Of a stretch of DNA of 64,000 bases, positions 1-64,000 are shown one piece after another. The notes under the pieces are model-generated. The model was not told the DNA's origin. It did not search any database and saw only the letters and a list, made by a program, of their open reading frames with translations. Position numbers and translations under genes: made by a program. Source of the DNA: Trichocoleus desertorum ATA4-8-CV12 (lineage in GTDB: Bacteria; Cyanobacteriota; Cyanobacteriia; FACHB-46); contig JAHHIL010000005.1 in NCBI GenBank assembly GCA_019358975.1, forward strand, positions 124,001-188,000, given 5' to 3'. How positions within the stretch are numbered: position 1 is the stretch's first letter; each line of letters begins with the position of its first letter.

Positions 1-226
1 CTACCACTGCGGTAAAGTCACGATTTACAGCAACCGTAAAGCGCTCTTGATTTAGGACTCGTTGGAGCGATCGCGGATAGCGAAACCGTTCATCTAGCGG
101 AATCAGTGTACGTTGGCGGCTAGAGTACCAATCCAATGCGCCCGACTCATCCGCCATTAAAAAATAGCCCTGAGCGTACCCCTGAACAATCGTTGGAACA
201 TCAAAGGGTAAGGATTTCGACGCCAT
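1..226 (-). CDS. aat: Leucyl/phenylalanyl-tRNA--protein transferase, N-terminal part (runs off left edge)
   Basis: This enzyme moves Leu or Phe from its tRNA to the N-terminus of proteins carrying an N-terminal Arg or Lys, marking them for degradation by the N-end rule in the cytoplasm. The frame has no stop from an ATG at 226 to the window edge, giving 75 residues. The early sequence has GYAQGYFLMAD, then WYSSRQRTLIPLDE, then a RSLQRVL...FTVAVNRDF stretch, which is the usual Aat N-terminal pattern. The ATG lies inside the 3' end of map: the two reading frames overlap by 26 bases on the same strand, so translation is probably coupled. The catalytic C-terminal part is outside the window. The family call is good. 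The start is the first ATG that gives a family-like N-terminus. Confidence 0.85.
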   Translation of the reverse strand, partial: MASKSLPFDVPTIVQGYAQGYFLMADESGALDWYSSRQRTLIPLDERFRYPRSLQRVLNQERFTVAVNRDFTAVV

Positions 227-959
227 CCTCAGTTACAGCTACAGTGTGTTCAAATTGGGCAGAAAGTTTGCGATCTTTGGTGACAGCTGTCCAGTTGTCT
301 TCTAAAACTTCGACTTCCCATGTGCCTTCATTGATCATGGGTTCAATCGTGAACACCATGCCTGTTCGCAGCTTTTTACCTGTGCCCCGCTTGCCATAGT
401 GAGGAATAAACGGTTCGGTATGGAAGACTCGATGCACTCCATGCCCAGTAAAGTCTTGCACGACCGAAAAGCCTTGTGCTTCGGCATATTCCTGAATCGC
501 GGCCCCAATATCTCCGACTCGCGCATCCGGTTTAACTTCAGCAATGCCTCTTCTTAAAGACTCCTCTGTCACTTCAACCAACTTCTTCGCTAGAGGTGAC
601 GGCTGACCGACAAAGAAGGTTCTAGAAGTGTCTCCATAAAAACCATCCAAGATGGGCGTGACATCAATGTTGATGATGTCTCCTTCTTTCAAAATCTGCT
701 TGGCGTTGGGGATACCGTGACAAACCACATGGTTGACACTGGTACAAATTGACTTGGGAAAGCCGTGATAACCTAAGGGCGCACTTTTCGCTCCACGCGC
801 TTGAGTCCAGCGCTCTGCTTCGTCATTGATTTCCAAGGTGCTAACGCCGGGTCGCACCATCGGTTCTAGATGACTCAGCAACTCAGCCCCTAAGTGTCCA
901 GCCTGACGCATTTTGTCTATCTCCCGATGTGAGAGTAGCACCAGTGGTTCTTTCCCCAT
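201..959 (-). CDS. map: Type I methionine aminopeptidase
   Basis: Removes the initiator methionine from nascent cytoplasmic proteins. The 252-residue length fits the bacterial type I (MAP-Ia) enzyme without a zinc-finger extension. The pita-bread fold ligands are all present: Asp99 and Asp110 (INIDVTPILDGFYGDTS), His173 (TGHGVH), Glu206 (FTIEPM) and Glu237 (QFEHTV). The substrate-side His81 lies in VCHGIPN. The ATG start gives an N-terminus typical of the family (LLSHREIDKMRQAG). The downstream gene on the same strand is aat, whose start lies inside this gene. The pairing makes sense, since both enzymes act on protein N-termini. Cyanobacteria often carry more than one map gene; which paralogue this is cannot be told here. 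Confidence 0.96.
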   Translation of the reverse strand: MGKEPLVLLSHREIDKMRQAGHLGAELLSHLEPMVRPGVSTLEINDEAERWTQARGAKSAPLGYHGFPKSICTSVNHVVCHGIPNAKQILKEGDIINIDVTPILDGFYGDTSRTFFVGQPSPLAKKLVEVTEESLRRGIAEVKPDARVGDIGAAIQEYAEAQGFSVVQDFTGHGVHRVFHTEPFIPHYGKRGTGKKLRTGMVFTIEPMINEGTWEVEVLEDNWTAVTKDRKLSAQFEHTVAVTEDGVEILTL

Positions 960-1146
960 TGTCTTTAATCCCCCTGTTGTCTTAGCCGAGCTGAATGGTT
1001 GTTGCAGTTTGTTCAGAGGCTCTAATCCAGTGTTGGGGTAGCGGTATAGTGGTTAGAGAAACTGTCTGTTTTCCTAGAAGCACCCTAGTCGAGCTGAGCT
1101 AGCTTCACCCAGACTGCCTTCAAACAGTTGTCACTTTGCTAGGCCA

Positions 1147-1476
1147 ATGGCTGAACCAATTCCCCCCATCACCTTACCTCCTGCCGAAAATCCTCAGCAG
1201 GAAGGAGAATGGCTAAAAAATGTTTTGTGTCAGTGGCTTGACCACGAATTTATCCCCGAAGCCATTAATCAGCAGATTGCTGAGCGAGCCACTCAAGTTT
1301 TTGTGCGGCAGCGAATGGAAGGCGAAAATGACCTAGGGTCGCTCGTCATTGCCATCGTTACCGAAATGCAAGCATTTGATTTTTCTAAAAGCTTTTACAG
1401 TGAATTTGCCGTGGCAAATGCTGTTAGCGACCTGCTCTTAGATAGCTTAGGAATCGATCGCTGCTGCGGTCAATAG
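1147..1476 (+). CDS. Conserved cyanobacterial protein of unknown function (109 aa)
   Basis: A 109-residue soluble protein that I do not assign to a named family. The N-terminus is proline-rich (residues 1-16). The rest looks helical and acidic, beginning with a GEWLKNVLCQWLDHEFIP segment and ending in a short tail with two adjacent cysteines. There is no signal peptide or membrane span. It stands alone on the plus strand between divergent map and convergent rpsN. A strong inverted repeat follows 18 bases after its stop. Codon use resembles the neighbours and the frame contains a HIP1-like site near its end, so it is probably a real native gene. Its function is unknown. Confidence 0.7.
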   Translation: MAEPIPPITLPPAENPQQEGEWLKNVLCQWLDHEFIPEAINQQIAERATQVFVRQRMEGENDLGSLVIAIVTEMQAFDFSKSFYSEFAVANAVSDLLLDSLGIDRCCGQ

Positions 1477-1493
1477 AACTAATTGTCGCTGGG

Positions 1494-1560
1494 TAGATCT
1501 TGGATTTTGGATTTTGGATAGAAATTTCTGACTAATCCAAAACCTAAAATCCAAAATCTG
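1494..1560. terminator. Long inverted repeat between convergent genes, probable bidirectional terminator
   Basis: Two 26-base arms (1494-1519 and 1535-1560) pair with about four mismatches around a 15-base loop. Both arms consist of repeated TGGATTT units. The repeat fills the gap between the stop of the 109-aa gene and the stop of rpsN, so it could end both transcripts. Repeats built from ATCCAAAATCC-like units are dispersed in many cyanobacterial genomes, so it may also be a copy of a mobile palindrome. Confidence 0.6.
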
Positions 1561-1561
1561 T

Positions 1562-1864
1562 TTACCAGCTGGACTTGACCACTCCGGGTAGTAGACCTTC
1601 GTGGGCCATTTCCCGGAATACGTGACGAGACAAACCAAAGTCGCCATAGTAACCTCTAGGACGACCTGTCACCCAGCAGCGATTCCGCAAACGAGTGGGG
1701 GCACTGTTACGAGGTAACTGTTGAATTTTGCGATGAATTTCAAGTTTTGCTTGTTGGGAAGTCGCTTGGTCAAACTGTTCTTGTAACTCTTCCCGTTTTT
1801 GAGCGTACTTGTCAACCAACTTCTGGCGACGCTTTTCCCGCTCAATCATGCTTTTCTTAGCCAT
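1562..1864 (-). CDS. rpsN: 30S ribosomal protein S14 (uS14), non-zinc form
   Basis: A small-subunit ribosomal protein near the 30S head. I chose the ATG at 1864, giving 100 residues beginning [13 protein letters not shown], which is the standard start. A longer frame begins seven codons upstream but is not family-like. The C-terminal block carries [20 protein letters not shown] and then [13 protein letters not shown], the S14 signature. The long form without the CxxC zinc motif is typical of cyanobacteria and plastids. It lies downstream of nth on the same strand, 85 bases away. A strong inverted repeat lies immediately past its stop. Confidence 0.97.
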
Positions 1865-1949
1865 GAATTGCCTAGTTTCTCTCAAATAAAGACAGCATTT
1901 TCTATTGTATCTGATTCAACAGACCCTGATCTACCTAATGTTGATTGAA

Positions 1950-2657
1950 TCAAAGTTGTGGGGCTGTGAGTAAGGGCGGTTGCAGAGTGGTTATGTCCAC
2001 CTTGTTGGGGTCAGCGGAGGGGCAGAGGTCGGCTAGGAGGCAGCGATCGCAAGCAGGGTTACGAGCATTGCAAACCGCCCGCCCATGATAAATGATCCGA
2101 ATTGACCAATTTTCCCAATCAGGTTGCGGCAGCAACTTAATCAAGTCCCGCTCAATATGAATAGGATCGGTGTGCTTGGTGAGTCCTAAGCGCTGGGTGA
2201 GCCGTTTGACATGAGTATCGACCGTGACCCCAACATGAATCCCATAGGCGTGAGCTAAGACAACGTTGGCGGTTTTACGAGCCACGCCAGGAAGTTTCAG
2301 CAAGTCTTCCATTAACTTGGGCACTTGACCGTTAAATTCAGTTTGAATTAAATAGCAAGCGGCCCGAATGTTTTTGGCTTTGTTCCGGTAGAATCCAGTC
2401 GATCGCACTAGAGTTTCTAGCTCCAATGGGTCAGCCGCCGCTAGCGCCTCAGCATCTGGAAAGCGGCGAAATAATTCTGGAGTGACTTGGTTGACTCGCT
2501 CATCGGTACACTGAGCCGAGAGAATCGTCGCTACCAAGAGTTGAACGGGAGTTTCGTAGTTGAGGGTGCAAGGGGCTTCTGGGTAGAGTCGCTTGAGCCG
2601 AATCAAAATTTCCAGAGCCCGTTGCTTTTTGGCAGACAGCTTGCGCGTAATACTCAT
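1950..2657 (-). CDS. nth: Endonuclease III (DNA glycosylase/AP lyase)
   Basis: Base-excision repair enzyme that removes oxidised pyrimidines and cleaves the abasic site. In the 235-residue protein, the helix-hairpin-helix LPGVARKTANVVL carries the catalytic Lys128. Asp147 lies in VDTHVKRL. Four cysteines spaced C-x6-C-x2-C-x5-C (196, 203, 206, 212) form the [4Fe-4S] site. The length and start (MSITRKLSAKKQRA) suit the family. The RseP-like protease gene ends 30 bases upstream on the same strand and serS lies beyond it. A serS, rseP, nth, rpsN operon-like run is therefore plausible. Confidence 0.96.
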   Translation of the reverse strand: MSITRKLSAKKQRALEILIRLKRLYPEAPCTLNYETPVQLLVATILSAQCTDERVNQVTPELFRRFPDAEALAAADPLELETLVRSTGFYRNKAKNIRAACYLIQTEFNGQVPKLMEDLLKLPGVARKTANVVLAHAYGIHVGVTVDTHVKRLTQRLGLTKHTDPIHIERDLIKLLPQPDWENWSIRIIYHGRAVCNARNPACDRCLLADLCPSADPNKVDITTLQPPLLTAPQL

Positions 2658-2687
2658 GGAGTCGCAGTATGACAGACTTGTGCTGCT

Positions 2688-3782
2688 CTAGGGCTGCAAT
2701 AGCTTTTGAACATCGATTAGGTTAACGGTATCCCGAATAATCAAGAAGATGCCTAAACCTAGCAAGAGCATTAGCCCCGTTTGCATCACCCCATCTTGAA
2801 TCCTGGTCGGTAGTGGTTTGCCTCGGAGTGCCTCAATCAGCAGAAAGGCTAACTGGCCGCCATCCAAAGCGGGTAGGGGCAGGATGTTGATAATGGCGAG
2901 GTTAATACTAATCAGAGCAGCAAATTGGAATAATTTGGCCGCGTCCGAACGAGCAATGTTTGCCCCTAAAGCTACGATCGCCACTGGGCCAGAAACTTGC
3001 TCTGCTGTCTCACCAAAGTTGCGAATCAACTGGCCAAAACCTTGCACTGTCAAAACTACGATCCGCTGAAACTCACGTGCACCCGTGCTAAAGGCTTCCA
3101 CAATATTGCTGGCCCGCCGCCGCTTTACCTCCACGTTTTCAGCCAGTTGCACGCCAATGCGACCTTTGCCTTCTGGGCCAAGATCCGGTGTAACGCTCAG
3201 GGATAATGTTTCGTTACCACGTTGCACAGTCAGCGGCAAAGCCTGATCAGGGTGAGTTTGAATTTCTTCCATCAAGATTTGGATGGCTTGCTTAGAAGCA
3301 CCCAGTTCTCGCTGATTGACACTCAGCACAATGTCTCCAGGTTTAATGCCTGCTTTTGCTGCTGCTGAACTAACTTCTGCGGCAACTTTGGGCACCGCTA
3401 CTCCCGGTTGGTAGTTAAACTCTGGAGTACCTACTGCTGCGACCTGACCGACCAGCAGGAAGTAGGCAAAAATTAGATTGGCAATCACGCCAGCACTAAT
3501 CACGATCGCGCGATCGAGTACGGGGCGGTTGCGCAGCAGATTCGGGTCCTCAGGGGGAATTTCGCTCTCCGGATCGTCATCAGGAAAGCCGACAAACCCG
3601 CCTAGGGGGAAAGCCCGAATCGCATATTCAGTTTCTGGCCCTTGATATTTCCACAGAACGGGGCCAAACCCTAGGGAAAAGCGATTCACGTGGATGCCTT
3701 GAGCCCGCGCTGCGGTGAAGTGACCCAACTCATGGACCACAATCAAGAGTGCTAAGACTGCGATCGCCGCCAAAACTGACAT
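2688..3782 (-). CDS. rseP: RseP-type site-2 protease (M50 zinc metalloprotease with PDZ domain)
   Basis: An intramembrane zinc protease that cuts transmembrane segments of regulators such as anti-sigma factors. The first membrane helix contains HELGH (His17, Glu18, His21), the zinc site. The third ligand, Asp307, lies in LPALDGGQL. A PDZ domain lies around residues 125-215, containing GIKPGDIVLSVNQ. At least three hydrophobic helices are visible, at the N-terminus, around residue 100 and at the C-terminus. The 364-residue length fits the one-PDZ cyanobacterial form; E. coli RseP has two. It sits between serS and nth on the same strand. No sigma or anti-sigma gene is adjacent, so the substrate is not indicated. 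Confidence 0.92.
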   Translation of the reverse strand: MSVLAAIAVLALLIVVHELGHFTAARAQGIHVNRFSLGFGPVLWKYQGPETEYAIRAFPLGGFVGFPDDDPESEIPPEDPNLLRNRPVLDRAIVISAGVIANLIFAYFLLVGQVAAVGTPEFNYQPGVAVPKVAAEVSSAAAKAGIKPGDIVLSVNQRELGASKQAIQILMEEIQTHPDQALPLTVQRGNETLSLSVTPDLGPEGKGRIGVQLAENVEVKRRRASNIVEAFSTGAREFQRIVVLTVQGFGQLIRNFGETAEQVSGPVAIVALGANIARSDAAKLFQFAALISINLAIINILPLPALDGGQLAFLLIEALRGKPLPTRIQDGVMQTGLMLLLGLGIFLIIRDTVNLIDVQKLLQP

Positions 3783-3859
3783 AGATTTAAGACCCGAAAA
3801 ACGTCTGTTAGATATCTTTACTATTCTAGGATGCCTGAATCGTTGACGCCGACTCCATC

Positions 3860-5140
3860 TTAGAGAACCTCTCGTCGGAGGTAGGGTTGTAACACTTCGG
3901 GTAGACGGACTGTACCGTCCGGTTGCTGGTAATTTTCTAGAACTGCGGCCATCGTCCGTCCGACCGCTAAGCCAGAACCATTCAAGGTATGAACCAGTTG
4001 GGTGCCCTTTTGGCCTGCTTCCTTAAAGCGAATATTGCCCCGCCGAGCTTGAAAATCTAAGAAGTTAGAACAGCTAGAGATTTCGCGATATTTCCCCGAA
4101 GATGGCAACCAGACTTCTAGGTCGTAGCACTTGGCGGCTCCAAACCCTAAGTCCCCAGTGCAAAGCTCAATCACTCGATAAGGTAGCTTCAGAGCCTGCA
4201 AAATCGCCTCGGCATTTTGGACCAGAGCTTGATGTTCTTGCTCAGAGGTGCTGGGATGCACCAGTTTGACCAATTCCACTTTGTTAAATTGGTGCAGACG
4301 AATCAAGCCGCGCGTGTCCCGACCATAGCTGCCTGCCTCCCGACGAAAGCAAGGCGTGTAAGCACAGTGATGGATGGGTAATTGCTCCGCCGCTAGAATT
4401 TCATCGCGGTAGAGGTTGGTCACGGGAACTTCGGCTGTGGGTGCTAGCCAAAGATCATCTGACTCGCACTTGAAACTCTCTTCAGCAAATTTGGGCAGTT
4501 GTCCTGTAGCGGTCAGTGATTCGCTGTTGATCAAGAAAGGCGGAATCACCTCTAGATAACCCGCCTCAGTCTGGCGATCGAGCATGAACTGAATCAAGGC
4601 CCGCTCCAATGCCGCTCCAGCACCAATTAAGGTCACAAATCGGCTCTGAGCCACTTTAGTCGATCGCTCGGTATTCAAAATTCCAAGTTTTTCGCCGATT
4701 TCCCAGTGGGGCAAAATACCGGGGTTTTGCGGTTTGTACTCATCGCCCCAACGCCGCACTTCTACGTTTTCTTCTTCACTCTGGCCCACGGGGGTAGAAT
4801 CGCTGGGCAGGTTGGGTAGGGTCAGCAGCAACGCTTCAATCTGAGCTTTCAGTTCTTTTTCCTGAGGCTCTAAATCGCTGAGCTTCACCTTGATTTGGTT
4901 GCCTTCTTCCCGCAATTCTTGAATTTCTGGGCCTTTGGGGTCGCTACCCGCCTTAACTTTTTGTCCGACGAGTTTACCAATTTCGTTGCCACGGGCCTGA
5001 AGTTGCGATCGCTCCTTCTCAATTTCCCGCTGTTGTTGATCCAATTGCAGAATCGGCTGAATGTCAAAATTGCCTGATCGGCGGTTCAGGCGTTCTTGGA
5101 CTGCTTGTGGATTTTCCCGGATCTGCTTCAGATCAAGCAC
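3860..5140 (-). CDS. serS: Seryl-tRNA synthetase
   Basis: Class II synthetase that charges tRNA-Ser. Residues 1-110 form the long antiparallel coiled coil that recognises the tRNA variable arm; they begin with the diagnostic [18 protein letters not shown]. Motif 2 ([22 protein letters not shown] region) and motif 3 (near [16 protein letters not shown]) are intact. The serine-binding region shows [11 protein letters not shown]. Its 426 residues match the usual bacterial length. It is probably the first gene of the minus-strand run serS, rseP, nth, rpsN, with gaps of 77, 30 and 85 bases. The ATG at 5140 gives the canonical N-terminus. Confidence 0.97.
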
Positions 5141-5227
5141 AAATCTTCCTCAAAATCTTGATTAATACTTCTGGCAATAGATCAAGATATACCGTTTATC
5201 GGGATTCTCGTTAAGTTTTGTAGGACT

Positions 5228-5315
5228 GACCTAACCCCCAGCCCCTTCCCTACTAGGGAAGGGGAGCGAGATTCAAAGCCCCTCGCCTAGCAGGAGAGGG
5301 GTTTGGGGAGAGGTC
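5228..5315. repeat. Dispersed cyanobacterial palindromic repeat (CCTAACCCCC...GGGG type), two hairpins
   Basis: Two adjacent hairpins: CCCCTTCCCTACTAGGGAAGGGG, then a CCCCTCGCCTAGCAGGAGAGGGG-like arm pair. They are flanked by CCTAACCCCCAG on the left and TTGGGGAGAGGTC on the right. Related copies lie at 26313-26352 and 34790-34904. The element ends exactly where the stop codon of the GH57 gene begins, so it may also act as a transcript end. Confidence 0.7.
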
Positions 5316-7547
5316 TTAAGGCACGTCGAACGGAATCAAGGCTTCTTCTGGGACGTAACTGTGGTAGCGGCCTCCATCCGAGAGTACCAACACTACCCGC
5401 AGCGACCAGTCTGGTTTGGCGGGTAAGTCGGCCCAAGGCACTGCCAACTCTAAGCACTTGTCGATCCTAACTTGGGCACGGCTAGGACGGGAATGCCATT
5501 GGTAATGCTCTCCGGCTTGCTGAAACCAGAGGGATTCAGTCATTAAATTAACGCTGAGATGGTCGTGGAACAAATAATTTAAGGGTGCTTCATCGGGCAA
5601 ATCCGCGATCGGCGCTGGGCTGTTGTGCATGGTTTGGTTGGTATAGAACCAAAGTAAATTCAGTTCTGGCGATCGCCCAATGCCAGCTTGCATTCCTGCT
5701 TGAAAGTCTAGGCGCAGGTAGAAATTTAAGTGATCGACCCCGTACCAAAGCCGCTGCATCGCACTGCTACGGTGCATGGTGCCTCTGGCTCCCCCCACTT
5801 CAATCCGACCCGCCTTATCCCAATCTTGTTCATCCCCTTGCCCATCAATTACAGGATGGATAAAGCCTTGGGGACGGTGGTCTCCCTTCGCTTCATGAAT
5901 CTCAAGCGGACGGTACAAATGAGACGGCACTGGCTCGTTTAACGCCTGGTAAATGGCGCACAAGTGTTCGCGGAAGAGTTGGTCAAAAATGGCGTCTTGG
6001 TTGGACGAATGGCCTTCACCAAACCACCAAAACCAATCGGAGCCTTCAGCGGCGTAAAGCGCTTCCCAAGCGGCAGGATTGCTTTCCTCGGTGGCTTCGG
6101 GGTGGTTGGCTAGCACTTGGCGAGCTTCGGTGAGCAGATCCCAAGCCCGGTTTTTCGCGGGATCGCCAATCCAGGTGGTGAAGCTGCCGTCTACCCAAGA
6201 GCCGCTGTGGAGTTGAGCCGCTGGGATGGTTTCCGTCGGCGGAAACTTCTCGACAAACTCAGAAACTGTAACTAATTTAATATCTTGATCTTGGCTGAGG
6301 GTTTGATAGAAAGCTTCTAAGAAGGGCTTACCATCTTGTTGGTAAAACTCCCAGCAGTTTTCGCCGTCCAAGGCGATGGTGACGAGCCAGGGTTTCTCTA
6401 GAGCCGTGCTGCCACTCGATTGGCGTTTCTTCAGCGATCGCGCGATCGCCTCCAAGTGCCCCACCAAATCAGCAGCGGCCCGCTTGGGTTCCATCGCCCC
6501 GTAAGTAAAGCCGATCAAGTCAGATAGGCGGTGATCCCGAAACACGATCGCCAAGTCACCATTTGGAGTCTCTAAGCGATACGGTCGGTACAAGAGTTCT
6601 GGCTCATGGACATTGCCCAGACCATCGCGGTGAAAGAAGTGCTTCAGCGTCCAACCCAAGACGGCTTCATCCGAGCACAACCAATTAAACCCTTGCTTCG
6701 CAACATAGGGCAAAATTTCTGGACTCACCGATTGCTCGGAGGGCCAGAGGCCACGGGGAGTTTGTCCAAAGCGATCGAGGTACAAATCCCAAGCTTTCTG
6801 TAAATGGCGGGGAATATCCTCGGCCCATTGGAACCGCTGCTCTGGCAATTTCATATTGGGAATTGCCACTCGTCCAGCGTTGGTATCAGCCAGCAGAGGC
6901 AGAATCGGGTGAGTGTAGGGCGAAATCGTGACCTCTAGCTGCCCTGTCTCCTGCATTTTGCGGTGTTGCGGAATGATGCGGCTGAGAATTTCCCGTTGTT
7001 TGGAGTAAATGCGTTGGCGATCGCCAATGGTAAAGTTGCGGCCCTGCTTCAGCCACTGCTCAATCTCTGGGTCATCCCAAAACAGGGGGTCAATCCAAGC
7101 TAAATTGTGCCAAGCTAGCAGGTCACTATAGTCTTGCAAGACCCAGTTTTCTAAACACCATGCCTCCCCTCGTTCTTGGCGCTGACCGTATAACTCGGCA
7201 TAACGGGGATGTGGATCGATCAAGGTATGGTGGTTGGCATCGAAGAAATGCCCCACAATAAATTCTTTTTGCTCCCGCGTCAGTTGCTCCGTTGGCAACA
7301 AAGCAACGGAAAGATAAGGGTCAAATGCCTGTCCCGCCACATAGTCTTCGATTTGCAGGATTAAGGACGGTACTAAATTGACCGTTTGATGCAGCTTGGG
7401 GTAGCGCTCCAGCAGGAGCACCAGATCCAGATAATCCTTCGTACCATGCAATCGCACCCAAGGTAGACGGTACTGCCCCGCCACTCGCGACTTGTACAAC
7501 GGCTGATGCTGATGCCAGATGAAAGCGACGTAGAGAGGATAAGTCAT
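5316..7547 (-). CDS. Glycoside hydrolase family 57 protein with C-terminal accessory domain
   Basis: A retaining alpha-glucan-active enzyme of the amylase/amylopullulanase/branching type; the exact activity cannot be told. The 743-residue protein opens with a beta-strand and WHQHQP (residues 11-16), which is GH57 region I. The likely nucleophile is Glu271 in GLWPSEQSVS (region III). The FRDHRLSDLIGF stretch carries the probable acid/base Asp (region IV). The last roughly 190 residues, after a FIHPVIDGQGDEQDWDKA segment, look like a beta-rich carbohydrate-binding or DOMON-like module. There is no signal peptide, so a cytoplasmic role in glycogen metabolism is likely. It is followed by the dispersed repeat and preceded by the nfu terminator, so it is probably its own transcript. 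Confidence 0.88.
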   Translation of the reverse strand: MTYPLYVAFIWHQHQPLYKSRVAGQYRLPWVRLHGTKDYLDLVLLLERYPKLHQTVNLVPSLILQIEDYVAGQAFDPYLSVALLPTEQLTREQKEFIVGHFFDANHHTLIDPHPRYAELYGQRQERGEAWCLENWVLQDYSDLLAWHNLAWIDPLFWDDPEIEQWLKQGRNFTIGDRQRIYSKQREILSRIIPQHRKMQETGQLEVTISPYTHPILPLLADTNAGRVAIPNMKLPEQRFQWAEDIPRHLQKAWDLYLDRFGQTPRGLWPSEQSVSPEILPYVAKQGFNWLCSDEAVLGWTLKHFFHRDGLGNVHEPELLYRPYRLETPNGDLAIVFRDHRLSDLIGFTYGAMEPKRAAADLVGHLEAIARSLKKRQSSGSTALEKPWLVTIALDGENCWEFYQQDGKPFLEAFYQTLSQDQDIKLVTVSEFVEKFPPTETIPAAQLHSGSWVDGSFTTWIGDPAKNRAWDLLTEARQVLANHPEATEESNPAAWEALYAAEGSDWFWWFGEGHSSNQDAIFDQLFREHLCAIYQALNEPVPSHLYRPLEIHEAKGDHRPQGFIHPVIDGQGDEQDWDKAGRIEVGGARGTMHRSSAMQRLWYGVDHLNFYLRLDFQAGMQAGIGRSPELNLLWFYTNQTMHNSPAPIADLPDEAPLNYLFHDHLSVNLMTESLWFQQAGEHYQWHSRPSRAQVRIDKCLELAVPWADLPAKPDWSLRVVLVLSDGGRYHSYVPEEALIPFDVP

Positions 7548-7572
7548 AGGAATTGTGAGGAAGCTCTTACCA

Positions 7573-7615
7573 TAAAAAATAAACAGGGAAAATCCACTCG
7601 CTTTCCCTGTTTATT
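7573..7615 (-). terminator. Rho-independent terminator of nfu
   Basis: Perfect 14-bp stem (7578-7591 with 602-615 past 7000), built on AAACAGGGAAA, with a 10-base loop. On the minus strand it is followed by a T-rich run that includes six consecutive T. It lies 46 bases past the nfu stop and just upstream of the GH57 start, separating the two transcripts. Confidence 0.85.
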
Positions 7616-7661
7616 CACTTTATGCACAGTGTAAAAGAACAGTAAAGTCAGTAACGTTTCC

Positions 7662-7904
7662 TTACATGACTTGTTCAACGTCAGCAATTTCTGGAATAAA
7701 TTCTCGCAAGCGTCGCTCAATGCCCATACGAAGCGTCATGGTAGAACTGGGGCAAGAGCCACAAGCGCCTTGGAGTCGTAACTTGACTACTGGCCCATCA
7801 ATATCTACAAGTTCGACGTTGCCGCCATCCGAGATCAAGTAGGGACGCAGTTCATCCAATACTTTTTCCACGTTCTCTGAGGTTAACGCTAGAGTTTCAG
7901 CCAT
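7662..7904 (-). CDS. nfu: Nfu-type iron-sulfur cluster scaffold (NifU C-terminal domain)
   Basis: A stand-alone 80-residue NifU C-terminal domain protein that assembles and passes on Fe-S clusters, in cyanobacteria notably toward photosystem I. The cluster ligands are the CxxC in [16 protein letters not shown]. The N-terminal [23 protein letters not shown] stretch is the normal family start. The length equals that of the single-domain cyanobacterial Nfu. It is preceded by about 120 bases of non-coding DNA and followed by a strong terminator, so it is probably monocistronic. Confidence 0.94.
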
Positions 7905-8028
7905 AGTTTCCCTTTCGCAGTCTGTCTAATTGCAGCTGTATTGATCTTAGGTTTATCCTAGCGCTACAAAGGTCAAGACCGCACAGAAGCGTCTAGCTCT
8001 AGCAGAAAATTGTTGATTGGTGAGTTTA

Positions 8029-9930
8029 TTAGGGTAAGCGCTCTACCAGGAGATCTACGGACTCATTCAAAGGAGTCGTGCTCATAATCGGTTCTTGGAA
8101 GAGAGGGACATCAAAGGTGACCGTTGAGCCTAATCCTTCCCCCAAGCTGTAGAAGTTGACGACTCCACCCATTGCTTCGACCAATCGCTGCGAAATGGCG
8201 AGCCCTAAACCTGTCCCCCCATATTGGCGGGTGCGGGAACCGTCTACCTGACTAAAGGATTGGAACAATTTGTCTTGTTTGTCGAGAGAAACCCCAATGC
8301 CTGTGTCGGCCACCCGAATCTTGACCATTCCGGGCCGTTCATTATTTTGCACCGTAATTTTCTTCTTAACCACTTCAGCGCTGATGGTAATTCCGCCTTC
8401 ATGGGTGAATTTAATCGCATTTCCCACTAAGTTCAGCATCACTTGCAACAAGCGCTGATAGTTACCTTCCAGAATGATTTGGTCGTAAGTCGGGGGTAGG
8501 TTGATTTCAAAATTCAAGTTCTTCTGTTGTGCTTGAATCTGTCTTTGCGAAAAATTTTCAACTGCGGCCAGTAGTTCGTTGAGGTTGACAGGGCTTAACT
8601 CTAGCTGCATCTTGCCAGCCTCGATTCTGGCAATGTCGAGGATGTCATTGATCACTTGCATCAAATGAATAGCACAGTGATAAGCTTCTTCGATAAATTC
8701 GTGCTGTTCTTCTGGGTCATCGACCATGTCATCCATCACCAGCTTGAGGAAGCCAATCATGCCATTCAGCGGAGTACGGAGTTCATGGGATGTATTGGCC
8801 AAGAACTCACTCTTGAGACGCGAGGCTTCTTCCGCTTGCTGGCTGGCTTCTTCTAGCTCACGATGTTTCTGAACTAAATCTTCGTTGACTTTTTGGAGTT
8901 GAGTCGCTAAGGCTTGACTGGCCGCAAATAGGGTGGCATGGGCGATCGCGGTTCCCACTTGGTCGGCCAGCTCTCGCACTAGGTCAATTTCAGCCTCACT
9001 CCACATCCGGGGGCGATCGCACTGATACAAGCAAATTAAACCATTGGGTTGGTCTTGATAGCAGGTAGCGACCATTAAAATGGATTGCTTTGGCCCCTCT
9101 AGAACTTGTGCTGTAGAACAGCTACCCGCGTGACTTGCCTCTTGACCGCTATAAGCGCCATTGAAGATATGCATCGTGTTGGCGCTTTGCTCTAACAGAA
9201 TTGGCTCTAGCAGAGTCAGCGCTTGCTTAAAGTGGACTTCCTCAGCAATTTTTAGCGTCTGCCCTAGCATGGCGGGAGCGGAGTCCTGGCAAAATTCTGC
9301 CACCACTTTCACGGCAGGACTGCCGCCTTCGTAAGGACAGATGATGCAGCGGCTCACGCCTAAGGCTTTGCCTAAACCATTAACCGTTTGCTGCCAAATT
9401 GTTTCTAGGTCAAGGGTACGCCGGATATTCCAGGCGATTTGGGTGAGTAATTTTTGATAGCGATCGGAATTAGGGGCTTGATAGGGGGGTGCGTCTGTTT
9501 CGACGGTGACTGCCTGATCCCGACCAGAAGTAGAGAGTCGTTTACCCATCACCAAAGCGGTTGTAGCGATGCCGCTGGGCGTGAGGATAGGACTCACAAT
9601 TAAGTCGAACAATAGGTATTGATCGCCGAAACGAAAGGGATAGGTAAAGCGATCGGGGGTTAAATAGTCTAAAACTCGTCGCACCCGCCCCAAATAGGGA
9701 TTAAGTGCTGCTGGCCCAAACCCTTCTCCTAGGCTATGACCTACCAGTTGCTCTGGTGCAAGCCCAAAGTGCTCAGCTTCCTGCCAATAAAACGAAAGGT
9801 ATTCCCCGGTAACTGTCTGGGTAAATACCAACTCAGACCCTAGTCCCTGCAAGTATTCAGGGTTATCAGTAGCAGGTACTAATTCTGTTAGTTCCGTTAA
9901 TGAAAATTTAGAGTCGGCGGAAGAGGTCAT
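8029..9930 (-). CDS. PAS-GAF sensor histidine kinase
   Basis: A soluble 633-residue histidine kinase. A PAS-like domain spans about 25-135 ([16 protein letters not shown]). A GAF domain spans about 170-335 ([20 protein letters not shown] to [15 protein letters not shown]). A coiled coil occupies 336-375. The HisKA dimerisation helix has phospho-acceptor His382 in [10 protein letters not shown]. The HATPase domain has the N box ([14 protein letters not shown]), G1 (VADTGIGV) and G2 ([19 protein letters not shown]). The GAF domain shows no clear bilin-binding Cys-His pair where phytochromes have one, so a chromophore is not supported. No response regulator is adjacent. The signal and partner are unknown. 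Confidence 0.9.
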
Positions 9931-10236
9931 TAGTATAGGATGCGAAACTGCGAAGGGTGCGGATAGGGAAGCACTTCTGGAGGCTTAATGACTAAGCTTA
10001 GTGAGGCTTCGCGATCGCGTAGAAGTCCTTAGGACAAGGTAGATGCCACCAGCAGATGTCGAGAACCCCAAAAAACTGTTCGCTACACGGTAGAAATAAC
10101 AACCACTACGAGTACAGAAAATTGCTGGTATGACTGACATATACACTGATATATACGCAGTTATCCCAATTCAACCGTTCAATTAACTTCAATTAAGCTT
10201 TAAGCTTTGATGTAACACGTTTCTTTTGGTTATAGA
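9931..10236. other. Non-coding gap between kinase gene and RHH gene
   Basis: No convincing ORF is seen in these 306 bases. There is one HIP1 site near 10012 and a short palindrome-rich stretch around 10135-10160 (ATATACACTGATATATAC). The gap is upstream of the kinase gene, so its promoter is expected here, but I cannot point to a clear -35/-10 pair. Confidence 0.4.
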
Positions 10237-10467
10237 TCAATCATTCCATTCGCCTCTAGGCGGCACCGGAGGATTTCTAGGCAGTGTTCGAGACAGCTCT
10301 TGGTCTGAGGAAGATTCTCCCCTCAACCATTGACGCACTGCTGTCTCAATCACCTTGCTGGGCTCATTGGTGAGATGCTGGATTTGATCAAGCAATTCTG
10401 GGTCTAAATGAATTGCAATCTCAACCTTATCTGACGATCGGGGGGAAGGACTAGCCTGCTCACTCAT
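10237..10467 (-). CDS. Small ribbon-helix-helix (CopG/Arc-like) protein
   Basis: A 76-residue protein. Residues 15-49 fit a ribbon-helix-helix DNA-binding fold: a beta-strand KVEIAIHLD, helix PELLDQIQHLT, a short turn and helix SKVIETAVRQWLRG. The tail is proline-rich and acidic. RHH proteins of this size are often antitoxins or plasmid copy regulators. However, no toxin-like ORF lies within 300 bases upstream or 230 bases downstream, so it looks like an orphan. A family call beyond RHH is not possible. The start ATG at 10467 is the only reasonable one. Confidence 0.7.
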   Translation of the reverse strand: MSEQASPSPRSSDKVEIAIHLDPELLDQIQHLTNEPSKVIETAVRQWLRGESSSDQELSRTLPRNPPVPPRGEWND

Positions 10468-10968
10468 AGTGTAATGACAGAGATCTTCAGTGGATCAAGG
10501 GCGAGGAGATCTGAAAAGATGGCGACTCTAAGTACTTTCGCCTACCAGGAACACTCAAAACGTTTTTTGAAGGATCAAAAACCCATCTGAGTCATAAAAA
10601 GTTTTAGAGACACGGATTGAGTTCCCTACGTGCATTGTACATGCTGCCCTCTAATCCCGTGGAATATCTGCATCAAGCCCAATCTCAGCCCAATCTCAGC
10701 CCAGTGCCCTAGCTGCACTCGGAGTTGGGTTGAGCGAATCTAGCCTGTAAGATGGGCTGTGCCTGTGGTTGCTGTTTGAGCTAGCTAATTGAGCCTAGAA
10801 TCCTCGCTCTTTCAGGACGGGGAGTATGTCAAAATGCATTAAAGAGCTCTACTAAATTCACTCCTCGACTGGCCCTATCCCAAGGCCAACTGAAGCGCTT
10901 AAGTCGTTTTCTGAGTTATTTTATCCTGCCTGTTATCTTCCATCCTGCCTGTTAATTGAGCCAGCTAT
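10468..10968. other. Non-coding region upstream of lepA
   Basis: 501 bases without a supported ORF, between the divergent RHH gene and lepA. It contains a short direct duplication (CCCAATCTCAGCCCAATCTCAGCCCAGTG around 10678-10706). It also has a hairpin resembling an IS200/IS605 end (10798-10834) and a repeated CATCCTGCCTGTTA pair close to the lepA start (10924-10955). These look like remnants rather than genes. Confidence 0.5.
10798..10834. repeat. Possible IS200/IS605-type end remnant
   Basis: GAATCCTCGCTC... followed by CGGGGAGTATGTCAAAA forms an imperfect hairpin. It resembles the conserved right-end sequence of cyanobacterial IS605/TnpB elements, where GAATCC, a GC-rich hairpin and a GTCAA tail occur in that order. 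No transposase or tnpB frame is present, so it would be a relic or coincidence. Confidence 0.3.
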
Positions 10969-12780
10969 ATGACCGACGTGCCTGTTTCTCGCATTCGTAA
11001 TTTTTCGATCATTGCCCATATTGACCACGGAAAATCTACCCTCGCGGATCGCCTGCTACAAACAACTGGCACTGTTAGTGATCGGGATATGAAGGCCCAG
11101 TTTCTCGACAACATGGATCTAGAGCGCGAGCGGGGAATTACCATTAAGCTCCAGGCAGCGCGGATGAACTACAAAGCCCGTGATGGTGAGCAGTACGTCC
11201 TTAACTTGATTGATACGCCGGGGCACGTAGATTTCTCTTACGAGGTGTCGCGATCGCTCGCCGCTTGTGAAGGCGCGTTGTTGGTGGTGGATGCCTCCCA
11301 GGGGGTCGAAGCGCAAACCCTAGCCAACGTCTACTTAGCTTTAGAACATAATCTAGAAATTATTCCAGTCCTAAACAAAATTGATTTGCCGGGTGCCGAC
11401 CCTGAGCGCGTCAAGCAGGAAATTGAAGAGGTTGTAGGGCTCGACTGTAGCGGGGCGATTTTGGCGTCGGCTAAAGAAGGTCTGGGCATTGATGAAATTT
11501 TGGAGTCGATCGTACATTTGGTGCCACCGCCGAAAGACACCATTAACGATCGCTTGAGAGCTTTGATTTTTGATAGTTATTACGATAGCTATCGAGGTGT
11601 GGTCGTTTATTTCCGGGTCATGGATGGCACGGTGAAAAAAGGCGATCGCATTCGGCTGATGGCCTCCAAAAAAGAGTACCAAATCGACGAACTAGGCGTA
11701 CTGTCTCCTACGCAAGTCCAAGTGGATGAACTGCATGCTGGAGAAGTAGGTTACCTGGCAGCGGCAATCAAAGCGGTCGAAGATGCGCGGGTAGGTGACA
11801 CGATTACTCAAGCCAATGCCTCGGCAACGGAGCCTCTCCCTGGCTACACAGAAGCTAAGCCGATGGTGTTTTGTGGCATGTTTCCGGTAGACGCAGACCA
11901 GTACGAAGATTTGCGGGAAGCGCTAGAAAAACTCAAGCTCAATGACGCGGCGCTTTATTATGAGCCAGAAACCTCTAGTGCGATGGGCTTTGGGTTTCGT
12001 TGTGGCTTCCTCGGCTTGTTGCATATGGAAATCGTGCAAGAGCGCTTGGAACGGGAATACAACCTGAACTTGATTATTACGGCTCCCTCGGTGATCTACC
12101 GAGTCACGACCATTAAAGGTGAAGTGACTTTAGTGGATAATCCCAGCCGTTTACCGGGTCCGCAAGAGCGCGAAAAAATTGAGGAGCCTTACGTCCAAGT
12201 AGATATGATTACGCCGGAAGAGTACGTGGGTACCCTGATGGAGTTGAGTCAGACGCGACGCGGGGTATTCAAAGATATGAAATACCTGACTAAAGGCCGT
12301 ACAACGCTGATTTATGAATTGCCTTTGGCCGAGGTGGTGACCGACTTCTTTGATCAGATGAAGTCGCGATCGCGCGGTTATGCCAGCATGGAATACCACC
12401 TAATTGAATATCAAGAAAATCCGCTGGTGCGCCTAGACATCATGATTAACGGCGATCCAGTAGACTCATTAGCCACGATTGTCCACCGTGACAAAGCTTA
12501 TGGAGTTGGGCGGGTGTTGGTAGAAAAGCTTAAAGAGCTGATCCCTCGCCATCAGTTCAAGATTCCTTTACAGGCGGCCATTGGTTCAAAAGTCATTGCG
12601 AGTGAAAGCATCCCTGCATTACGCAAGGACGTATTGGCTAAATGCTACGGCGGTGACATTAGCCGGAAGAAGAAACTCCTGCAAAAGCAAGCCAAGGGTA
12701 AAAAGCGCATGAAGGCTATCGGTACTGTAGATGTACCCCAAGAAGCGTTTATGGCTGTCCTGCGCCTCGACCAGCCCTAA
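10969..12780 (+). CDS. lepA: Elongation factor 4 (LepA), ribosome back-translocase GTPase
   Basis: A translational GTPase that acts on stalled ribosomes. The 603-residue protein has all G motifs: G1 AHIDHGKST (residues 16-24), G2 ERGITIK, G3 DTPGHVDF and G4 NKIDLPGA. The C-terminal domain specific to LepA ends with [20 protein letters not shown]. The ATG start gives the usual [21 protein letters not shown] opening. It has a free-standing position, with long non-coding DNA on both sides and a good terminator 70 bases downstream. Confidence 0.98.
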
Positions 12781-13494
12781 CTCGGCTTGCTCTCTTGCTA
12801 ACTGCTCTCTTGCTAAGTTGAGGAGCTTAAAACCAACTCAAGGCTTGTCGCGCTCTGGCTCAAAAGTACCCTGTGGGAAAACTGGCAAGCTAGAGCGCCT
12901 CTTTTTGTGCAGCCAGTCATAGCTCAAGATGCCAGTAACAGCGATCGCGAACTTTGATTAGGATTAACTAGTATTAATTGGTATCAAAACTAGCTAGTGG
13001 TTGATTTGGTTCGGTGAGGTTAACTTATCTTGAGCTTAGCCTGAAGTTAGAACTAGATTTGCTTTCAACCCTGATTGTGTGAATGTAACTTTGCTGATTC
13101 AGTATTGTTGATTTTCACGATTTAGTATCAAACTTAGCTCAAAAGTTTTGAGTTGTTTCGTGCCTGATCGGGCTGACTGCTAGAACTATGAAAACAGCTG
13201 CGATCGCCCTCTGCCGTTAATTTCCAAGGTGCTAGGGTAATTCATTTAGTGAAAGTCAGTTTTAGCCTAGGCTAATTTTCATCATTGCAGCATTGCTATT
13301 AAGTTTTGGTGAATTCTACAGTTTTGGTTCTGACTTCGCCGAGAATTTCTGTTAATTTTCTAGACAAATCAGTGCAAATACGACGGAGTTAGACAAGACA
13401 AAAATCTCAGGTTACTTTAGAAGGCCGCTCTTACCCTAAAGACTGGCTAAACATTCTAGAAACCCTAAATCGTCCTTCATTGTCTGTTTTCCAG
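12781..13494. other. Long non-coding region between lepA and the UDP-sugar genes
   Basis: Apart from the lepA terminator near its left end and the promoter just past its right end, I see no gene. Short frames here have no family-like content. It is AT-rich, with repeated TTGAGCTTAG/TTAGCTCAAAAG-type words around 13030-13150 and a HIP1-like site near 12944. A small RNA cannot be excluded. Confidence 0.4.
12850..12906 (+). terminator. Rho-independent terminator of lepA
   Basis: GCGCTCTGGC (12850-12859) pairs with GCTAGAGCGC (12889-12898) with one G-T wobble. Inside is an A-rich loop that can itself fold. The stem is followed by CTCTTTTT. It lies 70 bases after the lepA stop. Confidence 0.7.
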
Positions 13495-13522
13495 TTGACT
13501 CAAGATTGGGTTGTAATATAAG
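13495..13522 (+). promoter_or_regulatory. Sigma-70-type promoter of the UDP-xylose genes
   Basis: TTGACT (13495-13500), a 16-base spacer, then TATAAG (13517-13522). This would start transcription near 13529, about 27 bases before the ATG at 13556. It is the best -35/-10 match in the preceding 700 bases. Confidence 0.55.
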
Positions 13523-13555
13523 TCAGCTCTTTTCAAATATCTGTAGCTCTAGATT

Positions 13556-14551
13556 ATGAGAATTTTAGTCACCGGTGGTGCTGGATTTATCGGTTCACAT
13601 CTGATAGATCGATTGATGACGGAAGGACACGAAGTTCTTTGCATCGATAACTTCTATACCGGACATAAACGGAATCTGTTGAAATGGCTAAATCACCCTT
13701 ATTTCGAGTTGATTCGCCATGACATCACCGAACCTATCTCCCTAGAAGTAGACCAGATCTATCACCTAGCCTGTCCAGCCTCGCCAGTGCACTATCAGTA
13801 CAACCCAGTCAAAACCATCAAAACCAATGTGATGGGTACTCTGAATATGCTGGGTTTGGCTAAACGAGTCAAAGCGAGATTCTTCCTCGCTTCTACTTCG
13901 GAGGTCTATGGTGATCCAGAGCAGCATCCTCAAACTGAGGAATACCGGGGGAATGTCAACCCGATTGGTATTCGTAGCTGCTATGACGAAGGTAAGCGAG
14001 TCGCAGAAACTCTGGCTTTTGATTACCATCGCCAAAATGATGTTGAAATTCGCGTGGCTCGAATCTTCAATACCTACGGCCCCAGAATGCTGGAAAACGA
14101 CGGTCGGGTTGTGAGCAATCTTGTCGTCCAAGCTTTGCGAGGCAATCCCCTAACTGTCTATGGAGATGGCTCTCAGACCCGAAGCTTTTGCTACGTCTCA
14201 GATTTAGTGGATGGGTTTATTCGTTTAATGAACGGTGAGCATACTGGTCCCGTTAATTTGGGGAACCCTGATGAGTACACCATCTTGCAGTTGGCTCAGG
14301 CCGTGCAACAAATGGTGGCTCCAGATGTCGCGATTCGGTATGAACCATTACCTCAGGACGATCCTCGTCGTCGTAAGCCTGATATCACTAAAGCTAAAAC
14401 TTGGCTGGGATGGCAGCCTACCGTTCCCTTGCAGGATGGCTTGCGGTTAACTGTGGAAGATTTTCGGACTCGGATTACCAGTCCAAACCCGGATAGTAAT
14501 CCGTCCGTCGATGATGTAACTGGTTCTCCTGCCATGTTGAAGACGTTCTAG
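13556..14551 (+). CDS. uxs: UDP-glucuronate decarboxylase (UDP-xylose synthase)
   Basis: An NAD-dependent short-chain dehydrogenase/reductase that converts UDP-glucuronate to UDP-xylose, a sugar donor for exopolysaccharide or wall glycans. The 331-residue protein has the Rossmann motif GGAGFIGSH (residues 7-15), the STSEVYGDP loop and the catalytic Tyr143-x3-Lys147 in [11 protein letters not shown]. The [15 protein letters not shown] stretch is characteristic of UXS. It is soluble, with no membrane anchor. The next gene, 63 bases downstream on the same strand, makes its substrate, so the two form a natural operon. The start follows a good promoter. Confidence 0.93.
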
Positions 14552-14614
14552 AGCGTTCCCTGCCTCGTTCCGATTTCCTGACCTTTCATTTGCCCCTTTT
14601 CGAGGACTCACCCT

Positions 14615-15997
14615 ATGCGCGTTTGTGTCATTGGTACTGGATACGTTGGCCTAGTAACTGGAGTCTGCTTGGCTCACATTGGACATGATGTGATCTGCGT
14701 TGACAACAACGAAGAGAAAGTCAAACTGATGCAGGCTGGTCAATCTCCCATTTTTGAACCAGGGCTGTCAGACTTGATGCAGTCTTCGATTCAGCGTGGA
14801 AAGATTCAATTCACCACTGACTTGGATGCGGGTGTTACCCACGGAGAAATCCTCTTCATTGCCGTGGGTACGCCACCGTTGCCTACTGGTGAAAGTGACA
14901 CTCGCTATGTGGAAGCAGTGGCTCGTGGTATTGGTAGCCATCTCAACGGCGGTTATAAGGTGATTGTGAATAAGTCCACCGTACCCATCGGTTCAGGTGA
15001 CTGGGTCAGAATGATCGTACTGGATGGCATTGCTGAGCGTCAGAAAGCTTTGGTGGGAGCTGGCGGTGCTGTGACTGAGGAAAGCCTCGGGGCTCAGTTT
15101 GATGTGGTCAGCAACCCTGAATTCTTGCGCGAAGGTTCGGCTGTGTACGATACCTTCAATCCCGATCGCATTGTCTTGGGCAGCAACAGCTCTAAGGCGA
15201 TCGCGATGATGCAGGAGCTCTACACCCCCATTACAGAGCGTCAATTTGCTGAAGACAAGTCTTTGCCCCCAGTGCCAGTGGTTGCTACAGACATCAGCTC
15301 GGCAGAGATGGTGAAGTATGCCTCTAACGCTTTTCTAGCTACCAAAATTAGCTTTATCAACGAAGTTGCAAATATTTGCGATCGCGTTGGTGCAGATGTG
15401 GTGCAAGTGGCGAAAGGCATTGGTCTGGACTCCCGGATTGGTAGCAAGTTCTTGCAAGCTGGGATTGGCTGGGGTGGTTCCTGCTTCCCCAAAGATGTCT
15501 CAGCGCTGATTCATACTGCTGATGACTATGGCTACGAAGCTCACTTGCTCAAGGCTGCGGTTAGCGTCAACCAGCGCCAACGCTTGATTGCCCTGGAAAA
15601 ATTGCAACAAGTGCTCAAAATTTTGAAGGGCAAAACGGTTGGTTTGTTGGGTCTGACATTCAAGCCCGATACCGACGATATGCGGGATGCGCCTGCTCTA
15701 GACTTGATTGAGCACCTAACTCGCTTGGGTACCAAAGTGAAGGCTTACGACCCGATTGTTTCCCAAACTGGTTTGCGTCATGGTCTGTCTAACGTGCTAG
15801 TGGAGACTGATCCTGAGCGCTTGGCAGATGGTTGTGATGCGTTGGTGTTGGTGACCGACTGGCAACAGTTCCGCACGCTCGACTATGCCAAGATGGCGAA
15901 GTTGATGAACAACCCAGTCATGATTGACGGTCGTAACTTCTTAGAAGAAGAAATCTTGGAGCGGGCTGGTTTCCGCTACCTGGGCGTGGGTAGATAG
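14615..15997 (+). CDS. ugd: UDP-glucose 6-dehydrogenase
   Basis: Oxidises UDP-glucose twice with NAD to give UDP-glucuronate. The 460-residue protein has the N-terminal Rossmann motif IGTGYVGLVTG, the catalytic Cys290 in GWGGSCFPKD, and a C-terminal NAD/sugar domain with GLTFKPDTDDMRDAP. ATG start MRVCVIGTGYVG is canonical. It sits 63 bases after the UDP-glucuronate decarboxylase, giving a two-step route from UDP-glucose to UDP-xylose. It is followed by a clear terminator. UDP-glucose could come from the GalU-type enzyme encoded at 58938. Confidence 0.96.
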   Translation: MRVCVIGTGYVGLVTGVCLAHIGHDVICVDNNEEKVKLMQAGQSPIFEPGLSDLMQSSIQRGKIQFTTDLDAGVTHGEILFIAVGTPPLPTGESDTRYVEAVARGIGSHLNGGYKVIVNKSTVPIGSGDWVRMIVLDGIAERQKALVGAGGAVTEESLGAQFDVVSNPEFLREGSAVYDTFNPDRIVLGSNSSKAIAMMQELYTPITERQFAEDKSLPPVPVVATDISSAEMVKYASNAFLATKISFINEVANICDRVGADVVQVAKGIGLDSRIGSKFLQAGIGWGGSCFPKDVSALIHTADDYGYEAHLLKAAVSVNQRQRLIALEKLQQVLKILKGKTVGLLGLTFKPDTDDMRDAPALDLIEHLTRLGTKVKAYDPIVSQTGLRHGLSNVLVETDPERLADGCDALVLVTDWQQFRTLDYAKMAKLMNNPVMIDGRNFLEEEILERAGFRYLGVGR

Positions 15998-16064
15998 ACT
16001 CGCAAAGGAAGCTGGGTCTGATTTAGACTGACGAATTCTCAGAAATTGACAACGCTCTAGGATT

Positions 16065-16107
16065 TGCACCCTTTCCACTGATTTCCACAGGGAGGGGTGC
16101 ATTTTTT
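16065..16107 (+). terminator. Rho-independent terminator of the uxs-ugd operon
   Basis: TGCACCCTTTCC pairs with GGAGGGGTGCA around an ATTTCCACA-containing loop, allowing a wobble or bulge. The right arm is followed by six consecutive T. It lies 68 bases past the ugd stop. Confidence 0.8.
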
Positions 16108-16161
16108 ATGGATTTTTGTGAGGCGATCGCTAGCAGTCAAACTCTAAAACTTAAGTTTGGC

Positions 16162-16857
16162 TTAAAGCAGGGGCTTGGCTTGAGCGTAAGCAGCCAAATC
16201 TAGACAGGCTAAGCGATCATAAGCTTGAGCAATGGCGCGATCGCCTCGCAAAAAACCCGTGTTGGCTCCCGGACAGATAAAATTGAGGGTTTGGGGCGTA
16301 AATTGCTCCAGCAGTTGTTGAATGCTCCGCAATTGACGGGGCCAATGGAAAGTTTTGGCAATCCGTAACGGGACAGGTTCCCCTTGAGCGCTAGGAATTA
16401 AGTGCCGCCCAGAGAACAGCACCCCACCATAGGCTGGATGGTAAAAGCAGGCAGAGCCGGGAGAGTGGCCCGGTGTCCAAAGAGCTTGAGCCTCTGAATA
16501 AAACGTAAAAGTTTCATGAAACTGAGTTGGATTTAAGCCTGGCAGCAAATAGGCTTCTTGTTCTTGAACTACAATTTCGCATCCCAAAGCAGCCTGGATT
16601 TCGCTCGCATGCTTGCTGATGCCACCTCGATGCGTGATAAACAGCCAGCGGACGCCACCTTGAGCTTGTAAGAACAATAAATTGGCTTCATTCCAAGCGG
16701 GGCAATCGATCAGGATATTGGCATCATTTCCTACAATAAAATAAGCAGTACCGCCCAAAGTATCTCGGTTGGGGGGGAAGGCATACAGGGTGTAAGGAGG
16801 CTGTCCATCCAAGACAACCCGAGGCTGCTTCGATAGGGAGCTTTGTGGCTCTGGCAT
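16162..16857 (-). CDS. Metallo-beta-lactamase-fold protein with degraded metal motifs
   Basis: The 231-residue protein follows the beta-lactamase fold order: ILIDCPA strand, a THRGGISKH stretch, TPGHSPGS and a VLFSGRHLIP strand. In active family members the first metal motif is HxHxDH and the later Asp lies in FSGDxL. Here they read HRGGISKH and FSGRH, so two or more first-motif ligands and the bridging Asp are replaced. Only the His of TPGHSPGS is conventional. It may be a non-hydrolytic family member or bind a different metal set. No signal peptide is present. It stands alone, convergent to the uxs-ugd operon and divergent from the site-2 protease gene. Its function is unknown. Confidence 0.75.
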   Translation of the reverse strand: MPEPQSSLSKQPRVVLDGQPPYTLYAFPPNRDTLGGTAYFIVGNDANILIDCPAWNEANLLFLQAQGGVRWLFITHRGGISKHASEIQAALGCEIVVQEQEAYLLPGLNPTQFHETFTFYSEAQALWTPGHSPGSACFYHPAYGGVLFSGRHLIPSAQGEPVPLRIAKTFHWPRQLRSIQQLLEQFTPQTLNFICPGANTGFLRGDRAIAQAYDRLACLDLAAYAQAKPLL

Positions 16858-17024
16858 AGTCGTGGTTGAGCTTTTGTGGTAGTTCTTGTAAATTTTGCAG
16901 TTCTTGTAAATTGAGAATACGCTGACAACAGGTCGCGAGACATGTCTACCAGGCTGGTGATAATGTTGCTAACTGGTCGTGGAACTGTTCAAGACATCTC
17001 TAAAGACCAATTGAGATTAATAGC

Positions 17025-18545
17025 ATGACTTTTTGGTTGCTCTCACTCGTATTCTTGCTTGGCTTCATCACCTACTTGGTTGTGCAGCGCAATGTCGCTA
17101 GCATTACCCGGACACCCGTCTGGATTTTGTGGCTAGTGATGATGACTCCTGCTCTGATTTGGAGCACCTGGACACTGGTTTACGGTGAGAATAATCCGCC
17201 ACCGCCAATTTTAGTGATCGGGCCTTTTGTCACTTGTACCCTCTTGTATTGGTTGCTCATTCGCCTAGGGCGCATTCCTAATTCATCTTCTAGCAATGCC
17301 TCTGAGACGACTAGCCAACCTGGATTGGGGGAAACAAAGCATTCCTTAGTGGCTGACAAAACAGTTGTTGAAACCCAAACAGTGGTCAAGCCGATCAATA
17401 AAGAGGAAGAAGCAAGTTTGCAAAGCTGCTTTCCTTGGTCAGTCTACTATGTTCAGAACATTGAGTACCGTCCTCAAGCAGTGATTTGTCGTGGTCAGTT
17501 GCGCACCACACCCGACGCAGCTTATCAGACGATTCGGGACAATATTGAAGCTCAATTTGGCGATCGCTTCTTGGTGATGCTGCAAGAAGGAGCAAACGGC
17601 AAGCCCTTCTTTGCTCTAGTGCCAAATCCCCAAAGTCAGCAAGCCGATCAATCTAAGCAAGAGCCTTTAATTCGACCTGGATTGGCGTTGGGGTTACTGG
17701 TCGCTACTCTGTTCACGACCACCCTAGCGGGAATTGAAATTGCTGGAGTTTCTGTAACTTCGCTCTCCCAATTGTTTGCAGAACCGCAATTATTTGCGGC
17801 AGGGTTGCCCTACGCCTTGGCTTTACTGACAATTTTGGGGATTCATGAGTCGGGCCATTATTTGACCGCTCGCTTCTATAAAGTGCGGGCGACGCTACCC
17901 TATTTCATTCCAATTCCCTTCTTCTTGGGCACGTTTGGCGCGTTCATTCAAATTCGATCGCCCATTCCCAATCGCAAAGCCTTGTTTGATTTGGGCATTT
18001 CTGGTCCTATGACTGGGTTGATTATCACCCTGCCTATCTTGATTTGGGGACTGATGCACTCTACAACTGTGCCTGCAACGGAGCAACTTGGCCTCAACTT
18101 TAATGCGTTGAATCCTAGTACCTCATTTTTGCTCGCACTTTTAAGCAAATTGGCTTTGGGTGCTGCCTTAACTTCTGAAACTGCTATTAAGCTGCATCCT
18201 GTAGCGATCGCAGGCTGCTTGGGCTTAATTGTGACAGCGCTTAACTTAATGCCTGTGGGACAGCTTGATGGCGGTCATGTGGTGCATGCTATGTTTGGGC
18301 AACGTACCGGAGCCCTGATTGGGCAAGTGACGCGGCTATTGGTGCTAGGACTGTCTCTAGTGCAACCGGATTTCTTTCTCTGGGCAGTGCTGCTATTTTT
18401 TATGCCAGTGGTGGATGGCCCCGCACTCAACGACGTGAGTGAACTCGACAATCGGCGAGATTTGCTGGGATTGTTCACTTTGGGCTTGCTGTTGATTATT
18501 ATTTTGCCTGCCCCCAGGATTGTGACTCAAATCCTAGGTTTTTAG
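17025..18545 (+). CDS. EGY-like site-2 protease (M50 family), membrane-bound
   Basis: A 506-residue intramembrane zinc protease of the cyanobacterial/plastid EGY type. Two helices lie at the N-terminus (residues 1-75), then a soluble segment of about 150 residues, then a bundle of six or more helices. The zinc site is HESGH (His274, Glu275, His278); the third ligand is Asp415 in PVGQLDGGH. There is no PDZ domain, which distinguishes it from the RseP-type gene at 2688. Plant EGY relatives act in thylakoid development; cyanobacterial relatives are proposed to cut membrane-bound regulators. The downstream coiled-coil gene follows after 50 bases and may share the transcript. Confidence 0.9.
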   Translation: MTFWLLSLVFLLGFITYLVVQRNVASITRTPVWILWLVMMTPALIWSTWTLVYGENNPPPPILVIGPFVTCTLLYWLLIRLGRIPNSSSSNASETTSQPGLGETKHSLVADKTVVETQTVVKPINKEEEASLQSCFPWSVYYVQNIEYRPQAVICRGQLRTTPDAAYQTIRDNIEAQFGDRFLVMLQEGANGKPFFALVPNPQSQQADQSKQEPLIRPGLALGLLVATLFTTTLAGIEIAGVSVTSLSQLFAEPQLFAAGLPYALALLTILGIHESGHYLTARFYKVRATLPYFIPIPFFLGTFGAFIQIRSPIPNRKALFDLGISGPMTGLIITLPILIWGLMHSTTVPATEQLGLNFNALNPSTSFLLALLSKLALGAALTSETAIKLHPVAIAGCLGLIVTALNLMPVGQLDGGHVVHAMFGQRTGALIGQVTRLLVLGLSLVQPDFFLWAVLLFFMPVVDGPALNDVSELDNRRDLLGLFTLGLLLIIILPAPRIVTQILGF

Positions 18546-18595
18546 GACATACTGCTGGGAGCCTGACTTGATGGAATCAGGAAGGAACGTGGCCG

Positions 18596-19186
18596 ATGAC
18601 TCAAGATGTTAGACAGTGGCTATCTGAAATTAAGGCACTGCAACAACAATTAGCTGAAGTAGAACGAGAACGAGACGCGGCTTATACCAGTGCGACTAAC
18701 TGGCGTCGGCTCTACGAAACAGAAGCTCAACAGCGGCGCACCGAGGCGAACCTGGCTCAACAGGCGATCGCAGATTTGCAAATTGAAATTCAGCAGTTGC
18801 GAGGTGGCATTGTTCTGGAAGTGGACTCGTCCCGCTCGGCTACAGAAATTGCTCAAGTCATCGACCAGATCCAATCTCCAGCTGAGCTGCGTGAAAAACT
18901 GGTGCAGCTCCTACAGGAACAAGGGCGGCTACAAAGTGAGGTGGAGCAATTAATCCAGGCGTTACAACTAGAGCAGGCTAATCATGCTCAAACTCGTAAG
19001 AGCTTAACCACTGCCTTGGGCGATACCATTGACCTGCTCACTAAAGAGAGAGCCATTCAGCAAATAGACAAAAGCGCCAGCAGTATCACGAATGCTGGCG
19101 CTTCGACAATGGCTGAAAGTGGAGAGGCCGCTAGAAACCCATCGCTTGAGCTACCGCCGCTAAATCAGGCGCAATTCCCTGTTTAA
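18596..19186 (+). CDS. Coiled-coil protein of unknown function, 3' end overlaps thrC
   Basis: A 196-residue protein. Residues 10-75 and 95-145 are heptad-rich coiled coil ([19 protein letters not shown] and similar), with Gln, Glu and Ala dominating. The C-terminal 40 residues are low complexity. No enzyme motif or membrane span is present. A Shine-Dalgarno-like AGGAA lies 8-12 bases before the ATG. It follows the site-2 protease gene by 50 bases. Its last 56 bases overlap the 3' end of convergent thrC, and the hairpin that ends thrC lies inside this reading frame. Similar coiled-coil proteins occur across cyanobacteria; the role is unknown. Confidence 0.75.
19070..19103 (-). terminator. Terminator of thrC located inside the opposing gene
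   Basis: A perfect inverted repeat, AGCGCCAGCA (19073-19082) with TGCTGGCGCT (19093-19102), extended by one A-T pair, around a 10-base loop. On the minus strand it is followed by TTTT, 28 bases after the thrC stop. On the plus strand no T run follows, so it suits thrC and not the gene it lies in. Confidence 0.7.
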
Positions 19187-20240
19187 ATTGATTGGTGCTG
19201 TGTTTAATGGCTGAATCTGGATCTTTTAAGCCATTGCCTGTGAGGACACAAACGACCGTGGCTCCGGTAGGAATTTGATCCTTGACCTTCAACATGCCTG
19301 CTACCGATGCGGCACTGGCAGGTTCACAGAAAACTCCTTCTTGGGAAGCGAGTAAACGATAAGCTTCTAGAATTTCGTCATCGGTGACTGGGTTGAAAGC
19401 ACCTTGGCTGGCATCTTTGACCGCGATCGCTTTTTCCCAGTTAGCTGGATTGCCAATCCGGATGGCGGTTGCTAGGGTTTCGGGATGCTGAATCGGAATG
19501 CCGGAGATCAAAGGGGCAGCACCTGCGGCTTGGAAACCCATCATGCGGGGTAGGCGATCGCAACGACCCTCTTGGTGATACTGGCAAAAGCCCATCCAGT
19601 AAGCGGAGATATTACCCGCATTTCCGACTGGGATGCAGAGCCAGTCGGGGGCGTTACCTAAGACATCCACAATTTCAAAGGCAGCAGTTTTCTGTCCTTC
19701 TAAGCGATAAGGGTTAACCGAGTTCACCAAAGTCACAGGGTGAGTTTCGGCCATTTCCCGCACAATTTCTAAGGCTCGGTCAAAGTTGCCCTGAATTGCT
19801 AGCACCTCAGCGCCATACAGCAAAGCTTGAGCTAATTTGCCCAAAGCCACATAACCCTCTGGAATCAACACAAAGGCCCGCATTCCACCCCGACGGGCGT
19901 AGGCGGCGGCAGCAGCGGAAGTATTGCCCGTACTGGCACAAATGACAGCTTGTGCCCCTGCTTCCTTGGCTTTGGAAATTGCCAAAGTCATACCGCGATC
20001 TTTGAAACTTCCGGTGGGGTTAAGACCGTCATATTTTACGAACACACGCACCTGTCTACCAATCTGCTCTGCGATCGCAGGGACAGGGATGAGGGGAGTA
20101 TTGCCCTCATGTAGCGTTACCACAGGGGTTTGGTCGGTAACGGGTAGATAGGGTCGGTAGGCTTCAATCAGACCCGGCCAACTTACGGCCTTTGGTGCAG
20201 ATCCAACAGAGGAATTAGCGGAGGACAGGCTTAGAGTCAC
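19131..20240 (-). CDS. thrC: Threonine synthase
   Basis: A PLP enzyme that makes threonine from O-phosphohomoserine. In the 369-residue protein the PLP lysine is Lys80 in [10 protein letters not shown]. The phosphate cup is formed by [14 protein letters not shown], and a [13 protein letters not shown] stretch near the end binds PLP. The length and the compact N-terminus match the short cyanobacterial and Bacillus-type enzyme. An N-terminal Ser-rich stretch of about 15 residues precedes the conserved region. It is convergent with and overlaps the coiled-coil gene by 56 bases. Confidence 0.95.
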
Positions 20241-20435
20241 AGTGGTCAGCTATGTGGGTTCCAAAAAAATTGAAGTAAACCTTAGTGTATCGCGATCGGC
20301 AAACTTCTCTAAACTTTCAGTGTGCCCGCCTGAGCTTGGGCCTGAACTTGTAAGGGCCAAACTCAAATATCGATACATTCCTTCACCTTAGCTCATTAAT
20401 CCAGTAAAATAATCAAATGGTGTGAGTAAGCAAAA

Positions 20436-20705
20436 ATGACTAGTCAACTACTGATCTCGACAAGTGCATCCAACTCATCAAGTGCTCCTAGCCGTCTAGA
20501 ACCCGGTGAACCTGCCAGTAGTAACCCAGCCGTCTCGGAAGCCAGAAATCGTTTAATGGAATCAATGAAAAAATCTGCTTACCAGGTTGACCACCAAGTT
20601 AGAGTTCTGACCTTGCAAGCAGAGGCAGACGCTTTACTTCAACAATTACAAGTTTTAAAGCAACAACGTTTGACCCCAGAACTGGCCTCAGCCCAACATT
20701 CCTAA
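20436..20705 (+). CDS. Small conserved cyanobacterial protein (89 aa), function unknown
   Basis: An 89-residue protein. The first 30 residues are Ser/Ala/Pro-rich and probably disordered. Residues 32-80 are helical with a heptad pattern (EARNRLMESMKKSAYQVDHQVRVLTLQAEADALLQQLQ). No cysteine, signal peptide or membrane span is present. It is a single gene with long non-coding DNA downstream. The balanced codon use supports a real gene. I do not recognise a named family. Confidence 0.6.
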   Translation: MTSQLLISTSASNSSSAPSRLEPGEPASSNPAVSEARNRLMESMKKSAYQVDHQVRVLTLQAEADALLQQLQVLKQQRLTPELASAQHS

Positions 20706-21163
20706 AGGGTAGTTACAGCGCCCTCTCGTCCTTTAGCCCCTGCTTTCAAGGTTGGGAGCAGGGACATTAACTCATTAACTTTAGATCTCCTCAGTTCAGT
20801 CAGTGGTGACAGATGAGCTGACTTGGCCCTGCGATCGCTACGAGCTGTAGTGTACGAACTGTAGTGAATGAGGCTCAATGAGGTGAGGAGCTGCTGCGGG
20901 CTTGCCGATGGTTCATTATGAGAAATTGAACCATTATCTGTAAAAAACTTAATATTTGAATTCGATCTTGTGGTACAAAGGACTGGTTACTGAGGCTTGT
21001 AGCTAGAGTCCCACTCTAGTTTGCAGCACTCATTTCTGCTGCCAAGTTTTTCTATACATCAATCGACGCAACTACTTAAAAAACATAACCTGCTACCTTG
21101 CATTAGCAGGTTTTTAAGTGTGAACCCAGATATCACTGTTCACTGGAGAAAGCTCGTTTCTTT
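20706..21163. other. Non-coding region upstream of desA
   Basis: 458 bases with no supported ORF. Near its left end CCCTGCT...AGCAGGG (about 20739-20766) is a weak hairpin that may end the 89-aa gene. Near its right end is a strong hairpin with T tail at 21075-21120 in the probable desA leader. Between them is an AT-rich tract (20935-20985) that could hold a promoter. Confidence 0.45.
21075..21120 (+). promoter_or_regulatory. Terminator-like hairpin in the desA leader
   Basis: AACCTGCTA (21087-21095) pairs perfectly with TAGCAGGTT (21104-21112) around an 8-base loop. Outer arms CTTAAAAAA and TTTTTAAG extend the fold. A T run follows the stem. It ends about 45 bases before the desA ATG, so it is either the terminator of an upstream short RNA or an attenuator/thermosensor in the desA leader. 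Confidence 0.5.
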
Positions 21164-22213
21164 ATGACTGTATCGACAGTAAAGCCTGAGAATTTAGAGT
21201 TTGATGCACCTGCTTCAGCTCTACGTCTAAAAGATATTTTGAAGACCTTACCGAAAGAATGTTTTCAAAAAAATAGCCGCAAGGCGTGGTCTGCTGCCTT
21301 ATTCAGCGTCGCTATCGTGGCTCTAGGTTATTGGGGTTTAGCGGTTGCCCCTTGGTTTCTCTTACCTGTGCTCTGGATTTTCACCGGGACAGCGCTAACT
21401 GGTTTTTTTGTGATTGGGCACGACTGCGGCCATCGCTCTTTTGCCAAACGGCGCTGGGTAAATGATTTGGTGGGTCACTTGTTCATGATGCCGCTGATTT
21501 ATCCCTTCCACAGCTGGCGCATTCTCCATAACTTCCACCACACCCATACCAACAAGCTAGATATCGATAACGCTTGGCAACCCTTCCAGCCAGAGTACTA
21601 CGATAGCTTGCCACGCTCGCTTCAAAAAGGCTATGAGGGGCTGCGGGGCCGTTTCTGGTGGGTGGCTTCAATCGTGCATTGGGCAGGTATACACTTCACT
21701 CTGGCAGAGTTTCAACCTAAGGATCACCGCAAAGTTAAGTTGTCTGTGACGGTTGTGTTGCTTTTTGCCGCGATCGCCTTTCCGACCCTAATTGCGACAA
21801 CTGGAATTTGGGGCTTTGTCAAGTTTTGGCTGATGCCTTGGTTGGTCTACCATTTTTGGATGAGCACTTTCACGCTCGTGCATCATACTGCGCCAGATAT
21901 TGCGTTTTATCCCGAAGACCAATGGAATGCGGCTGATTCTCAGCTTTCTGGCACGGTGCACTGCAATTACCCCGGTTGGGTGGAGTTTCTCTGCCATGAC
22001 ATTAATGTGCATGTGCCGCACCATATTTCCACCGCGATTCCGTCCTACAACTTACGGATGGCTTATCGGAGTTTGCAGCAAAACTGGGGCGATCACTTGT
22101 ACCAGGAGTGCAACTTTTCTTGGGCATTGATGAAAGAGATTACGAATCGGTGCCACTTGTATCACCCTGAGACTTGCTACCACTCGTTTACCGACTATCG
22201 CCAAGGTCAATAG
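21164..22213 (+). CDS. desA: DesA-type acyl-lipid omega-6 (delta-12) fatty acid desaturase
   Basis: A membrane di-iron desaturase that introduces the second double bond into membrane lipid acyl chains, using ferredoxin. The three histidine boxes are HDCGH (86-90), HNFHH (122-126) and HVPHH (283-287). The 349-residue length and the motifs [15 protein letters not shown] and [12 protein letters not shown] match DesA rather than the delta-9 (DesC) or omega-3 (DesB) families. At least four membrane helices are visible (about 43-83, 108-118, 190-235). In cyanobacteria desA is induced by cold. A strong hairpin lies in the leader here, which may relate to that control. Confidence 0.92.
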
Positions 22214-22248
22214 TCATCGTTGTTCTGCTGAAATTTACGTTTTTTTAT

Positions 22249-22271
22249 CTAACGGGAGCTTCAGCCGTTAG
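22249..22271. terminator. Small inverted repeat after desA
   Basis: CTAACGG and CCGTTAG form a perfect 7-bp stem with a 9-base loop, 36 bases past the desA stop. A run of seven T lies just before it on the plus strand rather than after it, so termination would favour the minus strand. It could be a partial terminator or a processing site between desA and the lipoprotein gene. Confidence 0.35.
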
Positions 22272-22323
22272 AATTAAGGCTATTCTGTGTAATCAGATTG
22301 CATAGATTTCAGCAATGTTGGTG

Positions 22324-22329
22324 AAGGAG
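22324..22329 (+). promoter_or_regulatory. Ribosome binding site that decides the lipoprotein start
   Basis: AAGGAG ends five bases before the ATG at 22335. The in-frame GTG at 22329 overlaps this site, so the ATG is the better start. Confidence 0.7.
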
Positions 22330-22334
22330 TGGGC

Positions 22335-23126
22335 ATGAACAAATTGCAGCAACTGGTAAGTTTCACGGCCACGGCTCTAGTCTTAGTCGGTTGTGCTGGG
22401 GGCGATCGCACGGTTCAGCAAAATCCCACTCCTGCTTCTCCATCGGTTGCTAGTTCTACTCAACCCGCTACCCCTCAGCCGATCGCCCAACAGAATTTTT
22501 CTAAACCTGTGGTGCCCCCCGTTCCTGTGACGAGAACGGTACATGTTCCAGGCTTAGTGCAACCTACCAATGCAACTGCGCGGTTGCCGCAAATCGCTTC
22601 AGGTCGTCGTGACCCCTTTGCTGCTGTCGTCGCTTCGCCAGTGGTTGTACCGGGTACTGCTAATTCCAATAGTGCTAGCAGACCTGTGCCCCAAGTTGCC
22701 CCAGTGCCTAGAGTAGTGACAGCCGCCGCACCTCAGCCAGCTCCAAGCCAGCCAGCTCCCGCTCCAGTTATTGCGGCGGCTCCTCTACCACAATTGCAGC
22801 CTACTTCCTCTGATTTCACAACCATTCCCTTACCGCCGCCGCCCCCATTCTCTGCTGTGGCTCCCGTATCCCCTACCAGCGTGACCGATACAATAGAAGT
22901 CACAGGGGTGGTGCAAGTTGGACAGAAGGTGAGCGCTATTATCAAAGTGCCACAAGAGTCTACTGGCCGCTATGTCAGTGAAGGTGAGTACTTGGCGGGT
23001 GGCATTTTAGTTAAGCGAATTGAGCTGGGCACCCGTGAGCAACCCATTGTGGTGCTAGAGCAAAACGGAGTTGAAATTGTCAAAGCTGTGGGTAGTGCGG
23101 GCAATACGGTTGCTCGTGCGTTCTAA
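22335..23126 (+). CDS. PilP-like lipoprotein (proline-rich)
   Basis: 263 residues from the ATG that has a well-placed Shine-Dalgarno site. The N-terminus is a lipoprotein signal ending in LVGC, so Cys18 or so would be lipidated. Residues 25-190 are Pro/Ala/Gln-rich and probably disordered, with a GRRDPFAAV motif in the middle. The C-terminal 75 residues form a small beta-rich domain (IEVTGVVQVGQKVSAIIKVP ... LVKRIEL ... VVLEQNGVEIVK). The order lipobox, linker, RRDPF, beta domain is that of the type IV pilus protein PilP, which connects PilN/PilO to the secretin. No pil genes are adjacent, so the link is inferred from motif order alone. Confidence 0.6.
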   Translation: MNKLQQLVSFTATALVLVGCAGGDRTVQQNPTPASPSVASSTQPATPQPIAQQNFSKPVVPPVPVTRTVHVPGLVQPTNATARLPQIASGRRDPFAAVVASPVVVPGTANSNSASRPVPQVAPVPRVVTAAAPQPAPSQPAPAPVIAAAPLPQLQPTSSDFTTIPLPPPPPFSAVAPVSPTSVTDTIEVTGVVQVGQKVSAIIKVPQESTGRYVSEGEYLAGGILVKRIELGTREQPIVVLEQNGVEIVKAVGSAGNTVARAF

Positions 23127-23214
23127 GCGCCTAGGCGGAGACTATACCTAATTCTGATGTCTAGAATGGGGAGGAGCTTTGCTTGAACCCAGTCTCTAGG
23201 TAGGTGTGCGTGCT

Positions 23215-23709
23215 ATGAAGCGATCGCCTCAGTCAACTCTTTCCCGAAATTTGAACTATCAAGAGGTTTATACCTGCCCTATCTGCCGTCATGGTGAGAT
23301 TGCCGGGATGACCTTGATGGATGCGTTTGCTTGTAACTTTTGCCGCCATATCTTCACGGCTAACCTGCTTGAACAATCGGTTCATGTGGTGGATAACTCC
23401 CATCCCTTAGCTTGGCGCTGGAACGGGCAAACTTGGCGAACGATGCATCAGGGAAATGCTGACCAAACTATCCTAATTTGGTTGATTGGGCTGATTTTGG
23501 TGGTCTTTCCATCCGCTTTAGTGGGGCTGGCTTCTTATATGTTTCCACCCCTTGAGGATAGCCCCACCAGTTCTGTCCCTTTCTTGTGGACTGGCTTGAC
23601 CTTCTCGGTGCACTTCATTCTGGTAGCTTGGTTAGTCGCTGAGCATCACCAATTTCCCCTATACGTAGCTTGCAAGGTGCGATTGCAAGGACTTACTAAT
23701 CGCTCCTAG
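23215..23709 (+). CDS. Zinc-ribbon membrane protein of unknown function
   Basis: 164 residues from ATG 23215; an in-frame GTG nine bases upstream would add three residues. Residues 19-42 hold CPICRH...CNFCRH, a CxxC-x15-CxxC zinc-ribbon pattern. Two hydrophobic helices follow (about 90-112 and 125-148) with a short hydrophilic loop. The zinc ribbon probably faces the cytoplasm. No family is recognised. It lies 80 bases after the PilP-like gene on the same strand and ends 10 bases from the convergent large protein gene. Confidence 0.6.
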   Translation: MKRSPQSTLSRNLNYQEVYTCPICRHGEIAGMTLMDAFACNFCRHIFTANLLEQSVHVVDNSHPLAWRWNGQTWRTMHQGNADQTILIWLIGLILVVFPSALVGLASYMFPPLEDSPTSSVPFLWTGLTFSVHFILVAWLVAEHHQFPLYVACKVRLQGLTNRS

Positions 23710-23719
23710 GGTGTTCTCC

Positions 23720-26173
23720 CTACTCAAATTGCTGTTTCTTGGTAGACCAACGTTGGAGACGGTAGCCTGTAGAGCCATCGATGACAAGGGCAGGGATGCC
23801 GCCATCGCCTAAGTCTGCGATCGCTAGCAACGACTGTTGGGCAGTCCCATCAAACTCGTTGTAGAGCACAGTGCCCGTATCCGAGATAATTAGGGTTCGC
23901 GATCGCGCAGAGCTAGGTTTCTGGGAGGTTGGCTGGTCAAGTTGCAGGCTGGCGAGGGTTGCTGGGTCGAGGGTAAACACCGCTTCAGGCTGTTGATTGC
24001 CAGTCAGATCAATTTGTTGAACTTGCCAGCTACCAATTTCGCTTTGCTGGAGCAAGCTCGTAGGTGTAGCCGTAACCCCGGTTGGTAACTGATTGCTTTG
24101 CTCTAACTCAGCTCCTAACGCTTGCAAGATAGGAATGGCTAGCTTGGGTTGCTGTTGATTGAGGTCTGCCAAAGTTGTAACTGCGGGGGTTGCCCACTGC
24201 AAGGCTGTACTCGTGAGGGCCAAAGGCTTGGGTAGGGGTTGCCCAGAAGCGGGGGTAGGCAGCGGATCGCCAGCTGCCAGAATACGTAATGTGCCGCCTT
24301 GAAGTTGAACAGCTTTGGCTGTGGCGAAAATGGTGTCTTGTTGAGCTGTATCAGTCCAGACCAAGATTTGTATTTGTGGATCGGTGGTGAGGCCGAGCAA
24401 ATTCCACAATGGCTCTGCGCCGTCTGTTTTAGAGAATTTGAGGTCAGAAAAGTCAGAACGTCGCCAGCTCTTGCCATCGTAAAAACCAGTCACTTGCACT
24501 TCGTACCAGATTTGTCCAGGCTCCAGCTTCAAACTTGAGTTTTTCAGTTGCCACCAATCCGCTGGATTGATTTGCTTGCGCGGCTCCGCTGTCCCGACGA
24601 CTTGGCTGGGGTGGGTGCTAGGAGGAATGGTATCTGAGAAGTTGGGGTCGAGGCGATCGAGGAGTTTGCTGATGCGAGCGATCGCGGCTGGGTTGGTTTG
24701 GGGTTGTTTCTTTAACCAAGCGATCGCCGCTGCTTTGTCTTTTTTCGCCCCCACAATTAAAGCGCCCCAAGCTTTAGCGTCTGTTTGAGCTGGATCAACT
24801 TTAAGCGCTGCTTCGACTCGATTCCACAGGCGATCGGCATCTCCCTTTAAAAGAGAGGCGACCTCCTGGCTGTTATCCACTGACGCTTGAAACACGGATA
24901 AGGCTCTGGCCCACCGACCATCGATTAAATTTGTGAGTACTTGTTGGCTAGGGCTAGCCCAAGACTTCTCTGCCTGGGCTTGGGTCGCTTCCGCATGCAG
25001 CCGCACAAAATCCATCTCAGCTTGAGCAGCACTGGACCACAGCGCCGGATCAGCTTCACTAGCTTGTCGAAGTGATTTAAACCAGGCTAAAGCTGGAGAC
25101 CATAAGCCACTCCGGGCTAGGGTCATAATTTTGCTGTAGGTCTCAGTATTAAAGGCTGGTTCACTGAGCGAAATAGCTTCTAATTGAATCGGGTCAGGCA
25201 AAAATTGTCGTGGCTGTACTTGGTAAACCTGAAATTGGGGTTCTAAGCCGACGGTTTGGTCTACTACTAACTCTGGAGTGGCTCCGCTAGTAATTGCTTT
25301 CCAAGTAGGCACTTGTCCTGTCGAACTCGTCCATTCCAGCATCCAACCTAAATAGTCTCGAGCGGGATTGTAGTGAGCCACACGGCCATAGGCAATGGTA
25401 TCGTCTCCCCGCACCATCTCCCCGCTCAACAACAGCCAAACACCTGAGGTGGGAACTTTGCCCTCAAAACGCTGAATTTTTGTCAGAGGGAGCGATCGCG
25501 CTGATCCTTGATTTTCGGAGTTGGCATCCACTAGCGGGGCGATCGCGAAGGATTCTTCTGGCCCTGCGACGGCGATCTGACTGGCTAACCAATAGGACTG
25601 CTCTTGCTTAGCGTACCGCCAGGCATCTGCCATGGGTCGATAGACTCTGAGTTCTACAATGTGCTCACAGTTGTTTTGGGTGGAGCCTAAGGTGTTTGTG
25701 GCTTGGCAGAGGGGTCGCTGCGCTAAAACAGGGATTAAAAGGTCGGTAGCGCTTGGAGTCTGGTTTGTCCCCTTAACTTCCTTGCCAAGGGAGACAGGCT
25801 CGGCGGCAATGCGACCAGATTGGCGAATACTGGTACGGATTTCGGCAAGAGTTTGGAAGGACTCTTGGCTAGCAACTGGAATGCGAGTCCAAGTGGGTAG
25901 ATACTGATTTAAACCGACGATCGCATCTGGATCAACGATCAATAGAATGGCCACCCAGGCTCCCCCCACGGTTAGCCCCGCAGCACCACACAAAAGCAGG
26001 AATGCCCCCAACACCGAGAGCCAACCATGAGACTGAGCCTTAGCAGGTGGTTGAGCAGGGTGCGGAACGTTAGGTAGGTCAGTACTAGCGATTGGTTTTG
26101 GGGTCGCTACCTTGCGGGGTAGAAAGAATTTCTTCTGGGTTTCGAGCGCAGTCTTATCTGGTTTAGTTCCCAT
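23720..26173 (-). CDS. Large membrane-anchored cyanobacterial protein of unknown function
   Basis: 817 residues from the ATG at 26173. The open frame runs 46 codons further upstream through DNA that resembles an intergenic region, so I prefer the later ATG. The first 50 residues are basic and proline-rich, followed by a hydrophobic helix (about 50-82, GWLSVLGAFLLLCGAAGLTV) and then a long extracytoplasmic part. That part has no catalytic motif I recognise. It includes repeated helical Trp/Ala/Gln-rich segments (residues 340-520) and a beta-rich C-terminal half ending in an ALVIDGSTGYRLQRW stretch that resembles FG-GAP/VCBS-type repeats. Orientation suggests periplasm or lumen. It may interact with cell-wall components, but this is inference only. 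Confidence 0.6.
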   Translation of the reverse strand: MGTKPDKTALETQKKFFLPRKVATPKPIASTDLPNVPHPAQPPAKAQSHGWLSVLGAFLLLCGAAGLTVGGAWVAILLIVDPDAIVGLNQYLPTWTRIPVASQESFQTLAEIRTSIRQSGRIAAEPVSLGKEVKGTNQTPSATDLLIPVLAQRPLCQATNTLGSTQNNCEHIVELRVYRPMADAWRYAKQEQSYWLASQIAVAGPEESFAIAPLVDANSENQGSARSLPLTKIQRFEGKVPTSGVWLLLSGEMVRGDDTIAYGRVAHYNPARDYLGWMLEWTSSTGQVPTWKAITSGATPELVVDQTVGLEPQFQVYQVQPRQFLPDPIQLEAISLSEPAFNTETYSKIMTLARSGLWSPALAWFKSLRQASEADPALWSSAAQAEMDFVRLHAEATQAQAEKSWASPSQQVLTNLIDGRWARALSVFQASVDNSQEVASLLKGDADRLWNRVEAALKVDPAQTDAKAWGALIVGAKKDKAAAIAWLKKQPQTNPAAIARISKLLDRLDPNFSDTIPPSTHPSQVVGTAEPRKQINPADWWQLKNSSLKLEPGQIWYEVQVTGFYDGKSWRRSDFSDLKFSKTDGAEPLWNLLGLTTDPQIQILVWTDTAQQDTIFATAKAVQLQGGTLRILAAGDPLPTPASGQPLPKPLALTSTALQWATPAVTTLADLNQQQPKLAIPILQALGAELEQSNQLPTGVTATPTSLLQQSEIGSWQVQQIDLTGNQQPEAVFTLDPATLASLQLDQPTSQKPSSARSRTLIISDTGTVLYNEFDGTAQQSLLAIADLGDGGIPALVIDGSTGYRLQRWSTKKQQFE

Positions 26174-26312
26174 TCCAGCTTTCAGTGAGCAATCAAAGAT
26201 CTTTGGCGATCGCAGGGTTTGCAGCTTAGCCGACTGCGTACTGATCCATACAAGATGTAGTAACCTCTTCCGGTTAATCCATAATTTCTTGGAAGTGAGT
26301 TGGAGCCTCAAG

Positions 26313-26352
26313 CTCCCCTTCCCTGGGAGGGAAGGGGCTGGGGGTTAGGTCT
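26313..26352. repeat. Dispersed palindromic repeat copy
   Basis: CCCCTTCCCTGGGAGGGAAGGGG hairpin followed by CTGGGGGTTAGGTCTC. Same family as 5228-5315 and 34862-34904, in the region upstream of the 817-residue protein gene. Confidence 0.7.
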
Positions 26353-26462
26353 CTTATAAAGCGATCGTACTGCCCCGACTCAGCCAAGTTGGAACTTACT
26401 GTACAGCTAATTCTCGATCGTTCAGCAGAATCTTAAGAGCTTTTGCCAAAATCTATAGAATT

Positions 26463-27680
26463 TTAAGCGCGCAGTAAGGCTTGTTCGTAAAGTTGACCCG
26501 CCCGCTCCCAAGTGTAGTCGGCTTCTATCATCGATCGCGCGTTTTGAGATAATTCGACCCGTAAGGCAGGATTCTCAAACAACTGGCTAATGGCACTGAC
26601 GTATTCGGCTACGGAATTAGCCCGCAACGCTCGCAGGGGCACATTAGGTTCATCGACGGTCAAGCCTTCTAAGCCGCGATCGCTCGCCACAATCGGGGCA
26701 CCCGCCGCCATTGATTCCAGAGTTTTGGTTTTAATCCCCAAGCCGACCCGTAGGGGCACGACACAGACCGTTGCTTGGTGCATGTATTCCACCATAGAGG
26801 GGACTTTGCCTGTGACGATTACACCAGGCTCATCTTTGAGCGCTAAAACTTCGGGAACAGGACGTGCCCCCACCAAGCTCAAGGTGGCTTCTGGATAACG
26901 CTGTCTGACCTGGGGAAAAACCTCTAGAGCAAAGAAGCGGGCGGCATCAATGTTGTGGGAAGAGTCCATCGCCCCCACAAACACCAAGCGTTGTTCGCCT
27001 GGGTCACTGGGACGATAGGGAAACATCTCCAAGTCCACCCCGTTAGAAACGACGGTAATGGGCGAACCTGGGGAAATGGCGGCTAGCTTTTGGCGATCGT
27101 CTTCGGTGGTGGCGACGAGACTGGAGAACTTGGCACAGTAACGTTTCTCGTAGCGATAGAGTAAAGGTAAGTAGAGGCGATCGCGCCACGGATTTTCCGA
27201 AGCACCATGCTCTAGATGGTTCAGCACCCAGCCATAGACCGAGCTATGCACATCAACAATGGTGTGGACTGATTGACGGAACTCTGGGCGGATGTAGACT
27301 TCATTGACACTGTGCTCACAGGCGATCGCGTCACATTTGCCAGCGCCAACAAAGGTATCCACCCAAGCTTGTACTTCTGGAGAATAGCGATTCAGGACGT
27401 TCGGAGGTGTGGTTTTGGCGACAGACTCGACAAAGCGGCCCACTTTACGGAATACTCCAGGTTTGGCTGCGGACTGCTCCCCTGGAAAAACCATCAGATG
27501 GCTGACCCATTGCCGCAGCGCTTCTACATCCTCATCTGTGGTCCAGCGCTGCTGCTGAGTTACTAGCGTTACCTCATGGCGCTGATGCAGGTATTTCAAT
27601 AAATTAAAAGTCCTGCCCTCCGCTGCTCCTCGACTGGGGGGATAGGGGAACGTATTACAGGAGAGCACGAGAATTTTCAT
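26463..27680 (-). CDS. Glycosyltransferase, GT4-type (GT-B fold)
   Basis: A 405-residue retaining sugar transferase. The N-terminal half begins MKILVLSCNTFPYPPSRGAAEGRT, a typical acceptor domain. The C-terminal half shows VVSNGVDLEMFPY, then FVGAMDSSHNIDA, and the donor-binding run PLRVGLGIKTKTLESMAAGAPIVASDRGLEGL with its conserved Glu. This resembles the Stp1-like transferases associated with exopolysaccharide systems, though the subfamily is not certain. It lies 17 bases after the GT2 gene on the same strand, so the two are co-transcribed. Together with a third transferase at 28876 they suggest surface glycan synthesis. Donor and acceptor are unknown. Confidence 0.88.
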   Translation of the reverse strand: MKILVLSCNTFPYPPSRGAAEGRTFNLLKYLHQRHEVTLVTQQQRWTTDEDVEALRQWVSHLMVFPGEQSAAKPGVFRKVGRFVESVAKTTPPNVLNRYSPEVQAWVDTFVGAGKCDAIACEHSVNEVYIRPEFRQSVHTIVDVHSSVYGWVLNHLEHGASENPWRDRLYLPLLYRYEKRYCAKFSSLVATTEDDRQKLAAISPGSPITVVSNGVDLEMFPYRPSDPGEQRLVFVGAMDSSHNIDAARFFALEVFPQVRQRYPEATLSLVGARPVPEVLALKDEPGVIVTGKVPSMVEYMHQATVCVVPLRVGLGIKTKTLESMAAGAPIVASDRGLEGLTVDEPNVPLRALRANSVAEYVSAISQLFENPALRVELSQNARSMIEADYTWERAGQLYEQALLRA

Positions 27681-27697
27681 AGGAGTCGGGTGAAAAA

Positions 27698-28660
27698 CTA
27701 TAACCAGTCAATTTCAGTGGCTTGCTCAGACAACTGAGCTGCTTGTTGGCCCGCTGTTCTAGCTCTGGCGCAATAAACCCCGATGGGAGTACTGATCAGA
27801 TCGATCGCCGGAGCTTTGCCAAGGAGCGTTTTGCCAGTCTTGAGCGGCAGTTCTTTGAGGAACCAACGGCTGAGCAGATAGACCGACTCGCGCCAGGTGT
27901 GTTTCCGCGTTAAGCCAACGCCATAGAGTTCGTGTAAGTAGCGATTGGAGCGGCCATAGCGCTGCCATTGGCTTCTCAGGTCTTTGAGAGTAGCGCGATG
28001 CCGATGCTGCACGATCGCCTGCTCGGCAAAATATAGCTGCCAATCCGTTTGTTTTTGGATGCGCCAGCAAATATCGGCATCACCCCCAGTGGTCATGTAG
28101 GGCCGAAATAATCCTACTTGCTCTAGGGCTTGGCGTCTAATCGCTAAGTTAGCGGTTTGGCCGTAGGGACAGAAGGGGTGAGCAAGGGTGTCTTTTTGGC
28201 TCAGCAGATTGCGACTATCGGCATAGCGCTCTAGCAGGGTGGTGCCAGGAAAGGCCACAATCTCACCCACGACTAGGCCAATGGCTGCTTTGGTAAAGGG
28301 TGGCATCAACAGCTCTAACCAATCGGTTTGGGGGCGGCAGTCGGCATCTGTAAAGACAAAAATTTCTCCGGACGACGCTCGAATGGCCGTATTGCGAGCG
28401 GCATAGGCGCTTTGAATCTTGGCCTCGGTGAGATGGTGCAGGTTCCACCCTTCTCGCTGGGCGGACTCAGCGGCTTGCTGCAAAATGTTGGCAGTGCGGT
28501 CTTGGCTGGCATTATCGACCAAGAGATATTCCACTCGCTCTTTGGGGTAGGTTTGAGCCTGGAGGCAAGCCAAGAGTTCGGGTAAATCGGTTTCGCCGTT
28601 GTAGATTGGAATGACAACGGAAACCTGAGGCAAGTAGGTGTCTGGCTGAGGGCTATCCAT
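27698..28660 (-). CDS. Glycosyltransferase family 2
   Basis: A 320-residue inverting transferase of GT-A fold. The UDP-sugar region is VVIPIYNGETDLPELLACL, followed by VDNASQDRTANIL. The metal-binding DxD lies in VFTDADCRPQTDWL. A later GGDADICWRIQ supplies the ED-like catalytic region. The C-terminus has amphipathic stretches but no clear membrane helix. It is the first gene of a pair with the GT4-type gene, divergent from a second GT2 gene 216 bases away. Confidence 0.9.
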   Translation of the reverse strand: MDSPQPDTYLPQVSVVIPIYNGETDLPELLACLQAQTYPKERVEYLLVDNASQDRTANILQQAAESAQREGWNLHHLTEAKIQSAYAARNTAIRASSGEIFVFTDADCRPQTDWLELLMPPFTKAAIGLVVGEIVAFPGTTLLERYADSRNLLSQKDTLAHPFCPYGQTANLAIRRQALEQVGLFRPYMTTGGDADICWRIQKQTDWQLYFAEQAIVQHRHRATLKDLRSQWQRYGRSNRYLHELYGVGLTRKHTWRESVYLLSRWFLKELPLKTGKTLLGKAPAIDLISTPIGVYCARARTAGQQAAQLSEQATEIDWL

Positions 28661-28875
28661 CGCTTGATTTTCTCTAGAATCTTTATACAGATTCCCTGAT
28701 CTTTATAAAATTCATATAGCAGGCTCGATCCAGATTTTAATCGGAGCGATACCATCAATATCGAAGTAGCAGTTTTTGGACTGAATCTTCACCCAAGTTT
28801 TGACAATTTAGGGATGCAAATTTAAGACGTTTTGAGGGGCGATTCCCAGTTACAGCATTTTCTAGTAATCAACCA

Positions 28876-29871
28876 ATGCCTAAAGTTAGTGTTTGCATTC
28901 CTACTTATAACCGAGCCCATCTGCTCCCCTATGCAGTCAATAGCGTTCTTCATCAAACTTACACAGATTTTGAACTATTGATTTGTGACGACGGCTCTAC
29001 CGATGCCACTCCTGAGGTGGTGAGTCAGTGGGACGATGCGCGGATTCGTTACATTCGTCATCCGGTCAATATTAAGCGCAGTAAGAATATGCGCTCTGGG
29101 TTTGAGGCGGCGGCTGGCACGTACTTTATCAAGTTTGACGATGATGATGCACTAACGCCGGAATTCTTAGAAAAAACTGTGGCGGTTTTAGATGTGAACC
29201 CGGATGTGGATTTTGTCTGCACCAATCATTGGATTATTAATCCAGCCGGAGAGCGTGAGGCGGCAGCAACCCAGGCCAATGCGGCCAAGTGGGGCAAAGA
29301 CAAGTTGCCAGCAGGTGTGATCCCTAACTTGGTTCATGAAACCTTTTTGCGCCAGAGCTTGCAGGTGGGTTCGACGCTGTTTCGCAAAGCTTGCTTGGAT
29401 GAAGTGGATTTCATGCGCTTTGAGGCGGATGGCTGTGAGGATTTTGATTTGTTGGTGCGGTTGGCGATCGCGGGGAAGCAGGGCTACTTTCTGCCAGAGT
29501 ATTTGATGGAATACCGCATGCACGGCGGCCAAAACAGCTTGCGCCAGAGTATCCATTTCTTGCGAGCAAAACTGTTCTGCCTCAACAGCTATCGCTTTGA
29601 TGAGAGTGATTTGGAACGGCAGCGGACCAGAAAAGCAGCAGGCTTGAAGCAAGATCTCGCTTTGAGGTTAATTGAGAAGGGTGATACGGCGGAAGGTCGC
29701 CAACTTTTGCAAGAAGCGAATCAAGTACTCGGCACCTCTAACCGCGCTAAGGCAGGTCTGGTGCTCTCCTACTTACCAGAGAGTCTGCGCCAAGTTGCGT
29801 TTAATTTATTCCGCCAAGTGCGATCGAAGGACTACGCGGAACAAGTACGCCAAGTGCAACCTTCTAGCTAA
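28876..29871 (+). CDS. Glycosyltransferase family 2
   Basis: 331 residues. The GT-A fold shows SVCIPTYNRAHLLPYAV, ICDDGSTDATPEVV, and an acidic FIKFDDDDALTPEFL stretch for the DxD metal site. A DGCEDFDLLVRLA stretch supplies the catalytic ED region. The C-terminal 80 residues are helical. It begins the divergent side of the three-gene glycosyltransferase cluster. It ends close to a repeat and the AT-rich ParA island, so this gene is probably the boundary of the native segment. Confidence 0.9.
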   Translation: MPKVSVCIPTYNRAHLLPYAVNSVLHQTYTDFELLICDDGSTDATPEVVSQWDDARIRYIRHPVNIKRSKNMRSGFEAAAGTYFIKFDDDDALTPEFLEKTVAVLDVNPDVDFVCTNHWIINPAGEREAAATQANAAKWGKDKLPAGVIPNLVHETFLRQSLQVGSTLFRKACLDEVDFMRFEADGCEDFDLLVRLAIAGKQGYFLPEYLMEYRMHGGQNSLRQSIHFLRAKLFCLNSYRFDESDLERQRTRKAAGLKQDLALRLIEKGDTAEGRQLLQEANQVLGTSNRAKAGLVLSYLPESLRQVAFNLFRQVRSKDYAEQVRQVQPSS

Positions 29872-29930
29872 GTTTGAAGGATGAAAAAAGTGGGGAGTTA
29901 GAGCGATCGCCCAATTAACCCAAACAAACC

Positions 29931-29962
29931 CGTAGCGTGTGTTAGGCGCAGCCGTAACGCAT
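29931..29962. repeat. Dispersed GTAGCGTGTGTTAGGCGCAG-type repeat at island edge
   Basis: GTAGCGTGTGTTAGGCGCAG followed by CCGTAACGCA can form an imperfect hairpin around its centre. Sequences of this type are scattered in cyanobacterial genomes. Here it lies 23 bases beyond the 3' end of the ParB-like gene, at the edge of the AT-rich island. Confidence 0.6.
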
Positions 29963-29985
29963 GATTAAACATGACTGATGGCGAT

Positions 29986-30810
29986 CTAGAATATTTTTCC
30001 TATTTGTCTTAATTTGTTGTAAGTACTGCTACCAAAGTCTTTGATTTTTTCTTTTGTATCGGTTTTGGTTGAAAGTTTTAGATTACTCCAAGTGAGGATT
30101 CTGTCCGAAGCTTTCCAGTACTCAATTGCCTTTAAAGCTGCCCTTCTTTGTTTATCACTGACTCCAATTCCTAATAGAGCATCATCAATCTCTTCTTGTG
30201 TAGATTCAAGTAAGTTTATTTTGGGTGGGGCAAGCTCTTCGATTTTCTGGCTTAGCCCCTCAATTGCAGAATATAAACGATTAATTCTACTATCTATTTG
30301 TTCTAGCCTATCAACTATAATGCTGCTTGTATTACCGCTAGGAGCAGACGCTAGTTTATTAATACTTGAAACAATAGGCTGAAGTTTTTCATTGAGAATT
30401 TCAGTAATAGATTGGTCTGTTTTACCTTCGACTTTCTTTTCTGATCTAGTCTCTAAATTACCTACTAACTGCTCCATTTCTTCCTTAGTGGCAGCAGCTT
30501 GTTCATCGTCCATATCAAAAACCCAGACCCAAACTTTTTCAAGTTCAAGTTCTTTGGCAGCAATTAACCAATCTGCACCATAAACAACTTCATACTCTTC
30601 ATCTTCGTAGGCATCGCTACGACGTACAACCAAATTCAATAAATTACTACCCTGAGTCTTGAGGTTTTCCTTTAACAGCTCTAATCTCTCAGAAGAAACA
30701 TGAGAATTTGTTATCGGGACCGCAATCAGAAATGTGTCTAATTGACCATGATTGATTGGCTGAGGCTTAAGAAATTTTTTGATATTCTTTTGGCGTTCAG
30801 ATGAGTTCAT
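29986..30810 (-). CDS. ParB/Srx-fold partner protein of the nuclease-ParA fusion
   Basis: 274 residues from the ATG at 30810, which lies two bases after the stop of the upstream nuclease-ParA gene. The open frame extends 19 codons into that gene, but the later ATG is the natural one. Residues 25-110 resemble a ParB/sulfiredoxin-like domain: FLIAVPITNSHVSSERLELL, LLNLVVRRSDAYEDEEYEVV and YGADWLIAAKELELEKVWVWVF. The position normally held by GxRRxxA reads GADWLIAAKEL, so the phosphate-binding arginines of CTP-type ParB are absent. Residues 130-195 form a coiled coil. The C-terminal 70 residues (LLGIGVSDKQRRAALKAIE ... IKDFGSSTYNKLRQIGKIF) are helical and could be a hairpin-type DNA-binding domain. 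No standard ParB HTH is visible. Confidence 0.7.
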   Translation of the reverse strand: MNSSERQKNIKKFLKPQPINHGQLDTFLIAVPITNSHVSSERLELLKENLKTQGSNLLNLVVRRSDAYEDEEYEVVYGADWLIAAKELELEKVWVWVFDMDDEQAAATKEEMEQLVGNLETRSEKKVEGKTDQSITEILNEKLQPIVSSINKLASAPSGNTSSIIVDRLEQIDSRINRLYSAIEGLSQKIEELAPPKINLLESTQEEIDDALLGIGVSDKQRRAALKAIEYWKASDRILTWSNLKLSTKTDTKEKIKDFGSSTYNKLRQIGKIF

Positions 30811-30812
30811 GG

Positions 30813-32285
30813 TTATTCCTTTTCCTGAGTAATCTGAACGAGATGTTGAGCCAAATTCATATAACAATCAAAAGCACTTTGTGCAGATTCTTTATCTGAG
30901 CGTGCTAAGGAATCATCAAACTCTGCATGGCAAAGTGGATATCCCTTATCTGGAGTTGAAGAAACAATTTTGAGCTGGGGAATCCATGTTTCTTCAGGAA
31001 ACAAACTAATACTCTCACCTCCCGGAATACTTGCAAGTAGATTTTTGATCTTGTTAGCCATTTCCTGCTTTAAAGAAGCTGCTCTTCGGTCATACATACT
31101 CACGGCAATGCCTAGAATGGGTAGAGGTTCGTCTCTAGACTGCTCTACCTCTTGGGCTCTGCTAATTACATACTCTAATGCTCTGACAGGATAGGGGGAT
31201 AGTTGAGTAGGAATCAAAATACCAGATGCTGCCATCAATGAAATGGTATTGACTTTACCGAAGGATGGTGGTGGATCAATAAAAATAAAATCGTACTCTT
31301 GCTTATAGTTCTTCAGTTTTCTAGTCAGTACTCTATCGATATCTACGGTTTGAATTAAAGTGGGCTCCATATAACTTAATCGGATATGCGACGGGACTAA
31401 ATTTAACTCAATATCCTTCCACTGCTTGCGAATAATAGTATCTGGAAGAAGGGTTCTTGCCTCAGTTAATAAGTGAGTAATATCCTTTTTGCCCTGCTGT
31501 TCAACATCTGATAAGGGATCAATTCCCAACCCCATCGTTAGATTGGCTTGAGCATCAATATCAATTAAAAGAACTTTTTTTCCAAGTTTGCTGAGAGCCG
31601 CTGCAAGATTAATAGTTGTAGTAGTTTTACCAACTCCACCCTTATTGTTAAAAACCGTAATAATCATACATTTATGTCCTTTGGGTGCTGAATTGGCTTC
31701 TTCTTTATCAACTTGAGGCTCAAGTTTTTGTTTTTTCTTAAAGATTCTAAGCATGTCTTGATTATCTAGTTCCTCTGCAATGCGATTAGCAAGCTGAAAA
31801 TAGATTTTTTCCTGACTTTTGTGAATGACACGATTAAGGTTTAAGCAAGTCGTTTTGCAAAGTATCTTGTGAAAGAATTTGAATTCTTGGGGTAGAGTGT
31901 TTTTTTCATAGTTTGCAACTACTACAATTTCTCCTTCGTAGTTGTAGAATATTCTAAAGAAACAACCATTGGTTAATAAACCAAATATGGCTTTTGATTC
32001 TCGTAAGTAGTTATTTATTTGCCAGACACTCTTTGTAATGTCCTTGCTTGGGGCTTTGACTTCAATTACTAAATAAGGTGAAGAGATTACTGGTAGATTC
32101 TGAGGTTGCACTAGAAAATCTAGCTTGCTTTTGCCAATTGGAGCTTGGGTTCGCCAATCAGAACCACTATAGCCAAGAGTTTGTAGAAGCGGGATGATAA
32201 CTTTGTGTTCTACGTCCGATTCACTACTGTAAGGAGTAATTGAATGCAAAAAGTTTAGTGAATTCAGACTGGATGAGGAATTCAT
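30813..32285 (-). CDS. Fusion of HsdR-N-like PD-(D/E)xK nuclease domain and ParA ATPase
   Basis: A single 490-residue polypeptide. Residues 18-135 resemble the type I restriction HsdR N-terminal nuclease domain: Glu26 (SDVEHKVIIPLLQTLGY), Asp56 (SKLDFLV), Glu75-x-Lys77 (LVIEVKAP) and a following Gln89. Together these form a full PD-(D/E)xK set. Residues 136-205 are a helical, charged linker. Residues 207-485 are a complete ParA: deviant Walker A NKGGVGKTTTT (214-224), the DIDAQANLT motif, and Walker B FIFIDPPPS. A GTG or ATG start other than 32285 is not evident, though Shine-Dalgarno pairing there is poor. The ParB-like gene follows after two bases. AT-rich, with no HIP1 site. Families are clear; the combined role is unknown. 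Confidence 0.85.
   Translation of the reverse strand: MNSSSSLNSLNFLHSITPYSSESDVEHKVIIPLLQTLGYSGSDWRTQAPIGKSKLDFLVQPQNLPVISSPYLVIEVKAPSKDITKSVWQINNYLRESKAIFGLLTNGCFFRIFYNYEGEIVVVANYEKNTLPQEFKFFHKILCKTTCLNLNRVIHKSQEKIYFQLANRIAEELDNQDMLRIFKKKQKLEPQVDKEEANSAPKGHKCMIITVFNNKGGVGKTTTTINLAAALSKLGKKVLLIDIDAQANLTMGLGIDPLSDVEQQGKKDITHLLTEARTLLPDTIIRKQWKDIELNLVPSHIRLSYMEPTLIQTVDIDRVLTRKLKNYKQEYDFIFIDPPPSFGKVNTISLMAASGILIPTQLSPYPVRALEYVISRAQEVEQSRDEPLPILGIAVSMYDRRAASLKQEMANKIKNLLASIPGGESISLFPEETWIPQLKIVSSTPDKGYPLCHAEFDDSLARSDKESAQSAFDCYMNLAQHLVQITQEKE
31677..31682 (-). promoter_or_regulatory. Possible internal ribosome binding site for a stand-alone ParA
   Basis: AAAGGA lies nine bases before the ATG of Met207 (31665-31667) inside the fusion gene. 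Starting there would give MIITVFNNKGGVGKTT..., the exact opening of ordinary ParA proteins. It may allow two products from one gene. Confidence 0.45.
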
Positions 32286-32355
32286 GCAACCAGCAAATTT
32301 GAGTGGCTTGTATGAGTTTAGCTATCAGTTTTGAAATAGGCACACCTTAAAGCTT

Positions 32356-32384
32356 AATTTAGAGTAACTTCTAACAAAAGTTAA
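32356..32384 (-). promoter_or_regulatory. Promoter with overlapping operator-like inverted repeat for the nuclease-ParA gene
   Basis: On the minus strand TTAACT (32384-32379), a 17-base spacer and TAAATT (32361-32356) make a sigma-70-type promoter about 70 bases upstream of the fusion gene. The inverted repeat TAACTT-N7-AAGTTA (32365-32383) covers the -35 box and spacer. That is where an autorepressor would bind, as in many par operons. Confidence 0.45.
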
Positions 32385-32395
32385 AGAAATTAGAC

Positions 32396-32431
32396 AAAAA
32401 TAAGCAGGAGGTAAAACACGCCTCCTGCTTA
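32396..32431 (-). terminator. Rho-independent terminator of the HHL1-like gene
   Basis: TAAGCAGGAGG (32401-32411) and CCTCCTGCTTA (32421-32431) are perfectly complementary with a 9-base loop. On the minus strand the stem is followed by a T run (TATTTTTGTC). It separates the HHL1-like gene from the nuclease-ParA promoter. Confidence 0.85.
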
Positions 32432-32506
32432 CGCTACTGCAAAGTCTTGAATATCTAACTATTCAGTTCTTGCATAAAATCTTGATCAAAAGCTTAGCAT
32501 TTGGAA

Positions 32507-32935
32507 CTAGCTGCGCTTGAAGAGAGAGGTGACGCGGTTGGTGACGTTGGCGATCGCAGATTGGAACGCATTGGCAACTGCTTGCTCAGGCTTCACGGCA
32601 ACTTGGATGGGTTCGTCGCTAAATTCCTTCAAGCGATAGCCGTATTCTAAATTGGCTTGGTTTTTGCGGAGGATGGGGAATAGGCGGAAGGCACCTTCGC
32701 GTAAATCTTTCTCGCTGTCGTAGATCGCCATATTGATTTGGCTGCTTCGCTTCACCGCGATCGAGCCGACCGGATACCACTGCTTCTTACCCTGAATTCG
32801 CATATAGATATTGAACTCAGGCACCCCATCAGTTTTCATCTTGTCGTACTGCTTCGAAGCTTCAGTCCGCTTGACTGCCTTCTTAGAAACAGACTTTTTT
32901 GGGGTTTCTGCCTTACCAAATCCACCAGTCGCCAC
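32507..32935 (-). CDS. HHL1-like conserved cyanobacterial protein
   Basis: 142 residues. A basic, disordered N-terminus (1-35) is followed by a compact domain with FNIYMRIQGKKQWYPVGSIA, INMAIYDSEKDLREGAFRLF and LEYGYRLKEFSDEPIQV, then an Ala-rich helix and a basic tail. This pattern is shared with cyanobacterial relatives of plant HHL1, a chloroplast protein that helps protect or repair photosystem II in high light. The similarity is recognised by eye only. It is monocistronic, with a strong terminator, and contains normal HIP1 sites, unlike the adjacent island. Confidence 0.6.
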   Translation of the reverse strand: MATGGFGKAETPKKSVSKKAVKRTEASKQYDKMKTDGVPEFNIYMRIQGKKQWYPVGSIAVKRSSQINMAIYDSEKDLREGAFRLFPILRKNQANLEYGYRLKEFSDEPIQVAVKPEQAVANAFQSAIANVTNRVTSLFKRS

Positions 32936-33254
32936 AGCGATCGCTCCTTGCTCTCTTAAGGAAAGTTTACAGTATTTTCAGAAATGAGAGAACTAGCGAG
33001 AGTGCGGATACCCACCCGATCCCCATTACGCTAAGATGCAGTTTCTAGCGACTTCAGAATCAGGTAAAAGCGCCAGCTATCGAGTTATTCTTAGGGGCCA
33101 GAGTGGCGATCGCCACCCCAAAGATTCCCCCTGAATAAAGTTTAAAGTTTGGTGCCACTACGCTTATGATCTGGACTGCATGTTATGTCGTAGGTGCCTA
33201 ACCCCCTAGCCCACCCTGGCTGGGTCATGCATCACCCTTGAGAGGACGCAACGA
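32936..33254. other. Non-coding gap between HHL1-like gene and orphan parA
   Basis: 319 bases between divergent genes with no credible ORF. It contains two HIP1-like sites (32938-32944 and near 33107), AT-rich runs around 32960-32980 and 33135-33150, and a Shine-Dalgarno-like GAGAGGA eight bases before the parA ATG. It lacks iterons or clear parS-like repeats. Confidence 0.45.
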
Positions 33255-34193
33255 ATGGGATTTATCATCGCAACTGCAAACATGAAAGGTGGCGTTGGCA
33301 AAACGACCCTCACCATCAACTTAGCCACTGCCCTGGCCAAAAATCATGGCAAGCGAGTTTTAATTGTCGATCTCGACACCCAAATCAGCGCCACCCTCAG
33401 TCTCATGGCCCCTGGTGACTTCGCCAAACTCCGTAACAACAAGCGCACCCTGAGGCATTTAGTGCATCGCGCTATTTATAGCGACAAACAATTGCCTAAT
33501 CTTATCCCCGAAGCTATCCAAGCCTACATGTGTAATGTCAAAGGGTTGGATCTATTGCCCGGAGATATCGATTTATACGATGAATTTTTAGTCTCCGAAA
33601 TGCTGTTTGAAAAAGCTACAAAAGACAGTACCAAAAACTTTGAACAAGTTTGGAATAACTTTGAAAAAGGACTAATTTCAAGTATTCTGCAACCTGTTCT
33701 TAAAGATTACGATTTCATCATTCTCGACTGCGCTCCTGGTTACAATCTTTTGACTCGAAGCGCTCTCTTAGCCAGTGATTTCTACGTCTTGCCTGCCAAA
33801 CCCGAACCACTCTCTCTGATCGGGATTCAACTGCTCGAACGCCGCATTGCCAAACTACGAGAGACTCATAAAGAAGGTGCACCAGTCAAGATTCAACTGC
33901 TGGGCATTACTTTTATGCTCTCTGGCAACTTGCTCACGGGTCGCTATTACAGCCAAGTCATGAAGCGGGTGAACGAAGACTATAGTGAAGCCAAAATCTT
34001 CAAAACTCGGATTCCTGTGGATGTGAATGTCTCCAAGGCTGTTGACTCATTCACACCTGTGGTACTCAGCAATCCTGGCTCATCGGGTGCTAAAGCTTTT
34101 GCAGGACTAGCTCAAGAATTTCTGCAAAAACTCACCGTTGCCGCTCGCATCGACCAGAAACCCAACAAATTCGCTCTCGCAGATATGGAATAA
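33255..34193 (+). CDS. ParA-family ATPase, orphan
   Basis: 312 residues. The deviant Walker A is MKGGVGKTTLT (10-20) with the signature Lys11. DLDTQISATLSL and FIILDCAPGYN supply the A' and B motifs. A PAKPEPLSLIGI stretch follows. The mid region (about 65-150) is longer than in plasmid ParA, with a charged DLYDEFLVSEMLFEKA segment. No ParB-like, McdB-like or other partner gene is adjacent; neighbours are the HHL1-like and VOC genes. The presence of the signature lysine argues against the carboxysome protein McdA, which lacks it. Base composition is like the rest of the chromosome. It may position a cellular cargo. It is unlike the island ParA in sequence. Confidence 0.85.
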   Translation: MGFIIATANMKGGVGKTTLTINLATALAKNHGKRVLIVDLDTQISATLSLMAPGDFAKLRNNKRTLRHLVHRAIYSDKQLPNLIPEAIQAYMCNVKGLDLLPGDIDLYDEFLVSEMLFEKATKDSTKNFEQVWNNFEKGLISSILQPVLKDYDFIILDCAPGYNLLTRSALLASDFYVLPAKPEPLSLIGIQLLERRIAKLRETHKEGAPVKIQLLGITFMLSGNLLTGRYYSQVMKRVNEDYSEAKIFKTRIPVDVNVSKAVDSFTPVVLSNPGSSGAKAFAGLAQEFLQKLTVAARIDQKPNKFALADME

Positions 34194-34205
34194 GTTTTAA
34201 TCCAA

Positions 34206-34240
34206 ATTTCCCCCCTTATTAAGGGGGGCTAGGGGGGATC
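34206..34240. repeat. Short dispersed hairpin repeat
   Basis: CCCCCCTT and AAGGGGGG form a perfect 8-bp stem with a 3-base loop, followed by CTAGGGGGGATC. It lies between convergent parA and VOC genes, so it may serve both as a terminator. Related words recur in cyanobacterial intergenic DNA. Confidence 0.6.
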
Positions 34241-34242
34241 AG

Positions 34243-34689
34243 CTAAACCGAACTTTCGGCGGGTTGCTTTTCTTTAGCGGTTTCTTGCACCTTGAGGGCT
34301 ACTTCTTGCCCGTAGGTGAGTTCTAAAATGTGGCCGTCTGGGCTCTCCACAAATGCCCAATAACCAATGGGCGCACCAGCATCGGCGGGGCCATTGTTGA
34401 GGCATCCGTCTTGTCGCGCTAACTCACACAGTCGATCGACTTCTTCTCGGCTTTCGCAAGCAACTCCCAGGTGAGCGGGGGGTAAAAGTTTGTGCTCGAC
34501 GTTGGGTTCTTGCAGCAACACAATGACGAAGGGTCGCGTGTGGTCGGTGAGCCAAGCGACTTTTTCCCCAGTTTTGGGGTCGGTGCGTCGATGTACGGCT
34601 TCCATGTTGGCGTATTTCGCATAGAAGGCGATCGTGGCGTCAAGGTCGGTGACGGGCAGCGCCACATGGGTGAATCCAATATCAGTCAT
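34243..34689 (-). CDS. VOC-family (glyoxalase/bleomycin-resistance fold) protein
   Basis: 148 residues of the vicinal oxygen chelate superfamily. Two beta-alpha-beta-beta-beta repeats are visible: FTHVALPVTDLDATIAFYAK (His8 as probable metal ligand) and HLGVACESREEVDRLCELA, with His73 and later Glu122 (DGHILELTYG). The spacing suits a metalloenzyme such as a lactoylglutathione lyase-like or dioxygenase-like protein, but the substrate is not shown. The last 20 residues are a disordered Lys/Glu tail. It is convergent with the orphan parA and 100 bases upstream of the dispersed repeat pair. Confidence 0.8.
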   Translation of the reverse strand: MTDIGFTHVALPVTDLDATIAFYAKYANMEAVHRRTDPKTGEKVAWLTDHTRPFVIVLLQEPNVEHKLLPPAHLGVACESREEVDRLCELARQDGCLNNGPADAGAPIGYWAFVESPDGHILELTYGQEVALKVQETAKEKQPAESSV

Positions 34690-34789
34690 TTCTAGTTCAG
34701 GATCTTGAGGCTTTACTTCACCACTATGGCTTGTAGGCCCATCAGACGTTATCTTCTGGGAGATAGAACTATGGGCGATCGCTCACAAA

Positions 34790-34904
34790 GAACCTCTCCC
34801 CCAGCCCCTCTCCTACGAGGCGAGGGGAGCAAGAAGTAGCTCAATTTTTATTTACGGCTCAGTTCCCCCTTCCCTACTAGGGAAGGGGGCTAGGGGGTTA
34901 GGTC
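34790..34904. repeat. Two tandem copies of the dispersed palindromic repeat
   Basis: First copy 34790-34830 (CCTCTCCCCCAGCCCC... with GGCGAGGGGAGC), second copy 34862-34904 (CCCCCTTCCCTACTAGGGAAGGGG then CTAGGGGGTTAGGTC). Same family as 5228-5315. They lie between the VOC gene and the 3' end of ileS. Confidence 0.7.
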
Positions 34905-34907
34905 AAT

Positions 34908-37793
34908 CTAAAACTGGCCTTCTAAAGCAGGTTCACACCGCTCACACAGCAATGCATGAGCTTCTGACTCGCCGACGTGGGTGGAGTAGTTCCAGCAGCG
35001 ATCGCATTTTTCGCCATCGGCTTTCACCACACCAATACCTAGCGCGTCGGACTGGGAGCTGTACTGCAAGCCTTCGAGGGCGGAGGGGGAGTCGAGCAGT
35101 TCTACCTGGGAGACAATGAACAGGTAACGCAGTTCGTCTACGCCGTTGCCGTTGAGGCTGGTGGCTGGGTTCATGGTTTGTAGCTGTTGGCGCAGCTCTA
35201 AGTCGGGCACGTAGAGCAGTAGCTTGGCTTCTAGGGAGGAACCGACCATTTTTTCGGCACGAGCTTTCTCTAGCACTCGGTTGACTTCAGCCCGGATTTG
35301 CCGCAGGGCAGGCCAGGATTTTGCTAGGGCTTCTACTTCCCAGCGACCTTCGAGATGTACCCAACCTGCTTCAAATACCGATTTGTACGGGGTGGCATAG
35401 GGCAGGAATTGCCAGATGTCTTCGGCCATGTGGGAGAGGACGGGGGCGATCGCTCTGGCCAAGTTCTCTAGGATGATCCGCAGCACAGTTTGGCAACTGC
35501 GACGACGGAGGGCATCGGGGGCGCTGATGTAGAGGCGGTCTTTGGCGATGTCTAGGTAGAAGTTAGACAAATCGACGACGCAGAAGTTTTGCACCGTCTG
35601 GAAGAAGCGGAAGAACTGGAAGCTCTTGAAGGCTTCGGTGATTTCGTTGAAGACTTCGCAGGAGCGATGCAGCATGTAGCGATCGAGTTCTGGTAAGTCT
35701 TCGTAGGCCACTGAATCTTTGGCGGGATCGAAGTCGTGCAGGTTGCCGATCAGGAAGCGGGCAGTGTTGCGGATCTTGCGATACACATCCGACATTTGCT
35801 TCAGGATGCTTTTGCCGATCAGCACGTCGGAGGAGTAATCCACGGACGACACCCACAACCGCAACACATCGGAGCCGTAGGGTGGTTCTTCTTTTTGGTT
35901 CTTGCCGCCGTTGATCACGGTCAGTGGGTCTACGACGTTGCCCATCCACTTACTCATCTTGCGACCTTGCTCGTCCAAAACAAAGCCGTGGGTCAAGACG
36001 GTGTTGTAGGGGGCGACACCATTCGCGGCGACACTGGTAAGCAAGCTGGATTGGAACCAACCCCGGTGTTGATCGGAGCCTTCCAGGTACATATTGGCGG
36101 GGTAGCATAGTTCCTCGCGTTGCTTGGCTACAGCGGCCCAGGAGGAGCCAGAGTCGAACCACACGTCCATTGTGTCGGTGCCTTTGCGGTAGCTGCGACC
36201 GTTGTTGCGGTAGGTTTCTGGCAGCAATTCCTCGACCGGGAGTTCCCACCAAGCATCGGAGCCTTTCTCGGCAAAGATGGCTTGGACGTAGGCGATCGTT
36301 TCTTCGGTGAGCAAAGGTTCTCTGTTGGCTTCGTCGTAGAACACGGGGATCGGCACACCCCAATTGCGTTGACGGGAGATACACCAATCCGATCGCTCCG
36401 CCACCATTGAGGTGATGCGGTTTTCGCCTTGGGCTGGAATCCACTGAACAGAGGCGATCGCTTCTAGAGCTGCTTCCCGGAACCCAGACACCGAAGCAAA
36501 CCACTGTTCAGTGGCCCGGAAGATGGTTGGCTTTTTGGTGCGCCAGTCGTACGGGTACTTGTGGACGTAAGGTTCTTCTTTGAGGAGTGAGCCTGCGGCT
36601 TGCAGCGCATCAATTACGGCTTGGTTGCCAGGGCCGAGGACGTTTAAGCCTGCAAATGGGCCTGCTTCTTCGGTGAAGTCGCCGTTGTCGTCTACGGGTG
36701 CAAAGATGGGCAAGCCATAGCGTAAACCGACTTGATAGTCGTCTTGACCATGACCGGGGGCGGTGTGAACCAAGCCTGTACCAGATTCGGTCGTGACGTA
36801 ATCGCCACCGACGACAATTGGGCTTTCGCGATCGAACAAGGGATGGCGATAGGTGGAATGCTCTAGGGCTTGGCCTTTGAGGGTGGCTTTGACAGTAAGC
36901 GTTGTGCCTAATACTTCTGAAAGGCGCTCTACTAATTCGGCAGCGACAATTAAGTACTTTGTGTCAGCAACTTGGGCATCTGCGCCCACTTCTACCACCG
37001 CATAGTTTAGCTGTGGATTGACACTCACGGCCATGTTCGCGGGGATCGTCCAAGGCGTGGTGGTCCAGATTGCCACTTTCAAGTCTGGCAGGTAGGGGCC
37101 AAAGGCTTCCTTAGCAGTGTCAGACAATCCCGTCATGGGGAAGGCGGCGTACAAGCTGCGGGAGGTGTGGCCTTCGGGATATTCCAGTTCTGCTTCTGCT
37201 AGCGCTGTTTTGGAACTGGGACTCCAATAAACAGGTTTGCGACCCCGGTAGATGTGGCCTTTTAGCACCATTTGCCCAAACACCCCAATCTGAGCCGCTT
37301 CATAAGCAGGTGTGAGGGTCAAATACGGATGATCCCAATCGCCCCAGATGCCGTAGCGCTTGAAGGATTGCCGCTGGTCATCTACGGTGGCGATCGCAAA
37401 ATCTCTGGCTTTGTGGCGCAGATCTAAGGGCGTTAGCTTTTGCCGTTCCTCCGGTTTCATGTTTTGCAGAACTTTCAGTTCAATCGGCAAACCATGACAA
37501 TCCCAACCGGGAACGTAGCGAACTTTACGCCCCTGAAGCAGTTGAAACTTATTGATAATATCCTTCAGAATCTTGTTGAGGGCGTGACCAATGTGTAGCG
37601 AACCATTGGCGTAAGGAGGCCCATCATGCAGAATAAACAGCTCACCTGGATTGTTCTGCGACAGGTGCTCATAAATCTGGTGTTCTGCCCAAAACTGCTG
37701 CAGCTCTGGTTCGCGTTTGACAGCATTGGCGCGCATGTCAAAGTTGGTTTTGGGCAGATTGACGGTGTTTTTATAAGTTCCTGATTCTGTCAC
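34908..37793 (-). CDS. ileS: Isoleucyl-tRNA synthetase
   Basis: Class I synthetase that charges tRNA-Ile, with an editing domain that clears Val. I chose the GTG at 37793, giving 961 residues that start M-TESGTYKNTVNLPKTNFDMR, the normal cyanobacterial opening. A TTG ten codons upstream is possible but adds unconserved residues. The HIGH motif is SLHIGHALNK. The KMSKS loop reads KMSKW, with Trp in the last, variable position. The CP1 editing domain occupies about 200-400. The C-terminal zinc site is CDRCW...CERC. Two dispersed repeats follow the stop. The gene stands alone and probably has its own promoter. Confidence 0.95.
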   Translation of the reverse strand: MTESGTYKNTVNLPKTNFDMRANAVKREPELQQFWAEHQIYEHLSQNNPGELFILHDGPPYANGSLHIGHALNKILKDIINKFQLLQGRKVRYVPGWDCHGLPIELKVLQNMKPEERQKLTPLDLRHKARDFAIATVDDQRQSFKRYGIWGDWDHPYLTLTPAYEAAQIGVFGQMVLKGHIYRGRKPVYWSPSSKTALAEAELEYPEGHTSRSLYAAFPMTGLSDTAKEAFGPYLPDLKVAIWTTTPWTIPANMAVSVNPQLNYAVVEVGADAQVADTKYLIVAAELVERLSEVLGTTLTVKATLKGQALEHSTYRHPLFDRESPIVVGGDYVTTESGTGLVHTAPGHGQDDYQVGLRYGLPIFAPVDDNGDFTEEAGPFAGLNVLGPGNQAVIDALQAAGSLLKEEPYVHKYPYDWRTKKPTIFRATEQWFASVSGFREAALEAIASVQWIPAQGENRITSMVAERSDWCISRQRNWGVPIPVFYDEANREPLLTEETIAYVQAIFAEKGSDAWWELPVEELLPETYRNNGRSYRKGTDTMDVWFDSGSSWAAVAKQREELCYPANMYLEGSDQHRGWFQSSLLTSVAANGVAPYNTVLTHGFVLDEQGRKMSKWMGNVVDPLTVINGGKNQKEEPPYGSDVLRLWVSSVDYSSDVLIGKSILKQMSDVYRKIRNTARFLIGNLHDFDPAKDSVAYEDLPELDRYMLHRSCEVFNEITEAFKSFQFFRFFQTVQNFCVVDLSNFYLDIAKDRLYISAPDALRRRSCQTVLRIILENLARAIAPVLSHMAEDIWQFLPYATPYKSVFEAGWVHLEGRWEVEALAKSWPALRQIRAEVNRVLEKARAEKMVGSSLEAKLLLYVPDLELRQQLQTMNPATSLNGNGVDELRYLFIVSQVELLDSPSALEGLQYSSQSDALGIGVVKADGEKCDRCWNYSTHVGESEAHALLCERCEPALEGQF

Positions 37794-37869
37794 AGTCGGA
37801 AGCCAACGAAGGATAAAGGTCAAGTCTTGCTTCGACCATTATCCTTGACAAGCTCCCTATGCTTCAAGT

Positions 37870-39270
37870 TTAGTTTTCAGGATTTTCAGATGAGTTCTGA
37901 TTTTTGTCCTCAAAGAATGGATTGGGCGCTTTTAACTCCGGAGTGTCCTCCGATGCCTCTTCGGACGCTGCGATCGCTTCCTCTACCGCCTCAGGCTCAA
38001 CCAGCGTAAATGTTGCAGGTTCAATCGGAGGGGCATTGAGGTCTACCGCTTCTTGTTGGCGCTCAATGGGGTCACCGGGGCCAATGGGTTCGGCAGGTGG
38101 AGCTAAGTCAATTTCAGCTGCATCTACTGCGATCGCTTCGGCGGGCACAAAGGGATCGCCGAGCGGGTTTTCCACCACTTGATCGCCTGTAGTCGCCTGT
38201 TCCACTGCTTCTGGAGTGGCTTCATCTTCTGGGATCGCTGCGGCTACGTCACCAGAAGGGGCGAAAGCAGTCGGTACCACTATCTGATCTAGAGCTTCTG
38301 GAGCCACTTCTGCGGCGTTGTTGAGCAGTTGTTCTTCCTCGCTAACACTTAGCAGTTCTGCATTAGTGATCTCAGGATTAGTGGTCGCAGGATTAGTGAT
38401 CTCAGGGGTCGCTGAGCTTTCTGTAATGCTTGGGCCTGGTGACTCTAGCAGTAGAGTCGGCTCATCATCACTCAATGAAGTTGTTTGGGGAGTTGTTTGG
38501 TTCGCTGGCGTTGGCGTTGCAGCTGTGGCCGTGGGATCAGCCATTTCGTCGGCAAGCTCATCGCTAATATCAGTATCCGCTCCAGAACCAGATTTAGGCG
38601 GATGATTTAGCTCCATCATGGGTCGGCTGGGTTTCTTTTTGCCGATTTGTCCCACTTGGGCGATCGCCTCCTTTACCGTATTAACCAACCCTGACACTGA
38701 GGCTAGGGGGTTAGAAGCTCCGGTTGACTTGGCACTGCTAGAAGTTTGAGCCGATTGACTGCCACGAGGTGTAGGTTCCGGCACGACTTCTGTCGGCACC
38801 GCAGATCCAGAAGAGGCCGTTGCGCCCGCTGATTGCCCAGAGCCCAAACTTCCCTGCGTCCGGTCTTTCACGTTGTTGAAGAGACGGGTTGCTTGATCTT
38901 TGAGTTGCGTCACGCCGTCTGAGGAAGACAAGCCGATCAGTTTTTCGCGAACCTGCTGAGTGGTGCCACGCAGAGCTGCTGGCGTTGCCTGGGCAGGCAG
39001 TTGAGTTTTTTGCTCAGGGGGGGTGAGATCCCAGCGCATTTTTAGAGTTTGCCAACCAAACCAACCGAGGAGGGCGACGCTTGCCGTCTGACCCAGTAGG
39101 ACACCCCCGGTAATCCGTCCCGCACAGACCCACAGCACTAGGGCATAAAACAAAGCAATGCCGCTCCAGATAAAATCGCTTTTGCGATGGACTTCTGGAA
39201 AGAAGAACGCGGCCATATAAAGGGCAAAGCTGCCAAGCGCGACAGCCAATGCCAGGATGTATGCAAGCAT
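37870..39270 (-). CDS. ycf66: Ycf66-family protein with long acidic tail
   Basis: 466 residues. Residues 1-85 form the Ycf66 domain: three hydrophobic helices (LAYILALAVALGSFALYMAAFF, SGIALFYALVLWVCAGRI and TASVALLGWFGWQTL). The remaining 380 residues are low complexity, acidic and rich in Ala, Pro, Thr, Glu and Ser, probably disordered and cytoplasmic. Ycf66 proteins are encoded by cyanobacterial and some plastid genomes and have no established function. The tail is longer than that of the plastid protein, as in many filamentous cyanobacteria. The start ATG is at 39270, 77 bases after the ileS start region on the same strand. Confidence 0.85.
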   Translation of the reverse strand: MLAYILALAVALGSFALYMAAFFFPEVHRKSDFIWSGIALFYALVLWVCAGRITGGVLLGQTASVALLGWFGWQTLKMRWDLTPPEQKTQLPAQATPAALRGTTQQVREKLIGLSSSDGVTQLKDQATRLFNNVKDRTQGSLGSGQSAGATASSGSAVPTEVVPEPTPRGSQSAQTSSSAKSTGASNPLASVSGLVNTVKEAIAQVGQIGKKKPSRPMMELNHPPKSGSGADTDISDELADEMADPTATAATPTPANQTTPQTTSLSDDEPTLLLESPGPSITESSATPEITNPATTNPEITNAELLSVSEEEQLLNNAAEVAPEALDQIVVPTAFAPSGDVAAAIPEDEATPEAVEQATTGDQVVENPLGDPFVPAEAIAVDAAEIDLAPPAEPIGPGDPIERQQEAVDLNAPPIEPATFTLVEPEAVEEAIAASEEASEDTPELKAPNPFFEDKNQNSSENPEN

Positions 39271-39622
39271 CGTGCACTCCCTACCGAATCTGACAACTAC
39301 TAATCAATCTACTGCCTTAATGTCTATTGTCTCTGACATACCTCTGAAGTAGGTGGGAAGGCTGAATGACCCTTTGGAGCTAGCTATACGAGCAGCAAGG
39401 CGATCGCACGAACGTAACAATTTTTAGTGATTATCTAAGCTTAATGGGCTCTCGATCAGGGTTAAAACCTAAATTTCTTGCTTCCGGACGACCCGAATTC
39501 CTCTTTCTCTCTAACTTTTGAGCCAGCTCTTAACTTCTTCTTCCAATCCAACCTAAAGGGATCGGGCTACCCTGAAAGGGAATCGACAGGCCCTTATACA
39601 TGCAGAGTTGGTAGAGAGTGTT
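39271..39622. other. Non-coding region between ycf66 and gnd
   Basis: 352 bases between divergent genes. One HIP1-like site lies near 39402. A pyrimidine-rich tract (39493-39545) precedes gnd. No ORF of credible content was found. Promoters for both flanking genes are expected here, but none is obvious by eye. Confidence 0.4.
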
Positions 39623-41146
39623 ATGACCCAGCAGAGCTTTGGTCTCATTGGTTTAGCGGTTATGGGTGAGAACCTAGCCCTGAACGTTGAACGTAATGGT
39701 TTCCCGATTGCCGTCTACAACCGAACCCCAGACAAAACCGATGTCTTCATGGCAAAACGGGCGCAAGGTAAGCAAGTCAAAGCTGCCTACTCGATTGAAG
39801 ACTTTGTGGCTGCCCTGGAACGGCCTCGAAAAATTTTAATTATGGTGAAAGCGGGGGCTCCGGTCGATGCTGTGATTAATCAGTTGAGACCCCTGCTAGA
39901 GCCTGGTGACATCATTATTGATGGTGGCAACTCCTTCTATGAAGATACGGAGCGGCGCACCAAGGAATTAGAACCTTCCGGGTTACATTTTGTCGGCATG
40001 GGAGTCAGCGGTGGCGAAGAAGGAGCCCTGAATGGCCCCAGCTTGATGCCAGGTAGCTCCAAAGCTGCCTATGATGAACTCGCTCCCATTTGGACCAAGA
40101 TTGCGGCGCAAGTAGATGATGGCCCTTGTGTCACCTATATTGGCCCTGGTGGCGCAGGGCACTACGTCAAGATGGTGCATAACGGCATTGAGTACGGCGA
40201 TATGCAGTTGATTGCAGAAGCCTATGACTTGCTGAAGAACACCTTAGGCTTGGATCACAAGCAACTACATGAAGTGTTTGCCGAGTGGAATACCACTGAG
40301 GAACTCGATTCCTATTTAATCGAAATCACAGCCGACATCTTCAGAAAAATTGACCCCGATACAGGCAAAGCCCTGGTGGATGTGGTTCTAGATGCCGCTG
40401 CCCAGAAGGGGACAGGGCGTTGGACGGTTGCTAGTGCTTTGGAGCTAGGTGTTTCTATCCCTACCATGATTGCTGCCGTCAATGCCCGGATTACCTCTTC
40501 GCAAAAGGAAGACCGGGTGGCTGCTTCTAAGGTGTTGACAGGGCCTACGGGTAAGTATGAAGGCGATACCCAGGACTTCATCAACAAAGTTCGCGATGCC
40601 TTATACTGCTCCAAAATTTGCTCCTATGCTCAAGGCATGGAGTTGTTGAGCATTGCCTCCAGGGATTTCAACTACGGCTTGAATCTAGGCGAAATTGCTC
40701 GGATTTGGAAAGGCGGTTGCATCATTCGGGCGCGCTTCTTGAATAAGATTAAGCAAGCCTTTGATGAGAACCCTAGCTTACCTAATTTGCTGCTAGCTCC
40801 AGAATTTAAGCAAAGCATTCTGGATCGACAAGACGCTTGGCGTGAAGTGGTGATTCAAGCTGCCAGATTGGGCATTCCCGTGCCTGCTTTTAGTGCTTCG
40901 CTCGATTACTTCGACAGCTACCGTCGCGATCGCCTGCCGCAAAACCTGACTCAGGCCCAACGCGATTACTTTGGTGCCCATACCTACTTGCGAACTGACA
41001 AGCCCGGAGTCTTCCACACGGATTGGACGCCAGTCGCTGAGGAAACTGTGCAGATTTCTACACCTGAGGTGCCCCTCAGAGGCCATGAACCCCAAACAGT
41101 TTCACCTGAGGAAGTGAAAACCCAAGAAGCTCAAACTCAGCGCTAA
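39623..41146 (+). CDS. gnd: 6-phosphogluconate dehydrogenase, decarboxylating
   Basis: Oxidative pentose phosphate enzyme that makes ribulose 5-phosphate, CO2 and NADPH. From ATG 39623 the protein has 507 residues; a TTG five codons upstream is less likely. The NADP site is [16 protein letters not shown]. The substrate loop is [11 protein letters not shown] and the catalytic lysine sits in [20 protein letters not shown]. The all-helical C-terminal part has the [10 protein letters not shown] motif. The last 25 residues form a Glu/Gln/Pro tail. The gene is followed by a good terminator, and no other pentose phosphate gene is adjacent. Confidence 0.96.
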
Positions 41147-41180
41147 TTAGCAACCTAGTTTGGCTCCTCCTCTCAGATCC

Positions 41181-41204
41181 ATGCCTCCACCGGGGGCATT
41201 TTTT
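41181..41204 (+). terminator. Rho-independent terminator of gnd
   Basis: ATGCCTCC and GGGGGCAT form an 8-bp stem with one wobble and a 3-base loop, followed by six T. It lies 35 bases past the gnd stop and just before the convergent GNAT gene stop. Confidence 0.8.
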
Positions 41205-41226
41205 GTGCGATCGCGGTTTTGGGTGA

Positions 41227-41694
41227 TTAGTGGCGCATGAGCTTGGCCATTTTGAAGCGCTCCAGCTCTACGCCTTTACGGGTAACAACTTCGGTTTCTG
41301 TGATGTGATATCCCATTTTCAAGAAGAAAAACTTGGAGATGCGACTGGCTTCGGTGTGTAGATGTTCTATCCCTTGCTGTATTGCGTAAGTTTCTAATTG
41401 TTGGTAAATCTCCGTGGCATATCCTTGTCGCGCCGCTGGGCTGGCTGTGTAGAGAAAAGCGATATGATCGAGCGGATTTAATTGCCCGAAAGCGACTAAT
41501 TGCTCATCTGCTACAGCCACCAGGGTCAGACCTTGCTGGAGCGATCGCCTGAATTCCTCAAGGTTGTCCGGATAGGCAGACCAGGCAGCTATTTGCTCAG
41601 GATTATAGGCCGTGGCACCAATGCCAAGCACAGAGTTTTGGTAAATTGCCGCGATCGCCTCAGCATCGGCTATTTGATATTGACGGATAAACAT
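41227..41694 (-). CDS. GNAT-family N-acetyltransferase
   Basis: 155 residues. The GNAT fold is visible: an N-terminal FIRQYQIADAEAIAAIY strand-helix, a middle QLVAFGQLNPLDHIAFLYTA strand, then the acetyl-CoA loop SPAARQGYATEIYQQLETYA (motif A region) and a QGIEHLHTEASRISKFFFLKMGYHITETEVV end. The substrate is unknown; the size suits small-molecule or protein N-acetylation. It is convergent with gnd and divergent from the NRPS cluster, 124 bases away. Whether it belongs to the NRPS pathway is undecided. Its separate promoter direction argues for caution. Confidence 0.85.
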   Translation of the reverse strand: MFIRQYQIADAEAIAAIYQNSVLGIGATAYNPEQIAAWSAYPDNLEEFRRSLQQGLTLVAVADEQLVAFGQLNPLDHIAFLYTASPAARQGYATEIYQQLETYAIQQGIEHLHTEASRISKFFFLKMGYHITETEVVTRKGVELERFKMAKLMRH

Positions 41695-41818
41695 GGTTAC
41701 TAGATCTAGATTAAGCTCTGCCCAGAGAGAGATTTACTTGTTAGTTTGAACGAACTAAAAGGGAAAGGCCAGTAATTCAGTCCAAGCAATTCGGTACAAG
41801 TGATTCGGTACAGTTGGC

Positions 41819-44800
41819 ATGGTGATCGAAAACCCAGTTGGCAATGTTTCTGAGGAAGAAGTTTTTGTCTTTCCGACATCCTTTGCCCAACAACGGCTGT
41901 GGTTTCTGGAGCAGCTTGTCCCTAATACCTGCCTCTATAATGTGCCGACGGTCTTTCGCCTGACCGGTGAGCTGAATGTAGCGGCTTTGGAGCAGAGCTT
42001 TAATGAGTTGGTGTGTCGCCATGAGATTTTGCGGACTGCCTTTGTCGTGAGTGAGGGAGAACCCGCTCAGGCGATCGCTCCTTGCCTTAGTATTTCCTTG
42101 CCTGTGATAGATCTTCAGCATTGTCTGGTTGCAGAGCGGTATGCAGAAGCGCAGAGAATGATTCGTACAGAAATGCAGCGACCTTTCAGCCTGTCCCAAG
42201 GACCGTTGATCCAGTTGATGTTATTTCGCCTAGACCCGTCAGAACATATCCTTTTGCTCAATCTACATCACATTGTTTTTGATGAATGGTCCAGTGGCAT
42301 CTTGATTCGAGAAATAGGAGCTTTGTATACCGCTTTTAGTACAGACCAATCTTCTCCTTTGCCAGAGTTGCCGATTCAATATGCCGATTTTGCTCATTGG
42401 CAGCGGGAATGGTTGCAGGGAGGAGTTTTAGAATCTCAACTGGCTTACTGGCGACAACAGTTGCGAAATCTCCCTGTGCTGGATCTCCCAACCGATCGCC
42501 CCCGCACCAAGCTGCCTACTTACCGAGGTGCGCTCCATCAAGTAGAACTGCCTCAAAGCTTAGCTGAAGCTCTCAATGCTCTGAGTCAGGACACGGGTAA
42601 TACTCTTTTTATGAGCTTGTTGGCAGCGTTTCAGACATTGCTCTATCGCTACACAGGTCAGACGGATATTGCGATCGGTTCACCAATTGCCAATCGCAAC
42701 CGCAGTGAGCTGGAGAACTTAATTGGGTTTTTCGCTAATAGTTTAGTGCTGCGCGGAGATCTATCTGGCAATCCTACCTTTGTGGAACTACTGGAGCGAT
42801 CGCGCCACACAACTCTAGCAGCTTATGCCCATCAAGATGTGCCGTTTGAGAAGTTAGTCGAGGAATTGCAGCCGATCCGCAACCCTAGCTACAATCCCCT
42901 ATTTCAAGTGGTATTTGCGCTGCAAAATGCGCCGATGACGCAGCTAGAATTGCCAGGATTGACACTGAACGCCATTGAGTTTGACACCAAAAACAGTCGG
43001 TTTGATTTGGAGCTGTATCTGTGGGAATGTGGTGAGAATTTTCGGGGCTTGTGGGGGCAAGGCTGGCAAAACTCCACAGGTCTGCGAGGGGTGGTGGTCT
43101 ACAACACCGATCTGTTTCAGCCAGAAACCATTGCTCGGTTCATGCGATCGCTGCAAACGCTCTTGGAGGCCATTGTCGCCAACCCGCATCAACGCTTGGC
43201 AGATTTACCTGTACTGGCTGCGGCTGAACAACAACAGATATTAATTGATTGGAATCAGACGGATACAGACTATCCCAAATCCCAGTGCATCCATCAACTC
43301 TTTGAAGCCCAAGTCGAGAACTTACCAGATGCGATCGCGGTGCAATTTGGTGACAAACAGTTTACCTATCAAGCCTTAAACCAAGGCAGCAATCAGTTAG
43401 CACACTATCTACAAAATCTGGGGGTTGGAGCGAAAACGTTGGTAGGTGTCTGTCTCGATCGCTCCTCTGAAATGGTGGCAGCTCTCCTCGGTATTCTTAA
43501 GGTAGGTGGAGCCTATGTGCCTTTAGACCCGACATATCCCCCGGAGCGGCTCCGCTTCATGGTAGAGGATGCCCAAATTTCGGTGCTACTTACGCAGACA
43601 TCATATCGCGAGCAGTTTCAGGATTGCTCCGCTCAGGTGATTTGCCTAGATCAGGTATGGTCAGCGATCGCTCAAGCGAGTGAAGAGAATCTCCCTAGCC
43701 AAATTACGGCTGAAGATTTGGCGTATGTGGTTTATACCTCTGGCTCCACAGGACAACCCAAGGGCGTAGCTGTGCCGCATCGGGCGGTGAATCGGTTGGT
43801 CCGCGATACTAACTATATTCAGATTTATCCTGGCGATCGCGTGGCTCAAGTCTCTAATGTCTCTTTTGATGCTGCTACTTTCGAGATTTGGGGAGCCCTC
43901 CTGAATGGGGCTGAACTGATTGGGATTGAGCGGGAAGTCTCTTTGTCTCCGTCAAAATTTGCCACCGCTCTACTCCAACAGCAGATTGACATTCTATTTT
44001 TGACTACGGCCTTATTCAACCAAATCGCCCGTGAAGCTCCGACTGCTTTTCACCAATTGCGGTATCTATTATTTGGTGGAGAAGTGGCCGATTTGCCGCA
44101 GGTACGAACAATACTCCAAGCAGGCGCACCAAAACACTTGTTGCATGTCTACGGGCCGACAGAAAGCACCACATTTGCCTCCTGGTACGAGATTCGGGAA
44201 CTGCCAGAAACCGCCATCTCTCTCCCCATCGGTCGCCCAGTTGCCAATACTCAACTTTATATCCTTGATGCTCAGTTACAACCTGTCCCAGTCGGGGCAA
44301 AAGGCGAACTATACATCGGTGGTGACGGATTGGCACAAGGATATCTTAACCAACCAAAACTAACCGCTGAGCATTTTATTTCTTCCTCCTCCTTCCTCCC
44401 ACCCTCCAGGAACACCAAAGGCATACATCCCTCATCCTTCCTCCTTCATCCTTCCTCCTTCCTCCCTCCTCCTTCCTCCCTCACCCCTCTCTACAAAACC
44501 GGAGATCTCGCTCGCTACCACCCAGATGGCAACATTGAGTTTCTGGGTCGCACAGATGACCAGGTGAAGTTACGAGGCTTTCGGATTGAGTTGGGAGAAG
44601 TTGAGGTAGCTTTGCAGCAACATTCGCAAGTACAGGCAGCGATCGCCTTTCTTCAACCATCCGACACTGACGGTCGATCTTTGGTGGCTTATATCGTGCC
44701 TAGCCAGAAACCCGCTCCTACCACTGCTGAGCTGCGGAGTTTCTTGAAGGCGAAGTTGCCAGAGTATATGATTCCGATCGCGATCGCAGTTTTGGAGACT

Positions 44801-45181
44801 CTGCCGCTGACTCCTAACGGTAAAGTAGATCGGCGGGCGTTGCCTCCTGTAAGTTTAGCGTCGGTAGTTGGAATCACTGTGGCTCAAGCTCCACAAACGG
44901 AGATTGAACAAAAGCTGGCGGCGATCTGGATGCGGCTTTTAGGACTCCCGCAGGTTGGAATTCATGACAACTTTTTTGAGTTGGGAGGGCACTCGCTGCT
45001 AGCCACTCAACTCATGTCTCGTATTCGGGATGTTTTACAAGTTGAAGTGCCGTTGCGTAGCTTGTTTGAGGCTCCCACGATCGCAGGTTTAGCCAAACAG
45101 TTGGAAACACTAAGCTGGGTTGGGCGGAGACAGGAAGTTTCTGGTGCTGGAGCAGTGGGACGTGAGGAGGTGGAGTTTTGA
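41819..45181 (+). CDS. Nonribosomal peptide synthetase, module 1 (C-A-PCP)
   Basis: 1120 residues. Condensation domain about 15-450, adenylation about 480-970, carrier about 1000-1075, with phosphopantetheine Ser in LGGHSLLATQ. The C-domain active motif reads HHIVFDE (150-156) instead of HHxxxDG. An upstream carrier is missing, so this C domain may act as a starter that takes a free acyl chain or may be inactive. A3 is VVYTSGSTGQPKG and A10 PNGKVDRRALP. The ten-residue specificity code, by alignment to GrsA by eye, is DAFFLGVTFK, an Ile (or Val) pattern known from cyanobacterial peptide synthetases. A C/T-rich insert lengthens the loop before A7. Its stop overlaps the TTG start of module 2. 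Confidence 0.9.
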   Translation: MVIENPVGNVSEEEVFVFPTSFAQQRLWFLEQLVPNTCLYNVPTVFRLTGELNVAALEQSFNELVCRHEILRTAFVVSEGEPAQAIAPCLSISLPVIDLQHCLVAERYAEAQRMIRTEMQRPFSLSQGPLIQLMLFRLDPSEHILLLNLHHIVFDEWSSGILIREIGALYTAFSTDQSSPLPELPIQYADFAHWQREWLQGGVLESQLAYWRQQLRNLPVLDLPTDRPRTKLPTYRGALHQVELPQSLAEALNALSQDTGNTLFMSLLAAFQTLLYRYTGQTDIAIGSPIANRNRSELENLIGFFANSLVLRGDLSGNPTFVELLERSRHTTLAAYAHQDVPFEKLVEELQPIRNPSYNPLFQVVFALQNAPMTQLELPGLTLNAIEFDTKNSRFDLELYLWECGENFRGLWGQGWQNSTGLRGVVVYNTDLFQPETIARFMRSLQTLLEAIVANPHQRLADLPVLAAAEQQQILIDWNQTDTDYPKSQCIHQLFEAQVENLPDAIAVQFGDKQFTYQALNQGSNQLAHYLQNLGVGAKTLVGVCLDRSSEMVAALLGILKVGGAYVPLDPTYPPERLRFMVEDAQISVLLTQTSYREQFQDCSAQVICLDQVWSAIAQASEENLPSQITAEDLAYVVYTSGSTGQPKGVAVPHRAVNRLVRDTNYIQIYPGDRVAQVSNVSFDAATFEIWGALLNGAELIGIEREVSLSPSKFATALLQQQIDILFLTTALFNQIAREAPTAFHQLRYLLFGGEVADLPQVRTILQAGAPKHLLHVYGPTESTTFASWYEIRELPETAISLPIGRPVANTQLYILDAQLQPVPVGAKGELYIGGDGLAQGYLNQPKLTAEHFISSSSFLPPSRNTKGIHPSSFLLHPSSFLPPPSSLTPLYKTGDLARYHPDGNIEFLGRTDDQVKLRGFRIELGEVEVALQQHSQVQAAIAFLQPSDTDGRSLVAYIVPSQKPAPTTAELRSFLKAKLPEYMIPIAIAVLETLPLTPNGKVDRRALPPVSLASVVGITVAQAPQTEIEQKLAAIWMRLLGLPQVGIHDNFFELGGHSLLATQLMSRIRDVLQVEVPLRSLFEAPTIAGLAKQLETLSWVGRRQEVSGAGAVGREEVEF
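44380..44491 (+). repeat. C/T-rich simple-sequence tract inside the module 1 adenylation domain
   Basis: About 110 bases of TCC/TTC/CCT words encode a Ser/Pro/Phe/Leu loop of about 37 residues between A6 and A7 of the adenylation domain. It includes a perfect 14-base tandem duplication, TCATCCTTCCTCCT, at 44432-44445 and 44446-44459. A change of one copy would shift the reading frame. A shorter tract at the equivalent place in module 3 lies at 52425-52462. Confidence 0.85.
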
Positions 45182-48100
45182 TAACGGTGGAGTTTTTAGC
45201 TTATCTGCGGCAATTAGATATTCAAGTTTGGTTAGAGGGAGCCAATCTCCGCTGTAGTGCCCCGGAAGGAGCCTTGACCCCAGAATTACGGGCCGCGATC
45301 GCCCAACGCAAGTCAGAACTGCTGCACTGGTTCCAGCAAGCTCATGCCTCTACCTATCAAGCTGCCCCTGAGCTAAAGCCAATTTCCCGTGATCAAGCCT
45401 TACCGCTCTCCTTTGCCCAACAGCGATTATGGTTTCTCGATCAACTGGTGCCAGAAAATCCCTTCTACAACATGCCCTCAGCAGTGCGACTGAGTGGGAG
45501 TTTGCATCTAAGGGCTCTGGAACAAGCTTTTGCCGAAATGGTGCAACGTCATGAAACGCTACGGACTCGCTTTGCCAAAGTAGACGGACAGCCCACGCAG
45601 ATGATCACGCCTACTTTGCCACTACCTATCCCAGTGATCGATCTGCAAGCGCTGACTCCCTCGGCACAGGAGTTGGCTATTCAACAAATTGCGACCGAGG
45701 AAGCGCATTGTCCCTTTGATCTCACGATCAGTCCCTTGCTGCGGGTGAAGTTGTTGCAGCTAGAGGCAACAGAATATCTACTACTGCTCAATCTACACCA
45801 TATTATTTCGGATGGCTGGTCACTGGGAGTGTTGATGCGAGAGCTAGGAATGCTCTATACAGCCTTTGCCAAAGGTCATTCTTCTCCTTTACCAGAGTTG
45901 CCAATTCAGTATGCCGACTTTGCTCACTGGCAGCGGCAATGGTTACAGGGAGAAGTGCTGGAGTCGCAACTCTCTTACTGGCGGCAGCAGCTACAGGATC
46001 TACCAGTGCTGAGTCTTCCAGTTGATCATCCCCGCCCAGCCACCCAAAGTTATAAAGGCGCGATCGCTCCCTTAGCATTATCTCCCCAACTCACTCAAGC
46101 TCTGGAGGAACTGAGTCAGCAAGCGGGCACGACGCTGTTTATGACCCTTTTGGCTGCGTTTCAAACTCTACTTTTCCGCTATACAGGGCAGACCGATGTG
46201 GTGGTAGGGTCTCCCATTGCCAATCGTAACCGCAGCGAGCTTGAGGGGTTGATTGGCTTCTTCGTCAACAGCTTAGTCCTACGCACCGATCTCTCTGGTA
46301 ATCCGACGTTTTGGGAGTTGCTGGAGCGATCGCGGGAAGTGGCATTAGCCGCCTATGCTCATCAGGATGTACCGTTTGAGAAGTTGGTTGAGGAACTGCA
46401 TCCAGAGCGGGACTTGAGTCGCAATCCGTTATTTCAGGTAGCCTTTGCGCTCCAGAATGCACCAATGACATCGCTAGAACTTCCGGGGCTAACGTTATCT
46501 CCTTGGAAACTAGATGTTGGCACTGCTCGGTTTGATCTAGAGTTCCATTTGTGGGAGCAATCACAGGGACTGAGTGGCCTCTGGGATACCCCAAAGGAGG
46601 GGTTGAGTGGCTTTGTGGCTTACAGTACGGAGCTATTTGAGCTAGCCACCATTACGCGAATGATTGGGCATTTTCAAACCCTGCTAGAGGGAATTGTGGC
46701 CAATCCAAAGCAGCGGTTAGCCGAGTTGCCAATCCTTAGCGCCGCCGAACAACATCAACTGTTAGTGGAATGGAATCAAACTCAGGTGGAGTACAGCAAA
46801 GATGCCTGTATTCATCACCTATTTGCTGCCCAAGCTGCCAAAACACCTGATGCGATCGCAGTTTCCGCACCCTTTGGGAACGCAGTTGGGTTTGCCGATC
46901 AGCAACTGACCTATCAAGAATTAGATCAACGAGCGAATCAACTCGCGCATTATTTACAGCAAGTAGGAGTGGGGCCAGAAACCCTGGTTGGTATCTGTGT
47001 CGATCGCTCCCTCGATATCCTAATTGCCATCTTGGGCGTATGGAAAGCGGGGGGTGCTTATGTGCCACTCGATCCAGAGTATCCCCGCGATCGCCTCCAG
47101 TTTATGTTGCAAGATGCTCAGGTTTCGGTTCTACTGACGCAGCGATCGCATTTAGAGTTGTTATGTCAGGGCCAGGATCAGACGGTGCGAGTGATTTGTT
47201 TAGATCAAGATTGGGAGTTGGTTGCACAGCAAAAGCAGTCAGCCCCCGCTAGTGTTGTGACAGCCGATCAGTTAGCTTATGTGATCTACACTTCTGGCTC
47301 GACCGGGACGCCTAAAGGGGTGATGGTAGAGCATCGTGGGTTGTGCAATGTGGTGACGGCACAGCAGCAGAGCTTCAATTTGTCGCCTGGTAGTCGGGTG
47401 TTGCAATTTAGCGCTTGGAGCTTCGATGCTTCTATCTTTGAGATGCTGATGGCGTGGGGCGCTGGTGGTTCACTCCATATTGTTCCCCAGTCAGCGCGAT
47501 CGCCTGGAGTAGAACTGGTTCGACTCATCCAAACCCAGGGTATTGCTGCTGCGATTTTGCCGCCTGCGGTCTTGGCCCTGTTGCCAGAAGGTGATCTGCC
47601 GATGTTGCAAACGATGATTGCAGGTGGAGAAGCTTGTAGTAGTGAAATCGTGAGCAAGTGGGCACGAGGACGACGGCTGTTTAATGCCTATGGGCCTACA
47701 GAAACCACGATTTGGGCGACAGTAGCCGAACTCACGGGTAGAGCTGACAGCAGCGAAAAGCCCCCAATTGGTTGTCCTGTGGCGAACACCCAAGTTTATG
47801 TTTTAGATCCTCATCAACAGCCTGTGCCGATTGGCGTGATTGGTGAGTTATACATTGGTGGTGACGGAGTGGCTAGGGGATATCTCAACCGACCAGAGTT
47901 AACTGCTGAACGCTTTATTCCTTGCCCATTTAGCGCTAGCCTAGCAGCAAGATTGTACAAAACAGGAGATTTGGTTCGTTATCGACCAGATGGCACCTTA
48001 GCATTCATCGGTCGAGCAGATGAACAGGTCAAGGTTCGGGGCTTCCGGATGGAATTGGGTGAGATTGAGGCGGTTTTGCAGCAGCATCCTTTGGTGAGAG

Positions 48101-49941
48101 GGGCGATCGCCACGGTACATGCAGCAGCATCTGGAGATCAACGATTGACGGCTTATGTCTCCCTGCATCCAGAGCGTCAAGGAGAAGGATTTGCGATCGC
48201 CCAGCAACTACAGCAGGAGCAAGTAGAGTATTGGCAAACTCTCTATGAGCAAACCTATACCCAGCCTCTTAATTCTGCTGATCCAACGTTTAATATTGTG
48301 GGTTGGAATAGCAGTTATACGGGGCAACCTATTCCAATAGAACAGATGCGAGAATGGGTCGATCGCCGAGTGGAAAATATTCTCGCCCTGAAACCTCAGC
48401 GAGTTCTAGAAATTGGTTGCGGCACTGGATTGCTGCTATTTCAGTTGGCTCCTCACTGTCTAGAATATTGGGGCACAGATTTTTCTCAAGTCTCCCTCGA
48501 TGCGATTCGGCAACAGCTAAACCAGCACCAGTTGCCGCCAGTCAAGCTATTGCAGCGCTCAGCTAACGACTTTACGGATATAGAGCCAGATAGATTTGAT
48601 CTGATTATCCTGAATTCGGTGGTGCAGTACTTTCCGAGTGTGGATTATTTGTTGCAAGTCTTGGAGGGAGCGCTACAAGTCCTAACTCCGGGCGGTTCTC
48701 TGTTTATTGGGGATGTGCGGAATCTAGCGCTGTTGTCTGCTTTTCATGCTTCTGTGCAGATGTATCAAGCTAGCCCTGCATTAGAGCGATCGCAGCTCCA
48801 GCAACGAGTTCAACGAACCATGTTTGAGGAACCAGAACTAGTGATTGAGCCAGATTTCTTTCAGGCGTTGCGATCGCGTTTTCCCCAAATTCAGGAGGTG
48901 CAAATTCAGCTCACTCGCGGTCAGGCTCACAATGAAATGACCCAGTTTCGCTATAACGTCATCTTGCACAAAGTAACTCAGGATCGGGAAAGCTTGGCTA
49001 CACAGCCGTTGGTGCCGATGAGTCTGGATGGCTCTACGTGGGATTGGACGAACGAACTAACCGTGGCTGCAATGCACCAGCATTTAGTGAAAGCACAACC
49101 ACAGAGGTTGGCAATCAGAGGTGTACCGAATGCGCGTGTGATGGCAGCAGTTAAAACAGCGGCTTGGTTGACAGAGGCCGCAGAACCTCAAACTGTAGGA
49201 CAGATGCGAGCCGCCCTAGAGCAGTTGGCAGAGCCTGGCATTGACCCGGAAGCTTGGTGGAATTTGGAGCAGGAGTTACCTTATCACGTAAACGTGAGCT
49301 GGTCGGCAGTTGGGGTTGATCGTTATGATGTGATCCTGCAACATCAGGAGGTCAAGCCACAGAAGGAGAGATTTGAACTTGAGGCGATCGCCCCGGCTCG
49401 TCCTTGGTCTACTTATGCCAATCAACCGCTGCAAAGACAGTTGGCGCGACAGTTAGTGCCCCAGCTCCGAAATTACCTAGAGCAGAAGTTGCCAGACTAT
49501 ATGGTGCCTGCTGCTTTTGTCGTATTAGAAACTCTCCCTCTCACCCCCAGCGGCAAGATTGATCGTCGAGCTCTCCCTGCTCCCGTTCCAGTAGAGTCAA
49601 CGCAAGGATATGTGGCACCGCGATCGCCGATGGAAGCAAAATTAGTCTCTATTTGGTCCGAATTGCTAGGAGTCAAGCGAGTCGGTATTCACGACAACTT
49701 CTTTGAGCTGGGAGGGCATTCTCTCTTGGCCACTCAATTAACCTCGCGGATTCGGGATGCTTTCGCCGTAGAACTACCACTGCGTAATTTATTTGAGTCT
49801 CCCACCATCGCTCAACTGGCTCAGCAAATTGATAGTTTACAGGTGAGTCAACTCCAGCCGTCTATCCCTGCCATTGTTCCTCTTTCCAGAGAAGCACATC
49901 GGCGATCGCGATCGTCTTTGAATCAGAATCAAGGGAGATAA
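45178..49941 (+). CDS. Nonribosomal peptide synthetase, module 2 (docking-C-A-N-methyltransferase-PCP)
   Basis: 1587 residues. A TubC-like docking domain (1-55, EFLAYLRQLDIQVWLEGANL) is followed by a condensation domain with HHIISDG (about 207) and an adenylation domain with A3 VIYTSGSTGTPKG. An S-adenosylmethionine-dependent N-methyltransferase is inserted between A8 and A9 (about 1000-1400), with VLEIGCGTGLL near 1076. A10 is PSGKIDRRALP, and the carrier has LGGHSLLA. The residue added should be N-methylated. The code read by eye is DAFIIGAIWK, which matches no substrate I know. The TTG start at 45178 overlaps the module 1 stop as TTGA and has AGGAGG nine bases before it, so the two are coupled. 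Confidence 0.92.
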   Translation: MITVEFLAYLRQLDIQVWLEGANLRCSAPEGALTPELRAAIAQRKSELLHWFQQAHASTYQAAPELKPISRDQALPLSFAQQRLWFLDQLVPENPFYNMPSAVRLSGSLHLRALEQAFAEMVQRHETLRTRFAKVDGQPTQMITPTLPLPIPVIDLQALTPSAQELAIQQIATEEAHCPFDLTISPLLRVKLLQLEATEYLLLLNLHHIISDGWSLGVLMRELGMLYTAFAKGHSSPLPELPIQYADFAHWQRQWLQGEVLESQLSYWRQQLQDLPVLSLPVDHPRPATQSYKGAIAPLALSPQLTQALEELSQQAGTTLFMTLLAAFQTLLFRYTGQTDVVVGSPIANRNRSELEGLIGFFVNSLVLRTDLSGNPTFWELLERSREVALAAYAHQDVPFEKLVEELHPERDLSRNPLFQVAFALQNAPMTSLELPGLTLSPWKLDVGTARFDLEFHLWEQSQGLSGLWDTPKEGLSGFVAYSTELFELATITRMIGHFQTLLEGIVANPKQRLAELPILSAAEQHQLLVEWNQTQVEYSKDACIHHLFAAQAAKTPDAIAVSAPFGNAVGFADQQLTYQELDQRANQLAHYLQQVGVGPETLVGICVDRSLDILIAILGVWKAGGAYVPLDPEYPRDRLQFMLQDAQVSVLLTQRSHLELLCQGQDQTVRVICLDQDWELVAQQKQSAPASVVTADQLAYVIYTSGSTGTPKGVMVEHRGLCNVVTAQQQSFNLSPGSRVLQFSAWSFDASIFEMLMAWGAGGSLHIVPQSARSPGVELVRLIQTQGIAAAILPPAVLALLPEGDLPMLQTMIAGGEACSSEIVSKWARGRRLFNAYGPTETTIWATVAELTGRADSSEKPPIGCPVANTQVYVLDPHQQPVPIGVIGELYIGGDGVARGYLNRPELTAERFIPCPFSASLAARLYKTGDLVRYRPDGTLAFIGRADEQVKVRGFRMELGEIEAVLQQHPLVRGAIATVHAAASGDQRLTAYVSLHPERQGEGFAIAQQLQQEQVEYWQTLYEQTYTQPLNSADPTFNIVGWNSSYTGQPIPIEQMREWVDRRVENILALKPQRVLEIGCGTGLLLFQLAPHCLEYWGTDFSQVSLDAIRQQLNQHQLPPVKLLQRSANDFTDIEPDRFDLIILNSVVQYFPSVDYLLQVLEGALQVLTPGGSLFIGDVRNLALLSAFHASVQMYQASPALERSQLQQRVQRTMFEEPELVIEPDFFQALRSRFPQIQEVQIQLTRGQAHNEMTQFRYNVILHKVTQDRESLATQPLVPMSLDGSTWDWTNELTVAAMHQHLVKAQPQRLAIRGVPNARVMAAVKTAAWLTEAAEPQTVGQMRAALEQLAEPGIDPEAWWNLEQELPYHVNVSWSAVGVDRYDVILQHQEVKPQKERFELEAIAPARPWSTYANQPLQRQLARQLVPQLRNYLEQKLPDYMVPAAFVVLETLPLTPSGKIDRRALPAPVPVESTQGYVAPRSPMEAKLVSIWSELLGVKRVGIHDNFFELGGHSLLATQLTSRIRDAFAVELPLRNLFESPTIAQLAQQIDSLQVSQLQPSIPAIVPLSREAHRRSRSSLNQNQGR

Positions 49942-49944
49942 CAG

Positions 49945-52900
49945 GTGGTAGCCAGTCACAGCCAGGAAGAAGTGTTTATCTTTCCGGCGTCATTTGCTCA
50001 GCAGCGATTGTGGTTTTTGCACCAGTTGGTGCCAGAGAATCCTTTTTATAATGTCTCGGCGGTGATGCGCTTGCAAGGAGACTTACATTTAGGAGCCCTA
50101 GAGCAAGCTTTTCAGGAGATTGGGCAGCGCCATGAGGTTCTCCGGACAACGTTTGCCGTGGTGGAGGGAGAACTGGCTCAAATTATTAGCCCTGATTTCC
50201 ATTTGCCTCTACCTGTAGTAAATTTACAAGCGACTCCCGCGATCGCGCGTACCGCAGCAGCCCAGAAAATTGCCCAAGAGACTGCCCGACGCTGCTTTGA
50301 TCTCACACAGGGGCTGTTGTTCCGGGTACAGCTATTGCAGCTAGAGGCGGCGGACTATATCTTGCTGCTCAATCTCCATCATATTGTGGCGGATGGTTGG
50401 TCGATCGCTGTACTGATCCGAGAGTTGACTACGCTCTATCCTGCTTTTCTCAAGTGCCAACCATCTCCTTTACCAGAGTTACCCATTCAGTATGCTGACT
50501 TTGCCCATTGGCAGCGAGAGTATTTGCAAGGTGAGGTCTTGGCCTCTCAGCTATCCTACTGGCGACAACAGCTTCAAGATCTCCCTGAATTGCAGTTACC
50601 TACCGATCATCCCCGTCCAGTCACACCTAGTTATCGGGGTGCTGCCCAACAGCTAGAGCTATCACCTGAACTAACCTCAGCTTTAGAGAGCTTGAGCGAT
50701 CGTGCGGGGGTATCCCTCTTTATGACGCTGCTCGCTGCATTTCAGACGCTGCTGTACCGTTATACGGGGCAAACAGATATCGTGGTGGGTTCTGCGATCG
50801 CCAACCGCAACCGCACTGAACTAGAGGATTTAATTGGATTCTTTGTTAACAGTTTAGTGTTACGAACCGATCTATCTGGTAATCCTACCTTTGAGGAGCT
50901 ATTAGCACGAGTTTCTCACATGACATTGGCTGCCTATGCTCATCAGGAGGTGCCTTTTGAGAAATTAGTTGAGGAGTTGCAACCTGCACGTGACTTGAGT
51001 CGGAACCCGCTCTTTCAGGTGGTATTTACGCTCCAAAATACTCCAGTAGCCAAGCTAGAACTACCTGGACTCGTGCTGAGTAGCTGGCCCTTAGAAACAG
51101 AAACTGCTCGCGTTGATCTGGAATTTCATGTTTATAAATCTCTAGATCGGCTTACCTGTACCGCCATCTACAGCACTGATTTATTTGAACCAGCTACCAT
51201 CACCCGCCTACTCGGACATTTCCAGACATTGCTGACAGAAATTGCCGCCTACCCGCAACAACCGATTGCCCGCCTATCCATTTTGTCTCCTCGCGAACAT
51301 CATCAGCTCTTGGAAGAGTGGAACCAAACAGCGACTCACGATGTTGCTCCTCTCTGTGCTCACCAACTCTTTGAAGCTCAAGTGAGACAAACTCCAGAGG
51401 CGGTTGCTCTGATCTATCAAAATCAGCCCCTCACCTATCGATCGCTCAATCAACGAGCCAATCAACTGGCTCACTACTTGCAGCAGTTGGGTGTAAGCTC
51501 AGAAGTTTTGGTGGGTCTCTGTGTCGATCGCTCTCTAGAAATGGTAATCAGCCTATTAGCGATTTGGAAAGCGGGTGGTGCTTATTTGCCCCTCGACCCT
51601 ACCTATCCCCGCGATCGCTTGCGGTTTATGTTCGCGGATGCTGAAGTTAAGATTTTAATTACGCAATCCTGCCATCTGCATTTGTTTGATAGTGAGTTGT
51701 TACAAGTAGTTTGTCTGGATCAGGAGCAGGGAGCGATCGCATCACAAAGCCCAGTTAACCCAACTGACCAGATTACGGTCAACAATTTGGCTTATGTCAT
51801 CTATACTTCGGGTTCTACAGGTCAGCCCAAGGGTGTCTTAGTGGAACATCGAGGGCTGAGCAACTTGGTGGAGGCGCAAAGACAAATTTTTCGTCCTAAA
51901 CTCGATAGCCGCGTTCTGCAATTTGCCTCCCTAAGCTTCGATGCTGCCATCTTCGAGATCCTGATGGCTTTGGCTAACGGAGCTACCCTCTACCTAGCAC
52001 CTCAGACATCTTTGCTGCCTGGGCCAGACTTATGCCATTTTCTCCGTGATCATGCGATTACCCATGCCACCCTGCCTCCCAGCGTCTTATCTGTTTTATC
52101 CACAGAGTCTCTACCCGCTCTACAAGTGCTGATCTCGGCGGGAGAAGCTTGTTCTAGTAGCATTGTTAAACGTTGGGCGCAAGGACGGCGGTTCTTTAAT
52201 GCTTATGGTCCCACCGAAGCGACTATTTGGGCTACTGTTGCTGAGTTGAGTGTAGATAACGCTAAACCTACCATCGGTCGTCCGATCGCCAATACTCAAA
52301 TCTACATCCTAGATGCTAATCTCCAACCTGTTCCCATTGGTGTTGTCGGTGAGTTGTATATTGCTGGCATTGGCCTTGCCCGTGGCTACCTCAATCGCCC
52401 TAACCTCACGGCTGAGCGTTTTATTTCTCCTCCTCCCCTCTCCCCTCTCTCCTCTCTCCTCACCCACCTCTACAAATCTGGCGATCGCGCTCGGTATCTC
52501 CCTGACGGTAATATTGAGTTTTTGGGGCGAGCGGATACCCAGGTAAAGTTACGAGGCTTCCGGGTTGAGTTGGGTGAAATTGAAGCTGTGCTTCAGCAAC
52601 ATTCTGCGGTTCAAGCGGCAGTTGCGATCGCTCAAAAGGATAAGACATCCGGGGATCTGTGTTTAGTCGCTTATGTTGTTCCTCGTCAACAACAGTCTGT
52701 TGAAACAAGTGAGTTGCGAGAGTTCCTGCGATCGCGTCTCCCTCATTACTTAATTCCCTCAACATTTGTTCTGCTGCCAACTCTGCCGCTCACGCCGAAC
52801 GGAAAAGTAGATCGTGCTGCTTTGCCAATGCCTGAACTCACCAATTCTAGGCAGAAGACGGCGATCGCTCCGCCTCGGACCCTAACAGAAGAGAAACTCG

Positions 52901-53964
52901 TTCAGATTTGGTCAGTGGTGTTGAACTTAGAGCAGGTTGGTATTGATGACAATTTCTTTGCGCTGGGGGGAGATTCGTTTTTAGCGCTGCGTCTGATGGA
53001 TCAAGTTCAACAGCAGTTTGGGCAATCTCTACCTTTATCGACGCTGTTTCTGTCTCCAACAGTCGAGCAATTGGCAAAACAGCTAACTAAACCATTGACC
53101 CACCCAGAATCTCTAGTTTGGTCGCCTCTCGTGCCGCTGCAACCTGCGGGCGCTAAACCTCCCCTTTTCTGTATCCATCCTGTCATGGGGGTGGTGTTGC
53201 CTTATTATGAACTAGCTCGTCAGATCAGGACTGACCGTCCCTTTTATGGTCTGCAACCTCTGGGATTAGATGGGCAACATCCGCCGCTCAATAGTATTGA
53301 GGAGATGGCGAACTACTATATCAAGGCGATTCAAGTGGTTCAGCCCCAAGGCCCCTACTATTTAGGAGGGTGGTCGTTCGGAGGGTTGGTGGCTTTTGAA
53401 ATGGCTCGACAACTACAGCAAGCAGGCTATGAAGTGGCGCTGTTAGCATTACTCGATACCCTCGCTCCCATCCCCAGCAACCAACCTTCTCTCTGGGAGA
53501 GTTTGCAATTTCTCATCACCACCGTACTGAAATCATTGCCATCCTTTGGTTGGGACTACTGCCGTCTTCTGTTCGCGGCTCTGATGGCGACTGTTGGGGT
53601 AGGGCGATCGCGCCCCAAACGCCTCCTCGCTCTGACAAAGACTGGTGAAGCGACTCCTACCTTGCTCCCGCCTAACTCGCAACTCCGACTGCTGAAAGAG
53701 TTAGCTCTGAGCCCCATGCTCCGCATCTTTTATGCCAACAGTCAGGCAGTGCAGCGCTACACACCTAAGATTTATTCGGGGCCAGTGACGCTGTTCAAAA
53801 GCTCAAAACCACCCAGCCAAGCTCTGCCAGATCAGGCTCTGGGTTGGCATAGTTTGACAACAGCCGAAGTGAGAATTCATGTGATTCCTGGGGATCACTT
53901 CTCTATCCTGAAGCAGCCCCATGTAGAGATTTTGGCTGAACAGTTGCGCCGTTACCTAAAGTAG
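49945..53964 (+). CDS. Nonribosomal peptide synthetase, module 3 (C-A-PCP-thioesterase)
   Basis: 1339 residues. Condensation domain with HHIVADG (near 145), adenylation with A3 VIYTSGSTGQPKG, carrier with LGGDSFLAL (Ser near 1010), then a type I thioesterase (about 1060-1339) with GWSFGG (Ser near 1144), an Asp in ALLDTLAP and His in GDHFSIL. The thioesterase marks this as the last module; it should release the product by hydrolysis or cyclisation. The code by eye is DAFTIAAIWK, close to the Phe-type DAWTIAAICK but with Trp at the eighth or ninth position. The GTG start follows the module 2 stop by three bases, with AAGGGAG upstream. No epimerase or transporter is in the cluster. Confidence 0.92.
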   Translation: MVASHSQEEVFIFPASFAQQRLWFLHQLVPENPFYNVSAVMRLQGDLHLGALEQAFQEIGQRHEVLRTTFAVVEGELAQIISPDFHLPLPVVNLQATPAIARTAAAQKIAQETARRCFDLTQGLLFRVQLLQLEAADYILLLNLHHIVADGWSIAVLIRELTTLYPAFLKCQPSPLPELPIQYADFAHWQREYLQGEVLASQLSYWRQQLQDLPELQLPTDHPRPVTPSYRGAAQQLELSPELTSALESLSDRAGVSLFMTLLAAFQTLLYRYTGQTDIVVGSAIANRNRTELEDLIGFFVNSLVLRTDLSGNPTFEELLARVSHMTLAAYAHQEVPFEKLVEELQPARDLSRNPLFQVVFTLQNTPVAKLELPGLVLSSWPLETETARVDLEFHVYKSLDRLTCTAIYSTDLFEPATITRLLGHFQTLLTEIAAYPQQPIARLSILSPREHHQLLEEWNQTATHDVAPLCAHQLFEAQVRQTPEAVALIYQNQPLTYRSLNQRANQLAHYLQQLGVSSEVLVGLCVDRSLEMVISLLAIWKAGGAYLPLDPTYPRDRLRFMFADAEVKILITQSCHLHLFDSELLQVVCLDQEQGAIASQSPVNPTDQITVNNLAYVIYTSGSTGQPKGVLVEHRGLSNLVEAQRQIFRPKLDSRVLQFASLSFDAAIFEILMALANGATLYLAPQTSLLPGPDLCHFLRDHAITHATLPPSVLSVLSTESLPALQVLISAGEACSSSIVKRWAQGRRFFNAYGPTEATIWATVAELSVDNAKPTIGRPIANTQIYILDANLQPVPIGVVGELYIAGIGLARGYLNRPNLTAERFISPPPLSPLSSLLTHLYKSGDRARYLPDGNIEFLGRADTQVKLRGFRVELGEIEAVLQQHSAVQAAVAIAQKDKTSGDLCLVAYVVPRQQQSVETSELREFLRSRLPHYLIPSTFVLLPTLPLTPNGKVDRAALPMPELTNSRQKTAIAPPRTLTEEKLVQIWSVVLNLEQVGIDDNFFALGGDSFLALRLMDQVQQQFGQSLPLSTLFLSPTVEQLAKQLTKPLTHPESLVWSPLVPLQPAGAKPPLFCIHPVMGVVLPYYELARQIRTDRPFYGLQPLGLDGQHPPLNSIEEMANYYIKAIQVVQPQGPYYLGGWSFGGLVAFEMARQLQQAGYEVALLALLDTLAPIPSNQPSLWESLQFLITTVLKSLPSFGWDYCRLLFAALMATVGVGRSRPKRLLALTKTGEATPTLLPPNSQLRLLKELALSPMLRIFYANSQAVQRYTPKIYSGPVTLFKSSKPPSQALPDQALGWHSLTTAEVRIHVIPGDHFSILKQPHVEILAEQLRRYLK

Positions 53965-54073
53965 TACCTTGCACTCACCGGGCTTAATTAAACATAACCG
54001 TTCGCTGAGCTACGAGTGAGCCTTAAGAGCTAAGGTTAAATTAGAAGCTTCGAATTAGAATATTAGGAGTTTC

Positions 54074-55927
54074 ATGTGCTCAGACTTGATAGCTCCATTA
54101 GAAAAAAGTATCTGGGGATACATGAATTTAAATCAGTTTATCAAGGAAATTGAGCTGTTAAGACAATCCAGTAGCAATCTGACTAAAACGAACGCCCCAG
54201 AACACTTAGATTCTTTATTGACCTATGAACAACTCATTACTGCTCTAGAAGAATTGCAAGTTGCTGAAGAGGAACTGCGGCAGCAAAATGAAGAGTTGCA
54301 ACTGACACACCGTTTAATTAACGAAGAACGCCGACGGTATCAAGAGCTATTTGAATTTGCTCCAGATGGGTATATTGTCACGGATGCCTATGGCCAAATT
54401 CAAGAAGTTAATCAAGCTGCGATCGCGCTGCTCAATTTGCCTAAAGCATTTCTCATCGGTAAGCCTCTGGTTATCTTTGTAGACGATCCAGAGCGAAAAA
54501 CTTTCCGTTTGCAGTTGCTACGGCTACATCAGGAGCATTGGTCGCAAGAGTTGGAGATTCGCCTGAAACCTCGCCAAGCACCACCCTTAGATGTGTCGGT
54601 AACAGTTGCAGTCGTTCGAGACTCGCAGGGAAAGCCCAGCACGCTACGCTGGCAACTGCGCGATAGTACGGCTCGTAAACAGGCTGAGAGGCAAGTTCAG
54701 AGTCTCAATGCCGAACTCATACAGCGATCGCTCTTTGAATCCACCTTGAGACAAATTCGGGACAAAGTGCGGGAGAGCTTAGATGAAGGGCAGATTTTGC
54801 AAACCGTGGTGCGGGAGTTGGCCTTGGGGCTGAAATTGCTCTCCTGTGATACCGCTGTGTATGACTTACAAACGGATACTTCTACCATTCGTTATCAATA
54901 CACGGTTCCTGGAGCCTCAGTACCCTCAGCCTCAGGTCAAGTGGTACCGATGGCAAAGTTTCCGGAGGGATACACCCAACTGCGACAGGCTCAAACCTTT
55001 CAGTTTTGTGAAGTCACGACTGATCCCACTCGTAGCCAAGTCACGATTCTAGCTTGTCCCATTGCCGACCATGAGGGAGTCATTGGCGATCTTTGGTGTT
55101 TTAGCGAGAGCGAACGAGCATTGCAGGAAGCTGAGATTTACTTAGTACAGCAGGTCGCTAACCAATGTGCTATTGCTATTCGTCAGGCGCGGCTCTACCA
55201 AACGGCTCAAGCTCAGGTTGAGGAACTGGCGAAACTCAATCTGCTCAAGGATGATTTCTTGAGTACGGTTTCTCACGAACTCCGCACTCCTTTAACAAAT
55301 ATCAAGATGGCGTCTCAACTGCTCCAAATTGCCACTACCCCTGAACAACGGGGAAAATATCTGAAAATCTTGCAGGGAGAATGCGATCGCGAAGTGACTC
55401 TAATTAATGATCTACTAGACTTACAGCGTCTAGAGAGCAACCTCTATAGCAACTTTGTACCGGAAGCGATCGATCTCCCTATCTGGCTTCCTAACCTGAT
55501 AACCCCCCTTCAACTGAAGGCTAAAGCGCACCAACAAAGCCTTCAGTTAGATCTCTCCGCGTCATTGCCAGTTCTTGTGATTGACCAAGGTAGCTTAGAG
55601 CGGTTGCTAGTAGAACTGCTGCACAACGCCTATAAGTACACAGTGGCAGGGGGAGAGATTATTCTGCAAGTTCGAGCAACTAATGCCACAACTACCTTCA
55701 CGGTGCGCAATCAAGCAGAAATTCCTGCTGAGCAACTCCCTCAAATTTTTGAAAAGTTTTACCGCATTCCTCACGCTGACCCTTGGAAGCAGGGAGGAAC
55801 AGGATTAGGCTTATCTCTGGTTAAGCGTTTAGTAGAGCAGCTCCAAGGAAGGCTGGAGGTGGAGAGTGGGGATGGCTGGACGACCTTTACGGTGCAACTG
55901 CCCAATCACCCCAAGGGGAATCGTTAA
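54074..55927 (+). CDS. PAS-GAF sensor histidine kinase
   Basis: 617 residues. A coiled coil at 45-90 is followed by a PAS domain (about 90-205, YQELFEFAPDGYIVTDAYGQI), a short coil, a GAF domain (about 215-375), then HisKA with His401 in [11 protein letters not shown] and HATPase with HNAYKYTVAGG and GGTGLGLSLVKRLVEQLQG. There is no membrane span. An AGGAG sits six bases before the chosen ATG; a second ATG 16 codons later is possible. It starts 110 bases after the NRPS cluster on the same strand, so co-transcription is possible but not shown. It is a close paralogue of the kinase at 59861, sharing the GAF end LVQQVANQCAIAIRQARL. Its four-base 3' overlap is with convergent DUF4383. Confidence 0.9.
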   Translation: MCSDLIAPLEKSIWGYMNLNQFIKEIELLRQSSSNLTKTNAPEHLDSLLTYEQLITALEELQVAEEELRQQNEELQLTHRLINEERRRYQELFEFAPDGYIVTDAYGQIQEVNQAAIALLNLPKAFLIGKPLVIFVDDPERKTFRLQLLRLHQEHWSQELEIRLKPRQAPPLDVSVTVAVVRDSQGKPSTLRWQLRDSTARKQAERQVQSLNAELIQRSLFESTLRQIRDKVRESLDEGQILQTVVRELALGLKLLSCDTAVYDLQTDTSTIRYQYTVPGASVPSASGQVVPMAKFPEGYTQLRQAQTFQFCEVTTDPTRSQVTILACPIADHEGVIGDLWCFSESERALQEAEIYLVQQVANQCAIAIRQARLYQTAQAQVEELAKLNLLKDDFLSTVSHELRTPLTNIKMASQLLQIATTPEQRGKYLKILQGECDREVTLINDLLDLQRLESNLYSNFVPEAIDLPIWLPNLITPLQLKAKAHQQSLQLDLSASLPVLVIDQGSLERLLVELLHNAYKYTVAGGEIILQVRATNATTTFTVRNQAEIPAEQLPQIFEKFYRIPHADPWKQGGTGLGLSLVKRLVEQLQGRLEVESGDGWTTFTVQLPNHPKGNR

Positions 55928-56397
55928 TCGCTGCTCATACTTCTCTCAGATAGTTTTTTCTCGGTGAGTTCTGCTAAATCGGGTGTGGCGATGAAGCCAA
56001 AGTAGGTTGCGATCGCAGCGGTAGATGCATGCAGCCAAACGTCATTACCAAAGATGGGAATAAAGCCCAAAGTGGATTGAGTGGCGGGAAATAGCCCTAG
56101 GATAGTTAGCAGTCCGTAGAAGAGGGCTAATGCTCCACTATAGAGTCGGGAGCTGCCTAAGGAGATAGAAGCCAGAATTCCTAGAAATCCTACACTCAGG
56201 TGAACAATGTTGTGTAGGGTATTGATGGGGAACAAACCCAGTAGATACCCATATCCGGTTGTAAAACCGAGATTTGCTGCATCAGCGGATACTGTAGGGT
56301 CTTTCACTAAGGCTGGGATAAATCCCATAATACCGATTAGCAGAAAGATGATGCCTATAGCTAAGGCGAAATACTGTCCTGGTTTCTTATTCTTCAC
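55924..56397 (-). CDS. DUF4383-family membrane protein
   Basis: 157 residues with four hydrophobic helices (about 8-30, 60-80, 85-105 and 115-140). The family pattern NTLHNIVHLSVGFLGI is clear in the middle. DUF4383 proteins are small integral membrane proteins of unknown function that occur in cyanobacteria and actinobacteria. Its stop overlaps the last four bases of the convergent kinase gene. A MITE-like palindrome lies upstream. Confidence 0.85.
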   Translation of the reverse strand: MKNKKPGQYFALAIGIIFLLIGIMGFIPALVKDPTVSADAANLGFTTGYGYLLGLFPINTLHNIVHLSVGFLGILASISLGSSRLYSGALALFYGLLTILGLFPATQSTLGFIPIFGNDVWLHASTAAIATYFGFIATPDLAELTEKKLSERSMSSD

Positions 56398-56703
56398 TGT
56401 TGAGCTTCCTGTTGTCTAAACTTGTCTAGATGTCTAGAACTGTTCCAAAGAGATGCAAAAGTCGCAAAGTCTTTGGTTAAGTTTAATTGCCAAATTCCTA
56501 TTGATCCTCTTCTTAAGGCTTGTTCGAATGTATCAAGGCACTGTGTTAAACAATACGCCTTGGATATTTCAAATAGCAATCCTAAATGGATTGGAAACAG
56601 GGGGTGGGGGCTTCGCCCCTACGCAAGGGTTTTACCCCTGCACCCCATTGAAGAACCAAAAAGGATTGCTATAGATAAAGGATATACAGGAGGATGCTGA
56701 TTC
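56398..56703. other. Non-coding gap holding a MITE-like element
   Basis: 306 bases between DUF4383 (divergent) and the 3' end of the S41 peptidase gene. The left part (56398-56570) shows AT-rich unannotated DNA with no convincing ORF. The right part is almost wholly the palindromic element at 56573-56672. Confidence 0.5.
56573..56672. mobile_element. MITE-like palindromic element
   Basis: ATAGCAATCCT (56573-56583) and AGGATTGCTAT (56662-56672) are perfect 11-base terminal inverted repeats. Between them are GC-rich inner hairpins (GGGGGCTTCGCCCC and GGGGTAAAACCC-like on the opposite strand). It has no coding capacity. It is about 100 bases long, as expected for a non-autonomous element or a REP-like repeat. 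Confidence 0.6.
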
Positions 56704-58023
56704 TTAACCCTGACCATCAGTGACGATGAGCTTTCGCAGCAAAACTTCGATCGCCTTCTGTTTCTGAGGGTCTGCGCCTTGAGCATAAGCTAACTGAAAC
56801 GGCACCTCTATGTCTGGCTGCACACCTTTTCCTTCTAGCCGCTCTCCATTGATCAAAACATCTACCACTGCTAAGTAGAGCAGGCTGCCATCTTGCATTA
56901 AAAAAGCGCGACCTCCCACCACCGCTCCTGGGGTTTTGCTACCAATTACAGGTCCAATATTGTACTGCTGGAAGCCATAGGCCAAAATCTCTTTGCCACT
57001 CCTAGATCCTTGGTTTACCAACATGACCACTGGTTTATGCCAGCGATAATCTAGGTCTGTTTTAGTGCCATTCCGCTCGATCTGAGTCAGCGTTGGAGAC
57101 TTACCAGTAAAGAAGTTGAGATATTCGGGGATAGCTCCACCCCAACCACCTCGCAGATCTAAGATCAAGGCATCTGCGGTTCTTAAATTGCCATAAATCA
57201 GCGATCGCTCTAGTTGCTCTTGGTAGCGATCGCCCGCATAAGACCAAATATGCACATAGCCGATCCGCTTACCACCTTCCTCAATTACCTCGGTACTTGC
57301 TTGCATCGCCTCTAGAAAGAGCTGCGTAGGATCGAGTTGCTTGGGAGTGACGGCGATCGTTTGGATGCTGGCTGAGTCTGGGGTGCGCTGAATCGAGATT
57401 TTAACTGCCTGACCTACCTTCCCCACAAAAGATTGAATCGGTTGATATGGCTTGTCTTCAGTACTCAGTAAGCGATCGCCCACTCGCAGTCCTGCTTTCT
57501 CGGCTGGGCTACCATTTAAGATGGCGCTGATAAAAGTTTGGCCGTTTATCTCTTGGGTGAAGATACCAATTCCAGGGTATTCCACCTTGCCGTCTGGAAA
57601 AAACTTTCTCAGTTGCCGCCACAAAGCATCAGATTTAAAGATGCCTAAGAGTTGGTAGTAGGCTGGCTCTGAGTTGGTATAGAAGCGAGTGTGGGAAGTT
57701 TGCAACTCAGACAGCATCTGATTAATAATGTCAGCGGCTGCCTCCATAGAGTGGGCTTGGGCTATTAAGGGTCTGTACTTGCTGCGAGTCGCTTTCCAGT
57801 CTATGCCATTAAACTTTGGATCAAAAAAGTGCTCATTTACGGTTTGCCAAGCTTGCTCAAATACAACGCTTTTGGGCTCTGCCAGTTTCGAAACGGCTGG
57901 CAAGACAAGTAAGGAGATTAAAAGCAACCCTGCTAGACTAGCAACGAGCAAAACCAACCAGCGGTTTAAGTTTTTGAGCGATTTTTTAGTGAAGCTAAAC
58001 ATTGGGAAAAAGAACTTCCACAA
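56704..58023 (-). CDS. S41-family peptidase, membrane-anchored, PDZ-containing
   Basis: 439 residues. A membrane helix (about 22-48) is followed by a periplasmic or luminal part. It has an N-terminal helical region with LQTSHTRFY (His near 118), a PDZ domain (about 150-230, AGLRVGDRLL), and the S41 core with LDLRGGWGGA and NQGSRSGKEILAYG. The nucleophile Ser is in place, but the Lys of CtpA enzymes, normally in TFGKG, is replaced (SKTPGAV). With the SHT histidine conserved, this fits the S41B (tricorn-core-like) subfamily with Ser and His catalysis rather than CtpA. It is a single gene divergent from the receiver gene. The substrate is unknown. Confidence 0.82.
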   Translation of the reverse strand: MWKFFFPMFSFTKKSLKNLNRWLVLLVASLAGLLLISLLVLPAVSKLAEPKSVVFEQAWQTVNEHFFDPKFNGIDWKATRSKYRPLIAQAHSMEAAADIINQMLSELQTSHTRFYTNSEPAYYQLLGIFKSDALWRQLRKFFPDGKVEYPGIGIFTQEINGQTFISAILNGSPAEKAGLRVGDRLLSTEDKPYQPIQSFVGKVGQAVKISIQRTPDSASIQTIAVTPKQLDPTQLFLEAMQASTEVIEEGGKRIGYVHIWSYAGDRYQEQLERSLIYGNLRTADALILDLRGGWGGAIPEYLNFFTGKSPTLTQIERNGTKTDLDYRWHKPVVMLVNQGSRSGKEILAYGFQQYNIGPVIGSKTPGAVVGGRAFLMQDGSLLYLAVVDVLINGERLEGKGVQPDIEVPFQLAYAQGADPQKQKAIEVLLRKLIVTDGQG

Positions 58024-58156
58024 ATATGTTGTATTTAAGCTTTGTCGAATTCGTTAATATTGCTTGCCTCAAGCGAGCGCGGCTCAAATTAGTTGGAAAC
58101 GCTTTCCTTTAAAGATAGTAGAGAATACATACTAACCCCGCTTTTGGATCGAATTT

Positions 58157-58525
58157 ATGGGCAAGCGAATTCTTCTGGTAGAAGATAACGAAATCCATCG
58201 TCTGTTCACGCAAGACTTTTTGGAGTCGCGAGGCTATCAAGTCTTGAGTCTCTGTGATGGCATCAATTTTTTGGAGACGGTTACAGAATTTCAGCCTGAC
58301 TTACTGCTCCTAGATCTCAAACTGCCTCAAGTCGATGGCTTCACCTTGCTACAAGAACTTCAGCGATCGCAATGGCATGCTCTACCTGTGGTGGTGGTGA
58401 CCGCCTACGCCTTTCATCGGGAGAAACAGAGAGCTTTAAGTATGGGAGTGCGATCCTACTTAACTAAGCCGATTCGGCTGGAAGCAATGGCTCAAGCGAT
58501 CGAGGCGGAACTGAGCCTTAACTAA
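58157..58525 (+). CDS. Stand-alone response regulator receiver domain
   Basis: 122 residues, a single receiver domain (CheY-like). Asp10 and Asn11 form the acidic pocket, Asp53 (LLLDLKLPQVDG) is the phosphorylation site, Thr82 and Lys104 (LTKPIR) complete the switch. There is no output domain, so it signals by protein contact or relays phosphate. It stands between the S41 peptidase (divergent) and galU. It could serve either of the two nearby paralogous kinases at 54074 and 59861, but this is inference. Confidence 0.93.
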   Translation: MGKRILLVEDNEIHRLFTQDFLESRGYQVLSLCDGINFLETVTEFQPDLLLLDLKLPQVDGFTLLQELQRSQWHALPVVVVTAYAFHREKQRALSMGVRSYLTKPIRLEAMAQAIEAELSLN

Positions 58526-58937
58526 CTGTACTAAGGTTGCTCTTCGCCATTGAACCACATCCTTTTCGCAGAGGTGGGACTTCTGCCTCTCCACTTCTCA
58601 ATCTAGTCGAATATGAACTATCTATAGGTATAAAATGAAGCCTATCTAAAGGTGGGAATAGGAATATTCTCTGAACGTCACTTTAGATACAAGACAAGCA
58701 GCTTTAAAGAGGATAAGTTTTAGACATGTTTATATTCCTCAACGAGAGTCTTTAACTGCGTGTTAAAGGCTCTTTTACTGTTCTACTCTAACTATTTGCA
58801 AACCCTTGTAAAGGGGAAGTTCTCAAAGGAAGGCCCAAAGGAATGCCCAGTTAGGTAAGACTGAGCTTGGTGATGGAGATTGTAGAAGTGGCCGATCTCA
58901 TATCACTATCTTTTTTATAGGTAAAATATCTGAGGCT
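58526..58937. other. Non-coding region between receiver gene and galU, possible small RNA
   Basis: 412 bases without a supported ORF. It contains TATAAA at 58629-58634 (a -10-like box with no good -35) and a strong rho-independent terminator at 58746-58776. Together they could define an RNA of about 140 bases. AT-rich DNA continues to the galU start. Confidence 0.4.
58746..58776 (+). terminator. Rho-independent terminator
   Basis: GAGTCTTTAAC and GTTAAAGGCTC pair over 11 bases with one G-T wobble around a 5-base loop, followed by TTTT. It is 220 bases past the receiver gene stop, so it may end that transcript or a small RNA. Confidence 0.75.
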
Positions 58938-59843
58938 ATGATGTTGTCTCCAGGCTCTGTCAAATCTTCTGTTCGTAAGGCTGTGATTCCTGCTGCTGGC
59001 TTTGGTACACGCCTCTTTCCGGCGACTAAAGCAGTCAAAAAGGAAATGTTTCCGATCATTGATTCTGAGGGACGCGCCAAGCCTGTGATTCTGGCGATCG
59101 CGGAAGAAGCTCTCAGTGCTGGAATTGAGTCGGTGGGGATTGTGGTGCAACCCAGCGATCGCGACCTATTTGAAAACTTCTTCAAAACATTACCGGAAGG
59201 AGATTATCTTCAAAAGCTAGCGGCTAAGCAGGGAGACTATCTGGAGTATCTCCGGGAGGTCGGGGAGCGAGTTACCATTTTGACCCAGGATACCCAGGAA
59301 GGCTTTGGTCATGCCGTCTTCTGTGCCAAAGACTGGGTAGGAGATGAACCTTTTCTGTTGCTCCTAGGCGATCATGTTTACAAATCTGACCAAGAAATTT
59401 CTTGTGCAGCTCAGATGTTAGAGGTGTTCGAGCGCTGTGGCAAAAGCGTTGTTAGCTTGGAGGTAACTCCAGCCGCTGAGATTAGTCATAGAGGCTGTGT
59501 GACAGGCACCTGGCAGGAACCAAATGTGCTGTTAGATGTGACTCGACTCGTAGAAAAGCCAGAAGTGGAGTATGCCATTCAACACTTACATATATCGGGT
59601 ATGCCTCCTGATCAACTCTTGTCGATCTTTGGGATGTATGTGCTCTCACCCCAAATTTTTGACTGTTTGGCAGAGCAAATTCGACGCAATCTCCGCGATC
59701 GCAATGAGTTTCAGCTCACTTCTGGTTTAGAGCAGTTACGGCAAGAGTTAGGGATGATGGGATATCTGGTCGAAGGGCGATCGTTTGACACAGGCTTACC
59801 CGATGCCTATCGCCAAGCTTTGATTGAGTTTCGGCAAGCCTAA
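58938..59843 (+). CDS. galU: UTP--glucose-1-phosphate uridylyltransferase (GalU type)
   Basis: 301 residues. Nucleotidyltransferase signature AGFGTRLFPATKAVKKEMFP (19-38) with the UTP-binding loop, the EEALSAGIESVGIVVQP stretch, a DTQEGFGHAVFCA substrate loop and LLLGDHVYK for the sugar-phosphate Asp. A VEKPEVEYA motif is present. It makes UDP-glucose, the substrate of the UDP-glucose dehydrogenase at 14615. Some cyanobacteria use another pyrophosphorylase family (CugP), so the exact role of this GalU-type gene is inferred. It sits between the receiver gene and the hybrid kinase, convergent with the kinase. Confidence 0.85.
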   Translation: MMLSPGSVKSSVRKAVIPAAGFGTRLFPATKAVKKEMFPIIDSEGRAKPVILAIAEEALSAGIESVGIVVQPSDRDLFENFFKTLPEGDYLQKLAAKQGDYLEYLREVGERVTILTQDTQEGFGHAVFCAKDWVGDEPFLLLLGDHVYKSDQEISCAAQMLEVFERCGKSVVSLEVTPAAEISHRGCVTGTWQEPNVLLDVTRLVEKPEVEYAIQHLHISGMPPDQLLSIFGMYVLSPQIFDCLAEQIRRNLRDRNEFQLTSGLEQLRQELGMMGYLVEGRSFDTGLPDAYRQALIEFRQA

Positions 59844-59860
59844 TTCCTTAGCCTGGATGC

Positions 59861-61909
59861 CTAATGGGTTGGCAAAGGAAATTCAATGCTGAAGGTGGTT
59901 TGCGTGGCTGCACTCGCGACATGGATGGTGGCTCCCAAGCGCTCGATCCGTTTTTTCACTAAGGCTAATCCTAAGCCAGTCCCACTATACTTCCACGGAT
60001 CATTGTTAGGGATGCGGTAGAACTTATCAAAAATGCGATCGCACTCTTCCGCTGGGATCTCGACTCCGGAATTAGTCACATGTAACTGGATTCGATCGAG
60101 AGTGGCATCGGCTGAGATCTTAATTTGCTCCCCCGCAGGAGTGTACTTACAAGCATTGCCGAGCAACTCAGACAAGACTCGCTCTAAATCAATCAGGTCA
60201 GTTGTGAGAGCAGGGAGATCTCCCGGAATCTCTACTTGCAAATCCTGATCGTGGCTGCGAGCCCGCTCTATAAAAGATTCTGCTACATGGGGCACCCAAC
60301 TCGTGAGTTCAATTTTAGTTAATAGGAGAGGTTCCGCTTCCGTATCGAGGCGAGATAGATCGAGCAGGTCGTTAATTAAACTAATTTCTTGTTCGCATTC
60401 ACTTTGCAAAACGGAGAAGTAACGCTCCAAATCTTCTGCTTCTACTTTTGGTATCTCTACTTGTGCCAAAGTCATCTTCAGCAGCTGAATTGCCATTTTG
60501 ATGTTGGAGATGGGGGTGCGCAACTCGTGAGAGATTGTACTTAAGAAATCATCTTTGAGACGATTGAGTTTCTCTAGAACTGTCACTTGAGCTTGAGCAG
60601 CTTGGAACAGACGAGCCTGACGAATCGCGATCGCGCACTGGTTAGCTACCTGCTGCACGAGATGCACTTCTAAATCTCTAAAGACATAATCTTTGTCGTT
60701 AATTAAACGTAGATCACCCAACACACCTTGGTCATCCATGATCGCGCAAGCCAACATAGCTACTTTGCCTTGAATAGGGTGGGGAGCTATGTTACAGAGC
60801 TGGAGCGACTGTCCTTGTTGGAGTTGCTGGTATTCAAAGGAGTGAGCCATCTCTAAGACATGACCCTGTTCGGAAAACATCGATCCGGTGTACTCATAAG
60901 CGATCGTGGCAGTTTGTTGTGCTAAGTCGTACAAAGCGGCTTGACAACGGCTGACCCCCAACACTAGAGCCAGTTCTTGCACCACACTGGTCAAGATTTG
61001 GGCTTCATCTAAACTGTCGCGCAGCTTATTGGTAATGCGCTTGAGCATGGCATTGAAGTCGAGGGCTTGTTGCAACTGAGCTGTATATTGGCGTAGCGAT
61101 CGCTCGGCTTGCTTGCGCTGGGTAATGTCATGAAAAATGCAGTGAATTGCCGTGAGTTGATTGGCCTCAAAGCGACTGCTCAATGTTCCTTCAACCGTGA
61201 CTTCTCGCCCGTCTTTGCTGAGAAAGGTGATTTCTAGCGTACGACTGGCAGGTTTGGCTTGTACCCAATAAATCGTCTCTAGCCATCGTCCCCGACTTTG
61301 AGGATGCACAATCTCAATGGCTAAGTGGTTGAGTTCGTCTTCGTTGTAGCCCAAAGTATGCTTCCAGGCTGGGTTGACGTAAAGCAACTCGCCTGTGGGA
61401 GACATGATGTGAATCAAATCATTGGCATAGTCTAAGAAGTCTTGCAGTCGTGCTTGGTTGCTACGTAATTCGGCATTGAGAACTTCTAGTTGATCAGCTT
61501 GGCGTTGAATCTCAGCCGTTTTTTGAAACAGGTCTACGAAGGCAGCCACCTTACAGAGGAGGATTTCTGGCTCAATCGGTTTGAACAAGTAATCAACTGC
61601 ACCGACAGAATAGCCTTTGTAAACCCACTGGTCGCTATTATGAAAGGCCGTCATGAAAATAATGGGCACATGACGCGAGCGATCGCGACTACGAATCAGA
61701 GTCGCTGTCTCCAACCCATCCATTCCTGGCATTTGGACATCGAGCAAAATGACAGCAAAATCTTGATGTAGCAGACGTTTTAAGGCTTCCTTGCCAGAAG
61801 AGGCTCGCACCAGATTCTGCCCCAAGCTTGCCAGAATTCCTTCTAGTGCCAGCAGGTTTTCCGAGTGGTCATCGACCAGAAGAATGTTAACTAGAGGCTT
61901 GTTCTGCAT
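59861..61909 (-). CDS. Receiver-PAS-GAF hybrid sensor histidine kinase
   Basis: 682 residues from the ATG at 61909. The frame is open 40 codons further to a TTG, but that stretch is built from a 12-base tandem repeat and is not family-like. Order: N-terminal receiver (5-125, Asp57 in LLDVQMPGMDG), coiled coil (130-165), PAS/PAC (about 165-280), GAF (about 300-435), HisKA with His461 in ISHELRTPISN, and HATPase with GNACKYTPAGE and GTGLGLALVKKRIERLG. It is soluble. A receiver at the N-terminus of a kinase suggests control by an upstream kinase. The GAF-HisKA part is closely similar to the kinase at 54074. Confidence 0.9.
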   Translation of the reverse strand: MQNKPLVNILLVDDHSENLLALEGILASLGQNLVRASSGKEALKRLLHQDFAVILLDVQMPGMDGLETATLIRSRDRSRHVPIIFMTAFHNSDQWVYKGYSVGAVDYLFKPIEPEILLCKVAAFVDLFQKTAEIQRQADQLEVLNAELRSNQARLQDFLDYANDLIHIMSPTGELLYVNPAWKHTLGYNEDELNHLAIEIVHPQSRGRWLETIYWVQAKPASRTLEITFLSKDGREVTVEGTLSSRFEANQLTAIHCIFHDITQRKQAERSLRQYTAQLQQALDFNAMLKRITNKLRDSLDEAQILTSVVQELALVLGVSRCQAALYDLAQQTATIAYEYTGSMFSEQGHVLEMAHSFEYQQLQQGQSLQLCNIAPHPIQGKVAMLACAIMDDQGVLGDLRLINDKDYVFRDLEVHLVQQVANQCAIAIRQARLFQAAQAQVTVLEKLNRLKDDFLSTISHELRTPISNIKMAIQLLKMTLAQVEIPKVEAEDLERYFSVLQSECEQEISLINDLLDLSRLDTEAEPLLLTKIELTSWVPHVAESFIERARSHDQDLQVEIPGDLPALTTDLIDLERVLSELLGNACKYTPAGEQIKISADATLDRIQLHVTNSGVEIPAEECDRIFDKFYRIPNNDPWKYSGTGLGLALVKKRIERLGATIHVASAATQTTFSIEFPLPTH

Positions 61910-61956
61910 GATCCTATTGCAACCCAGGGCAATAATCCAACAACCGCATAGCTCTA

Positions 61957-61992
61957 TATGGCTAACTACGTGGCTAACTATATGGCTAGCTA
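61957..61992. repeat. 12-bp tandem repeat upstream of the hybrid kinase
   Basis: Three near-identical 12-base units, TATGGCTAACTA, CGTGGCTAACTA and TATGGCTAGCTA, lie 48-83 bases before the kinase ATG. They are also in the open frame upstream of it. They may be slippage-derived or a binding-site cluster. Confidence 0.6.
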
Positions 61993-62159
61993 CAAGGAGT
62001 TTTAGAGCATCTGTAACAACTGACTCCAAACTCCAAGGCAGTTAAATTGTCGGTTCCTTAGTTTAGTGACCCTAGTCTAATGCATGGTGCTAGGAAGCCA
62101 CAGCCTCAAGGGGTAGATAAGCCCTACCCACACTAACGTCGGCTGCAACAGGTAAGGAA

Positions 62160-62804
62160 TTATTTATCGAAGGAAAACTGGAAGGGGCCGAGGCCAATGG
62201 AGGTGGATTTGGCAGCTTCTTGCACTGCTTCCTTGACGGTGGGTAAGTCAACGAAGCGAATGGGATGAGGTGAGCTGAGCCTAATTTTGCCAGAAAGTTC
62301 TACCTCTTCACCCGCAGCCAATAACAAGCGCAAGCTATAGGAATCCTCTCGGTTAAAGGGAATGAGAACCACATCAAGCGTGGGTTGAGGCTCTGCGAAG
62401 GTCAGGGGGGTGAGTTGCTTAACTTGGTGATCCCGATCGGGCGATCGCACTTCAACATGCACCATTCCATCCTCGGCATTGGGTTCATCTAAAGAAATTC
62501 CTAGCTTAAGCTCTTCAAAGTCTTGATGGCTTTGGTTCTCTAGATGAATCTGTACTACACGCAAGGTGTTATAAGGGTACTCCTTAGAGCCATCCGAAAC
62601 CCGAAGTTGAGCCCGTGAGTACGACGAATCCAGGGGATCTTGGAATCTGGGGGGCGTTTCTACTCGTTGCGCGATCGCGGGTTTCCGATTCCGATAGGCC
62701 GAAATTGCCCCGTAGATCAGTGCCCCTAGTATGCCACTACCGACCAGGGCGCTCACGATGATGAGAATAGTCAGCCAATGGAGATTAAATAGAAAATCTA
62801 ACAT
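62160..62804 (-). CDS. Membrane-anchored protein of unknown function (214 aa)
   Basis: 214 residues. An N-terminal hydrophobic helix (about 10-36, WLTILIIVSALVGSGILGALI) is followed by a basic stretch and a cytoplasmic-looking domain of about 170 residues. The domain looks beta-rich: RVVQIHLENQSHQDFEELKL, VHVEVRSPDRDHQVKQLTPL, and VELSGKIRLSSPHPIRFVDL. No catalytic motif is seen, and no family is recognised. It stands alone between the hybrid kinase and the right-edge gene, on the minus strand. Confidence 0.65.
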   Translation of the reverse strand: MLDFLFNLHWLTILIIVSALVGSGILGALIYGAISAYRNRKPAIAQRVETPPRFQDPLDSSYSRAQLRVSDGSKEYPYNTLRVVQIHLENQSHQDFEELKLGISLDEPNAEDGMVHVEVRSPDRDHQVKQLTPLTFAEPQPTLDVVLIPFNREDSYSLRLLLAAGEEVELSGKIRLSSPHPIRFVDLPTVKEAVQEAAKSTSIGLGPFQFSFDK

Positions 62805-63114
62805 CTTCTAAAATTCAGGTAACTATATCATCCACGTTCACTTTAAAGCCAGAAAAGTAAAAACCTGGGCCACTTCCATACTAATCAAGTCGTGATCCGG
62901 GAGTGATCTGGGTGTGATCGCGATCGCTCTTTAGCAAGGTATTGGAGCGGCCAGGATTTTATCGGTTTACAACATGGCTTTCATTTTGCAAGTATCGGGA
63001 TTTGTCAGTATAGGGATGCCTAAGCTTGGCAGGCTTCTGACGTAGGACTGGAGTTCCTATGAAGCTACCTTGTAAAGCTAACTACAGGCTTGTAGATGAG
63101 TTGGGGACACTTAA
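62805..63114. other. Non-coding region between two membrane-protein genes
   Basis: 310 bases with no supported ORF. A HIP1 site lies near 62921. Other words (GTGATC repeats near 62890-62925) look like short duplications. It is upstream of the 214-aa gene, so its promoter should be here. Confidence 0.4.
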
Positions 63115-64000
63115 CTAACCTGGGTGGTTATTGTTGTTTGCATCCCCTTCTGAACGATGAGCCGATTGACGATGTGATAACTTGCGGCTGGGGGCTGGCT
63201 GTTGCCAAATGCCACTATAGATTCGCCAAATGGTCCAGAAGAAGGTGATGACGATTAGGGCAAAGGCTTCAGGCCGCTTGAGTATTGCTTGAACCTCGGA
63301 GTCGCTGGCGATCGCCTGACTGGTATCACTGACTGAGTGATCTGCGACTGAGCGATCTGGCTGCTCTGGTTTTGTCTCCTCAGCCTGCATCCTGACTGAG
63401 TGTTCAGGCTCTTGTGTGTCTTCTTGAGCCGAGGATGTCTTTGGAATGACGGCTACCTCTGTGGGCTGTTCTGGTTCTAGTTTTAGTTCTGGTTCTGGCT
63501 CCGCGATCGCAGGTTCTCTGGGTTCTAGTTCTTCGGGCTCATTTTTCAGCTTAGGCTGCTCATCCAATAACTCTACCGACTCTACAGAAGTTGCTGTATC
63601 GAGTTTGGATTCGTCAGGCTCTACTTCCGTTGCGGTTTCATCAGATACGGCCCCACCCGACTGAGGAGTAATTTCTGGTGTAGTGGCCTCTGGTGTAATG
63701 GCTTCTGGCGTATGGGCTTCTGGCGTATGGGCTTCAGCGATATGGAGGGTCTCTGCTGTTCCAGTCGCTAACTCACTTAGCTGATCCTCTAGGAATGAGG
63801 TTATCAGGAGCGGTGCCATTAGCTCGTTACTAGCAGTTTTGGGTTCATGCTGCCCTCGCCCAGATTCCTCAGCAAAATGGTCAAACTGTGGTTGCAACTG
63901 CGGCTGTACTACCCTCTGCTCTTCTGATTCATGCTGGGCCAAATTAGGTTCCTGCTTGTCACCCAAAGCACGAATAGTTGATAGGAGTTTTTTGTGTTTG
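63115..64000 (-). CDS. Acidic Pro/Glu/Thr-rich protein with C-terminal membrane helix (runs off right edge)
   Basis: The frame is open without a stop to the window edge, so the true N-terminus lies outside. A TTG at 63966 is the only start-like codon within the window's end but is weak evidence. The visible residues are mainly low complexity: Glu, Pro, Thr, Ala and Ser, with an EAxTPEAxTP repeat and several EPExEL units. Near the C-terminus is a membrane helix (FALIVITFFWTIWRIYSGIW), then a short basic tail rich in His and Ser. A tail-anchored or single-pass protein with a long disordered region is likely. Its function is unknown. Confidence 0.65.
   Translation of the reverse strand, partial: KHKKLLSTIRALGDKQEPNLAQHESEEQRVVQPQLQPQFDHFAEESGRGQHEPKTASNELMAPLLITSFLEDQLSELATGTAETLHIAEAHTPEAHTPEAITPEATTPEITPQSGGAVSDETATEVEPDESKLDTATSVESVELLDEQPKLKNEPEELEPREPAIAEPEPELKLEPEQPTEVAVIPKTSSAQEDTQEPEHSVRMQAEETKPEQPDRSVADHSVSDTSQAIASDSEVQAILKRPEAFALIVITFFWTIWRIYSGIWQQPAPSRKLSHRQSAHRSEGDANNNNHPG
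63681..63740 (-). repeat. 15-bp tandem repeat coding the EAxTP units
   Basis: Four units of 15 bases (TATGGGCTTCTGGCG type) at 63681-63695, 63696-63710, 63711-63725 and 63726-63740, in frame with the acidic protein. The two central units differ by two bases and share an identical GGCTTCTGGCGTATGGG core spacing. Copy-number changes would keep the reading frame. Confidence 0.75.

Follow-up and report, generated by a model that had tools for sequence, protein, structure and literature searches.

Described systems related to the cassette

The N-terminal nuclease of HsdR in type I restriction systems (PF04313/PF13588) has the same fold, E...D...ExK signature and QxxxY motif as the N-terminal domain of the cyanobacterial fusion protein described here. 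However, the fusion and its operon have no SF2 helicase motor and no HsdM or HsdS, which rules out a type I restriction enzyme; the motor is instead a ParA dimer-type ATPase. ParABS partition systems (Soj/Spo0J; plasmid ParA/ParB) resemble the operon in that a complete deviant Walker ParA is followed by a ParB_N-type gene. By contrast, the present operon has a nuclease fused to ParA and forms an exchangeable chromosomal cassette, and its membership of ParABS was rejected given that the GERR box and the helix-turn-helix (HTH) of the partner and any parS-like repeats or iterons at the locus (29850-33300) are all absent. The McdA/B system of carboxysome positioning and other cyanobacterial orphan ParA systems also combine a ParA-family ATPase with a small dedicated partner, but they contain no nuclease domain and their partner is not of the ParB_N type.

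In the HerA/FtsK-nuclease capture systems, which are of the DndFGH/SspH type and related to BREX (PMC12839542), an NTPase is coupled to a nuclease as in the cassette, although the NTPase class and the subunits are unrelated; a module of this type occupies the cassette's slot in a congener (G001). The type IV restriction system GmrSD (PMC4619093) is similar in that GmrS, of ParB/Srx fold, works with a nuclease in DNA restriction, but GmrD is an HNH rather than a PD-(D/E)XK nuclease, and GmrSD has no ParA. A search of the open-access literature found no description of the fusion, which may be described elsewhere; the parts are known, and their combination appears to be new.

An HsdR_N-type nuclease domain and a ParA ATPase in one polypeptide

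The window, that is, the whole stretch of DNA analysed, comprises 64,000 nucleotides of Trichocoleus desertorum ATA4-8-CV12. The fusion gene and its surroundings have the following organization:

30813..32285, minus strand: HsdR_N-type PD-(D/E)XK nuclease domain fused to a ParA ATPase, 490 aa (Pfam, alignment, AlphaFold2 and fold search)
31866..32258, minus strand: nuclease domain, residues 10-140 (Pfam HSDR_N_2/HSDR_N, 82-member alignment, AlphaFold2 fold and purifying selection)
31668..31859, minus strand: linker, residues ~143-206, helical and then disordered, fast-evolving (pLDDT and Ka/Ks)
30813..31667, minus strand: ParA domain, residues 207-490 (AAA_31, E 3e-46; Soj/ParA as best fold matches)
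29986..30810, minus strand: ParB-like partner, 274 aa, with a degenerate ParB_N domain, a coiled coil and a C-terminal module
29977..32501, no strand assigned: exchangeable segment (blastn breakpoints against the congener loci L280 and L281)

Pfam analysis assigned HSDR_N_2 to residues 25-112 of the fusion (E 3e-6; 27.6 bits against a cut-off of 25), HSDR_N with 25.8 bits (cut-off 25.1) and AAA_31/ParA to residues 208-386 (E 3e-46), and revealed no helicase domain. The motifs KGGVGKTT (residues 215-222), Asp242/Asp244 and Asp337-x-Pro-Pro make up a complete deviant Walker set, which identifies the fusion as a member of the ParA/MinD deviant Walker ATPases. The preliminary description of this DNA, which had proposed an uninterrupted 490-residue frame joining a nuclease domain to a full deviant Walker ParA, is borne out: the minus strand carries a single unbroken ORF of 490 codons, with HSDR_N_2 above its cut-off and the ParA motifs intact. 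No family spanning the whole fusion was found in Pfam, NCBIfam, PHROGs or PADLOC, and the PADLOC 2023 models gave partial ParA or HSDR_N matches only.

Distribution in cyanobacteria

A whole-genome search of 96 relatives found full-length versions in about 20 of them, with identities of 41-66%. Using a three-clade profile search, the full-length fusion was detected in at least 74 of the 386 cyanobacterial genomes sampled, a genome being counted, among the matches listed, when both domains fell in one match. Intact copies in dozens of independent genomes rule out chance and an assembly or frame error, the possibility left in the preliminary description that the two halves would prove separate in relatives. 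Split or truncated copies do occur among cyanobacteria; one clade-2 copy (L233:5077-6433) is split exactly at the nuclease/ParA junction into overlapping frames, by natural fission or a frameshift. The fusion tree has three deep clades, the order of whose deep forks is unsure as the quick tree flags long branches. The window copy belongs to clade 1, and the same genome carries a second copy, of clade 3 (G000:C44, locus L260).

Samples from three further phyla, those to which an alphaproteobacterial, a Bacteroidota and a Bacillota genome belong, comprised 399, 278 and 280 genomes (957 in total); at E <= 1e-7 they gave no fusion, only other HSDR_N proteins. A 360-aa protein (L323) considered as a non-cyanobacterial fusion was rejected, since it matches just part of the ParA profile and is too short to hold both domains. 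So far, the cassette has been found almost only in cyanobacteria.

Clades 1 and 2 lie on chromosome-size contigs in closed genomes and are absent from the 72,556 plasmids of PLSDB, on which ground a plasmid origin was rejected for them. Clade 3 members are carried by Nostoc sp. UHCC 0870, on two of its plasmids, and by one putative viral contig of IMG/VR (L181). The sole plasmid match that covers more than 80% of the nuclease domain is 27% identical and sits inside a BREX operon, and the phage records gave a match to the ParA half only.

Predicted structure and conservation of the nuclease domain

The AlphaFold2 model of the fusion was built from six sequences and has a mean pLDDT of 76. In this model, residues 10-140 adopt the alpha-beta-beta-beta-alpha-beta topology of PD-(D/E)XK enzymes (block pLDDT mostly 83-94, one 64), in the order helix 22-36, strands 44-50, 53-59 and 72-76, helix 83-97 and strand 101-105. 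The model places Glu22, Asp56 and Glu75-x-Lys77 as in PD-(D/E)XK enzymes, and from its topology we infer that the catalytic residues cluster; the domain also has Gln89xxxTyr93. Residues 178-203 of the linker have a pLDDT below 50. Structural similarity search of the full-length model using Foldseek was dominated by the ParA half, for which Soj/ParA were the top PDB matches. Comparison of the nuclease domain with PDB sequences yielded BpuSI (E 0.06) and HsdR (3h1t, E 0.27), both sub-significant. The N-terminal domain has the sequence motifs and, in the model, the topology of a PD-(D/E)XK (HsdR_N) nuclease, for which cleavage activity is predicted.

In an alignment of 82 non-identical fusion homologues, Glu75 and Lys77 are each conserved in 82/82, and Glu22 and Asp56 each in 81/81 of the members having the column. 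Glu26 is kept in clades 1 and 2 (61/63) but not in clade 3, and therefore Glu22, rather than Glu26, is the invariant acidic helix residue in these sequences. Position 89 is Gln in clades 1 and 3 and Arg or Lys in clade 2. Among the catalytic residues first proposed, Asp56, Glu75 and Lys77 hold throughout, Glu26 gives way to Glu22, and Gln89 holds for clades 1 and 3 but not for clade 2. In the ParA domain, residues Lys215-Thr222 (KGGVGKTT), Asp244 and Asp337 are invariant or nearly so across the 82 members. Ka/Ks values for the nuclease domain, taken from eight close pairs, lie within 0.06-0.40, and that of the linker exceeds the values of the flanking domains in most pairs. Since its catalytic residues are invariant and its Ka/Ks is low, the nuclease domain is maintained by purifying selection and is probably active.

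A ParB-like partner with a variable C-terminal module

The operon consists of the fusion and the ParB-like gene only, with the ATG of the latter 2 nt past the fusion stop codon. As counted by eye, the ParB-like gene proposed to accompany the fusion is indeed directly downstream in 62 of 69 clade-1/2 loci (three of the other seven are at contig ends) and in 16 of 19 clade-3 loci. No partner was detected at the loci L045, L054, L223 and L240.

The ParB_N domain of the partner matched Noc (7ol9, E 1e-8), Spo0J and ParB in the PDB. In place of the GERR (CTP) box, the window copy has GADW, and the family has GADW, GAEW or GEEW. A ParB HTH was looked for in the partner and not found; following the coiled coil, the relatives carry C-terminal modules that differ from one another, including an HhH_3 tail (L052, E 2e-14; L044, E 4e-6), an HeH/SAP-like tail (L037, E 3e-6, just under the cut-off) and a Rho_N/SAP tail (L181, E 4e-8). 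The C-terminus of the window partner, which sits where relatives carry HhH or SAP/HeH, was not scored by any family. At the locus, no parS-like or iteron repeats were found, only chance-like two-copy repeats in 29850-33300. The partner is ParB-like as first described, but with the GERR box gone, an HhH or SAP-type tail in relatives where ParB has its HTH, and no parS-like repeats at the locus, a true site-recognising ParB is not supported.

The cassette occupies an exchangeable site

Comparison by blastn with two congeners, G001 and G002, revealed a slot of ~2.5 kb that is bounded by GT and HHL1 in all three genomes and differs in content in each. The flanks are 87-91% identical in nucleotide sequence, and identity ends at window position 29976 (29894 for G001) and resumes at 32502 (32508). 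In G001, the slot has genes of 290, 671 and 866 aa, including a KAP/AAA NTPase and a DEDD exonuclease-PD-(D/E)XK-FtsK protein that matched SspH in PADLOC (4e-65). This cargo (L281:3844-9433), composed of the 866-aa exonuclease-nuclease-FtsK protein, the KAP NTPase and the 290-aa protein, is likely a defence system in its own right. In G002, the slot contains a 259-aa PD-(D/E)XK-like protein (E-x-Q variant; PADLOC candidate family PDC-S11, 4e-14), an unfused 310-aa ParA and a 140-aa protein (L280:6300-8456). This unfused nuclease and ParA operon, which may be a second ParA-nuclease system, occupies the exact position of the fused one in the window.

A second comparison, made in other genomes, was of L221, from clade 1, with L234, from clade 2: at the nucleotide level the solo ParA is 93% identical and the GT and IleRS genes are 85% identical, whereas the fusions are only 29% identical; judged from these sequences, the difference is a cassette replacement. 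In two further genera, the cassette adjoins a synteny breakpoint. A housekeeping reading based on shared synteny was dropped, since the cassette itself is swapped (G001/G002; L221/L234). Terminal repeats, transposon-like ends, iterons and tRNA attachment were looked for at the window locus, and none was found.

The conserved solo ParA (312 aa; window 33255-34193) belongs to the backbone: it lies beside the swap site in many cyanobacteria and is 97-99% identical in the congeners. The HHL1-like protein (window 32507-32935; Pfam PF20133) is related to a high-light protein of chloroplasts. A strong GC-rich inverted repeat at 32402-32430, AAGCAGGAGG...CCTCCTGCTT, lies between HHL1 and the fusion and is likely the HHL1 terminator, which would part the two transcripts. 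Neighbours outside the hotspot mostly gave no defence match among those tested; at L043:10653-15707, a 1684-aa neighbour of the fusion operon has a C-terminal Shedu (SduA) domain (E 4e-15).

Proposed function

Based on sequence evidence, we lean towards reading the operon as a chromosomal interference module that would defend against invading DNA. Defence is favoured over partition because the cassette is swapped, sits on the chromosome and has no parS-like repeats at its locus. That the slot is refilled with other nuclease/NTPase modules further suggests that these and the cassette share one general task, an attack on foreign DNA. The variable, hotspot location and the intact catalytic residues are those of a candidate defence system, and protection is predicted; the patchy presence (at least 74 of the 386 genomes), the Shedu-like domain of one neighbour and the BREX setting of the plasmid match to the nuclease domain count in the same direction. 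Against it count the clade-3 pairs found in a putative viral contig and, within a single Nostoc strain, two plasmids, as is seen for partition genes, the lack of a PADLOC family that covers the whole fusion, and the neighbours outside the hotspot, most of which, among those tested, gave no defence match. Among the options raised in the preliminary description, interference with plasmids or phages, in which ParA/ParB-like DNA engagement would be coupled to cleavage, is the best-supported, whereas a partition system with a resolving nuclease is weakened, as clades 1 and 2 are chromosomal, off all 72,556 plasmids and in a swap site.

We propose that the ParA domain would dimerise on ATP and bind DNA non-specifically, as expected from ParA biochemistry, and thereby load the tethered nuclease. 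The ParB_N-like partner might recognise a feature of foreign DNA, or its replication or condensation state, and might stimulate ATP hydrolysis or cluster ParA, as ParB does for ParA. The ParA dimers or clusters could then bring the nuclease domains together to cut DNA, as their conserved catalytic residues suggest. Control of nuclease loading and activation by the ParA ATP cycle and the ParB-like sensor is the most economical reading. More tentatively, the operon might represent a new immune class, in which ParA, otherwise a mover of DNA, would load and switch on the restriction-type nuclease fused to it, with the trigger coming from a ParB-like sensor whose DNA-binding tails are interchangeable.

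A ParAB-like partition module of the chromosome or of former plasmids, in which the nuclease fold anchors DNA or resolves tangled copies, is the leading alternative and is unlikely. The order of ParA and ParB-like genes, the Soj-like ParA and the match of the partner to Noc would fit such a role, and cyanobacteria are polyploid; however, the partner has neither the GERR box nor the ParB HTH, and the window locus has no parS-like repeats. The plasmid-borne clade-3 copies of Nostoc and the one on the putative viral contig also speak for partition, but plasmid unnamed4 already has two canonical ParA/ParB pairs and a ParM, and unnamed9 a ParA and a ParM, while clades 1 and 2 are on no plasmid. Cassette swapping and patchy presence are ill-suited to chromosome segregation.

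Less probable still is a cyanobacterial nuclease of DNA repair or chromosome processing that ParA positions on the nucleoid. HhH and SAP tails are a usual feature of repair proteins, and the family is ancient, phylum-wide and chromosomal, together with the IleRS/solo ParA backbone. Nevertheless, only some 20% of genomes have it, unrelated modules replace it in congeners, and alleles within near-identical flanks are 29% identical. An addiction or selfish cassette, toxin-antitoxin-like, whose partner restrains the nuclease and which post-segregational killing maintains, is improbable: the two-gene operon, frequent gain and loss and variable sites would suit it, but the effector comes first, is large and has its own ATPase, and the partner looks more like a DNA-binding ParB than like an antitoxin and is undetected at four loci.

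If the interference reading is correct, an ATPase of the ParA type, which works through DNA gradients, would drive DNA destruction, and immunity would be tied to the machinery of partition. The cassette would then be a candidate obstacle to both plasmids and phages in cyanobacteria, with a bearing on their genetic engineering. Even without a defence role, an apparently active nuclease, as predicted, on a nucleoid-binding ATPase, conserved at the depth of the phylum, would be an arrangement in need of explanation, and one open to direct testing.
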